Positions 1 through 32,831 of a stretch of 32,831 bases of DNA are shown one piece after another. The position numbers were made by a program, and so were the translations under genes. Within the stretch, counting starts at the first letter, position 1. Every line of letters begins with the position of its first letter. The DNA comes from a virus. The stretch covers positions 1 to 32,831 of IMG/VR virus record IMGVR_UViG_3300025151_000159; one strand, 5' to 3'. The notes under the pieces were generated by a model that ran no database searches, had not been told where the DNA came from, and saw nothing but the letters and a program-made list of their open reading frames with translations.

Positions 1-1106
1 TCATAAGTCAATGTTCCACCAACACTTACATTACCAGAGAATGATGCAGTAGTTGCTGAGACCGTAGTTGCAGTAAGAACTCCAGTAACTATTGCGCCAT
101 TTGGATTTACATTTAGAATTGTGTTACCAACAGAAACTACTGTTGTTTCTCCCGCAACAGGTGAGAATACACCAGTTGTTGTAGCATTTGTAAAGAATAC
201 ACCAGGTGCGCTTGCAGTACCAGCGGTAATTCCAAGACCAGCCTGCATACTATCACCAGTCTTCTCTAAGAAGTTACCAGTTAGATTGTATGGAGATGAG
301 TCTACCCAATAAGTACTAATGCCGACACCGAGTGCTGCTTCATCATAGTAAATGAAGGTTCTACCGTAGTCAATATGATAGAACAGGTCTCCATTTTGTG
401 GTTCTGCAGCAGTTGAGTATGTGCTTCCTGGGAAAGTTGAACCAATACCAATAGCACCCGCGCCACCAGAACCTCCTCCACCTTGGAAGAATATAGTAGC
501 AATACCAGAAGCGGTATCGTAGAAACCAGTGCTGACTCCAGGTCCTCTGAAGTCAATTAATGTTACTCCATATCCAACAGCGTTTCCACTGGTTTGAACA
601 CCAATTTTAACACCACTAAGGTTTGAACCATCACCATAATAAGTTGCACCAGTTACAATACCTAAGGTCGATACACCAGTTACAATGAGGTTTGTAAACT
701 CGTTCGGTGAATCAGCAATTGCTGCTTCAATAGTTGCTAATGTTGTTGCATCAAGTGAAGCAATATTCTGAAGTTGTCTAGCAGAACTTACAACAGAATT
801 TGCACCAATATAAAGTGACCCAAGAGTTCCAATACCACTGAAACTTAAGGTGCTACCAGAAAGGTTGGTAATAATACCAACGTTAATATAACCGTTATCT
901 ATACTTGCGTTTGTCGCATCAACTAAAGGAAAAGTACCAACACCAGTTACGGCGATGTCTTCCGCATTTATCGTTCCCTTTACGTCTAATGTTGACAGTG
1001 GGTTGGTTGTCGCAATACCAACTTTATTTCCTACTGCGTCTGCAAGAATGAGGCTAGTGTTTACCTCAAGACCATTCTTTACGACAAAGTTCTTATTGAA
1101 TCCCAA
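1..1106 (-). CDS. Tail-fibre-like virion protein, C-terminus beyond the window
   Basis: The frame is open from 1106 to the window edge (368 codons seen), so the C-terminus is missing. I place the start at TTG (1106-1104): it gives the N-terminus LGFNKNFVVKNGLEV, typical of cyanophage fibre proteins, an in-frame TGA lies just upstream, and a strong ribosome site (GGGGAG) sits about 7 bases before it. The protein is Gly/Thr/Ser/Val-rich, with repeated short beta-strand phrases (VGIGT, GVSTG, SGIAT) and a central stretch containing GDLFYHIDYG. It resembles the C-terminal part of the 1952-residue protein at 1876-7734. It is probably a fibre or adhesin subunit contacting the host surface. A late promoter box lies 32 bases upstream. 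Confidence 0.75.
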   Translation of the reverse strand, partial: MGFNKNFVVKNGLEVNTSLILADAVGNKVGIATTNPLSTLDVKGTINAEDIAVTGVGTFPLVDATNASIDNGYINVGIITNLSGSTLSFSGIGTLGSLYIGANSVVSSARQLQNIASLDATTLATIEAAIADSPNEFTNLIVTGVSTLGIVTGATYYGDGSNLSGVKIGVQTSGNAVGYGVTLIDFRGPGVSTGFYDTASGIATIFFQGGGGSGGAGAIGIGSTFPGSTYSTAAEPQNGDLFYHIDYGRTFIYYDEAALGVGISTYWVDSSPYNLTGNFLEKTGDSMQAGLGITAGTASAPGVFFTNATTTGVFSPVAGETTVVSVGNTILNVNPNGAIVTGVLTATTVSATTASFSGNVSVGGTLTY

Positions 1107-1137
1107 GGTTCACTCTCCCCTTGAATCGTGTTTTAGT

Positions 1138-1149
1138 TATTTATAAATA
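1138..1149. promoter_or_regulatory. Divergent T4-type late promoter, 12-bp palindrome TATTTATAAATA
   Basis: TATTTATAAATA is its own reverse complement. TATAAATA is present on the plus strand at 1142-1149 and on the minus strand at 1145-1138, the two boxes sharing four bases. It sits between the divergent genes starting at 1106 (minus) and 1173 (plus), at normal distances for late initiation toward both. TATAAATA is the established late promoter box of T4-like phages. Confidence 0.7.
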
Positions 1150-1172
1150 TAAGAAAAGTATTTTATAAAAGC

Positions 1173-1631
1173 ATGGCGTCTCAGGTTTTGAGTGGGGCAA
1201 GTAACCCATCATATACTAATAATACAGGTCAAAATGTAAGGCTTTTAATTAACTATATTGCTAGCTGCACTAGTATGACTTGGGCTAGTGTGACTGTAAC
1301 TGGCAATTCAACTGTCGGTAAAGATATAATGACAATCAACGGTGAATTCAGAAGTGTTGAAGCACCAACATCTACTGGTGATGTTACTTTAATAGATGGA
1401 GTAACACAAGGACAGGGAGGTAATGGATCGCTCATCGTTTCAGGACCCGAAGAAATTCTTTCGGGATTAATCGCCGGAAACTTTGTTGGAAGTGCTAACA
1501 TTTTTTATGTTCCTCGTACAATTTCACCAGGAGGAGACTTTCCATCAGAATTAGTTTTGGCAGATGGTGAAGCATTTTCTGCAACATCTGGTGCTTTTAA
1601 TATCGTAGTAATCAAAGAGGACGGAACCTAA
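1173..1631 (+). CDS. Small virion-associated protein, longer tandem paralog (152 aa)
   Basis: Starts MASQVLSGASNPSYTNNTGQ and ends GAFNIVVIKEDGT. The next gene begins and ends almost the same way, so the two are tandem paralogs. This copy has about 70 extra central residues, rich in Gly, Ser and Thr. No signal peptide, membrane segment or catalytic motif is visible. Its place between two fibre genes and behind a late promoter box suggests a small structural or fibre-associated protein, which is inference. The codons for the conserved KEDGT end contain AAAGAGG, which may serve as the ribosome site for the following gene. Confidence 0.75.
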   Translation: MASQVLSGASNPSYTNNTGQNVRLLINYIASCTSMTWASVTVTGNSTVGKDIMTINGEFRSVEAPTSTGDVTLIDGVTQGQGGNGSLIVSGPEEILSGLIAGNFVGSANIFYVPRTISPGGDFPSELVLADGEAFSATSGAFNIVVIKEDGT

Positions 1632-1632
1632 T

Positions 1633-1875
1633 ATGCCATCTCAAGTTTTAAGTGGATCATCAAATCCATCCTACACAAATACAACAGGTCAAAACGTAAG
1701 AGTTAGACTTACTTACCTTAGAGAACCAACCGCAGTATCTTGGGGAAACAGTGGTTCTATGACGGTTACAGCATCTACACCTGCACCAAAAGAAGTAATA
1801 TTAGCACCATCTGAAACATTTACTGCAAACAGTGGTGCTTTTAATATTCTTATCATAAAAGAGGACGGAACCTGA
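1633..1875 (+). CDS. Small virion-associated protein, shorter tandem paralog (80 aa)
   Basis: Paralog of the preceding gene: N-terminus MPSQVLSGSSNPSYTNTTGQ, C-terminus GAFNILIIKEDGT. It starts one base after the stop of its neighbour, so the pair is probably co-translated. Its TGA stop abuts the TGA stop of the convergent giant gene; together they make the palindrome TGATCA at 1873-1878 with no intergenic base and no terminator. The function is unknown; a structural or fibre-associated role is inferred from position only. Confidence 0.75.
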   Translation: MPSQVLSGSSNPSYTNTTGQNVRVRLTYLREPTAVSWGNSGSMTVTASTPAPKEVILAPSETFTANSGAFNILIIKEDGT

Positions 1876-4800
1876 TCAAAGCAGGTATCCGAATCCTCTT
1901 GTTGTGAATGGATAAAGTGTGCCACTGCCACTGGTTTGAGAAATCGTGATATCACCGTTGGCGGCAGTAACAGTTAGACCAGTACCAGCGGTAATATTAG
2001 TAACACCTTCGTTAACAATAGTTGCGTTGGTAATTCCTGTTGCCATATCAAGAGACTTGGTGACAGAAATACCAGCGCCTGCTACTGCACTTTCAGTAGC
2101 AGCATAACCCCAAGAAAGATTACCAGAACCATCAGTCTTAAGTGCGTTTCCAGCACTTCCATCGTGAAGTGGCAGTCTGTAAGAGTAGTCTGCAGTTGTA
2201 GCACCGATACTTAAACCAATATAGTGACTATGGTCTTGGTCATAGATGCGGAGAGTGCTGCCAACAGAAACTTCACCTCTAACATCAAGAGCAGTTCCTG
2301 CAGTTACAGTATTAACACCAACATTTCCATTTATATCAATAATGAATGGAGTACTATCGGTTAGTTGGTTACTAACACTTACAATATTACCAGAACCGCT
2401 AGTTGATCTGATGCGAAGTGCTTCATCAGACTCGGTGTAAATATCAATTTTTGCATCTGGGTTTGCAATACCAACACCAAGAGAATTGCCTACAAAAACA
2501 TCAGTTCCATCAAATCTGAAGCTTTCGGAACCACCAAAGTTTCCAGAGCTATTAAACTGAACAGAGTTTGCAGGAGCACCAGGAGAACCAGTTCCTCCAG
2601 TAGCATCAAAGGTGACGCTTGCAATACCTGATGTATTGTATACTGCGGAAATAGTAACTCCATAACCAATGAAGTTAATTTCAGTTGCAACACCAACGAA
2701 AGTCTTATTCAGTCCAAGACCAGTAGAAACACCAACATTTAGTGGTGATGCATCTAAGATGACAGTTCCGACACCAGAAGTTGTGTCATATTCAGTTCTG
2801 ACGGTAGCACCAACACCTGAACGGAAGTCAATGTTCGTTGCAATACCCAAGTATTGTCCAGCGGAAGAAATTCCGACCATTGGATTATTAAGTGATCCAA
2901 GGAAACCAAATGGCTTCCATTCACTATTGGTTGTGTAAATCCAACCAGTGTATCCATTAGTAGCAGGAGTTCCGTTATATACAACATCACCAGGAGTGCC
3001 TGCCAATGTTGGTTGCGATACACCTACAGTAAACTTCCTCGATACTGATCTATCACCTTGTAAGAATAAAGAGTTTGCTTCAATACCTTTGGTAGATGTA
3101 GAAGTCAGTTTGTTGCTGAAGACAACAGGACCATCAAACTCGGAAACAATATCTCCATTAGGACCACCTTCAACTCTTAAGGAGCGTTCAATTGCTACTT
3201 CAGAAGAAGATACTCTATCAAAACCAACACTAGTATCAGAGGTAGGATCTTCGCCAGTTACAGTTGGAATGGGGATATCAAATACTTCTTCTTCACCAGT
3301 GGTTCCACTGACTTTCCTACCACCAACGTAGTAATCACCCTGGTCATTCATACCAGTGTAAAGTACCGCACCACTCTCTTTACGAGTTGCTTGTCCTAAG
3401 AACTCTTCTTGTGGAGTGAGGTTTCTAGTCTGTCTATCAGGGAATGCAGTAGAATAGTTACCAGGACCATATCCAACATATTCAAATGTATGACCTGATG
3501 CACGAATCAAAGAGTTTCTTCTAAACTCAATAGGACGTGGAGCAATCTTCGTTACAACAGCACCGTTTGAGTGTGTTGCTTTTCCTGTTCCGAGTAGTCC
3601 TCTGAATACAGAAACTGGGTTTCCAGTAACAGTACTCTTAATTCTCATAATCTCTTCATCGACCAGTAAGAAGTCACCAATCTGGAAGTTAAAGTTTTCT
3701 ACGTTGGAAATTTGAATGCTTGTTGCATTTGCATTATTAATGACAGCAGAGATAGTTGTCGTAATACCAGCATAGGTTGGAACAAATCTACCACCAAGGT
3801 TTTCATCAGACTTACTAGTATTGCCCGAGTTTGCAATAAAACCAGTCTTGTGTGCGTAGATAGAACCAGCAACTGAATGGTTGCCAGAGATACCAGCATT
3901 AACAACAAACTTTGTTTGACTGACAACTTGAGTAACATAGAAGTTTCTATTATAGAAACTATCTTCAGCACCACTCAGCAATACAGACTTACCAACTTGA
4001 AGATCGTGGTTTTGTACTGTTGTTACTGTTGCAATACCAGTTGATTGGGTGTAACTAATACCAGAGACATCTAATGCTTTACCCGTTAAGCGTGCATTTG
4101 AGTCCGAAGTAAATGTTGGACCAACACCAGATGTTGTTGCATTATTAACAGTGGATGCTGAAGAAACACTAACTTCTTTTGCAGAAGAAATACCAGTGAT
4201 GCGATAGTATCCATTATATCCAGCAAACGTGGTGCTTCCAACTCCATTAATCGACAGAGTTTCACCAACGTTATCAATAATAGTTGTGACACTTACAGTT
4301 GCAGCACTATGGGAAGTTGTGGTTGCAATACCAACAACTGTCATGGTATTACCAATACCATAAGCACTACCACCGTCCATAATCATAATGTCGGAGATAG
4401 TTCCTGCAGCACTTACAGTAACTCTGGCCGTTGCATTTACACCAGTTGAAGAACCTGCGTAACCAACAAGGTTTGCATTATAATAGTATTCGGTATTACC
4501 ACTACCAACACCATATCCAGCACCAGGATTAACAATACTTAAAGTTGCAGCAGGGTTGAGTCCGTGCTCAATATTGGAATACAGAGTATGAACTGTACCA
4601 GCGGCACCAGTAGAGATAATATCAGTAAGAGCAAAACCAACTCGGAAGTCATTCAGAGCTTTATTTAAAGTTTCTCTTGTAACACTGTTTTGTGGTTCAT
4701 CAATTACAACCTGACCAATTGTTGTTGGAAGTGCAAAAGAAGTTGATGCTTTTGGATCTGAAGTTGTATTATCTCTATTGAGTTGTGGATAGAGATTCTG

Positions 4801-7734
4801 GATAGGTTGAGAGAACTTCTCACCAGTAAATGGTGCAACAGTTGGTGAGTTAGAAGTATTAACAATTAACAGATGATAGATACCATCTTTCTCACCAGGA
4901 ACATACTTTTGAATTTCTTCACTCTTATAAACATAGTAAGAGTTAGAATATTGCTTATTCTTAAAGTATGGCAGTGAAGTAGTTCTGCTTGAAGTGTTGT
5001 TAGTAAACGTACCAGGATTAGTTGTCAAAGTAACACTAAACTCTTTAGCACTACCGACACTTACGACATCAAATGTATTGTTGAAACCAGTGTTAGCAGT
5101 ACCATCAAGGTTGTTTGTACTGGTAATGTTCAGAATCTCAACCTGAGAACCAACGTTAAGATCGTGTGGAAGTTCAGTTACAATGGTTGCAGTATTTGAT
5201 GTCCAACTTGCATCAGCAATAATTCTCTGGTTCCTTAACTCAGTAGAGTTAGAAAGAGTTGCGCCAAGTGGGTTGAACTGATATGCAACTTCAGTATTAG
5301 TAGAACCAATAGAAGTATTAGAGTTCTGAATTACAAATCCTTCAAGAGGTGGTTTAGCAGCAGTTGTTGAGTCAGAAGGAATTACATAACGAAGTCTATA
5401 AATGGTATCATCAATATTTCTAGTATCAGGTATTCTCTTGATGTATGTTCTTGGAGTTGCATCACCAATAGAGTTTGTTCCAAGGTCATTAAGAATACTG
5501 TAGATACCGTTTCCAGTTCCTGCAATAGATACATTTACATACCACTGAGAATTGGTTGCATCAAATTGAACTGGGTGCCCAGTGTCACCAGGAATCTTAT
5601 CAGAGACTCTACTGATAACATTAAGAGTGCCACCCTTATTATTAATCGTGAGTGGGTTTAAACCAATAGCATCGTTCAGAGTTTGTCCGACTTTTATTTG
5701 ATCAGAACCAATACCAGAAGTAATGGCAAAGTAAACTTGATTATTGTCAAGTCCATCAGGAACATGACCAGTATCAGAAATAATGCGAACACTTTCACCA
5801 TTTTCAAATGAGTGAGGGCCACTTAAAGTAATGGTGCTGTTGCTGATGCTGTTAATACCAGCGTTTCTACCAACAGTTGCAAGTTTTTCTGAAGTTGTAA
5901 ATGTAGTGTTTGGCATTACAATTAATGCCGAATACTCTGTGGAGATACCAGTAGCACCAGTGATAACAGTATTTAAAGTATCACTGACTTTTGCACCAAT
6001 ACGATAACCACCAACAATACCATCTGGTTTTACTGCTTGGTTAGTCTGTTCATAAAGATACAGACGATTTGTTAAACCCATTGCAGTGGTAAGACCAACA
6101 TCAATTGAGTTGTATTCAATAGTGGTCTCAGCGTTATCAATTGCTTTTGGTGGAAGGATGTGTGAAATATATCCAGCATCATCTCTAAGGAATGCATTCT
6201 TTCTAAAACCACTTGCAACTAACGCTCTGGCACCAAAGTTGGAGTTAGAGTTTGTAATTGACTGGTCACCACCAGACTCTGAAAGGAAGTGAGATGCATA
6301 ACCAATAGCAAAGACCGAAACGACCTGAATATAAGAGTCGTTAGAAGTCTTGAGGTGATAGTTTTCGTACTCTGGTTTGTATCTAGCAAGTCCATCAGTA
6401 TGAAGGTTTTCTACTACGGTAGAGTCTTCATATAAACCAGTAGTAGTATTATATTTTACGAATGCTTTATCATCTTTCTGCAGTCCAATACCCGTAAACT
6501 GGGCAACAACCATGGACTTAAATCCATCTGCCTTGTTACCATCAGCGTGCAGACCACACATACCGTATACAGAACGGAGTGAGCAGTTGAAAATGTAAGG
6601 AGAAGCAGAGGTTACAGTATCAACAGAGATATTGAGAGTAGAACCAGATACTGAAGGGAGTGCATTTGCTGGAGTATTTGAAACCTGATATTCAATTACA
6701 GGTTGAGCACCAGTTGCAAGAACATCAGAGACTACATACTCACCATCATATCCAGCAGAACCAATTCCTTTAATTCTAATAGGAGTATCAACATCAACTC
6801 CAGCAAGTTCACCTGCTAAAGTAACAGTAATAGTAGTACTTGCAGTTATACCATCTCCAGCACGGATACTCGAAATACCAACTTCAGCACCACGGGAACC
6901 TACGATACGATACTCATCAACCTTGGGTTGAATATCAAGTCCTGCAGCAGGATAATCTGGAGAAATGTTTCTTCCAGATGCCTGACCATATACCAGACCA
7001 ACTTTCTGATAATACATATCCAGATCAGTTCTAGTAGTAGAATAGGTCTGGAAGTCATCATCAATACTTACACTATTGACACCATCAGCATACTCAAAAG
7101 TAGTCAGTTTGTGGTGTGAGAAGTTAGGAACAAATCTGTTCTCAGTGTAGTCCTTATAGCACGTCCCATTTGGTGGAGCATCAAGTACAGAGAACTGCCA
7201 GAAGTAGCAACCACCAGTTACACGGAAAACAGCAGATCTTTCGATCTCGTCATTTTCTGGGTTAGGAACATAAAGTGGTCGGATAACAGTCTTACGAAGA
7301 TCCATACCAACGATGGATGTACCTCTGGGAACAATGACACCACCGTAAACACTGTTTAACTTATACAGTTCATTATCAACAGTCGTCAGGTCAAAGTTTG
7401 ACGTAAGATCAAAAGATGGGAGGTTATTTGACGTTAAACCATTACGAAGTCTATAATTATTTGCACCATCTGGTATCCATCCTGGTCGGTTATCCACAAC
7501 GTGATCACCAGGGTACAACACGATAGTTGTTTTGTTAAATCTATCGTTATCTAAACCACTTTGATAGGAAAAACGTGACGCTTCTATCAAAGCTCTTTGA
7601 ATAGTTCTAAAAGGTCTGGTAAGACTATTGCCCTGGTTTTCGACGCTATCAGTAGCATCGATACTGTTAGGATCAACGTAAAGTATAGTACCACGAACCG
7701 ACTTCAGAAAATTATCTAATCTGGAAAGACCCAT
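1876..7734 (-). CDS. Giant tail-fibre or baseplate-associated structural protein (1952 aa)
   Basis: The N-terminus (MGLSRLDNFLKSVRGTILYV, then PFRTIQRALIEASRFSYQ near residue 40) is a recognisable cyanophage virion protein start that leads into a pectate-lyase-like right-handed beta-helix region. At least five copies of a loose module (hydrophobic strand, HDL or similar, VG..V.I.G, F/Y-NG-F/Y.V, then S.KEF.V) lie near residues 300-360, 630-690, 845-910, 1150-1210 and 1232-1290. A stretch with NPGAGYG near residue 1070 resembles the DPG.GY repeats of the protein at 12171-13199. The C-terminal 400 residues are fibre-like (GVGIANPDAKIDI, AGTGLTVT) and end RGFGYLL. A late box and a terminator lie upstream, so it is a separate late transcript. 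The exact virion location is not decidable here. Confidence 0.85.
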   Translation of the reverse strand: MGLSRLDNFLKSVRGTILYVDPNSIDATDSVENQGNSLTRPFRTIQRALIEASRFSYQSGLDNDRFNKTTIVLYPGDHVVDNRPGWIPDGANNYRLRNGLTSNNLPSFDLTSNFDLTTVDNELYKLNSVYGGVIVPRGTSIVGMDLRKTVIRPLYVPNPENDEIERSAVFRVTGGCYFWQFSVLDAPPNGTCYKDYTENRFVPNFSHHKLTTFEYADGVNSVSIDDDFQTYSTTRTDLDMYYQKVGLVYGQASGRNISPDYPAAGLDIQPKVDEYRIVGSRGAEVGISSIRAGDGITASTTITVTLAGELAGVDVDTPIRIKGIGSAGYDGEYVVSDVLATGAQPVIEYQVSNTPANALPSVSGSTLNISVDTVTSASPYIFNCSLRSVYGMCGLHADGNKADGFKSMVVAQFTGIGLQKDDKAFVKYNTTTGLYEDSTVVENLHTDGLARYKPEYENYHLKTSNDSYIQVVSVFAIGYASHFLSESGGDQSITNSNSNFGARALVASGFRKNAFLRDDAGYISHILPPKAIDNAETTIEYNSIDVGLTTAMGLTNRLYLYEQTNQAVKPDGIVGGYRIGAKVSDTLNTVITGATGISTEYSALIVMPNTTFTTSEKLATVGRNAGINSISNSTITLSGPHSFENGESVRIISDTGHVPDGLDNNQVYFAITSGIGSDQIKVGQTLNDAIGLNPLTINNKGGTLNVISRVSDKIPGDTGHPVQFDATNSQWYVNVSIAGTGNGIYSILNDLGTNSIGDATPRTYIKRIPDTRNIDDTIYRLRYVIPSDSTTAAKPPLEGFVIQNSNTSIGSTNTEVAYQFNPLGATLSNSTELRNQRIIADASWTSNTATIVTELPHDLNVGSQVEILNITSTNNLDGTANTGFNNTFDVVSVGSAKEFSVTLTTNPGTFTNNTSSRTTSLPYFKNKQYSNSYYVYKSEEIQKYVPGEKDGIYHLLIVNTSNSPTVAPFTGEKFSQPIQNLYPQLNRDNTTSDPKASTSFALPTTIGQVVIDEPQNSVTRETLNKALNDFRVGFALTDIISTGAAGTVHTLYSNIEHGLNPAATLSIVNPGAGYGVGSGNTEYYYNANLVGYAGSSTGVNATARVTVSAAGTISDIMIMDGGSAYGIGNTMTVVGIATTTSHSAATVSVTTIIDNVGETLSINGVGSTTFAGYNGYYRITGISSAKEVSVSSASTVNNATTSGVGPTFTSDSNARLTGKALDVSGISYTQSTGIATVTTVQNHDLQVGKSVLLSGAEDSFYNRNFYVTQVVSQTKFVVNAGISGNHSVAGSIYAHKTGFIANSGNTSKSDENLGGRFVPTYAGITTTISAVINNANATSIQISNVENFNFQIGDFLLVDEEIMRIKSTVTGNPVSVFRGLLGTGKATHSNGAVVTKIAPRPIEFRRNSLIRASGHTFEYVGYGPGNYSTAFPDRQTRNLTPQEEFLGQATRKESGAVLYTGMNDQGDYYVGGRKVSGTTGEEEVFDIPIPTVTGEDPTSDTSVGFDRVSSSEVAIERSLRVEGGPNGDIVSEFDGPVVFSNKLTSTSTKGIEANSLFLQGDRSVSRKFTVGVSQPTLAGTPGDVVYNGTPATNGYTGWIYTTNSEWKPFGFLGSLNNPMVGISSAGQYLGIATNIDFRSGVGATVRTEYDTTSGVGTVILDASPLNVGVSTGLGLNKTFVGVATEINFIGYGVTISAVYNTSGIASVTFDATGGTGSPGAPANSVQFNSSGNFGGSESFRFDGTDVFVGNSLGVGIANPDAKIDIYTESDEALRIRSTSGSGNIVSVSNQLTDSTPFIIDINGNVGVNTVTAGTALDVRGEVSVGSTLRIYDQDHSHYIGLSIGATTADYSYRLPLHDGSAGNALKTDGSGNLSWGYAATESAVAGAGISVTKSLDMATGITNATIVNEGVTNITAGTGLTVTAANGDITISQTSGSGTLYPFTTRGFGYLL

Positions 7735-7765
7735 CTTATTAGTGCTTATAGTTCCTGTTATGAGT

Positions 7766-7773
7766 TATTTATC
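7766..7773 (-). promoter_or_regulatory. Late promoter box GATAAATA for the giant fibre gene
   Basis: The minus strand reads GATAAATA, matching the T4-type late consensus NATAAATA, about 30 bases before the ATG at 7734. It lies just after the terminator of the early cassette, so the giant gene gets its own late transcript. Confidence 0.65.
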
Positions 7774-7776
7774 CAT

Positions 7777-7800
7777 AAAAAAACCCCTGCAAAGCAGGGG
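7777..7800 (-). terminator. Intrinsic terminator ending the oxygenase/Mom-like transcript
   Basis: The minus strand reads CCCCTGC-TTT-GCAGGGG followed by seven T. The stem is 7 bp and GC-rich, with a 3-base loop. It lies 39 bases after the stop codon of the Mom-like gene and isolates the early cassette from the late giant gene. Confidence 0.9.
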
Positions 7801-7838
7801 CAACGGAAGCACAGGGACTTCATTCACACGGAAGGAAT

Positions 7839-8453
7839 TTATATTATACCATAACTTTCTTTATCCCACAAGACCTCAAGTTTCTTGTCAAACACCATCA
7901 AATATCTATGCTTTCTACTTCTGTCTTTCCATTCACCTTCAGCACCTTTCACACTACCTCTTGAGTGTTTGACTCCATCAGAATAGTAAAAGTCTTTCTT
8001 TGGAGCACTCAACCCATAATATTTGAAATTGCACGCACGATAAATGATTCCATGATGATGAGCAGAGTCAGCATAGCTAAGAATAGCACGAACACTTGCA
8101 TCTTTCCTAAACCTCTTGATACAACGACTTACAAACCAGGATGTGATATTGTATTCATCTTTCTGAATGTCTGGGTCAACACAAAGTCGTGAAAGTTCAA
8201 ATAGTCCATCCTGCTGGTCTCTTTCTAATCCAAATGCTCCTTTGGCGATTTCAGGAACAGGGAGCCCAGTAAAAATACAAACGGCAAGACACCCACCAAT
8301 GTTAAGAGGACAGTCCCAGTCTGTGTGTCTAAAAAGTCCATAGTTATAACCTGATTTGAAATCTTTTGATTCATCCTTAAGGTAGTGATAGTTGTAAAGT
8401 AAGTTCTTACAACTATCCTTATCTACCCTATCAATATAAAACTCACTCTTCAC
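7839..8453 (-). CDS. Mom-like protein (GNAT-fold DNA-adenine modification family), candidate
   Basis: 204 residues. The central block ELSRLCVDPD (about residue 90) followed by YADSAHHHGIIYRACNFKYYG-type sequence (about 128-148) matches what I know of the phage Mu Mom family, GNAT-like proteins that convert adenine in phage DNA to a carbamoylmethyl form that resists restriction. The start is GTG at 8453, directly after the TAA of the upstream oxygenase (zero gap), which suggests translational coupling; no strong ribosome site is visible. It is the last gene of the unit, followed by an intrinsic terminator. Alternative: another GNAT acyltransferase with a different substrate. Gene reality is near certain; the family call is moderate. 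Confidence 0.65.
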   Translation of the reverse strand: MKSEFYIDRVDKDSCKNLLYNYHYLKDESKDFKSGYNYGLFRHTDWDCPLNIGGCLAVCIFTGLPVPEIAKGAFGLERDQQDGLFELSRLCVDPDIQKDEYNITSWFVSRCIKRFRKDASVRAILSYADSAHHHGIIYRACNFKYYGLSAPKKDFYYSDGVKHSRGSVKGAEGEWKDRSRKHRYLMVFDKKLEVLWDKESYGII

Positions 8454-9083
8454 TTATTGCCAACGGGGACCATTCACCCATCCTACCAAACTTCTACGAA
8501 CACCACTTCGGACTTTTGTGACTCGGTGTTGTGCCCGTGAATCAAAGATAATCAAGGTGCCTTTCTTCTTTGGTGCATAGTAAGAATCATTTTCGTCACT
8601 CAAAAACTGAAGTTCTCCACCTTCATAATCAGATTCATCAGATAGTTGAAGAGAAAATGAAAGTTTACGGGAGGTCTCATACTGAAGTCCAATGTTTTCA
8701 TTTACATATGCAGCAGAGACTCCACCAAACTCATTTGATAGGGTAGAAACTGACATAGTACATCGAGCACTAATGGAGTCATCACAATGCCAGTTGTAGT
8801 GTTGACCTTCTTTATATTCACTATACTGAAGACAGTCGGCATCAAACCCGTCAATAGCATACTTAAAATTCTTCTTATTGATATAGTCGATATAATAATT
8901 AAGGAAACCAGCAATCCAATGATCTACATTAACCCAAGAGTTATCAGTGTTTCTAATCTTTTTATTTTCTTCAGGAGAAATAATTTTTGACTTTTCTGTT
9001 TCTAGTTTAGAAAATTTTTCTACAATTTCATCAATAATGATATCTGGAAGTTCAGTATCCAGAAATACACTCTGAAATGCCAT
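8454..9083 (-). CDS. 2-oxoglutarate/Fe(II)-dependent oxygenase, prolyl-4-hydroxylase/PiuC type
   Basis: 209 residues. The iron triad is visible: H99-x-D101 (in NWHCDD) and H186 (in QHRVTKV), with R196 of GVRRSLVGW placed to bind 2-oxoglutarate. YEGGELQF (153-160) and GTLIIFDS (175-182) are typical strands of the double-stranded beta-helix fold. Such enzymes hydroxylate or demethylate proteins, nucleic acids or small molecules; the substrate cannot be read here. Cyanophages commonly carry several oxygenases, and this window has a second at 28121. It is coupled to the Mom-like gene (zero gap), so a role in DNA or ribosomal-protein modification is possible but inferred. Confidence 0.85.
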   Translation of the reverse strand: MAFQSVFLDTELPDIIIDEIVEKFSKLETEKSKIISPEENKKIRNTDNSWVNVDHWIAGFLNYYIDYINKKNFKYAIDGFDADCLQYSEYKEGQHYNWHCDDSISARCTMSVSTLSNEFGGVSAAYVNENIGLQYETSRKLSFSLQLSDESDYEGGELQFLSDENDSYYAPKKKGTLIIFDSRAQHRVTKVRSGVRRSLVGWVNGPRWQ

Positions 9084-9091
9084 TTTTTTAA

Positions 9092-9265
9092 TTACTTTTT
9101 CGATTCACTATATTCTAACATATACTCTACAGTATTGGCAACATCTTCCATTGCATCTCTTAACTGTTTTTGACCACCAGAATGTTGCTCCATGTCCATC
9201 TGTGGATCGGTGAGTGTCCATCTCCACTGTTTCATGCACTTGTTGTACCAAAGATTTATGACCAT
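9092..9265 (-). CDS. Small conserved cyanophage protein, unknown function (57 aa)
   Basis: The frame translates MVINLWYNKCMKQWRWTLTD at the start and ends EYMLEYSESKK. AAAGAGG lies 5 bases before the ATG, an excellent ribosome site, and the gene fits tightly between its neighbours (8-base gap to the oxygenase start, 9 to the upstream stop). The N-terminal third is rich in Trp and basic residues and the C-terminal half is acidic and helical. No known domain is recognised. It is co-transcribed with the tRNAs and the oxygenase. Confidence 0.75.
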   Translation of the reverse strand: MVINLWYNKCMKQWRWTLTDPQMDMEQHSGGQKQLRDAMEDVANTVEYMLEYSESKK

Positions 9266-9274
9266 AAAACCTCT

Positions 9275-9544
9275 TTAATCGACGGGCATCATTTCTGGGT
9301 TTTCTAACTCAAGTTCAAACATTAATGGATGGAATTCTTCTTGCACCAGATAAAATGATGCTTTAAATAAATCTTCTTGTTCCCATCGTTTTTCGCCATC
9401 AGCAATATCTATTAGACTTAAATCATAAAGACCATCGTCTGGAAGTTCATCAAAGGTGAATGGAATTCCTTGTATGAAATACATTAGGACTATTTGTCTT
9501 CCTTCGTTATACCAAACGTATCTGGTATCTATCCGGTATTTCAT
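9275..9544 (-). CDS. Hypothetical protein (89 aa) of the early cassette
   Basis: The sequence starts MKYRIDTRYVWYNEGRQIVL and ends NPEMMPVD; it is acidic (pI clearly below 7) with mixed alpha/beta character. It is the first protein gene after the two tRNAs. The ATG is directly preceded by a small dyad (GGGAC-A-GTCCC) and no clear Shine-Dalgarno sequence is visible, so translation may depend on RNA structure. No family is recognised. Confidence 0.7.
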   Translation of the reverse strand: MKYRIDTRYVWYNEGRQIVLMYFIQGIPFTFDELPDDGLYDLSLIDIADGEKRWEQEDLFKASFYLVQEEFHPLMFELELENPEMMPVD

Positions 9545-9577
9545 GGGACTGTCCCGTACCCTAGATTATATAGGGTA
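9544..9577. promoter_or_regulatory. Two nested dyads between tRNA-Leu and the 89-aa gene
   Basis: The first dyad is TACCCTA-N7-TAGGGTA at 9557-9577, a perfect 7-bp inverted repeat whose minus-strand spacer contains TATAAT. The second is GGGAC-T-GTCCC at 9545-9555, ending one base from the start codon. In the transcript they form two consecutive hairpins just after the mature 3' end of tRNA-Leu. They could guide tRNA 3' processing, protect the downstream mRNA or control translation. The TATAAT has no partner -35 at 16-18 bases (that stretch is inside the tRNA), so I do not call a promoter. Confidence 0.5.
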
Positions 9578-9579
9578 AA

Positions 9580-9664
9580 TGCGAGTGGGGGGACTTGAAC
9601 CCCCACGAACTTAATGTTCAACAGATTTTAAGTCTGGTGCGTCTACCGATTCCGCCACACTCGC
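9580..9664 (-). tRNA. tRNA-Leu (anticodon UAA)
   Basis: The acceptor arms GCGAGTG/CACTCGC pair over 7 bp. The long variable arm and D-arm sequence GGCGGAATCGGTAGACGC are typical of leucine tRNAs. The anticodon loop CTTAAAA gives UAA. The T arm GGGGGTTCAAGTCCCCC is perfect. The discriminator is A, and CCA is not encoded. It would read UUA codons, frequent in this AT-rich phage but rarer in higher-GC Synechococcus hosts. Four bases separate it from the upstream tRNA-Ile, so both are processed from one transcript. Confidence 0.92.
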
Positions 9665-9668
9665 AGAG

Positions 9669-9740
9669 TGGGAACACTGGGAATTGAACCCAGACTAAGC
9701 CCTTATAAGGAGCCCGCTCTAACCGTTAAGCTATGCTCCC
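9669..9740 (-). tRNA. tRNA-Ile (anticodon UAU, reads AUA)
   Basis: The acceptor stem GGGAGCA/TGTTCCC pairs with one G-U; the D arm is GCTT...GAGC and the T arm CTGGG/CCCAG. The anticodon stem GGCTC/GGGCT (two wobble pairs) holds the loop CTTATAA, so the anticodon is UAU, which decodes AUA. CCA is not encoded and the discriminator is A. An AUA-reading tRNA fits the AT-rich codon usage of the phage. The isotype rests on the loop alignment and is slightly less certain than the tRNA itself. Confidence 0.85.
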
Positions 9741-9760
9741 AAAAAAACTCTATTCGAGTT
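9741..9760 (-). terminator. Weak hairpin plus T-run before tRNA-Ile
   Basis: The minus strand reads AACTC-GAATA-GAGTT with further T (seven in all), overlapping the TAG stop of the 53-aa gene. The 5-bp AT-containing stem is weak. It could partly attenuate transcription, or mark a 5' processing site, directly ahead of the tRNA pair. Confidence 0.35.
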
Positions 9761-9911
9761 GATAAGTAGGTTGATGAAAACGACAGTATTCGTTGAATGT
9801 GATTTTCATCTCTTTATTAGTCAGGTTGCAGTTTCTTGCTGCTCTCGGAAGGTTCCACTTCGCAGTGAAAAGCATTTCCATAGACTGTCGGGTTTCTGGT
9901 CTCGTGCTCAT
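9750..9911 (-). CDS. Small conserved cyanophage protein, possible helix-turn-helix (53 aa)
   Basis: The frame begins MSTRPETRQSMEMLFTAKWN and ends EYCRFHQPTYQLE. The ATG overlaps the TGA of the preceding gene (ATGA at 9911-9908), so the two are translationally coupled. Residues 20-43 (LPRAARNCNLTNKEMKITF...) have the spacing of a short helix-turn-helix like those of Fis or resolvase proteins: helix, turn at the N-L-T region, second helix. It is basic. I recognise the sequence type as common in cyanomyoviruses but know no function. A DNA- or RNA-binding role is inference. Confidence 0.75.
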   Translation of the reverse strand: MSTRPETRQSMEMLFTAKWNLPRAARNCNLTNKEMKITFNEYCRFHQPTYQLE

Positions 9912-10093
9912 AGTGGATTTGTATATGCAACTGTGTCTTCGTCACAAGTATCCCGAACGTATTCTAGGACACGCATAAACTCATCGATACTGTCACACTG
10001 CACAAGTTTCTCATCACCCTCACTGCCAAGCAACAGGACAGTCTTGCGGAGGGGATCAACGACACAACGTGTCAGGTACTCTTCTTCTTGCAT
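9908..10093 (-). CDS. Small acidic protein, first gene of the early cassette (61 aa)
   Basis: Starts MQEEEYLTRCVVDPLRKTVL and ends DTCDEDTVAYTNPL. It is acidic, with a beta-strand-like first half and a helical second half (SIDEFMRVLEYVRD). It lies 17 bases after the predicted start point of a perfect sigma-70 promoter and overlaps the next start codon by four bases. The plus-strand reading across this region has no supporting start site. No family is recognised. Confidence 0.75.
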   Translation of the reverse strand: MQEEEYLTRCVVDPLRKTVLLLGSEGDEKLVQCDSIDEFMRVLEYVRDTCDEDTVAYTNPL

Positions 10094-10116
10094 CGTGCTT
10101 TGTTTGTTACCTGCTT

Positions 10117-10145
10117 ATTATAGGGCATCCAGGGGGTGGTGTCAA
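10117..10145 (-). promoter_or_regulatory. Perfect sigma-70 promoter TTGACA-N17-TATAAT
   Basis: The minus strand has TTGACA at 10145-10140 and TATAAT at 10122-10117, with exactly 17 bases between. Both hexamers are full consensus. The TGA inside TTGACA is the stop codon of the virion gene at 10142-10789. The transcript should start near 10110 and cover the two small genes, both tRNAs, two more small genes, the oxygenase and the Mom-like gene, to the terminator at 7777-7800. Confidence 0.9.
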
Positions 10146-10789
10146 TAGTCAAAACCAGAAATTGAGAACTGGTCTTTGCTGCCTGGGTAGTCTACTGGAG
10201 TCGCTCCCTCATATTCAACAATGAGTTTCTCACCGTCAATACGGGAAGCATGAATGGTGTAGTAGCAGTCAATAGCAGCTGCGTTTCCAGACCGTACCTT
10301 TATTCCCGCACCCCAGTTTTCAAAACCATCTACAATTAAGTCTTGTGATGAACCTATCTGAGTCAGAGAGACTGTAATAGATTCAAGATCAATAAGTCCT
10401 TTCCAATATTCTGGTAGGTTAATTGTATTTGAACCAGTCAGTCTACCTCGAACATAAACACCTGCTTCTGGTCCTTCTAAGCAGATATGTCTCAGTCTAT
10501 GATTTTCTTTATTGGGATGTATAATATCAAACCCTTTCCAAGACTGAACATTGATGTTTCCTTGAAAAGTTGGAAAAGTACATGTACCCCCACCATCAAT
10601 ATCATTGGTAACATCTATGTCATCAAACTTTACTTTTACTTGAAGATATCTTTCGCAAGCATCATCAGGATAGTCTTCATCACCTGTATGGGTTCTATGA
10701 ATATAGTCAAAGTCAGGATGCTTAGTTCCTTCAATAGGTTTATCGCAGTTTTTAGTACCTATGTCTTTTTCTTTAAAATTTTCAGGCAT
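10142..10789 (-). CDS. Virion fibre-like protein, paralog of the next upstream gene (215 aa)
   Basis: The C-terminal 120 residues share a domain with the 266-aa neighbour: FDIIHPNKENHRLRH, C.EGPE..VYVRGRLTG, LPEYWKGLID, IDCYYTIHASR and DGEKLIVEYEG..PVDYPG. This RLRH/EGPE/RGRL block recurs in phage tail-fibre and adhesin proteins. The N-terminal 80 residues are unrelated to the paralog and Asp-rich. The start overlaps the stop of the neighbour (TAATG), with AAAGGAG just upstream. It is the last gene of the late minus-strand block; its stop lies inside the -35 box of the early promoter. Confidence 0.75.
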   Translation of the reverse strand: MPENFKEKDIGTKNCDKPIEGTKHPDFDYIHRTHTGDEDYPDDACERYLQVKVKFDDIDVTNDIDGGGTCTFPTFQGNINVQSWKGFDIIHPNKENHRLRHICLEGPEAGVYVRGRLTGSNTINLPEYWKGLIDLESITVSLTQIGSSQDLIVDGFENWGAGIKVRSGNAAAIDCYYTIHASRIDGEKLIVEYEGATPVDYPGSKDQFSISGFDY

Positions 10790-11589
10790 TATTCATTCTC
10801 CTTTGTGTCATAGTGGTAACCAGAAACTGAATACTCATCGTTGTTTCCAGGGTAATCTGTGGGTGTTTCGCCAGGATATTCTACAATGAGTTTTTCTCCA
10901 TCCTTTCGTTCAGCAAAGATATGATAGAAGCAGTCAATGGGCATATTGCCTTTGGACTGTAAATATACTTTCTCATCATCCCACCGTTTGATAATGATAT
11001 CTTGATGTGCTCCAATAGCAGTCAGAGTAATACTTAAAGAACGTTCATCAACCAAACCTTTCCAATATTCAGGAAGTTCAATCTCAGTTTTACCTGTAAG
11101 TCTACCACGAATATAAACGTCGTTTGAAGGACCTTCAGGGCACGTATGGCGCAGTCTCCAACCCTCTTTAGTTGGGTGAGGAATATCAAAGTTTTTCTTT
11201 GCAGATAAAATATGCTTACCACAGCGAGACCTTACTTCACCTTGGGCATCAATATCTTTACCAGCAGCAATATTTACTGATACGTCAAGGTTATCTAGAA
11301 TAGCAGCATCACCAATAACACCCAAAGAGTATGGGTTGTTGAGACCAGTACAAAGACCACCAGGAATAGAAGGGTCTTCACTCTGGTTATTTTCAAGTGT
11401 ACCAACCATCAAGGTAGCCCAACGTGAAGGGAAGTCACCATCCTGTCCAATCTGAACTGGACCCTGAAGATAAGCAGCACCTGTAATAGGTTTACCACCA
11501 TTATCTACAATAGGTCTTGGTTTTGATACTTCACTTGTAACATACAGTGGACCAGAGATATGTTCTGGTCCGTGGTTTACTGAACTCAT
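10789..11589 (-). CDS. Virion fibre-like protein with EGPE/RGRL domain (266 aa)
   Basis: The N-terminal half (MSSVNHGPEHISGPLYVTSE...) is a glycine-rich attachment-like region, with IDAQGEVRSRCGKHILSAKK leading into the shared domain from about residue 135: FDIPHPTKEGWRLRHTCPEG, YIRGRLTG, LPEYWKGLVD, IDCFYHIFAERKDGEKLIVE, TDYPG. It is probably a fibre or baseplate-decorating protein; duplication with the downstream gene suggests diversification of a host-contact domain. Tightly packed: 6 bases after the upstream stop, AAAGAG as ribosome site. Confidence 0.75.
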   Translation of the reverse strand: MSSVNHGPEHISGPLYVTSEVSKPRPIVDNGGKPITGAAYLQGPVQIGQDGDFPSRWATLMVGTLENNQSEDPSIPGGLCTGLNNPYSLGVIGDAAILDNLDVSVNIAAGKDIDAQGEVRSRCGKHILSAKKNFDIPHPTKEGWRLRHTCPEGPSNDVYIRGRLTGKTEIELPEYWKGLVDERSLSITLTAIGAHQDIIIKRWDDEKVYLQSKGNMPIDCFYHIFAERKDGEKLIVEYPGETPTDYPGNNDEYSVSGYHYDTKENE

Positions 11590-11595
11590 GACTCT

Positions 11596-12171
11596 TTACT
11601 GTTCCTCAAAGTTATTGGTATCGATTGAAGTTGAAAATGTAGTTGTACTTAGTAATTTATCTCCAACTCCACTTAGTTTTTCAAAGGTATTAGCATAGGT
11701 CTTCATAATATTTACTGCTGCCATTTGAACAGTTCCATCAGAAATAACATTAACTAATTCATCAGCAGTAATATCAACCTTTTTAGAAATTAGGTTTACA
11801 CTTTCGTTTCCATCAATAGTAACATTTCCATTCTTATTATCGCTTCCTTTTGCAATAATGTCAATATTCTCCGCTTCCATTCGGATGCGACCTTTTGTCC
11901 TAATGACAATATCACCACTTGCTGCATCAAAATACATTGCAGGTTGACCTTTTGGAATAAGGTCACCCGAAACTACTTGATATCTTCCTCTACATCTAGA
12001 ACTAATCCACCCTTCTCTTGGAGCAGTCTGATCCATTGTGATATAATCTTTTGCCTTTTGTCCTTGAAACAAAAGGGAAGACTTTACCTGGTCTTCGTGA
12101 ATATGACCAAAGACAATAGAACCATCTTTTGTGTTCTTTACTTTAGTTTCGTAATTTATTGACTTTGCCAT
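11596..12171 (-). CDS. Beta-helical virion protein, candidate central-spike component (191 aa)
   Basis: The first 85 residues contain FGHIHEDQVKSSLLFQGQ and ISSRCRGRYQVVSGDLIP. From about residue 80 the protein is a run of short alternating strands (DAASGDIVIRTKGRIRMEAE, then NVTIDGNESVNLISKK, VDITADELVNVIS). That pattern resembles the triple-stranded beta-helix at the C-terminus of T4 gp5 and VgrG proteins. The gene-5 protein of this phage (13210-14793) has no such repeat, so this protein could supply the spike; that is inference. Its start overlaps the upstream stop (TAATG). Confidence 0.65.
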   Translation of the reverse strand: MAKSINYETKVKNTKDGSIVFGHIHEDQVKSSLLFQGQKAKDYITMDQTAPREGWISSRCRGRYQVVSGDLIPKGQPAMYFDAASGDIVIRTKGRIRMEAENIDIIAKGSDNKNGNVTIDGNESVNLISKKVDITADELVNVISDGTVQMAAVNIMKTYANTFEKLSGVGDKLLSTTTFSTSIDTNNFEEQ

Positions 12172-13199
12172 TAGACTTTACCTACACAATCGATAACTTG
12201 AATAACTGTTGCTGTTTCTGGTATTTGTTCTATTGTTTCTGGGTCAACAATTTTAAAGACAGGGGTAAATTCTGCATTATATCCCGTATCAGATACAACT
12301 TCAATGACAGGAAAGTCACTAAATCCCATTCCTGGTAGTATAACTTTAACTCCAACAACTTTATCTCCTTCAATAACTGGTTCTAATATTGCACCATTAT
12401 CTGGAGTAATTTTTATAGTATCGTCAGGTTGATATCCAAATCCAGGGTCTTTCACTATAACATCATCAATTTCAAGTATGACTTGATATGCATCATCTGC
12501 TTCAACAGGCACTCTTGGTGGAAAGTACACTGCAGTGTTCTCTGGAGGAGCAACACCTTCAGGCACTACAACATAGTTTCCATCAGTATCAATAACATAT
12601 CCTTCACTGGGTTCTGCCCAGACTCTTTCATTTCCACCCAAACTACCATCTGGTCTAGCAATGTAACCATCACCAGGTGAATCTACAACTATTCTAACTA
12701 CTCCAACTTCTGGTCTACCTGTAACAGGATTAGTTCTACCAGTTGGCCCAAGGACTGCTCTTGCAGAAGCACCTTTACCGTTACCACATTCATCAACTAA
12801 CTCAACGTATGGGGCACTAAAAAAGTTTCTGCCTGGGTCTTTAATATCAAAACCAATAATAGAATTTGAATTGGGACTAATAATAGCATTTGCGACAGCA
12901 CCAATACCATTACCACCAAATATTTTTACCTTTGGTGGACCACAAGTTTGTGGAGCCGTTGGACAAGGAGGACCTTGAGGCAGCAAATCCTTTGGTTGTA
13001 AAGCAACAACTTGATTTATGTTAAGTTCACTAACACTGCCATTACTATTTGTATAAAAAAACTTTGTTCCTGGACGCAGTTTTTCAATCGCAAGTGCTTG
13101 GTCTTGAGTAGCATCCTTTACTAAAGTTCCGTCATTGTCAACGTATGATACTTTGACTGCTTTCCTTGGTATAAATTTTTGTAGATCTAAAAGTGACAT
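12171..13199 (-). CDS. Virion structural protein with DPG.GY repeats (342 aa)
   Basis: The N-terminus (MSLLDLQKFIPRKAVKVSYV) is followed by a proline/cysteine-rich linker (QGPPCPTAPQTCGPPK, about 74-89). Four copies of a beta motif then follow: GFDIKDPGRNFFSAPYVEL, RIVVDSPGDGYIARP, VIVKDPGFGYQPDDTIKI and VKVILPGMGFSDFPVIEV. The motif also occurs in the giant fibre protein. It probably forms a beta-sandwich or short solenoid in the baseplate or tail tip. The ribosome site TAGGAG lies 7 bases before the ATG. The exact role is unknown. Confidence 0.7.
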   Translation of the reverse strand: MSLLDLQKFIPRKAVKVSYVDNDGTLVKDATQDQALAIEKLRPGTKFFYTNSNGSVSELNINQVVALQPKDLLPQGPPCPTAPQTCGPPKVKIFGGNGIGAVANAIISPNSNSIIGFDIKDPGRNFFSAPYVELVDECGNGKGASARAVLGPTGRTNPVTGRPEVGVVRIVVDSPGDGYIARPDGSLGGNERVWAEPSEGYVIDTDGNYVVVPEGVAPPENTAVYFPPRVPVEADDAYQVILEIDDVIVKDPGFGYQPDDTIKITPDNGAILEPVIEGDKVVGVKVILPGMGFSDFPVIEVVSDTGYNAEFTPVFKIVDPETIEQIPETATVIQVIDCVGKV

Positions 13200-13209
13200 T
13201 TATATTCTC

Positions 13210-14793
13210 CTATTCTAACGTAAATTCAACACCATTAACTTTTTCACCTCTCAATAATCTTCTTGCTTCTTCACTTTTCTTCTGGTCATTAGTTTGGGTG
13301 CTTTGGTCGGTTACTGTTGGTTCTCGGCGCATTGGGGATTCTACGTTAAGAGGAACTACACTTGATCTAGTATTATCTTCCACTGTACCAACATCATCTG
13401 GTCCTCCAGTAGCAGCGGGACGACTTTCTTCTGCTCTTTGTGCTTCGATACTACTTTGAGTTGGTTGCTCCTGTTCGGTAGAAAGGTTTGCATTAGTGTC
13501 ATTTGCACTCTGACCTGTTTCACTCTCAGGATTTCCACCGTTCGTTGATGCTCCTGCTTGGTTAATATCATCATACTCAGCACAGGATGGTTCTTCGTCA
13601 CACTGGAAGAATGTAAGAATACCCATAACCATATTGAGAGCATTGAATGCACTACCAATCAGGTTCATTGCTTTACCTGTAAGTCCACTAATAAAGGATG
13701 CGAGTGGTCCAACAACACTATCAATAAGATCTGTGATTTGACCAAGAACACCATCAACAAGTTTAGAAACTATATTCTCTGCGGCACACATTGGTGCGTT
13801 AATAAACTTACCTAGGATGTCGTCAAGCAGTCCCTCAAAAGTTTTTTGCAGTCCATTTATTATCTTTGCAAAACCACAAGATAACCCATTTAAACTTTTG
13901 CTTAGTTTATTCTGTAACTCAGAGATATCTGTAGGAAACAAGAATGGTGCTATATCTTGAACACCTGCTTTTATCTTTTTCAATACATAACCACGAACAC
14001 CACCCATAATGGTCTTCATAAAAGAAGCAATTTCTTGAGCAGCGCGTGAAGAAAAATTACGCACTTGAGATGTAACTCGGTTTACTTCTGATATAAAACC
14101 TTGTGCTTTCGTTAGTTTCTTCTTTGCTTCCTCAACCTCATTAATCATATTCTTAATGGTAAGTTGAATACCCTTCATTTCAGAGTTATTCTTCTTACAC
14201 TTTCGCGATGATGCTAAAGATTTTCTTTTATATATGTCCGCATTGTTTATTCCCGAAGCTTTTTGATTTCGATGACTAGTCTCATCTGATTTTTGAATTG
14301 GTTGTGTATTATTTTCTGTTAAAAAATCAGGAACTAATGCTTTAGGACCAAAGGTATCATTGAACTGCTGATATCCTGCAAGAGGACCTGTTCCTTGCTT
14401 CTTGGGAATATTATTACCATTCGTATTAGGAAGGATGCCGTCAATGTAAGGTTCTTGACCACCTTCACCATCAAGAAAGAACCCTGTTACAACACTTCCT
14501 GCTGCAATTGAAGGAGTTTCAAAATATCCACCGTGTCCAGACCCTGCTGTAACAGGAAGAATAACATTTGCCATCAAGAGGTGTTCATCAGGAACAACTC
14601 CAGGATCTCCAGTATTCCAACTAAAGACTCTAACTTTATATCTAAAACCCCACCCTTTTATTTCATTAGGGTCAGAAAAAGTATGAGGAATAATATTATC
14701 CTGCCAAGTTGCACTAGAAACTACTCTTCCAAACCATCGTGGAAGAGTAGATATAAATTCAGGGTTGAATGCAGTGGATGAAGATTCAGGCAT
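13210..14793 (-). CDS. 5: Baseplate hub protein gp5-like, OB-fold without lysozyme domain
   Basis: Residues 15-130 match the N-terminal OB-fold of T4 gp5: WFGRVVSSATW, FRYKVRVFSWNTGD, PDEHLLMANVILPVTAGSG, GSVVTGFFLDGEGGQEPYID, GILPN. The T4 lysozyme domain (Glu/Asp/Thr catalytic triad region) is absent. In its place are a coiled coil (about 205-260), amphipathic hydrophobic helices (about 290-400, including a Leu/Gly-rich run), and a low-complexity Ser/Gln/Glu tail ending with GVEFTLE. It forms the hub under the tail tube and tips the puncturing device. 527 residues, against 575 in T4. The next gene starts 10 bases on. Confidence 0.8.
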   Translation of the reverse strand: MPESSSTAFNPEFISTLPRWFGRVVSSATWQDNIIPHTFSDPNEIKGWGFRYKVRVFSWNTGDPGVVPDEHLLMANVILPVTAGSGHGGYFETPSIAAGSVVTGFFLDGEGGQEPYIDGILPNTNGNNIPKKQGTGPLAGYQQFNDTFGPKALVPDFLTENNTQPIQKSDETSHRNQKASGINNADIYKRKSLASSRKCKKNNSEMKGIQLTIKNMINEVEEAKKKLTKAQGFISEVNRVTSQVRNFSSRAAQEIASFMKTIMGGVRGYVLKKIKAGVQDIAPFLFPTDISELQNKLSKSLNGLSCGFAKIINGLQKTFEGLLDDILGKFINAPMCAAENIVSKLVDGVLGQITDLIDSVVGPLASFISGLTGKAMNLIGSAFNALNMVMGILTFFQCDEEPSCAEYDDINQAGASTNGGNPESETGQSANDTNANLSTEQEQPTQSSIEAQRAEESRPAATGGPDDVGTVEDNTRSSVVPLNVESPMRREPTVTDQSTQTNDQKKSEEARRLLRGEKVNGVEFTLE

Positions 14794-14795
14794 TA

Positions 14796-15014
14796 TCAGT
14801 CCTCATAGATTCTGCACTCATCTGCTTCGGGGTTTTCATCACAATACATCTCAAATGCTGTTGGGTCGTGGTCTTCATCAGGGTGCGTTGCCTGATACTT
14901 TTCAAGATGGTCTAATTCATCTGCTATATGACGGCGCATCTGCGGAGACAGAGTTCCGTTCTCCAGCATATCTTTATCGTCGTTAATGTGTTGTTGAATT
15001 GATTTTTCTGACAT
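14796..15014 (-). CDS. CP12-like protein lacking the N-terminal cysteine pair (72 aa)
   Basis: The C-terminus FEMYCDENPEADECRIYED carries the CP12 signature C-x8-C with NP inside (C58, C67) and the CR.YED ending. The preceding HIADELDHLEKYQATHPDE corresponds to the conserved helical core. CP12 is a small disordered regulator that binds glyceraldehyde-3-phosphate dehydrogenase and phosphoribulokinase and shuts down the Calvin cycle; phage CP12 is thought to push carbon toward the pentose phosphate pathway for nucleotides. The usual N-terminal Cys pair is missing, so only the GAPDH-binding redox switch can form. It sits between gp5 and the hub-like gene, 2 bases from gp5, so it is expressed with virion genes. 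Confidence 0.75.
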   Translation of the reverse strand: MSEKSIQQHINDDKDMLENGTLSPQMRRHIADELDHLEKYQATHPDEDHDPTAFEMYCDENPEADECRIYED

Positions 15015-15020
15015 GGTTCG

Positions 15021-16325
15021 TTATGCGTTGGACTTTCGACCGTAGGAATCTCTGATGAGATTCAATGATGTAAGAGTGTCGGTTGGTGTAATACGATGAC
15101 AGACATCCGCTATCATATATATGCCACTCATTTTCTTACTTGGTTGTTGATTTGGTTTAGTTGAGAGTTCTGGGAAGTCACAATGTATCAAATCACCCGC
15201 TCGAAGTGAGAAGTCACCCACAAGCATTACATGAACTTGAATAGTTCCAAGTTGATTATAACGCATGTTTGCTTGGTTAGTAATACTTTGACGCTCTAGG
15301 TTTATTTCCTTTGAGTGTTCTAGTTGCTTTTCAAGATTTGTTCCAGAAGGGAGACCACCGACATCAGAAGCATTATAGGTGATTCTAGATGGTTTGTCTG
15401 TAAATTCTTTATTTACAAACTCAAACTCATTACCTGCAGGTTTAATCCCTTTTTCCTGTTCCAGATAATCAAGTGGTTTGAGTTCAAACTTACTCTTATA
15501 GAAGTCAATCTGCTTGTGTTCAGTATTATAAGTGCCCATCATTAACTTAGGTTGCAGATGGATATTTGTACTAAACACTGGTGGATTCAGTATTTTTCCA
15601 TTATATCCTACCGGAAGATCTGATTTATTGTTAAAAATGTATTTACCTTTACTCTCTTGAGAAAATAATCCATCAATCGATTTAAAGTTAAAACCATCAT
15701 AGGTTTCATAGAAAAGATATCCAGCAGACTTTCCTTTGTTCTTTGCAACAGACTTCTTTGCTAACCAAGTAATAGTCCAGAATGGTTTCTTAGTTACTCC
15801 AAGAAAATTATATTTGTTTATAGTATCTTCAATACCCTTCAAACTCTTTGGAGTTTTTATAACATCAGTCATTATTTTTCTAACGGACTCTGATATTCTT
15901 CCGTTATATCTTCTGACTACTCTTGTTAATTCATTATCAAAGAACTCTTTTGATGAAGCATCAATAGTAAATATTTTACCTTTAGAATAGTCTTCAACTG
16001 TATTACGAAGTTGATTTAAGTATAAAGCATTATCTTCAGAAAACTTTAACTTCGTTCCAAAGTTATCTTCAATAGAAAGATTTATCTTTTCGCCACCACC
16101 AACTTTAAGTCCATCAATAAACTCAACCAGTGCATTATCATCACCAACAATATCACTTCCAGTATCAATAATTTGTGCGGTTACTTTTACACTATGCTCA
16201 AATATACTTTCATAATATCTCAGTTCAACAGTGCCACTTTTTACATCACAACTTTGAGTATCCTTGTTTGAGAAAACTTCAAATACATTAATTTTAGCTG
16301 ATTCAGATTCTTTTGTATATCCCAT
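15021..16325 (-). CDS. Baseplate hub protein, gp27-like candidate (434 aa)
   Basis: The protein opens with a beta-rich domain (SGTVELRYYESIFEHSVKVT), has a helical middle (RVVRRYNGRISESVRKIMTD; KSLKGIEDTINKYNFLG) and ends with a second beta domain (LGTIQVHVMLVGDFSLRAGD, LIHCDFPEL, MSGIYMIADVCHRI). This beta-helix-beta layout, and the ..RAGDLI...G.Y.V..V.H ending, are typical of gp27, phage late-control D and VgrG hub proteins. Its neighbour is the gp5 hub. Direct identity to T4 gp27 is too weak to assert. Confidence 0.6.
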   Translation of the reverse strand: MGYTKESESAKINVFEVFSNKDTQSCDVKSGTVELRYYESIFEHSVKVTAQIIDTGSDIVGDDNALVEFIDGLKVGGGEKINLSIEDNFGTKLKFSEDNALYLNQLRNTVEDYSKGKIFTIDASSKEFFDNELTRVVRRYNGRISESVRKIMTDVIKTPKSLKGIEDTINKYNFLGVTKKPFWTITWLAKKSVAKNKGKSAGYLFYETYDGFNFKSIDGLFSQESKGKYIFNNKSDLPVGYNGKILNPPVFSTNIHLQPKLMMGTYNTEHKQIDFYKSKFELKPLDYLEQEKGIKPAGNEFEFVNKEFTDKPSRITYNASDVGGLPSGTNLEKQLEHSKEINLERQSITNQANMRYNQLGTIQVHVMLVGDFSLRAGDLIHCDFPELSTKPNQQPSKKMSGIYMIADVCHRITPTDTLTSLNLIRDSYGRKSNA

Positions 16326-16329
16326 TTTA

Positions 16330-18969
16330 TTATGCTGCTAACTGTTGAGCGATAGAACTGTTGTTAATATTTAAAGAACTTCCACCGCCGCCATTTGAGG
16401 CGACGAACCTAGTATTATTAACAACGGTTGTTTTAGGTACAATTATTACATTAGTCTGCCCATCACCATAGTCTGGTGTAGTAGTAAGACTTGCAATATC
16501 ACCACTCTTGTTTGGTTTGGCGATGTTTGCTTGTGTTTTAGATTTAGATATTCTATTTAAGAATTCTATTGGGTTCACAGTTCCCTGGAAACCAAATGTA
16601 CTGGTGCTACCTTTTCTTATCTCATAATGAAAGACACCTGTTTGTGATGTTCCAGTTTGAATTGCATCTCCAGGTTGAACCACATCACCAAGTTTTACGT
16701 GGTTATAGTCACCCTCTGCAATTCTTTCAACTACATTAAGGTCTTTATTGTAGATATCAACGTATTTACCATATCCACCTGGGTCAACGCCAATCTTAAT
16801 AACCTTTCCTCCAATTCTTGAATAGAAAGTATCATTTGTACCAGCATCAAAGTCAACACCAGCGTGCTTTCTATCTGGTATTCCATCCCTATTGTCATCT
16901 CTAGGAGCACCATAATTTTGTCCTGGTTTTGTATTCGTAGGAGGAAGTGCAGGAAGTCCTGATTGATCTATTACAGTTGGTCCACCTGATCCATTTGGTT
17001 CCGCAAATGTAAAAGGTTTTATTTCTTCTTCTTCTGAACCAAGAACAATATCCATAAATTTCTTTTGCCCTTCCCTGCTTTTTTTTACATTCGCTGCCTG
17101 AACAACACTATCATAAAGAGACTTTCCTAGAATATCACCAAGAATACCACCTCCAATACCACCAAGTAAAGTACCTGCAAGTGGTATTACAGATCCAATA
17201 GCAGCTCCAGCAGCAGATCCCAAAGCAGCACCGGCGGCACCAGCGGCAGCTCTAGTAATAGAATCTCCTGAAGCAATATTAAAAATGAAGTCAACAAGTG
17301 GACCTATAACAGGAACTTTACCAAGAAGTCTTGCAGCACCTTTACCACCCACTCTTATTGCAAGTCTTCTACCACTTCTACGAATACCTCTATCAAATAT
17401 TCCTGCCGGTCTTGCTGGTGCTGCAGGTTGTTCTAATACTCTAGGAGTAATACCTTCTCCTGGTCCTGGTATTGAAGGTCGTCTAAATCTTTGACCTTCT
17501 AATATTCTTTCTGCTCTCGCTCTTGGATTTCTATCAACTGGACTAGGAATATCCAAACTTGGGACATTAATTACTCTATCAATCTTACCTTTCTTTACCA
17601 GAATATCATATGCTGCTTTTCTTGTGAAGAAATCTTGTCCATCAACGTCATTTACAATTTTAATTAAATCTGTGGGTTGATATCCCAACTTCATAAAAGT
17701 TTTTTTAATTCTAGCAATTTCGGCACCAAAACCTTGTCCCAATAGTTGTGTACTGGTTAAAGGTCTTGGCGTTCTATCAGGTATTTTAATTTTTGTAGGT
17801 TTGCTTGATGCGGAGAACTTAGGAAATTTTTTGGATTTCTTAGGTCTTAATGGTTCATTTTTACCAACAACATTTCCAAAACCAACCGCTCTCAGAGTAT
17901 TTCTAGCAACATTTCTGCTAGAAGCATCATCCATAACACCAAGTCCAGCCCTTCTCAGTGCCTGATTTGCTGAATCTACGGCACCATCAACAATACTCTT
18001 TGCAATTGCTTTGTCTTTTGCTGATGTATAACTTTCTTTCTGTGCAATATATTGAAGAGCAAATGCTGGGTTTTTTAGTGCTTCTTTAGTTGGCAAATCT
18101 TTTGCTCTTGGCATACCCAAGCTAGTCCTCAGCATCATATTTGATACTCTTGCTCTAAAAGATGGGGCAGTATCTTTTACAGTCCTAGATGCATATCTAC
18201 TGTAATATCTACTACTATCAATACCAGAAGCAAGACTACCGCCACCACGAAGAGCATCTTTTACAGCATTAGGAGGACCACCTCTAAGACCAAGTATAGC
18301 ACCAGATATGAGTATACCACCACTAAGTAATTCACTAAAGTTATTAGTAAATTTGTCAAATGTTTCTTGATACCCTTCTGGTAATATATTATCAACCTGT
18401 TGTTTTAAAAAGTCAGCTGCTTTATACCCTCTATCAATAAATTCAGCAGTGTTATTAACAATATTACCAACAGTATTTGTAAAAAACTGCAATACTGGAG
18501 TAATTTTTTTAGCAAGGTTAATTAACTTTGGAAGGATAGGTATAATTCTATCTACCGCAAGTCCAAGAACACTATACAGAACAAACCTTCTGATGGTATC
18601 TAAGAATCCAGTTCTTGGCAATCTAAGAGTTGGAAGGTTACCACCAAACTTAAAAGTTCTTGACTCTATCTCTTTTTCTTTTTTACCTCTTCTTTCTCTT
18701 TCTTTTTCTAATCTTTGTTTTTGAGTTTTTCTTTTCTCAAGTTTTGTCTTTTCACCAAAGAGTTTTTCTGCCAGAATAAACTTATTCTTAAGTAAAGTAG
18801 TTTGTTCCTTAAGATCTTGTTGTTGTGGAGTTTTGATATCATCATCAACTTTTGCATATGTTCTAGTCGTGATGTTAGATGCAGGTACTAAGAAATTAGT
18901 AGCAACAAGAGAAGAACTTCCCTTTGATGGACCCGAAGGTAATAGTCTTTTAGGATCTACTTTTTTCAT
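16330..18969 (-). CDS. Tape-measure-like tail protein with C-terminal M23 peptidase-like domain (879 aa)
   Basis: Residues 50-110 are a highly charged coiled coil (KTQKQRLEKERERRGKKEKE). Hydrophobic helices follow at about 120-165 and 215-230, and a glycine-zipper run at 566-616 (AAAGAAGAALGSAAGAA, LLGGIGGGILGDILG) that could insert into a membrane. The C-terminus has an M23/LytM fold: zinc ligands H702 and D706 (HAGVDFD), H757 in DYNH, and H781 in FHYEIR. The usual HxH is VFH, so the catalytic histidine is V779. It may locally cut or only bind peptidoglycan during DNA entry. One base separates it from the preceding tape-like gene. Confidence 0.75.
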   Translation of the reverse strand: MKKVDPKRLLPSGPSKGSSSLVATNFLVPASNITTRTYAKVDDDIKTPQQQDLKEQTTLLKNKFILAEKLFGEKTKLEKRKTQKQRLEKERERRGKKEKEIESRTFKFGGNLPTLRLPRTGFLDTIRRFVLYSVLGLAVDRIIPILPKLINLAKKITPVLQFFTNTVGNIVNNTAEFIDRGYKAADFLKQQVDNILPEGYQETFDKFTNNFSELLSGGILISGAILGLRGGPPNAVKDALRGGGSLASGIDSSRYYSRYASRTVKDTAPSFRARVSNMMLRTSLGMPRAKDLPTKEALKNPAFALQYIAQKESYTSAKDKAIAKSIVDGAVDSANQALRRAGLGVMDDASSRNVARNTLRAVGFGNVVGKNEPLRPKKSKKFPKFSASSKPTKIKIPDRTPRPLTSTQLLGQGFGAEIARIKKTFMKLGYQPTDLIKIVNDVDGQDFFTRKAAYDILVKKGKIDRVINVPSLDIPSPVDRNPRARAERILEGQRFRRPSIPGPGEGITPRVLEQPAAPARPAGIFDRGIRRSGRRLAIRVGGKGAARLLGKVPVIGPLVDFIFNIASGDSITRAAAGAAGAALGSAAGAAIGSVIPLAGTLLGGIGGGILGDILGKSLYDSVVQAANVKKSREGQKKFMDIVLGSEEEEIKPFTFAEPNGSGGPTVIDQSGLPALPPTNTKPGQNYGAPRDDNRDGIPDRKHAGVDFDAGTNDTFYSRIGGKVIKIGVDPGGYGKYVDIYNKDLNVVERIAEGDYNHVKLGDVVQPGDAIQTGTSQTGVFHYEIRKGSTSTFGFQGTVNPIEFLNRISKSKTQANIAKPNKSGDIASLTTTPDYGDGQTNVIIVPKTTVVNNTRFVASNGGGGSSLNINNSSIAQQLAA

Positions 18970-18970
18970 A

Positions 18971-20896
18971 TCAGATCATCCCCTCTATTCCATAAACAGC
19001 AAAGTTAACAATTCTGCTATCACTTATTTGTGCTGCACTAAACGTTTCTGTATCTGCCGAGGGTGCCATCTGGGAAACTCCGCCGCTGCTATTCGTAATT
19101 TCAGGCAAAGTAGTTACATTCACTTTTGATCGTGCTGATGGCGGTTCAGGTGCAGTTTTTCTAATTTGACTTGGTGCCAACATACTATTACTGTATGTTA
19201 CTTTTGGTGTTGATGAACTTACACTAGCACTTGCAAATGATCTTCCACCAGATGGTTTCATCATATGGGGATGATAAGTTCCTTTTGCCTTAGGAACAAC
19301 AGAAGTGGTAGATCCACTCATTGCAGAGGTAACTGTAGATTCACTCCTTATAGAAGAAGTAGATCCACTCCGCGCAGAAGCAGACATAGACATTCTTGGT
19401 ATTGAAGGTGCCCTGAAAGCACCCATCGTGATTTCTGGCGACATCATACCACCAACAACTCCTCCACCTTGAGCAAGTTGAACTCCACTTGAAAACTTAG
19501 GAATGTTTGTCCCGCCTGCAATTTTATTCAAGTTCATAAAGAACTGAGGACCATAAGCATTCACTGCACGCTTAGATACAACAAATTCTCCAGGTTGTGC
19601 TGCAATGAGTTGAGTGTCAGGTCCTGCTCCAGTTATTTTGACGCCACTAGTTTGTCTAATAGGTCCACCAGACTGGAACGTTATGTCATTAACATTAGTT
19701 GCACTTTCTGGGGTAATAATATTCTTAATGTTGACTGGATTATTATTGGTAATGTTTTTTATAATATTTGGAACACTATCAACAATACCACCACCAAAGT
19801 ATGATGGAGTAACAGGTGTTTGAGGTTGTGTTGTTGGTTCTCTATCAGAGAACTGAAAAGGTTTTATTTCTGGTTCTGGTTCTGGATCTGGTGATTTAAA
19901 AGTAGAAGCTGCTGCACCAACACCAAGAAGACCAAGAGCACTTGCTATAACTTTATTTGCTTTGATAAGACCAAGAATTTTTGGTCCAAAGAATTTCAAT
20001 ACACCAAAAATACCACGAACAAATCCACCAAAAGGTGTGAAGAAGAATAATAATCCTCCAGTCAATAATGGCCAGAAGTCTTTTAAGAATCTGAAAATAG
20101 AGTCAACTTTTTGTCTGTTTTTGGGATCTGAGAACCATTTGAATAAAGACTGGAATGCAACACCTAAAAATGCCTTGAATAAGAAGTCAAATATTCTACT
20201 CAGTATTCCTCTAACTGGAGAGAATACCTTACTTACAACATTTGAAACTTTCTTCTGTTCTTTTTCAAGAAGTTTTTCTCTATCTGTTCTTCTCTTTCTT
20301 ATAGTTTGTCTTCTTTCTAACTCTGCTTGTCTTTTTTCTTCTTTATTATCTGCTCGTATTTCTGCAAGTATCTTATCTAAAGACTCATGAATATCCTTGA
20401 GATCTTCACTTACTTTCTTGACACCTGGACTTTCTGGTATTACTGCATTACCAGTCAGGAAAAACTTATCTTTTGATACTTTTAATGGAGTCGTTCCAGT
20501 AACTGCATTAACAGATGCTTTCTTTTTATTAAGTTTAAATCTTCCTACTTTACTCTTTATTCTTCTAAATTCATCCTGCAAGAGCATTTGCTCATCTCTT
20601 GCAAGTGAACCACCACCCACACTGACTTGTACAAGTTTCTCTTTTAGTAAAGTCTTATAAGTTGCATAGTCAATATCAAAAACTTGACCTATTGCTAATA
20701 TTCTTAGAATCCTTTCATCTATATACTCATCAACTAAATCAGTTTCCCTGGTCCCTTGATATAACGCTAGAGCACCACCACGCTTTTTCTTTCCTTCAGA
20801 TCTAATACCTTCCAACAACTCATCTAGTCCAGCGGGAGCTTCATCACCCTCTGAACGTATGCTTGCTAGTAGATCGTCTAAATCGTCAGGACCCAT
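18971..20896 (-). CDS. Tail tape-measure-like protein (641 aa)
   Basis: The N-terminus holds a short internal repeat (LDDLLASIRSEG / LDELLEGIRSEG, residues 6-35). A charged coiled coil lies at about 165-225 (EEKRQAELERRQTIRKRRTD), then strongly hydrophobic helices at about 235-262 and 278-335 that look membrane-active. The later part has GPDTQLIAAQPGEFVVSKRA and NAYGPQFFMNLNK, a block typical of tail tape-measure proteins, and a Ser/Thr-rich low-complexity stretch. It follows gene 26 and its gp51-like extension directly, as tape-measure genes follow their chaperones. It overlaps that small ORF by 11 bases. Confidence 0.75.
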   Translation of the reverse strand: MGPDDLDDLLASIRSEGDEAPAGLDELLEGIRSEGKKKRGGALALYQGTRETDLVDEYIDERILRILAIGQVFDIDYATYKTLLKEKLVQVSVGGGSLARDEQMLLQDEFRRIKSKVGRFKLNKKKASVNAVTGTTPLKVSKDKFFLTGNAVIPESPGVKKVSEDLKDIHESLDKILAEIRADNKEEKRQAELERRQTIRKRRTDREKLLEKEQKKVSNVVSKVFSPVRGILSRIFDFLFKAFLGVAFQSLFKWFSDPKNRQKVDSIFRFLKDFWPLLTGGLLFFFTPFGGFVRGIFGVLKFFGPKILGLIKANKVIASALGLLGVGAAASTFKSPDPEPEPEIKPFQFSDREPTTQPQTPVTPSYFGGGIVDSVPNIIKNITNNNPVNIKNIITPESATNVNDITFQSGGPIRQTSGVKITGAGPDTQLIAAQPGEFVVSKRAVNAYGPQFFMNLNKIAGGTNIPKFSSGVQLAQGGGVVGGMMSPEITMGAFRAPSIPRMSMSASARSGSTSSIRSESTVTSAMSGSTTSVVPKAKGTYHPHMMKPSGGRSFASASVSSSTPKVTYSNSMLAPSQIRKTAPEPPSARSKVNVTTLPEITNSSGGVSQMAPSADTETFSAAQISDSRIVNFAVYGIEGMI

Positions 20897-21053
20897 TTTG
20901 TTGCTGCTTTAGTTTTTCTTCTTCTAAATGATTTTTCAACATAGCAACGTAAATATCACGCTCCCACGGCATCATATTTTCAATCTCTGTTAATGAATAT
21001 TTATGGTACTGCATTAACGAAAAATTGAGAGTGTAGAAGTTTTCAAGGTCCAT
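20886..21053 (-). CDS. gp51-like small protein / C-terminal extension of gp26 by frameshift (55 aa)
   Basis: The frame reads MDLENFYTLNFSLMQYHKYS, then MMPWERDIYVAMLKNHLEEE. The MPWERDIYV...L phrase is the hallmark of the small second half of tail-assembly chaperone pairs. In T4 the comparable small protein is gp51 (hub assembly catalyst). Its ATG is buried in a hairpin (GGTCC-ATAT-GGACC) and has no ribosome site, while the -1 frame of gene 26 runs straight into it. So it is probably made mainly as a gp26 fusion of about 299 residues. Independent initiation cannot be excluded. Confidence 0.75.
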   Translation of the reverse strand: MDLENFYTLNFSLMQYHKYSLTEIENMMPWERDIYVAMLKNHLEEEKLKQQQNGS

Positions 21054-21077
21054 ATGGACCAGGGCTATCCGAAAAAA
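21047..21077 (-). promoter_or_regulatory. Candidate programmed -1 frameshift site at the end of gene 26
   Basis: The minus strand has the heptamer T TTT TTC (21077-21071) in the correct X XXY YYZ phase of gene 26, two codons before its TAG. After a -1 slip the frame continues CGG ATA GCC CTG GTC CAT and then ATG GAC of the small ORF, with no stop. Ten bases after the heptamer lies GGTCC-ATAT-GGACC, a 14-bp palindrome (21060-21047) able to form a stimulatory hairpin. Confidence 0.7.
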
Positions 21078-21784
21078 CTAGCAAGTCCTTCCAGTACAAC
21101 AGTGCTTTCTACCCCAGTGTTTGGATTTTTCACAGTAATATCATGAGACAGTTTAGGCATCGTCTCAAAGAACTTTTCAACCTGTTTAAACTGTTTGGAG
21201 TTCATTTGCTCCAAGAAGTCATTCATTTCTTTCTTGGTCACATCAGCAGTAGACCAGACTTCTTCTTCATTATAAATCTTATCAACACAAGAAGAAATCA
21301 GTTCAAAGGACTGTTCCATTGAGTTCTCTGTGCTGAAATCAAAGTTACTCTTGATAAACTGTTCCAGAGATGGATACTTCATCTCCATAATCAATGAGTT
21401 ATCAAGTTGAATTTTATTGCTATGCTCTTTGCTCTTTTGAACTTTGATATCATCAATATTCAACATAATAGGGACTGTAGTTTGTTCATCATCAGGACAG
21501 ATGACGTTTACTTCAATCTCTTCTCCTACAGACTTACCACGAATGTTGAGGAACAAATATTCAATGTCAAATGTAGGGAGAGTCTCAACTTTGATACCTC
21601 TAGTCTGAATACAGTTTTTGATAACTGCTTTCATCGCAGTGGTAATCTCTTTTGAGTTTTCACTTTCTAGTGCTAAAACCAGAAGTTTTTCTTCCCTTAC
21701 AAGAAATGGTCGGTATTGTACTTTTTTTCCAGTTGATGGTAAATTCAACTCATAAGTTGGTGTCGAAATCTTTGGTAATGGCAT
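21065..21784 (-). CDS. 26: Baseplate hub subunit gp26 / probable tape-measure chaperone (239 aa)
   Basis: The N-terminus PKISTPTYELNLPSTGKKVQYRPFLVREEK matches the T4 gp26 baseplate protein family (T4_baseplate in Pfam). The family phrases PFLVREEKLLVLALES and NIRGKSVGEEIEV are both present. The length is close to T4 gp26 (208). The C-terminus ends VVLEGLASFFG on a slippery sequence, so a minor fusion with the downstream gp51-like ORF is expected. In that case gp26 and the fusion would play the roles of lambda gpG and gpGT, coating the tape measure before tube growth. A late promoter box lies about 30 bases upstream. Confidence 0.85.
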   Translation of the reverse strand: MPLPKISTPTYELNLPSTGKKVQYRPFLVREEKLLVLALESENSKEITTAMKAVIKNCIQTRGIKVETLPTFDIEYLFLNIRGKSVGEEIEVNVICPDDEQTTVPIMLNIDDIKVQKSKEHSNKIQLDNSLIMEMKYPSLEQFIKSNFDFSTENSMEQSFELISSCVDKIYNEEEVWSTADVTKKEMNDFLEQMNSKQFKQVEKFFETMPKLSHDITVKNPNTGVESTVVLEGLASFFG

Positions 21785-21812
21785 AATAACCTATAGAATA
21801 TTTCAGTGTGAT

Positions 21813-21820
21813 TATTTATT
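21813..21820 (-). promoter_or_regulatory. Late promoter box AATAAATA before gene 26
   Basis: The minus strand reads AATAAATA, fitting NATAAATA, 29 bases before the gene 26 ATG. It overlaps the TAA stop of the upstream gene, so chance similarity is possible, but the distance is right for late initiation. Confidence 0.5.
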
Positions 21821-22625
21821 GAGTCTGTTGACCTCCAAGAATGTTGGGACCAAATTGTCTTCCACCTTGCGCCTCAAGTTGTTCAGCAAGCTGCGCTTGA
21901 GTAGGTCTTCCATCTTCAATAGTTACTCCTATACTAGGTTCTCCATTTGGTCTTTGTAATCTTATTTTTTTAGGTTCAAATCTAGGGTCCATAACATAAC
22001 GAGAGTAAGTAAAGTTTACTGTGCATTTTAATAATTCTGATGTATCATATCTAACAGGCATTGTTACTACACTAATTGGAAATGCCTTTAAAAATTTATA
22101 TTCTAAACAAGCACCGGTATTTTCATAGTCTCTTTCAAACTTTGTAATGTATAGGTTGTCAGTTTGATACTGTTTTGGATATCTTACTCTATAAAAATAG
22201 TTATTTTCTAGAATACCAGGGTCAGTTTTATACTGCTCTCCAACAATATATGACATCCAGTTTTCAAAAAACTTAATTATAGTGTAATCATGATCAACCA
22301 TAAACGTAAAACTAGCACGTTCATCATATTCTCTACGATATGCATGTCTCTCAGTAACTCCCGTAAAATCATTATTAATTGTGTGAGTCATAAGAGACGA
22401 ACCAGGAAGTGCAGCCTCAGCACAAGATAACTCAATAAGTTCTTGATTATCTCTAGTATAAGGTGTTCCTTTTTCTTTAGTCCAGTCTTTTACTGATTGT
22501 GGTGGCGCAAACTTACACATATAATTGGATGTAAGGGCAGGTCTTAACAACCTACTTTTAATTTCGCTTAGTTTTCTTGTTCTATTGTCTGGACCACCAG
22601 AAGAATTAGTGGGTCTATCTGCCAT
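21816..22625 (-). CDS. Tail-tube-fold baseplate protein, gp54-like candidate (269 aa)
   Basis: Segments SRLLRPALTSNYMCKF, LIELSCAEAALPGSSLMTH, ERHAYRREYDERASFTFMVD, FFENWMSYIVGEQ and LEYKFLKAFPISVV..PV.YD have the order of tube-fold proteins: an N-terminal strand, a loop after the PG turn, R.Y..D..SFTF strands, an F..W helix, then the C-terminal strands. T4 gp54 (tail-tube initiator) and gp19 share this fold. With gp48 encoded just beyond the divergent promoter region, gp54 is the likely role. The C-terminal 40 residues are Gln/Gly-rich. Confidence 0.6.
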   Translation of the reverse strand: MADRPTNSSGGPDNRTRKLSEIKSRLLRPALTSNYMCKFAPPQSVKDWTKEKGTPYTRDNQELIELSCAEAALPGSSLMTHTINNDFTGVTERHAYRREYDERASFTFMVDHDYTIIKFFENWMSYIVGEQYKTDPGILENNYFYRVRYPKQYQTDNLYITKFERDYENTGACLEYKFLKAFPISVVTMPVRYDTSELLKCTVNFTYSRYVMDPRFEPKKIRLQRPNGEPSIGVTIEDGRPTQAQLAEQLEAQGGRQFGPNILGGQQTQ

Positions 22626-22626
22626 C

Positions 22627-22634
22627 TATAAATA
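22627..22634 (+). promoter_or_regulatory. Late promoter box TATAAATA before gene 4
   Basis: An exact TATAAATA on the plus strand, 26 bases before the ATG of gene 4 and immediately behind the start of the divergent tube-fold gene. It would drive genes 4, the unknown gene, 48 and 53. Confidence 0.7.
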
Positions 22635-22660
22635 CTATTTGATCCGATATATTATGTATA

Positions 22661-23107
22661 ATGGCAGGAACGATAAAAAGTCGGTACAAACCTGAGTATC
22701 CAAGAAAATACAAAGGTGACCCCAATAATATCATATGTCGTAGTTCTTGGGAACGCAAATTCTGCCGTTGGTGTGACTTGAATGAGAATATTTTAGAGTG
22801 GGGCAGTGAAGAGTTTTGTATCCCATATCGTTCTCCTGTTGACAGAAGAGTTCATCGTTACTTCCCAGACTTTATTATTAAGGTAAGAGAACAAACTGGT
22901 GATATTAAACGTTATGTTATTGAAGTAAAACCAAAGAAACAGACACGACCACCAGTTCAAACAACTAAGAAAAGGACGAAAACATATATCAACGAAGTAA
23001 AAACATATGCTGTAAATGAAGCAAAGTGGAAAGCAGCAGATGAGTGGTGTAAAGATAGACTATTAGAGTTTAAAATTATTACAGAAGACCAACTAGGTAT
23101 CAAGTAA
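22661..23107 (+). CDS. 4: Head completion protein gp4 (restriction-nuclease fold, 148 aa)
   Basis: Strong agreement with T4 gp4 (150 aa): KYKGDPNNIICRSSWERKFC, WGSEEFCIPYRSPVD, HRYFPDFII, IEVKPKKQ, INEVKTYAVNEAKWKAA, and the end DQLGIK. It has a PD-(D/E)xK-like arrangement: E31, D70 and E88-x-K90. gp4 acts on the filled head, preparing the portal vertex and DNA end for tail joining; head-completion mutants give heads that cannot attach tails. It shares the TAATG overlap with the next gene. Confidence 0.9.
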   Translation: MAGTIKSRYKPEYPRKYKGDPNNIICRSSWERKFCRWCDLNENILEWGSEEFCIPYRSPVDRRVHRYFPDFIIKVREQTGDIKRYVIEVKPKKQTRPPVQTTKKRTKTYINEVKTYAVNEAKWKAADEWCKDRLLEFKIITEDQLGIK

Positions 23108-23496
23108 TGGCAGAAGGTTTCGGTAAGGATATACAAACTTCTTCTAGTAAAGTGTCTCAACTTAGGAAAGCACTTGCGATTGAAGGTGCCGAAGATGCTG
23201 ACCTTATAATGATGAATATTCTACAGATATTCAACGAAACTGACTTAATACCTGATGCTGGTAAGTTTTATACGTTCGTCTATCAAGCAAAGACACCAAA
23301 GTTAGAATACGACGAACATCCTTTGGTTGCAGTAACTGAAGTGTTTAGATGGGGTTTCACAGGATATAACTATCACTGGCGTCGAATGAGACGATATACT
23401 TGGGCAGAAATTGTAGGTTCTCTACACGTTGTAAGGGAAAATGAAGTGCGATACTTAAGTTCTTTACCTTATGGAAAAAAGAGGATAAATAACTAA
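23107..23496 (+). CDS. Conserved cyanophage protein of unknown function (129 aa)
   Basis: The C-terminal half holds a striking conserved-looking block: VYQAKTPKLEYDEHPLVAV, VFRWGFTGYNYHWRRMRRYT, then WAEIVGSLHVV. The N-terminal 45 residues are helical. It is coupled to gene 4 (TAATG) and its last codons contain the late box for gene 48. The position between head-completion and baseplate genes, and the aromatic/basic block, suggest a virion or assembly role, which is inference. No family name can be given with confidence. Confidence 0.8.
   Translation: MAEGFGKDIQTSSSKVSQLRKALAIEGAEDADLIMMNILQIFNETDLIPDAGKFYTFVYQAKTPKLEYDEHPLVAVTEVFRWGFTGYNYHWRRMRRYTWAEIVGSLHVVRENEVRYLSSLPYGKKRINN
23484..23491 (+). 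promoter_or_regulatory. Late promoter box GATAAATA before gene 48
   Basis: The plus strand reads GATAAATA (NATAAATA), 20 bases before the gene 48 ATG and overlapping the last codons of the upstream gene. Confidence 0.55.
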
Positions 23497-23510
23497 AAAA
23501 AGTATATCTG

Positions 23511-25067
23511 ATGTCAGAACAAAAAACTGGTTTTTCTAAAAGATTTGCCATAGAAATTGATACTGGCGAAACTGAGACAAGAAGACGCGGACAAGGGCGA
23601 GGGAGAGAGGTAACTACTCCAGTAACTCAAAGGTTTCCTCCTGATAGAACTAAATCTTTGAGGACTAAAACTACTTATACTAAAGACGATAGTACTGGAA
23701 GACTTACGGATCCGAATGTAGAAGTCTATCAGGAAATTACCAAAGAGCAGTGGGATCAATTACCAGATAGTGTAAGAGATTCCCAAGCAGGAATTGGTGG
23801 AAGAGGTGCGCGACCTGGAAGAACAGTATATTACGGAAAAATAGCAGAAATACCTGCAGGTGAAAGAGATTATGTTACTAGTTCTTTTAGTGATACTGAA
23901 GGTGGTGAAGAAAGAACCGTAATTGATGTACTTTATCCTGGGAACAATGGGGAGCAAAGTAAGAACGCAGAATTGTTAAAAGAAGAAATTGGTAAATATA
24001 AAAATAGGGAAGGGCAGTTTAGAACTGTTTCAAGAGTAGCAAATGTGACTGTTCTTAAAAATGAAGATATTGATACAAATACACCCGACTCCAAAGATCA
24101 ACTTGGATTGGGTTCAGATGGACCAGAAGATATCGTAGATAATGATGCAAATAACATAATATCTGAACCCATACCATTCGATGTAGCGGACTTCAGGGAA
24201 GGAACAAATAAAGGATTTGAAGATTTAAGATATCCAGATAAATTAAAAGCAGAACTGCAAGATGTCATTAAGTTTACGCAAGTTATATACGGAACTCGTT
24301 CTTTTAGTAAAGAGAATGTTGGTAAATCTACACCTAAAGTAATTGGTTTTGCAAAAAGAGATTTAAACAAAACCATCAAAGGAAGTGTAACTTTACCTAT
24401 TCAGGATCAAATAACAGACACTAATATGGTCGATTGGACTAATGATCAGATGAATCCATTACAAGCATTTGCTTCTGCTGGGTTGATGGGTATGGACAGA
24501 AAAACTGTAGCAGGAACGGTAAATAATTTACTGGACACAGCAAAAAAATTAGCGGTTGATGATGATATTAGTGGACCCTTAGGAACAGCAGTGAAAGCAT
24601 ATCTTATTCAAGAGGCAGTTGGTACTCAGAATCTTCTTTCAAGAGCAACGGGTTCTATTGCAAACCCCAATATAGAGCTTTTGTTTAGATCACCACAACT
24701 TAGACCTTTTAGTTTTTCATTCTTCCTAGCAGCAAGAGATGATAACGATGCGAGACAGATAAAACAGATTATTAGATTCTTTAAGCAAGGGATGTCAGTC
24801 AAGGATACCGCGACCGATATATTCTTAAGAGCACCTAATGTATTTAGAATTCAATATTTACACGAAGGTGGTCCTCATCCAGGTTTGAACCAAATTAAAG
24901 AATGTGCTTTAACAAACTGCAGTGTTCAATATACACCAGCAAATACATATTCAACCTTTGAAGACGGTACAATGACTGCTTATAGAATAATTCTTCAATT
25001 TACAGAACTTACTCCTGTTACGGAAGCAGATTATAACAAAGATGATGTCACACCCATAGGTTACTAA
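23511..25067 (+). CDS. 48: Baseplate tail-tube cap gp48 (518 aa)
   Basis: The C-terminal half carries the gp48 core: LPIQDQITDTNMVDWTNDQM, ATGSIANPNIELLFRSPQLR, PFSFSFFLAARDDNDARQIK, IIRFFKQGM, FLRAPNVFRIQYLHEG, LTNCSVQYTP. gp48 sits on the hub and, with gp54, starts tail-tube polymerisation. The N-terminal 220 residues (charged, with GRGREVTT, GGRGARPGRTVYYGK and a TEGGEERT segment) have no clear T4 counterpart and make the protein longer than T4 gp48 (364 aa). gp53 starts one base after its stop. Confidence 0.85.
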   Translation: MSEQKTGFSKRFAIEIDTGETETRRRGQGRGREVTTPVTQRFPPDRTKSLRTKTTYTKDDSTGRLTDPNVEVYQEITKEQWDQLPDSVRDSQAGIGGRGARPGRTVYYGKIAEIPAGERDYVTSSFSDTEGGEERTVIDVLYPGNNGEQSKNAELLKEEIGKYKNREGQFRTVSRVANVTVLKNEDIDTNTPDSKDQLGLGSDGPEDIVDNDANNIISEPIPFDVADFREGTNKGFEDLRYPDKLKAELQDVIKFTQVIYGTRSFSKENVGKSTPKVIGFAKRDLNKTIKGSVTLPIQDQITDTNMVDWTNDQMNPLQAFASAGLMGMDRKTVAGTVNNLLDTAKKLAVDDDISGPLGTAVKAYLIQEAVGTQNLLSRATGSIANPNIELLFRSPQLRPFSFSFFLAARDDNDARQIKQIIRFFKQGMSVKDTATDIFLRAPNVFRIQYLHEGGPHPGLNQIKECALTNCSVQYTPANTYSTFEDGTMTAYRIILQFTELTPVTEADYNKDDVTPIGY

Positions 25068-25068
25068 A

Positions 25069-26082
25069 ATGCCAAGTTACTTCAGACAAGTTCCAGATTT
25101 CGATTACGTCAACAGAAATGCTGGAGACAAATTAATATCAAGTTACTTACCAGTAAAGAATCTTTTCAAAAGAGGAAAACTTAGAGAAGATATCTTTGGT
25201 AGTTTAGCATTCTTCACCAAATATCAAATCATAGGTGACGAAAGACCCGACAACGTTGCATTTAAGTTTTACAACGATCCAACATTAGATTGGATTGTTC
25301 TAATATCAAATAATATCCTGAATATTCAAAACGAATGGCCAATGCCACAAGCAGTCTTTGACAAAGCAATGCTTGAAAAGTATGGTTCTTATGATGAACT
25401 GTATAATGGTATTCATCATTATGAAGCAAATGAAGTCAAGAATACTGGAGGAACAGTTTTAATTCCAGAAGGAACTACAATTCCAAAAAACTGGAGAGAG
25501 AATGGTAACTTTATTCAAATCAATAACTCAAAGATAAATCAAATATTCTCTGGTGATGCATCTAATCCATCTACAGTTGTAAATGTAACCTTAGAGACTG
25601 GCATCTTAGATTTGAAAGTTGGTTCTCAAGTTGTTATTAGCAATGTATCAGAGAGTGCATACAATGGTAGGTTTATTGTAAAAACTGCAAATATTCCTTT
25701 TAATGATAATATTGCACGTTCATTTACATATGAACTTTCAGAAACACCAACTGTAGCACTTCCAACTATGAGCACCAGTAAGCAGGAAGAGGTTCTGTTC
25801 AGAAGTGATAGTAGCAGTGCAAACTCTTATTACTATGAGTTTTATGATGAGGGTCTTGAAGCATATCAGTTGGTTTCATCTTCATCAATAGTAAGAGAAG
25901 TTACTAACTATGATTACGAATTCAAGATAGAAACTGATAAGAGAAATATCTTTATCTTAAAACCTGAGTATCTTAATATTGTTCTTGAGGATATGGAAGA
26001 TATTATGGAATACAAAAAAGGTGGAGCTCAATATGTGAACCCCACCTTAAAGAAAGGAGATAATATTCGTTTATTTGAATAA
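25069..26082 (+). CDS. 53: Baseplate wedge protein gp53 with an inserted beta module (337 aa)
   Basis: The N-terminus matches T4 gp53: YFRQVPDFDYVNRN, VKNLFKRGKLREDIF, FYNDPTLDWIVLISNNILN, EWPM.....DKAMLEKYGSY, GIHHYEANEV. The C-terminus (YEFKIETDKRNIFILKPEYL, NIVLEDMEDIM) also fits. Between them, residues about 160-235 (VNVTLETGILDLKVGSQVVI, SESAYNGRFIV, FTYELSETPTVALP) form a module also present in the giant fibre protein. T4 gp53 is 196 residues, so the module explains most of the extra length. gp53 links wedges into the hexagonal baseplate. Confidence 0.85.
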   Translation: MPSYFRQVPDFDYVNRNAGDKLISSYLPVKNLFKRGKLREDIFGSLAFFTKYQIIGDERPDNVAFKFYNDPTLDWIVLISNNILNIQNEWPMPQAVFDKAMLEKYGSYDELYNGIHHYEANEVKNTGGTVLIPEGTTIPKNWRENGNFIQINNSKINQIFSGDASNPSTVVNVTLETGILDLKVGSQVVISNVSESAYNGRFIVKTANIPFNDNIARSFTYELSETPTVALPTMSTSKQEEVLFRSDSSSANSYYYEFYDEGLEAYQLVSSSSIVREVTNYDYEFKIETDKRNIFILKPEYLNIVLEDMEDIMEYKKGGAQYVNPTLKKGDNIRLFE

Positions 26083-26089
26083 TAGATTA

Positions 26090-26136
26090 AAGTATGCTGC
26101 CACCACTAACAGAGTGAGGCAGAACTGATTATACTT
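26090..26136. terminator. Convergent stem-loop between genes 53 and 32
   Basis: An outer arm AAGTAT/ATACTT (26090-26095, 26131-26136) encloses CTGCC/GGCAG (26097-26101, 26118-26122) and CACT/AGTG (26104-26107, 26113-26116) around a 5-base loop. It lies exactly between convergent stops and works as a stem on either strand. There is no long T-run, so termination would be weak or factor-assisted; it may also block 3' exonucleases. Confidence 0.45.
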
Positions 26137-27137
26137 CACTCTTCAGCAAGACGTTGGAAGTAACTCAGAGCATCATCTTCTTCCTCAGAAGAGTTAGAAG
26201 GAGTGATGTCTTTTGAGTTGAAGTCAGAACCAGAACTAATGTTATTCAGTTCATCACGCATAGACTGCGGCATTTCTGGTGCTTTGCTCTTGCGATAAGA
26301 TGCTTCCAGTTCTTCCATCACATTCTCCTCACGGGTAGGAGTGCGCTCAAAGTTAGAATACTGGTCTTCCTGTTCGCGAACTGCAGTAGCAGGAGACTTC
26401 TTGCCAAGAACCATCTTCAGACGCTTGTCAAGGTCTTCATAAGACTTGAACTGGTCTGCAGCAGTCAGAGCAGCAAGAGAATACTCTTTCTTCCACAATG
26501 CTTCCAGAGCATCATCATCAGAAAGCAGAGCACCAGGTGCAGCAAACTCAGATGCATCGTAGTTCCAGTAACCTGCAACTTTCTTCAGTTTCAGTTTGAA
26601 GTTAGCACCTTGCCAGAAGTCGAAGGGGTTGATTGCTTCTTCATCTTCAAACTCAGGTTGCATAGCAGCAAGGATCTTATCAAAGATCTTCTTGCCAAAC
26701 TTGTAAAGGAAGACATTGCCCTCATTTTCGGGATGAGCAGGATCCTTCACAACATAGATGTTTGCATAGTAAGACAGCTTACGCTTCTGCTTACGAACAG
26801 TTTCTTTATCTGCATCAATACCACTGTTCCAGAGTTCACGGTTGTGCTCTGACACTGGGTCTTTCTGACCAAGAGTGGTCAGGGAGTTCTCAATGTACCA
26901 ACCACCAGGACCTTGGAAGGCGTGGGAGTACATCTTGACCCAGGGGAGTTCTTCGCTATCAGGAGCAGGCAGGAAACGGATGACGGCATAACCATTGCCA
27001 GTCTTGTCCATTTCAGGTTTCCAGAAACGCTCATCGACGCCTCCACCACCAGTGTTATTCATCTTCTCAACTTGCTTGACCAGTTTGTCGGTCAAAGAAC
27101 CCAGTTGAGACTGCTTCTTCATGTTTGCAAAAGACAT
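26136..27137 (-). CDS. 32: Single-stranded DNA-binding protein gp32, cysteine-free (333 aa)
   Basis: Matches T4 gp32 through NGYAVIRFLPAPD, GGWYIENSL, LSYYANIYVVKDPAHPENEG, FLYKFGKKIFDKI and FWQGANFKLKLKKVAGYWNYD, with an acidic tail (SSEEEDDALSYFQRLAEE). It coats ssDNA in replication and recombination and binds gp59 through the tail. The start is the ATG at 27137, preceded by GAGG at good spacing; a longer upstream reading would overlap the leader. The T4 zinc site is gone: the loop reads TTLGQKDPVSEH and the protein has no cysteine at all. Confidence 0.95.
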   Translation of the reverse strand: MSFANMKKQSQLGSLTDKLVKQVEKMNNTGGGGVDERFWKPEMDKTGNGYAVIRFLPAPDSEELPWVKMYSHAFQGPGGWYIENSLTTLGQKDPVSEHNRELWNSGIDADKETVRKQKRKLSYYANIYVVKDPAHPENEGNVFLYKFGKKIFDKILAAMQPEFEDEEAINPFDFWQGANFKLKLKKVAGYWNYDASEFAAPGALLSDDDALEALWKKEYSLAALTAADQFKSYEDLDKRLKMVLGKKSPATAVREQEDQYSNFERTPTREENVMEELEASYRKSKAPEMPQSMRDELNNISSGSDFNSKDITPSNSSEEEDDALSYFQRLAEE

Positions 27138-27177
27138 TTGGATTACCTCGGTTTGTTTGGATTTGGCTTGTTTGGAC
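27138..27177 (-). promoter_or_regulatory. gp32 mRNA leader with repeated CCAAA, candidate autogenous operator
   Basis: The predicted 40-base 5' leader is almost entirely A and C. TCCAAACAA occurs twice, 15 bases apart (plus coordinates 27153-27161 and 27168-27176), and CCAAA four times in all, followed by GAGG. T4 gp32 represses its own mRNA by coating an unstructured A/U-rich leader; an unstructured A/C repeat here fits the same logic. Confidence 0.5.
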
Positions 27178-27183
27178 TTCGTT

Positions 27184-27212
27184 ATTCTACAGGTCTGTGC
27201 CTGTCTTGTCAA
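27184..27212 (-). promoter_or_regulatory. Sigma-70 promoter TTGACA-N17-TAGAAT for gene 32
   Basis: The minus strand has TTGACA at 27212-27207 and TAGAAT at 27189-27184 with a 17-base spacer (11 of 12 consensus bases). It overlaps the end of the upstream gene and places the transcript start near 27177, giving gp32 its own mRNA. Confidence 0.8.
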
Positions 27213-27531
27213 TCTGGTTTCGCATCGCTTCTAGGAGACTACTCATGTTATTAAACATGATATTCATATCCATATTGGGTGGCATACCCATCATAACAGC
27301 AGAGTCACAGATTCTCTGCTTCATTTCTTTTGCCTCAGGGTCGTCAGACAAACTCATACGAGTATAAAGAACCTTCTGCTTATTCAGAAGTCTCTCTAAC
27401 ATATTGACATGATAAACTTTTTCATCCTTACTCATTTGAGGAAACTTGAATACATTATTGTACACTTCCTCTTGAAGTTCGGATATTTCCGTCATTTCTG
27501 CGCGGACTACTTCTGATTCAAAGAAACTCAT
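27187..27531 (-). CDS. Conserved small helical protein between genes 32 and 59 (114 aa)
   Basis: Starts MSFFESEVVRAEMTEISELQ. Almost wholly helical, with KVYHVNMLERLLNKQKVLYT and a Met-rich C-terminus (VMMGMPPNMDMNIMFNNMSS). Its ATG overlaps the gp59 stop (ATGA). The position is constant in the T4-like replication order, so a role with gp59/gp32 is likely but not shown. No named family is recognised. Confidence 0.8.
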   Translation of the reverse strand: MSFFESEVVRAEMTEISELQEEVYNNVFKFPQMSKDEKVYHVNMLERLLNKQKVLYTRMSLSDDPEAKEMKQRICDSAVMMGMPPNMDMNIMFNNMSSLLEAMRNQIDKTGTDL

Positions 27532-28124
27532 TTCTCTCCTATAACTACTTGTTTAAGAATTTTTTTATAACGAAATACATCGGTATTTAGAAAGGGACTA
27601 TACTTGCTCATTTTCATGGATGTCAACTCCCACACAGGGTCTTTTAGTTTTTTATCAAACTTTGACTTATATCCAAGAATACGGTCAAGTATAATCATGG
27701 TTTCCAAAGATATTTTACCTTGAAGATGCATTTTTAATACTTCAGGATGACGAGACCCCTCAATACGAAATAAAGTATCAAAGTCAGTATCACTGAAAAG
27801 TTCAACTTCCTCCCTAAAAAGATAAGAGAGTGACTGAATACGCTTCTGCCACTCTCTATAGTTTCCTTCGCCATTTCTGATAATTTCACCAATCCACAAA
27901 GTTTGTGGATCACTACAACTCACGAAGTTTGAAACAAAGAAGTGTTCAACCTCTTTTTCTGACTTTTGACGTGCAACTTTTTCAAACCAGAAACGGTCTT
28001 TTCTCTTGTAAAATGACTGTACGCTTGCTCTGGTCTTTTTGTTGTACTTATGGTAGTCGTAGTTGCTTTTGGTGAAGTGGTTCTTCAGAGCAAGATAGGT
28101 TTTATAAGCGTCGTAGGGCATCAT
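27528..28124 (-). CDS. 59: Helicase loader gp59 (198 aa)
   Basis: Resembles T4 gp59 (217 aa) in size and pattern: a basic N-terminal domain (MMPYDAYKTYLALKNHF, SVQSFYKRKDRFWFEKVARQ), then FFVSNFVSCSDPQTLWIGEI, LSYLFREEVELF, HPEVLKMHLQGKISLETMII, LDRILGYKSKFD and a lysine-rich end. T4 counterparts are KYFFQKL, FISNLVANQDAWIGD and LLQSNIISFETFILLDSFL. gp59 loads the gp41 helicase on gp32-coated forks. Coupled by ATGA overlaps on both sides; neighbours gp33 and gp32 confirm the call. Confidence 0.88.
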   Translation of the reverse strand: MMPYDAYKTYLALKNHFTKSNYDYHKYNKKTRASVQSFYKRKDRFWFEKVARQKSEKEVEHFFVSNFVSCSDPQTLWIGEIIRNGEGNYREWQKRIQSLSYLFREEVELFSDTDFDTLFRIEGSRHPEVLKMHLQGKISLETMIILDRILGYKSKFDKKLKDPVWELTSMKMSKYSPFLNTDVFRYKKILKQVVIGEK

Positions 28125-28699
28125 CGGATATTGATATTGAAAGCAAAAGTAATACGCTCTTTATTACTTTTTTGTTCTTCAACACAATGAAGCGTATTAC
28201 TAGGGAAAATGATCATTGTACCATTATCACCATCATACTCTTTTTCCAGTTCTGGGAAAATTGTAGGGTGTTTGTGATTTTTATGATAGATCACGCCAGA
28301 GATATGCCCTGCATGTCCATGAGGAGGGTTCTTATTACCTTTATATGCAAAGTTTGCCCAAATATCATATCCGTCAAAATGTCCATCCCATTTCCGAAGA
28401 AAGTAGTCTCTATGATTACGACCAAAAATAGAAGCACACGCTCTAACGGTATATGCTAACCAATATGAGTTTTCAACTAGTTGACCAGGAATACCACATT
28501 GATAGGAATTATATTCATTTCCCCTATCTGGGTCATATCCAATATTTTCATGCGCTTTCAAAAAACCAAGCGGATGATTTTTAATCTTTTTACATTCTCT
28601 TTCCCATACATTCAGTTCATCAACAATTTGCTTGGGAAGTTCACAAACAAATATTGGTGCTCTATCTGTAAGTTGATCAATCTTTGCTTTTATTGTCAT
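28121..28699 (-). CDS. Putative 2-oxoglutarate/Fe(II) oxygenase, HxH type (192 aa)
   Basis: The C-terminal half holds NPPHGHAGHISGVIYHK (H127, H129, then SGVIY), GTMIIFPSNTLHCVEE (H171) and R182 of ERITFAFNIN. This is the pattern of a phage/bacterial oxygenase family whose members read H.H...lSGvyY...fPS.l.H.v...RiS..fN. The first iron-ligand motif is HGH rather than HxD/E, so the ligand set is uncertain. The substrate is unknown. I prefer the ATG at 28699; a GTG 15 codons earlier is also possible. The gene overlaps gp59 by four bases and follows gp33. Confidence 0.72.
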   Translation of the reverse strand: MTIKAKIDQLTDRAPIFVCELPKQIVDELNVWERECKKIKNHPLGFLKAHENIGYDPDRGNEYNSYQCGIPGQLVENSYWLAYTVRACASIFGRNHRDYFLRKWDGHFDGYDIWANFAYKGNKNPPHGHAGHISGVIYHKNHKHPTIFPELEKEYDGDNGTMIIFPSNTLHCVEEQKSNKERITFAFNINIR

Positions 28700-28755
28700 G
28701 ATAAAAAGGTAATCGCGTGAAAATTTTGCCGGGTTTTTTTCCACCCAAAAATGGA

Positions 28756-29013
28756 TTAAAAGATCAATTTTGCTCGGGAGGTTCTCTTGAGAAAGTTCAA
28801 CTCCATTGCTTCATACTTGATCTTTTCTTTCAGTGGTTTTGAAATTAACTTTGGCACAGACTCAATATCAATACTATTCTTCTCACAGAAGAAAACAATA
28901 GCATCAATGTAATTCATGTCTAAGTTATCACGAACAAGTTCTTCTATCTCTTGCGTAAACCGAGCAGGGCAGAAGAATTTACTTTCCAATACCTTTTCTA
29001 GTTCATTTTCCAT
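28756..29013 (-). CDS. 33: Late transcription coactivator gp33 (85 aa)
   Basis: Matches the T4 gp33 C-terminal region: MNYIDAIVFFCEKNSIDIES, VPKLISKPLKEKIKYEAMEL, NFLKRTSRAKL (T4: YLEATTAFLEENSIPETQFA..., SEAIDENLLR). gp33 binds the RNA polymerase beta flap and joins the gp55 late sigma to the sliding clamp. It is the partner for the TATAAATA boxes found here. I use the ATG at 29013; a TTG eight codons upstream is an alternative. A perfect sigma-70 promoter lies 50 bases upstream. Confidence 0.85.
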   Translation of the reverse strand: MENELEKVLESKFFCPARFTQEIEELVRDNLDMNYIDAIVFFCEKNSIDIESVPKLISKPLKEKIKYEAMELNFLKRTSRAKLIF

Positions 29014-29062
29014 AGTTCCAAGTACTGTAATGTGCAAATTCTTATACCCAATGTCTCATAAT

Positions 29063-29091
29063 ATTATAAAGAAAGTTTGTGGAGATGTCAA
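29063..29091 (-). promoter_or_regulatory. Perfect sigma-70 promoter TTGACA-N17-TATAAT for the gp33 operon
   Basis: The minus strand has TTGACA at 29091-29086 and TATAAT at 29068-29063, with a 17-base spacer and both boxes full consensus. The TGA in the -35 box is the stop codon of the exonuclease. Drives gp33, the oxygenase, gp59 and the 114-aa protein. Confidence 0.9.
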
Positions 29092-29762
29092 GAATATTGT
29101 TTTAACTTATCATTCACAAACTTCTTGATGTATTGCGTAAGTAGTTTGATGTACTTTGTTTTATCGTATTCTTCGTAGACTTCAACTTCTCCGTTCTCAC
29201 ATGCCATGATAATCACGAACTTTTTAACTGGAATACCAGTCAGTTCATGAAGCATACACGCATATGCACAACACTGAACAAAATAACCATCAATCCACTC
29301 TCGTGGTTTGGGTTGCTTTGATGTTTTGAAGTCAATAATTGAAAGTTCCCCATCGAACTCAGCAATACAGTCAACCGTACCTGCAACACCTAAGTATTGA
29401 CTGTAAAGAGAACCTTCTAATACATGAATATTATTTATACGATTCAGAGCAGGTTTAGCAATTTTAAATAGATGCTCTGAAATGGGTTGTACAGTAGGTA
29501 GTTTTTCGTTCTTCAGATAATACTCAGTGAGAGTATGCATATCTGTGCCACGACTTGTCGCTCTGCGTGTGATGTTATTGGCTTTCTCTTCACCAACTTT
29601 CTTTCGCCAAGCAGCAAACTTTTCTTTATTAAAATGAGAAGTGACTGAAGTAATAGAAACTAACTTCTTCAGTCCATCTTCTCCTGGAACTTTATAATAA
29701 CGAACCCCGTCAATGGTCTCGCGATCCAGTGACGGGATATCCAAATCAATATGGTTAAACAT
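29088..29762 (-). CDS. RecB-family PD-(D/E)xK exonuclease (224 aa)
   Basis: Motifs in order: GTDMHTLTEYYL (H76), VLEGSLYS (E116), GVAGTVDCIAEF (D131), LSIIDFKTSK (D144-x-K146) and YFVQCCAYA (Q164). This H..E..D..DxK..Q set is the RecB/Cas4/MGME1-type nuclease site, usually acting on ssDNA or dsDNA ends with Mg2+. It probably works in recombination, replication or host DNA breakdown for nucleotides. The start is the ATG at 29762, whose A is the last base of the PhoH TGA; an earlier TTG is unnecessary. Its stop sits in the gp33 -35 box. Confidence 0.88.
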   Translation of the reverse strand: MFNHIDLDIPSLDRETIDGVRYYKVPGEDGLKKLVSITSVTSHFNKEKFAAWRKKVGEEKANNITRRATSRGTDMHTLTEYYLKNEKLPTVQPISEHLFKIAKPALNRINNIHVLEGSLYSQYLGVAGTVDCIAEFDGELSIIDFKTSKQPKPREWIDGYFVQCCAYACMLHELTGIPVKKFVIIMACENGEVEVYEEYDKTKYIKLLTQYIKKFVNDKLKQYS

Positions 29763-30511
29763 CAAAGATTCAATTCATTTTTTGCAACGAGGTATTCTTT
29801 ACAAAGACCTGAACGGACAATATCCTCAAGACCGAATTCAACAACGTCAAATGATGGCATTGCTCTCAGGATTCTCATGAAGTCAGCGATACCATTCTTC
29901 TCATTCTGTTTAGTAAGGTCAGACTGAGTAGCATCACCACAGAACATAATCTTAGTGTTCTCACCTACACGGGTAATAATACTATCAAGTTCGTGGAAGT
30001 TCAAGTTTTGGAATTCATCAACAATGATGACAGCATTATCGAGTGTAGTACCACGGATGAATGACGTGGACCAAAAAGAAATAGTTCCCTGAGTCTTCAG
30101 GTTACCGTAGAGCATTTCAAATGCACTATCGTCTGGCATTTCAAACATATACTTTACCATGTTCTTATATGGAATCTGGTAAAGGGAAGACTTATCCTCA
30201 TGGTCGCCAGGTAGGAAACCTATCTCACGGGTCGCTACAAGAGACCTAACGATGTAGATCTTGTCATAGGGACTACGGTCACTCAGAACGTCTTTGAGGG
30301 CGTTGTAGAGGGTGATAAAGGTCTTTCCTGTTCCTGCTGCACCATACGCAACTAAGTTTTGATCCAGTTTATAGCAACGAAAAAGTTCTTCTTGGTTTTT
30401 TGTAAGAGGTTCAATCTTTTTGATATAATCAAGGTTGATTGGTTTCTTTCTTTTCATGTGCTTGTTACTCATCCCGAACGGTACTGGATTGTCTACTTTT
30501 TTACGTGGCAT
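29762..30511 (-). CDS. phoH: PhoH-like ATPase (249 aa)
   Basis: Walker A GAAGTGKT at 57-64, Walker B VIIVDE at 161-166, then QNLNFHELDSIITRVG and MFCGDATQSD. This is the PhoH family layout (P-loop NTPase related to helicase superfamily I cores). PhoH is among the commonest accessory genes of marine phages; the biochemical role is not settled (possible RNA helicase/RNase coupling or phosphate-stress link). The N-terminal 40 residues are basic. It is coupled to the exonuclease by a one-base overlap. Confidence 0.93.
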   Translation of the reverse strand: MPRKKVDNPVPFGMSNKHMKRKKPINLDYIKKIEPLTKNQEELFRCYKLDQNLVAYGAAGTGKTFITLYNALKDVLSDRSPYDKIYIVRSLVATREIGFLPGDHEDKSSLYQIPYKNMVKYMFEMPDDSAFEMLYGNLKTQGTISFWSTSFIRGTTLDNAVIIVDEFQNLNFHELDSIITRVGENTKIMFCGDATQSDLTKQNEKNGIADFMRILRAMPSFDVVEFGLEDIVRSGLCKEYLVAKNELNL

Positions 30512-30516
30512 AAAAA

Positions 30517-30759
30517 TTAAGTAATAGGCTTTACGGTTGCTCCTGGCATTTTAGATGCTCTTGTTAGAACTTCATTCCAACCAGGTTTTTGCTTGACGAG
30601 TTTGTTAGCCCAATCCCCAACCTCTCCAACGTTCATCTGTGTCGGAAGAAGTGGTTTGAGATGTGGGTTCTCTTTTAAATATGGCTCTTTTTCTGCCATA
30701 TACATCCACTTCTCAAATATCTCACCCGTTTCTGTGTTTTCAAATCTATATGTCGGCAT
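30517..30759 (-). CDS. Small conserved cyanophage protein with FmdB-like start (80 aa)
   Basis: Starts MPTYRFENTETGEIFEKWMY. The MPTY.F.....G..FE opening resembles FmdB-type zinc ribbons, but no cysteine is present, so the zinc site is lost or the likeness is superficial. Later parts PHLKPLLPTQMNVGEVGDWA and PGWNEVLTRASKMPGATVK look conserved and basic. No function is known. A possible late box lies 24 bases upstream. Confidence 0.75.
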   Translation of the reverse strand: MPTYRFENTETGEIFEKWMYMAEKEPYLKENPHLKPLLPTQMNVGEVGDWANKLVKQKPGWNEVLTRASKMPGATVKPIT

Positions 30760-30782
30760 AGTTTAACTGAGTGGTATGTTAA

Positions 30783-30790
30783 TATTTATG
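30783..30790 (-). promoter_or_regulatory. Possible late promoter box CATAAATA
   Basis: The minus strand reads CATAAATA, fitting NATAAATA, overlapping the thyX TAA and 24 bases before the 80-aa gene. It is a weak call: AT-rich 8-mers of this form can occur by chance, and the genes around are early-type. Confidence 0.3.
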
Positions 30791-31433
30791 AAACCCATTC
30801 GAGTGCTGTGGCAACAGCAGGAAACTGTTCACAGAAGATCTCTTTAGCAGAGTTTGCAATATCCATATGCTCTTGCTGCGTTCCATTAGCAGAACGCAGA
30901 TCGATATAATGAATCCATGACCGCACAGAACCGGTCATGTACATTTTTGTGGGCACAGCAAGGGGAAGTACAAAACGAGCACACTCCTTTGCCACACCTC
31001 TACCAAGCATCTGCTCATACAGTGCCATAGAAGATTCAAACAGAGTTTGCATTTGAAGTTCCAGGTTCTGAACATCAAAAGGGTCTAGGTCATCAATAGA
31101 GTTCTGTCGGTTCTTTGTGTCTTGACGACGCAGTGCAGGCAGAGGAATCTTATCAAAACCTAGCAGAGATGAATCAGCATATCGTTGTGAAAATTCTTGA
31201 TATGTAAACGAACGATGCCGGAGCACTTGAGCTGCGATACCCCTTGATGTATTAATTTCAAGGGTCATAAATGCTTGCTCAAAGATAGACCAGTGTTGAT
31301 GCTTGATGCAATACTTCAACAACCCATCATACTTTTCGTTGTCCTGGTTCTTTGGATTACTTACTCTCGCACAATATGCCATATGCTGTTCTGCATCAGG
31401 TGTCACAGAAATAAGTTTAGCGGTATTAATCAT
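30786..31433 (-). CDS. thyX: Flavin-dependent thymidylate synthase ThyX (215 aa)
   Basis: The ThyX signature RHR-x7-S is exact: R72-H73-R74 and S82 in LRHRSFTYQEFSQRYADSS. Other family parts are HWSIFEQAFMTLEI, LPLAVPTKMYMTGSVRSWIH and IDLR..NGTQQEHMDIA. It converts dUMP to dTMP with methylenetetrahydrofolate and NADPH through FAD and supplies thymidine for phage DNA. The length is typical. The ATG overlaps the upstream stop (ATGA). Confidence 0.95.
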   Translation of the reverse strand: MINTAKLISVTPDAEQHMAYCARVSNPKNQDNEKYDGLLKYCIKHQHWSIFEQAFMTLEINTSRGIAAQVLRHRSFTYQEFSQRYADSSLLGFDKIPLPALRRQDTKNRQNSIDDLDPFDVQNLELQMQTLFESSMALYEQMLGRGVAKECARFVLPLAVPTKMYMTGSVRSWIHYIDLRSANGTQQEHMDIANSAKEIFCEQFPAVATALEWVS

Positions 31434-31612
31434 TCACATCCCCCTTTAATAAATTTTTTACGACACTTTTTGACTTCTTTCATTTCGTCTTTAATCATCT
31501 GATAGGCATCTTCAGGATTGATTCTACCACCAAGTTCCATAGCACAGATGACTTCAACTCTAGTTCCAAAGTGTTTCAGTGCTTCTTCAAAGCAGTTTAG
31601 TTCTTCATACAT
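31430..31612 (-). CDS. Small helical protein upstream of thyX (60 aa)
   Basis: Starts MYEELNCFEEALKHFGTRVE and ends KKCRKKFIKGGCE. The first part is acidic, the second basic, and the whole is helical. Its stop overlaps the thyX ATG and its ATG overlaps the upstream TAA, so it is clearly one of a coupled set of three. No family is recognised. Confidence 0.75.
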   Translation of the reverse strand: MYEELNCFEEALKHFGTRVEVICAMELGGRINPEDAYQMIKDEMKEVKKCRKKFIKGGCE

Positions 31613-31782
31613 TAGTCTGGATACCCATCGTCATCGGAGAATACTTCATCATAGTCGGTGATAAGTGGTGCAATCTTATCATACTCTAGATATGATTCTG
31701 TGTCTGAATACACTTCGCTTTTAAGACACTCAACAAGTGACTCTAAATTTCTTACGATTAGTTTTAGTTTCTCTTTGTCCAT
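31612..31782 (-). CDS. Small acidic protein, first gene of the thyX operon (56 aa)
   Basis: Starts MDKEKLKLIVRNLESLVECL; the C-terminus is strongly acidic (TDYDEVFSDDDGYPD). I use the ATG at 31782; a GTG five codons earlier would lie at the predicted transcript start. There is no Shine-Dalgarno sequence, and the leader is only about 15 bases. The acidic tail could mimic DNA or bind a basic partner, which is speculation. Function unknown. Confidence 0.7.
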   Translation of the reverse strand: MDKEKLKLIVRNLESLVECLKSEVYSDTESYLEYDKIAPLITDYDEVFSDDDGYPD

Positions 31783-31803
31783 ATAATAGACGCACACAAA
31801 AGA

Positions 31804-31832
31804 ATTATATACAAAAAAAGAGGGTCTGTCAA
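31804..31832 (-). promoter_or_regulatory. Perfect sigma-70 promoter with its -35 inside a terminator loop
   Basis: The minus strand has TTGACA at 31832-31827 and TATAAT at 31809-31804, with a 17-base spacer and both boxes full consensus. The -35 covers the terminator loop and its flanks, and the 3' arm and T-run form the spacer. Drives the 56-aa, 60-aa and thyX genes and likely phoH and the exonuclease. Confidence 0.9.
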
Positions 31833-31843
31833 GACCCTCTTTT
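31813..31843 (-). terminator. Intrinsic terminator ending the three-small-gene unit
   Basis: The minus strand reads AAAA-GAGGGTCT-TGAC-AGACCCTC-TTTTTTT. The stem is 8 bp, extendable by four A-T pairs, with a 4-base loop and a seven-T run. It follows the 30-codon membrane-peptide gene directly. The plus strand also has four T after the stem, so weak bidirectional action is possible. Confidence 0.92.
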
Positions 31844-31935
31844 CATTTATTGAGGAGAACTATTTCTCCATATAACAAAGATAGAAACGCCACACTTCCG
31901 AAGGATACGATCCCAGCGACTTGTAGTGCTTCCAT
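31843..31935 (-). CDS. 30-residue single-span membrane peptide
   Basis: The frame reads MEALQVAGIVSFGSVAFLSL and ends LYGEIVLLNK. Residues 5-28 form one hydrophobic helix, broken by Glu24. The ATG is 4 bases after the stop of the YRG gene, with a GAAG ribosome site, and the TGA touches the terminator stem. Size and layout recall single-span photosystem or cytochrome b6f subunits, or small phage membrane regulators, but I cannot assign a family. The fit between gene stop and terminator argues that it is real. Confidence 0.6.
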   Translation of the reverse strand: MEALQVAGIVSFGSVAFLSLLYGEIVLLNK

Positions 31936-31939
31936 GTCT

Positions 31940-32107
31940 TCACTTAACGTAAGTTTTGCCACGATAGCAGAAGGTGCCGTGAGACTCCTTGGACTCTACA
32001 CAACGCTGGTCATACTCAACACCACGATATGCAGTGTGAGAAATCTGAGCATCGTGAAGAGCAGCTGCTTTCTTGATCTGCTTCTTGATGATAGTAAGTG
32101 TGTTCAT
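31940..32107 (-). CDS. Small YRG-motif protein, DUF4278-like (55 aa)
   Basis: The frame starts MNTLTIIKKQIKKAAALHDA and has two YRG motifs: TAYRGVEYDQR (25-35) and FCYRGKTYVK (46-55). Cyanobacteria encode many small proteins with a YRG..Y motif (DUF4278); cyanophages carry versions of this one. The N-terminal part is a basic helix. AGGAGT lies 7 bases before the ATG, a strong ribosome site. Function unknown. Middle gene of a three-gene unit. Confidence 0.8.
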   Translation of the reverse strand: MNTLTIIKKQIKKAAALHDAQISHTAYRGVEYDQRCVESKESHGTFCYRGKTYVK

Positions 32108-32149
32108 AAGTTTACTCCTGAAATACTAGGGTTGGTAGTCCCCGTTCCT

Positions 32150-32311
32150 TCAGTCGTTTGCGTCCCATGGACAGTGTGGAGTTGCTTCTTGAATTACTTC
32201 AACAAGTTCCACTTTGACTTTATTACTCATATTCTGATGAGCATCGAGGCGTCTGATTATATCAGCAGCATCGGTGCATTTAATATCAGAATAGAGTAAT
32301 ATCTCAAACAT
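32150..32311 (-). CDS. Small conserved cyanophage protein under a structured leader (53 aa)
   Basis: Starts MFEILLYSDIKCTDAADIIR and ends VEVIQEATPHCPWDAND. It has alternating strand and helix character (I-L-L-Y-S strand, DAADIIRRLDA helix, KVELVEVI strand), so it could be a small ferredoxin-like fold. The ATG lies at the edge of a repeated 12-mer, and the ribosome site GGAG sits in a hairpin loop 10 bases upstream, which suggests translational control. It is the first gene after a strong promoter. Confidence 0.75.
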   Translation of the reverse strand: MFEILLYSDIKCTDAADIIRRLDAHQNMSNKVKVELVEVIQEATPHCPWDAND

Positions 32312-32363
32312 GGGATGAACGCTCCGTTCCGCGACTTACTTGCGTCCCAAAATGGGATGAACG
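32310..32363 (-). promoter_or_regulatory. 5' leader with direct repeat and alternative hairpins around the ribosome site
   Basis: CGTTCATCCCAT occurs twice on the minus strand, at 32363-32352 and 32321-32310, 42 bases apart; the second copy includes the AT of the start codon. Between them are GGGA, which pairs with TCCC of copy 1 (32345-32357), and GAACG, which pairs with CGTTC of copy 2 (32317-32329), leaving GAG of the ribosome site in a 3-base loop. Each element could equally pair with the other copy. Confidence 0.5.
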
Positions 32364-32371
32364 ACAGGTCT

Positions 32372-32400
32372 AGTATAGACCATACGTTCTATATAGTCAA
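32372..32400 (-). promoter_or_regulatory. Sigma-70 promoter TTGACT-N17-TATACT
   Basis: The minus strand has TTGACT at 32400-32395 and TATACT at 32377-32372, with a 17-base spacer (10 of 12 consensus bases). The transcript should start near 32365, right at the first copy of the leader repeat. Confidence 0.78.
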
Positions 32401-32406
32401 CTAGTT

Positions 32407-32424
32407 TGGTATCACCTGATACCA
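32407..32424. repeat. Inverted repeat TGGTATCA-N2-TGATACCA behind the glutaredoxin-like gene
   Basis: A perfect 8-bp dyad with a 2-base centre. It starts 6 bases upstream of the -35 box at 32395-32400 and ends 2 bases from the stop of the upstream gene. No T-run follows, so it is either a weak terminator or an operator/activator site for the promoter. Confidence 0.5.
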
Positions 32425-32426
32425 GT

Positions 32427-32666
32427 TTATAAAAACATTCCTGTATCGCTCATAAACTTGAGTGTTTCTTTCAATGTTCCACGATGGTTGAGTCCAATAG
32501 AAATCTGAGGATACTCTGCCTCACTACCAAACTCATCCCGAAACTGTCTGTCACTAAAGTCAACACCAAGTAAGAACTCCCTTACCTCCTGACCACATGC
32601 TTCAAGAACCATCTTTGCTCTTTCAGATTCTTGACTCCCATTTGAATACACAAGTGCCTGTCTCAT
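32427..32666 (-). CDS. Glutaredoxin-fold protein with SxxS in place of CxxC (79 aa)
   Basis: The thioredoxin-fold plan is visible: first strand ALVYS (4-8), active-site turn NG-SQES-ERAK (9-18), helix to C24, the cis-proline segment EYPQISIG (51-58), and the RGTLKETLKFM helix. In glutaredoxins residues 11 and 14 are the cysteines of CPYC; here both are serine. So it should not act as a dithiol reductant. It may be a scaffold or binding protein. T4-like phages place glutaredoxin near ribonucleotide reductase genes, which may lie beyond the edge. Start overlaps the upstream TAA (TAATG). Confidence 0.75.
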   Translation of the reverse strand: MRQALVYSNGSQESERAKMVLEACGQEVREFLLGVDFSDRQFRDEFGSEAEYPQISIGLNHRGTLKETLKFMSDTGMFL

Positions 32667-32815
32667 TAGTCTTTATATGTAATTGAAATTTTTCTTTTCT
32701 CTTCACCCTTATGATTAAGCAAATAAGAATACTGAACTTCTGCATCCAGTAGTTCAGCAATCTTCTCTACCAAGTTCTTAGTAATATTCAGTTTAGTTTC
32801 TTTGCTGCCAGTCAT
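32666..32815 (-). CDS. Hypothetical small protein at the window edge (49 aa)
   Basis: The frame reads MTGSKETKLNITKNLVEKIA and ends EEKRKISITYKD. It is mixed helical with a lysine-rich C-terminus. It is coupled to the glutaredoxin-like gene by TAATG. The frame stays open upstream to the edge (LKNRL before the Met), so a longer protein starting outside is possible. No strong ribosome site is seen. Confidence 0.55.
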   Translation of the reverse strand: MTGSKETKLNITKNLVEKIAELLDAEVQYSYLLNHKGEEKRKISITYKD

Positions 32816-32831
32816 CAATCTGTTCTTGAGT
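32793..32831 (-). CDS. Possible C-terminal end of a gene from beyond the window
   Basis: One frame entering from the edge reads TQEQIDDWQQRN and stops at TAA (32795-32793), overlapping the next start by 23 bases. Twelve residues are too few to identify; it looks like a natural hydrophilic C-terminus. Confidence 0.3.
   Translation of the reverse strand, partial: TQEQIDDWQQRN

Follow-up and report, generated by a model that had tools for sequence, protein, structure and literature searches.

A Mom-family gene for probable DNA modification, with an oxygenase as optional cargo, in a variable early-type cassette of a T4-like cyanomyovirus

Introduction

The 32,831-nt viral DNA analysed here (the window; IMG/VR record IMGVR_UViG_3300025151_000159) is a fragment of a T4-like cyanomyovirus that carries, between two virion blocks, a minus-strand cassette of small genes (10145-7776) whose purpose is the question of this study. 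A reading made from the sequence alone had proposed that two of these genes, encoding an oxygenase and a Mom-like protein, act together as a two-step system of DNA modification. In phage Mu, Mom shields the DNA from many different restriction enzymes (PMC6483171). We sought to determine what each of the two proteins is, whether they belong together, and how the cassette varies among relatives. Our results make it likely that the cassette brings an early-type Mom gene for adenine modification, and with it anti-restriction, into a genomic hotspot, and that the oxygenase is optional cargo.

Results and discussion

The cassette consists of six small ORFs (61, 53, 89, 57, 209 and 204 aa), two tRNAs, a promoter and a terminator (Table 1). 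The sequence-only reading had described eight genes including two tRNAs, and a zero gap between the oxygenase and Mom genes; both descriptions are accurate, the tRNAs being tRNA-Ile(tat) and tRNA-Leu(taa) and the TAA stop of the oxygenase directly abutting the GTG start of Mom. The 53-aa protein returned no match in the Pfam search, and its PHROG matches are exclusively to families of unknown function.

Table 1. Features of the cassette and its flanks in the window
Feature	Position	Strand	Remarks
Two paralogous proteins, 215 and 266 aa (PHROG 28536/17490)	10142..11589	-	Upstream flank
Sigma-70 type promoter, early type	10117..10145	-	TTGACA-17-TATAAT; 12/12 consensus matches
61-aa protein, DUF7294 (PF23966)	9908..10093	-	First cassette gene; 68.9 bits vs cut-off 27; conserved in related loci
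53-aa protein, PHROG 1308/1920 (function-less families)	9750..9911	-	Candidate helix-turn-helix regulator of the sequence-only reading
tRNA-Ile (tat)	9668..9740	-	Also Rfam match
tRNA-Leu (taa)	9579..9665	-	Also Rfam match; kept by most relatives
89-aa protein, PHROG 4134	9275..9544	-	Conserved member of the cassette
57-aa protein, PHROG 2818	9092..9265	-
2OG-Fe(II) oxygenase (PF13640), 209 aa	8454..9083	-	Prolyl-4-hydroxylase-like predicted fold; between 57-aa ORF and Mom
Mom-family protein (PF25680), 204 aa	7839..8453	-	GTG start; GNAT fold
Intrinsic terminator	7776..7801	-	8-bp stem 7801-7783, T-tract to 7776
Late box ATAAATA of the downstream fibre gene	7766..7772	-	32 nt before fibre ATG
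1,952-aa protein matching tail fibres of isolates	1876..7734	-	Downstream flank

The predicted perfect promoter is present, its -35 hexamer overlapping the TGA stop (10142-10144) of the preceding virion-block gene, and the cassette ends, as had been read, at a strong terminator. Late boxes had been placed on both sides; one does precede the fibre gene, but upstream of the cassette the adjoining genes (10.1-20.9 kb) have their nearest late box only at 21.0 kb. Over the whole window the late-box motif is in no excess (9 observed vs 8.7 by chance). In 69 of 94 distinct related loci (vs 2/1,880 shuffles), the 120 nt before the first ORF contain a promoter with 11-12 of 12 consensus positions; in 74 of the 94 (vs 4 expected), a late box stands at most 100 nt before the fibre gene. 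The architecture is therefore conserved among relatives beyond chance, and the cassette stands as a separate early-type transcription unit between virion blocks, with timing judged by promoter type. Because the promoter is of the sigma-70 type, it suggests that the cassette is expressed early, as one operon that would run from a host-like promoter to a terminator just before the late promoter.

In T4-like cyanomyoviruses the cassette appears to be a unit of variable cargo. Its small conserved ORFs and tRNA-Leu are common to the window, Bellamy and S-SM2, and most of them occur in SynMITS9220M01; all three cultured phages carry the same cassette without Mom, and at the cassette site none of the four cultured cyanophages checked has the gene. 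The tRNA-bearing variable region described in cyanomyoviruses as a hot-spot near gp5 (Sullivan et al. 2010, PMC3037559) is apparently the same place, although the cargo reported there, unlike that of the window, does not include Mom.

Is the Mom-like protein truly Mom? The product of 7839-8453 matches the Pfam Mom profile, which also matches phage Mu Mom, over residues 4-191 with 73.2 bits against a curated cut-off of 27.1. A sequence search of the PDB with this protein gave no Mom match, and Mu Mom was recovered by fold search only. In that search, with a model of mean pLDDT 72.8 in which residues 149-179 are poorly predicted, the chains of Mu Mom S124A (8bv8) rank first and second (E 4e-7), above all other acetyltransferases, and the second viral fold match is an annotated Mom of Salmonella phage FSL SP-031. 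Identity to Mu Mom is only about 23% (40/175 aligned positions), yet the two share Pfam family, best solved fold and conserved residues. In an alignment of 13 sequences, among them the Mom proteins of Mu and of seven further phages, all 15 invariant columns are kept in the window protein; these include Mu His58-Tyr59, Glu108-Leu-x-Arg111, Asn121, Ser124, Ser146, Asp149 and Tyr159, and the window protein retains His23-Tyr24, Glu86-Leu-x-Arg89, Ser105, Ser126-x-Ala-Asp129 and Tyr138. Ser105 is equated with Mu Ser124 from this multi-family alignment, as the pairwise alignment with Mu misplaces Ser124. The S124A mutant of Mu is labelled inactive in 8bv8, and the equivalent serine is present here. 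Across 38 aligned close Mom sequences, about 80 residues are invariant. Profile, fold and key residues together bear out the Mom-like assignment: the protein is a true, intact member of the Mom family.

Stand-alone GNAT proteins are able to switch substrate, which counts against assuming that this one modifies DNA. The protein could be a GNAT acting on a host protein, a tRNA or a metabolite, and in favour of this the fold is versatile, many other GNATs in the PDB match the model (E 1e-5 to 1e-3), and the operon also encodes two tRNAs. We regard this alternative as unlikely, given that Mu Mom is the top structure match, the profile score is far above the Mom cut-off, and Mom residues including Ser124 are invariant.

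The important cargo of the cassette is this stand-alone Mom-family enzyme. If it acts as its family does, it would bind iron and, on its GNAT fold, acyl-CoA, and would add a small carbamoylmethyl-type group to the N6 of adenine in phage DNA, leaving many host restriction enzymes unable to cut. As judged from family membership, Mom probably hides the phage DNA from such enzymes. Mu mom is expressed late, and its translation depends on the activator Com. The window, by contrast, belongs to a virulent T4-like phage with an early-type operon and no com gene; just upstream of Mom there is no Com-like zinc-finger activator, the oxygenase and a 57-aa protein without a cysteine cluster lying there instead. 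Made early, Mom could, unlike that of Mu, act before and during DNA replication. Palindromic sites are avoided both in relatives with Mom and in those without (median observed/expected 0.78 and 0.86, respectively); avoidance is not relaxed in the former, and this comparison found no genomic footprint of protection. CCGG stands at 0.65 with Mom and 1.00 without (p 0.006), a difference no larger than for non-palindromes.

Mom might instead protect mainly against homing endonucleases, or travel with mobile endonucleases, rather than counter host restriction. HNH or GIY-YIG type genes occur in 22/88 cassettes with Mom and 0/19 without (raw p 0.011, the tree-corrected test being without power), and at a second genomic site of Mom, beside gp32, the first few bases of Mom overlap a GIY-YIG-like gene that carries NUMOD3 (loci L073 and L080). 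Other phages have fusions of a Mom-like domain to an endonuclease (PHROG 559/3339, BFVD matches, PMC7824862). However, 66 of the 88 Mom cassettes, that of the window included, have no endonuclease, and cassettes without Mom are smaller overall, so that lower endonuclease counts would follow from size alone. We consider this explanation improbable. The jumbo-phage endonuclease fusions are distant from the window protein (at most about 32% identity), as are the PHROG 1384 Mom-like genes of Bacillus phage Riggi, Enterococcus phage phiSHEF2 and Proteus and Salmonella phages, which belong to the same family and are mostly stand-alone.

The second protein matches the 2OG-Fe(II) oxygenase profile with 58.7 bits (cut-off 27), and its His99, Asp101 and His186 (HxD...H) and Arg196 are invariant. 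The 50 best PDB matches shown for its model are prolyl hydroxylases, PiuC-type or uncharacterised oxygenases, with prolyl-4-hydroxylases at the top and no nucleic-acid oxygenase of the AlkB, TET or JBP type among them. Closest among these are PHD enzymes, a chlorella-virus prolyl hydroxylase and the prolyl-4-hydroxylase of P. putida, for which a structure with EF-Tu also exists. It shares fold, iron ligands and 2OG-binding Arg with P4H/PHD-type enzymes (4j25, PHD2, PiuC) at about 15% identity, and is most likely, by this resemblance, a protein hydroxylase of the prolyl-4-hydroxylase type.

Do oxygenase and Mom form a unit? A two-step hypermodification, with Mom as the acylating enzyme and the oxygenase preparing the base or added group or oxidising it further, draws on the zero-gap pair of the window and on one relative, L183, where the gene order is the same (38-nt gap); L183 is the only further locus with a relative of the window oxygenase immediately before Mom. 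Co-occurrence, the refutation test that the sequence-only reading had set itself, fails. A relative of the window oxygenase is found near Mom in 1/52, 1/53 and 1/45 Mom loci in three scans (two distinct contigs overall); oxygenases of any family occur in 12/88 cassettes with Mom and 1/19 without (p 0.46); and tree-corrected pairs show no association. We therefore reject the coupled system, which the prolyl-4-hydroxylase-like fold also disfavours, and hold a two-step role very unlikely. Mu Mom is not known to require an oxygenase partner, which also counts against it. Cyanomyoviruses are in any case rich in 2OG oxygenases, with 14/16 genomes carrying them (PMC3037559).

In favour of a two-step role, 2OG oxygenases from several sub-families make up 8/10 of the ORFs with 120 aa or more in the interval from the 57-aa ORF to Mom, against 10/38 elsewhere in cassettes (Fisher p 0.003, post hoc). 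That oxygenases were repeatedly inserted there because they act on the Mom-modified adenine, or on a product or cofactor of Mom, and so diversify a two-step hypermodification, seems to us highly improbable. The oxygenase looks like an unrelated passenger. L183 differs from its near-identical sisters L180 and L198 by gain or loss of the oxygenase with Mom retained, and the usual direct upstream neighbour of Mom is the 57-aa ORF (median gap 11 nt); the oxygenase is separately acquired, optional cargo. Its insertion would have placed the stop codon against the Mom start, and with this arrangement the two genes may be translated together.

It is quite possible, if somewhat short of an even chance, that the oxygenase serves virion proteins, by hydroxylating fibre or tail, or host EF-Tu, independently of Mom. 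The EF-Tu complex and the other nearest folds fit such a role, as do the invariant iron ligands and Arg, and in Bellamy the closest homologue from an isolate sits four genes away from a tail-fibre gene. Its presence in few cassettes, however, means that no fibre protein of the lineage depends on it, and its substrate is not deducible from sequence.

Mom, to return to the main cargo, is common and conserved (69-92% identity) among uncultured relatives, and the members of its clade that were met (66-92%) came solely from uncultured contigs and one MAG. Gain and loss along the fibre tree requires 15 changes; such patchiness, with the second site beside gp32, is expected under fluctuating, host-dependent selection. 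If the genes work, many uncultured relatives would have adenine-modified DNA, whereas the isolates checked at the cassette site are without the gene; this would matter for host range and for the culturability of phages. Near relatives that differ in whether the cassette holds Mom offer a ready comparison. The cyanophage literature found contains no report of Mom, and an exact-peptide scan of genomes revealed no host or prophage source. An alignment scan of genomes gave a 27-residue match and a copy at 66% identity, the latter on a Gammaproteobacteria MAG contig that holds none of the other cassette genes. The nearest Mom in an isolate, at 53% identity, is that of Roseobacter phage CRP-212, where it is fused to MazG.

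The cassette and its setting

The window is a linear 32.8-kb virus record that carries the T4-like genes gp32, gp59, PhoH and Thy1, and among annotated viruses it is nearest to Synechococcus and Prochlorococcus myoviruses. The sequence-only reading had set the cassette apart as a separate unit, and comparison bears this out: its promoter matches the consensus at 11-12 of 12 positions in 69 of 94 distinct related loci (2 of 1,880 shuffles reached 11), and a late box lies 5' of the downstream fibre gene (1,952 aa in the window) in 74 of the 94, against 4 expected. Since both signals are kept across related loci, the cassette is a real, well conserved unit. It appears to be the variable region described in cyanomyoviruses as 'near gp5 with tRNAs' (PMC3037559). 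The site seems to be a known hotspot, with Mom as its cargo seemingly unreported in a literature check that missed most subscription papers. Two paralogous proteins of unassigned function, with a common C-terminal half, flank the cassette (window 10142-11589).

Features of the cassette and the adjoining late box
Feature	Position	Strand	Remark
Whole cassette	10145 to 7776	minus	order: promoter, ORFs, tRNAs, oxygenase, Mom-like gene, terminator
Sigma-70 promoter, 12/12 consensus	5' end of cassette	minus	
ORFs of 61 and 53 aa	after promoter	minus	
tRNA-Ile, then tRNA-Leu	after 53-aa ORF	minus	
ORFs of 89 and 57 aa	after tRNAs	minus	
2OG-Fe(II) oxygenase, 209 aa	after 57-aa ORF	minus	
Mom-like protein, 204 aa, GTG start	after oxygenase	minus	
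Strong terminator	cassette 3' end	minus	
Late box of fibre gene	7772-7766	minus	directly 3' of cassette terminator

A Mom family protein and its predicted role

The product of 7839-8453, previously read as Mom-like, is firmly supported as a Mom family member by sequence, fold and residues, its activity being predicted. In a profile search, Pfam Mom matches residues 4-191 at 73 bits, where the cut-off is 27, and the protein belongs to PHROG 1384, 'Mom-like DNA modification protein'. The top PDB match of its AlphaFold model (pLDDT 72.8; residues 149-179 unreliable) is phage Mu Mom S124A (8bv8), with ordinary acetyltransferases ranking behind; we consider it improbable that the protein is a GNAT acting on a non-DNA substrate. 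When it is aligned with the Mom proteins of Mu and seven further phages, 15 columns are invariant. In the multi-family alignment, Ser105 corresponds to Mu Ser124, whose mutant is described as inactive in 8bv8; an alignment without intermediate sequences put Mu Ser124 at the wrong position, so the multi-family version should be preferred.

Host sigma-70 RNA polymerase would transcribe the cassette soon after infection. The mom gene of Mu is a late gene, and a virulent phage may not need Mu-type caution over it. The TAA stop of the oxygenase gene abuts the GTG start of Mom, which could be translated by re-initiation. Going by its family, Mom would modify adenines in phage DNA and thereby block restriction enzymes, the effect that it has in Mu (PMC6483171). 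The genomes show no footprint of such protection: loci with and without Mom avoid palindromes alike. Avoidance of palindromic tetramers is a trait of the lineage at the fibre site, where CCGG and GGCC appear avoided in loci with Mom and not in those without, a difference within noise.

The oxygenase as a proposed partner

The proposal that oxygenase and Mom-like protein form a two-step system is unsupported: in three scans, a relative of the window oxygenase lies near Mom in only 1/52, 1/53 and 1/45 Mom-bearing loci. The adjacent order recurs only in L183 (54% identity, 38-nt gap), a related locus with two sisters whose fibres are nearly identical and which have Mom and lack that oxygenase. 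The enzyme retains both the iron-binding residues and the arginine for 2OG binding that characterise its superfamily, and its model (pLDDT 80) best matches prolyl-4-hydroxylases, with no nucleic-acid oxygenase among the best 50 structure matches listed. Counting any sub-family, oxygenases occur in 12/88 cassettes with Mom versus 1/19 without (p 0.46), with 13 changes on the tree. Several 2OG oxygenase sub-families occupy the slot between the 57-aa ORF and Mom (L006, L011, L054, L183, L198, L217, L251), and in an unplanned test 8/10 larger inserts there were oxygenases versus 10/38 elsewhere (p 0.003), an enrichment that is a lead toward the two-step idea and not support for it. Near the gp59 gene, the window encodes a further 2OG oxygenase (28121-28744), which belongs to a different sub-family (PF13759).

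Distribution and spread of Mom

An IMG/VR protein scan found 209 related stretches, 80 of which were kept (69-91% identical to the window Mom). Among these, Mom lies 5' of the same fibre gene in 62, beside gp32 in other T4-like contigs in 15, adjoins only the 57-aa ORF in 2 and has an unclear context in 1; these and the other distribution counts describe nearest relatives per scan, some near-copies included, and not population frequencies. Genes at the fibre site usually run 61 - 53 - tRNA-Leu - 89 - tRNA-Thr - 57 - Mom - fibre (numbers denote ORFs in aa), and the gap that separates Mom from the 57-aa ORF has a median of 11 nt. Mom accompanies 89 of 124 distinct fibre sequences and is missing from 35, a pattern that needs at least 15 changes on the fibre tree. 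The cultured phages Bellamy, S-SM2 and SynMITS9220M01 carry a Mom-free version of the cassette, and S-SCSM1 has a different oxygenase and CpeT at the site. The nearest Mom from an annotated phage (53%), that of Roseobacter phage CRP-212, lies together with a MazG domain in a single open frame (L086:6001-6927) and was partly missed in annotation because the deposited gene begins inside the Mom part. A 66% identical copy lies on a contig assigned to a Gammaproteobacteria MAG (L265), with cassette, fibre and gp32 genes all absent nearby. On another contig, the ORF following Mom (L214:4698-5873) resembles by eye a flavin-dependent tryptophan halogenase.

Homing endonucleases occur in 22/88 cassettes with Mom versus 0/19 without (raw p 0.011; tree correction leaves no statistical power), and at the gp32 site a NUMOD3-bearing GIY-YIG-like gene overlaps the Mom start. 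From these counts and the overlap, it is possible that Mom spreads with, or protects against, homing endonucleases. On two contigs, L073 (5364-6588) and L080 (5340-6591), the upstream GIY-YIG-like/NUMOD3 gene beside gp32 and Mom overlap by a few bases, which suggests that Mom travels with homing endonucleases.

Follow-up and report, generated by a model that had tools for sequence, protein, structure and literature searches.

Gene 26 of a T4-like marine cyanophage contig very probably ends in a programmed −1 ribosomal frameshift that extends a putative tail chaperone into the 'gene 51' region

A programmed −1 frameshift very probably operates at the end of gene 26 in the virus record analysed here (32,831 bases in all, hereafter the window), which carries a T4-like cyanophage tail module on its minus strand. 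Most ribosomes would end at the gene 26 stop and release a short chaperone (TAC-N, like lambda gpG), and a minority would slip back by one base on U UUU UUC, with both tRNA-Phe re-pairing to UUU UUU, probably aided by an RNA hairpin about 10 nt downstream. The slipped ribosomes would then continue along the linker RIALVH, enter the '51' region and finish a long chaperone of 299 aa (TAC-NC, like gpGT). If lambda is a guide, the short form would coat the tape measure protein, and tail tube subunits would be recruited by the long form through its C-terminal domain. More broadly, the short/long chaperone device of the lambda type very probably runs through marine cyanophages.

The gene order on the upstream side of the site is clear. 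Gene 26 (21065..21784, minus strand), which encodes 239 aa and matches PF12322 (E=2.1e-75) and phrog_150 (E=2.6e-80), follows directly on the gene for the tail tube protein (21816..22625, minus strand; PF23849, phrog_45). Among the matches listed from a phage collection, its product is closest to that of Marine virus AG-345-E08 (77%), followed at 60-75% identity by those of Synechococcus and Prochlorococcus phages and of other marine single-cell viruses. Conventional annotation starting from the first ATG places a 55-codon 'gene 51' ORF after it (20886..21053, minus strand; 55 aa), with matches to phrog_634 (E=2.2e-26) and to the C-terminal columns 241-280 of phrog_150 (E=9.6e-6). Just downstream, and sharing 11 nt with the end of the −1 frame, lies a gene for a 641-aa product (18971..20896, minus strand) that had been called tape-measure-like. 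Its position and weak matches to tape-measure families of PHROG (E=1.4e-5 and 3.1e-4) lend that label some weight, but an unknown-function family (3.3e-40) and two families named endolysin outrank those matches, and a Pfam search of the product returned no match, leaving the tape measure assignment weakly supported. The next gene in transcription order (16330-18969, minus strand) encodes a product of 879 aa that includes an M23 peptidase domain. Elsewhere in the window, a 1952-aa tail fibre protein (1876-7734; phrog_529) is encoded near a 2OG-Fe(II) oxygenase-like ORF (8454-9083). Two adjoining ORFs, 10142-10789 and 10789-11589, share matches to phrog_17490 and phrog_28536, and by sequence they look like tandem paralogues.

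Gene 26 ends in GCT AGT TTT TTC GGA TAG. The heptamer T TTT TTC (21071..21077, minus strand) is in phase, as the first-pass annotation described it, with the single codon GGA between it and the stop. After a slip the −1 frame would read TTT TTT CGG ATA GCC CTG GTC CAT ATG GAC; that is, six stop-free codons (CGG ATA GCC CTG GTC CAT) lead in frame to the ATG of the 55-codon ORF, and the sequence bears out this reading as well. The C-terminal part added by the slip (TAC-C, gpT-like; 20886..21071, minus strand) comprises 61 codons and a stop, its ORF matches phrog_634 and phrog_150, and it aligns with the C-terminal domain of T4 gp51. The predicted fusion of 238 gp26 residues with 61 residues from the −1 frame has the 299 aa foreseen earlier and contains GLASFFRIALVHMDLENF.

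Within the window, the last 10 codons of 24 selected ORFs hold one T6 run, that of gene 26, against a chance expectation of about 0.15 in-phase T TTT TTY for these ORFs combined. Other heptamers of the form XXXYYYZ in the same stretches are AAACCCA, AAAAAAG and AAAAAAT, followed by 62, 3 and 0 open −1 codons, respectively. The first of these stands in phase eight codons before the stop of ORF 9275-9544 (minus strand), where the −1 frame stays open for 62 codons towards ORF 9092-9265; it is a weak heptamer and probably a chance occurrence. Taken alone, then, the T TTT TTC of the window is suggestive. The ATG of the 55-codon ORF was said to have no ribosome site, and indeed no Shine-Dalgarno-like stretch precedes it. 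This is weak evidence, because four other window starts inspected by eye have at most weak Shine-Dalgarno-like stretches too.

Conservation makes the stronger case. The first-pass annotation looked to the 26/51 junctions of relatives for a conserved heptamer, phase and stop-free −1 frame, and nearly all loci retain these features. All of the 80 close viral-contig relatives, which are the best 80 of 134 loci, carry TTTTTTC in phase ahead of the gene 26 stop. In a wider pool, 192 of 195 readable loci have an in-phase T6 (TTTTTTC in 181, TTTTTTT in 11, no T6 in 3). This pool takes in cyanophages, Pelagibacter phage HTVC008M, Sinorhizobium phiM7, Stenotrophomonas Mendera, Aeromonas and Vibrio Straboviridae, Desulfovibrio phage 7757 and others. 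Locus searches covered the best 80 of 134 and the best 80 of at least 570 confirmed loci, and scans of viral contigs with a Vibrio-type and a Pelagibacter-type query gave 2 and 11 loci, respectively. The 195 rows derive from 199 pooled sequences after omission of T4 (L090), RB43 (L194) and the window itself (L184), which had no plus-strand match with the query set, and of one truncated sequence (L180). Two phages are present twice, HTVC008M (L084, L172) and KVP40 (L183, L198), and counts are therefore also given on clustered representatives.

Clustering at 80% protein identity yields 50 representatives, which are mutually related, and for that reason a p-value is withheld. Phe-Phe is encoded within the last 11 codons in 47 of them. 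A spelling test that starts from these codons and takes the other Phe-Phe pairs of the genes as control finds T TTT TTY at 47 of 47 pairs near the stop and at 1 of 49 control pairs (last 150 codons). The codon preceding the pair varies among two Ser codon boxes, Asp, Asn, Gly and Ala (AGT 24, TCT 10, GAT 7, AAT 4, GGT 1, GCT 1), yet its third base is T throughout, against background T-ending fractions of 0.60 for Ser, 0.80 for Asp, 0.74 for Asn, 0.55 for Gly and 0.42 for Ala. Selection therefore acts on the bases of the heptamer and not only on a Ser-Phe-Phe peptide. A chance origin of the site is ruled out by its conservation across the 50 representatives.

The −1 frame downstream of the site is likewise maintained. 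Following T6 in the 192 loci, it runs without a stop for 40 codons or more in 183, reaches the contig end while still open in 7 and is blocked in 2. Of the 42 representatives with the most frequent layout, 40 have no −1 stop within the 76 nt compared, and 37 have stops in the +1 frame. The linker itself was compared where T6 lies exactly three codons before the stop, over 66 nt downstream (174 loci, 110 distinct sequences, 42 representatives). Upstream of the ATG, a His codon recurs in 34 of the 42 representatives (CAT 25, CAC 9), and a Met or Leu codon is present in 40 (ATG 23, CTN 17). Judged from such sequence comparisons, the stretch from the gene 26 stop to the ATG holds its −1 protein meaning while its codons change silently.

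A few relatives depart from this pattern. One of the two blocked loci is a metagenome contig (L034), with a −1 stop after 14 codons. The other belongs to Synechococcus phage S-SCSM1 (L082:3200-3245), in which 11 extra bases follow the gene 26 stop and place '51' in the +1 register with TTTTTTC intact; either a sequencing error or loss or replacement of the frameshift would account for it. Both Phe-Phe and T6 are missing from Vibrio K475, Pseudomonas Cygsa01 and Escherichia AV101 (L089, L193, L195), which are distant relatives. Their −1 frame is still open and their second gene starts in a TAATG overlap, and another route may therefore act there; from the sequences, re-initiation is a possible third way to the C-terminal domain. 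KVP40 has both T6 and a TAATG overlap, so re-initiation could also act in that phage.

A candidate stimulatory structure is best judged at the level of the region. The fold energy of 53-nt windows was scanned at 31 offsets in the 42 representatives, with 100 dinucleotide shuffles each, and its minimum falls on the window that directly follows the heptamer (mean z −1.73; 18 of 42 below −2), compared with z between −0.91 and +0.37 at the other 30 offsets. This region-wide peak is better evidence for structure than the exact 5-bp hairpin of the window. The hairpins vary by lineage, with long stems in P-SSM2-like phages, S-PM2 and S-ShM2 and a 5-bp stem in the clade of the window. In the window, the candidate hairpin described in the first pass, GGUCC-AUAU-GGACC (21047..21060, minus strand), begins 10 nt 3' of the heptamer. 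It was thought to hide the ATG of the 55-codon ORF and does so only partly, the AT lying in the loop and the G in the stem. The 37-nt piece of the window folds at −8.6 kcal/mol, and z-scores of three stretches (−1.26, −0.86 and −0.65) make it no more stable than many shuffles.

Comparison among relatives gives the hairpin of the window modest support within its clade. Its five pairs are all intact in 23 of 44 distinct close sequences and in 27 of 110 distinct canonical-class sequences, and the latter count shows that a hairpin with exactly these 5 bp is not universal. Across the 44 distinct sequences that share CA-Y-ATG, the hairpin is 85.9% paired, a value reached by 1 of 500 shuffles, and its covariation score is reached by 4 of 500; three other measures are unexceptional (284/500, 55/500 and 220/500). 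Two-sided changes affect 2 pairs only, and the shuffle control takes no account of kinship. Part of the palindrome (CCATATGG) may simply be a consequence of His-Met-Asp coding. On balance, this hairpin is somewhat favoured as a stimulator of slippage.

Several other routes to the C-terminal domain can be weighed against these results. Ribosomes that terminate on gene 26 might re-initiate at the ATG just past it and make a free 55-aa gp51, as GenBank annotates; such coupling of two separate proteins draws on the close spacing of the two reading frames, since in 76 of 80 close loci a distance of 14 nt separates the first aligned gp51 residue from the stop of gene 26, counted to the first base of that stop (of the other four, L034 differs and three have no gp51 match), and on in-frame ATG codons that overlap or adjoin the stop in Vibrio, Stenotrophomonas, Sinorhizobium and Vi01-like relatives. 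It also accords with the annotation of 23 feature-bearing records (L081-L090, L185-L191, L193-L198), drawn from T4 and 23 of the matches listed; none of the 23 records has a joined 26/51 CDS, and where these have the frameshift layout, 51 is annotated separately, truncated or absent. Coupling does not account, however, for the writing of Phe-Phe as T TTT TTY, for the constant −1 register or for the coding constraint upstream of the ATG. Moreover, ATG, GTG and TTG are all missing from −1 codons 0-13 in 10 of 47 representatives despite conserved '51' domain residues there, and nine of these are in register, the tenth being S-SCSM1. In GenBank, the 'gene 51' of HTVC008M, Syn19 and S-P4 begins late and lacks conserved residues, and ACG-2014j, DSL-LC03 and AsFcp_4 list no gene at the '51' region (AsFcp_4 has a TTG only). 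Two-protein coupling is therefore very unlikely, and a separate gene 51 as the sole product of the region is eliminated by the −1 coding constraint upstream of the ATG together with the startless lineages. The 20886..21053 ORF probably does not function as a separate gene, or not mainly, to judge by these comparisons.

Frameshifting could instead coexist with re-initiation, the former giving the long chaperone and the latter, at the hairpin ATG, a third product, the C-terminal domain on its own. An ATG is indeed present at −1 codon 8 in 19 of 42 representatives and at codon 5 in 23 of 42, but it is missing in other lineages of the same layout, and the Met is perhaps kept merely as a residue of the fusion. 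Use of both routes seems unlikely, and slightly more doubtful still is the version in which the cyanophage clade makes three products and the hairpin links access to the start with the rate of slipping. Least credible of all is slippage of RNA polymerase on the T6 run, with mixed transcripts yielding the fusion. The run is homopolymeric and extends to seven or more T in 11 of 195 loci, but six T is short for transcriptional slippage, in 181 of 195 loci the next base is C, and the codon phase and downstream structure peak fit ribosomal slippage. A programmed −1 ribosomal frameshift thus remains the strongly preferred reading.

The assignment of gp26 and its fusion as a chaperone pair, already made in the first pass, draws on homology to T4 proteins published as chaperones, on position and on predicted fold, and is held to be highly likely. 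An AlphaFold2 model of gp26, built from an alignment of 28 sequences (the window and 27 of 28 references, L034 left out), has a pLDDT of 85.9 and a pTM of 0.79. Residues 1-96 were compared by VIA-align 2 and gave rbstp2171 (3fgx; Z 8.0), HK97 gp13 (2ob9; 7.9) and YqbN (3klu; 7.3) as top matches over 84-86 residues, followed by Z 5.5 at rank 4 and Z 2.2 at rank 5; Z under 8 may reflect just a common arrangement. All three top matches are named as tail assembly chaperones in the relevant portion of PMC9603447. The fourth-ranked match (Z 5.5) is PDB 5ir0, ORF19 of a Vibrio cholerae PICI-like element, and the comparison with the model hints that a phage satellite perhaps carries a chaperone-like protein. 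Foldseek against the PDB with the gp26 model found no match at E <= 0.001, with HK97 chaperone chains at ranks 5 and 6 (E 1.2 and 1.6), a profile search of PDB sequences gave chance matches only (best E 0.083), and an NCBIfam search gave nothing above its cut-off. The predicted fold thus offers independent support for the chaperone reading that is not conclusive.

The first-pass annotation regarded the device as undescribed for 26/51 genes of T4 type. In this it was mistaken: Vladimirov, Gautam and Davidson (Virology 566:9-15) reportedly proposed in 2022 that frameshifting is apparently conserved in several T4-like groups, with T4 using genes 26 and 51. According to the passages that cite Vladimirov et al. 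2022, poly-T frameshift signals are known in the TAC-N genes of T4-like phages (PMC12846349), and some T4-like phages have one short and one longer fused gene and no frameshifting (PRFect, PMC10885494). To the extent that these citing passages convey it, a −1 frameshift chaperone in T4-like phages is already published, and the cyanophage case is right rather than new. The phages treated in PMC12846349 and PMC10885494 share, as described there, the poly-T slippery site in the TAC-N gene and the short and long forms with the window, which differs in being an uncultivated contig related to marine cyanophages. Among the papers listed by a literature search that lacked most subscription journals, none deals specifically with the cyanophage site. 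In 11 cyanophage records (Kyanoviridae, hosts Synechococcus or Prochlorococcus), 'gene 51' is separate, truncated or left out, and in such phages the ORF should instead be entered as the C-terminal portion of a joined CDS.

T4 itself, in which the T6 at the gene 26 end is absent, appears to encode the short and long forms as two genes. Its gp26 and gp51 are homologous to the window proteins (PF12322, phrog_150): gp26 (208 aa) covers positions 14-235 of phrog_150 and gp51 (249 aa) positions 13-280, the two align with each other by BLASTP alone (E=1.7e-6, 20% identity), and gp51 aligns continuously, in one frame, across the junction of the cyanophage fusion. The phrog_150 coverage and this alignment therefore point to a short and a long paralogue in T4, set against one gene with a slip site in the cyanophages. 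The gp51 of T4 thus resembles an in-frame long form and its gp26 a short form, not a frameshift pair, which supports the published view of the two as a two-gene version of the frameshift pair. The ORF that had been called gp51-like corresponds, by alignment, to the C-terminal domain of T4 gp51 and not to the whole protein. The window record, a 32.8-kb fragment, holds one PF12322 gene with its '51' part out of frame; within this fragment, therefore, no second copy in the manner of T4 is seen.

Beyond T4-like phages, chaperones of Vandenendeviridae and Andersonviridae, exemplified by phage Adele, are described in part of PMC12846349 as using a −1 frameshift with an invariant GTTTTT and an open −1 frame. 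The shared −1 shift and open frame are a likeness by description, in different phage families. In lambda, the gene order is tail tube, chaperone and tape measure, as it would be here with the putative tape measure gene, and the slippery sequence, G GGA AAG, differs from the T6C of gene 26. The gpG/gpGT frameshift is a −1 slip close to the end of the short chaperone gene, as set out in the relevant part of PMC5009743, and the proposed slip in gene 26 would take the same place; the likeness between the two systems is thus one of layout and predicted fold.
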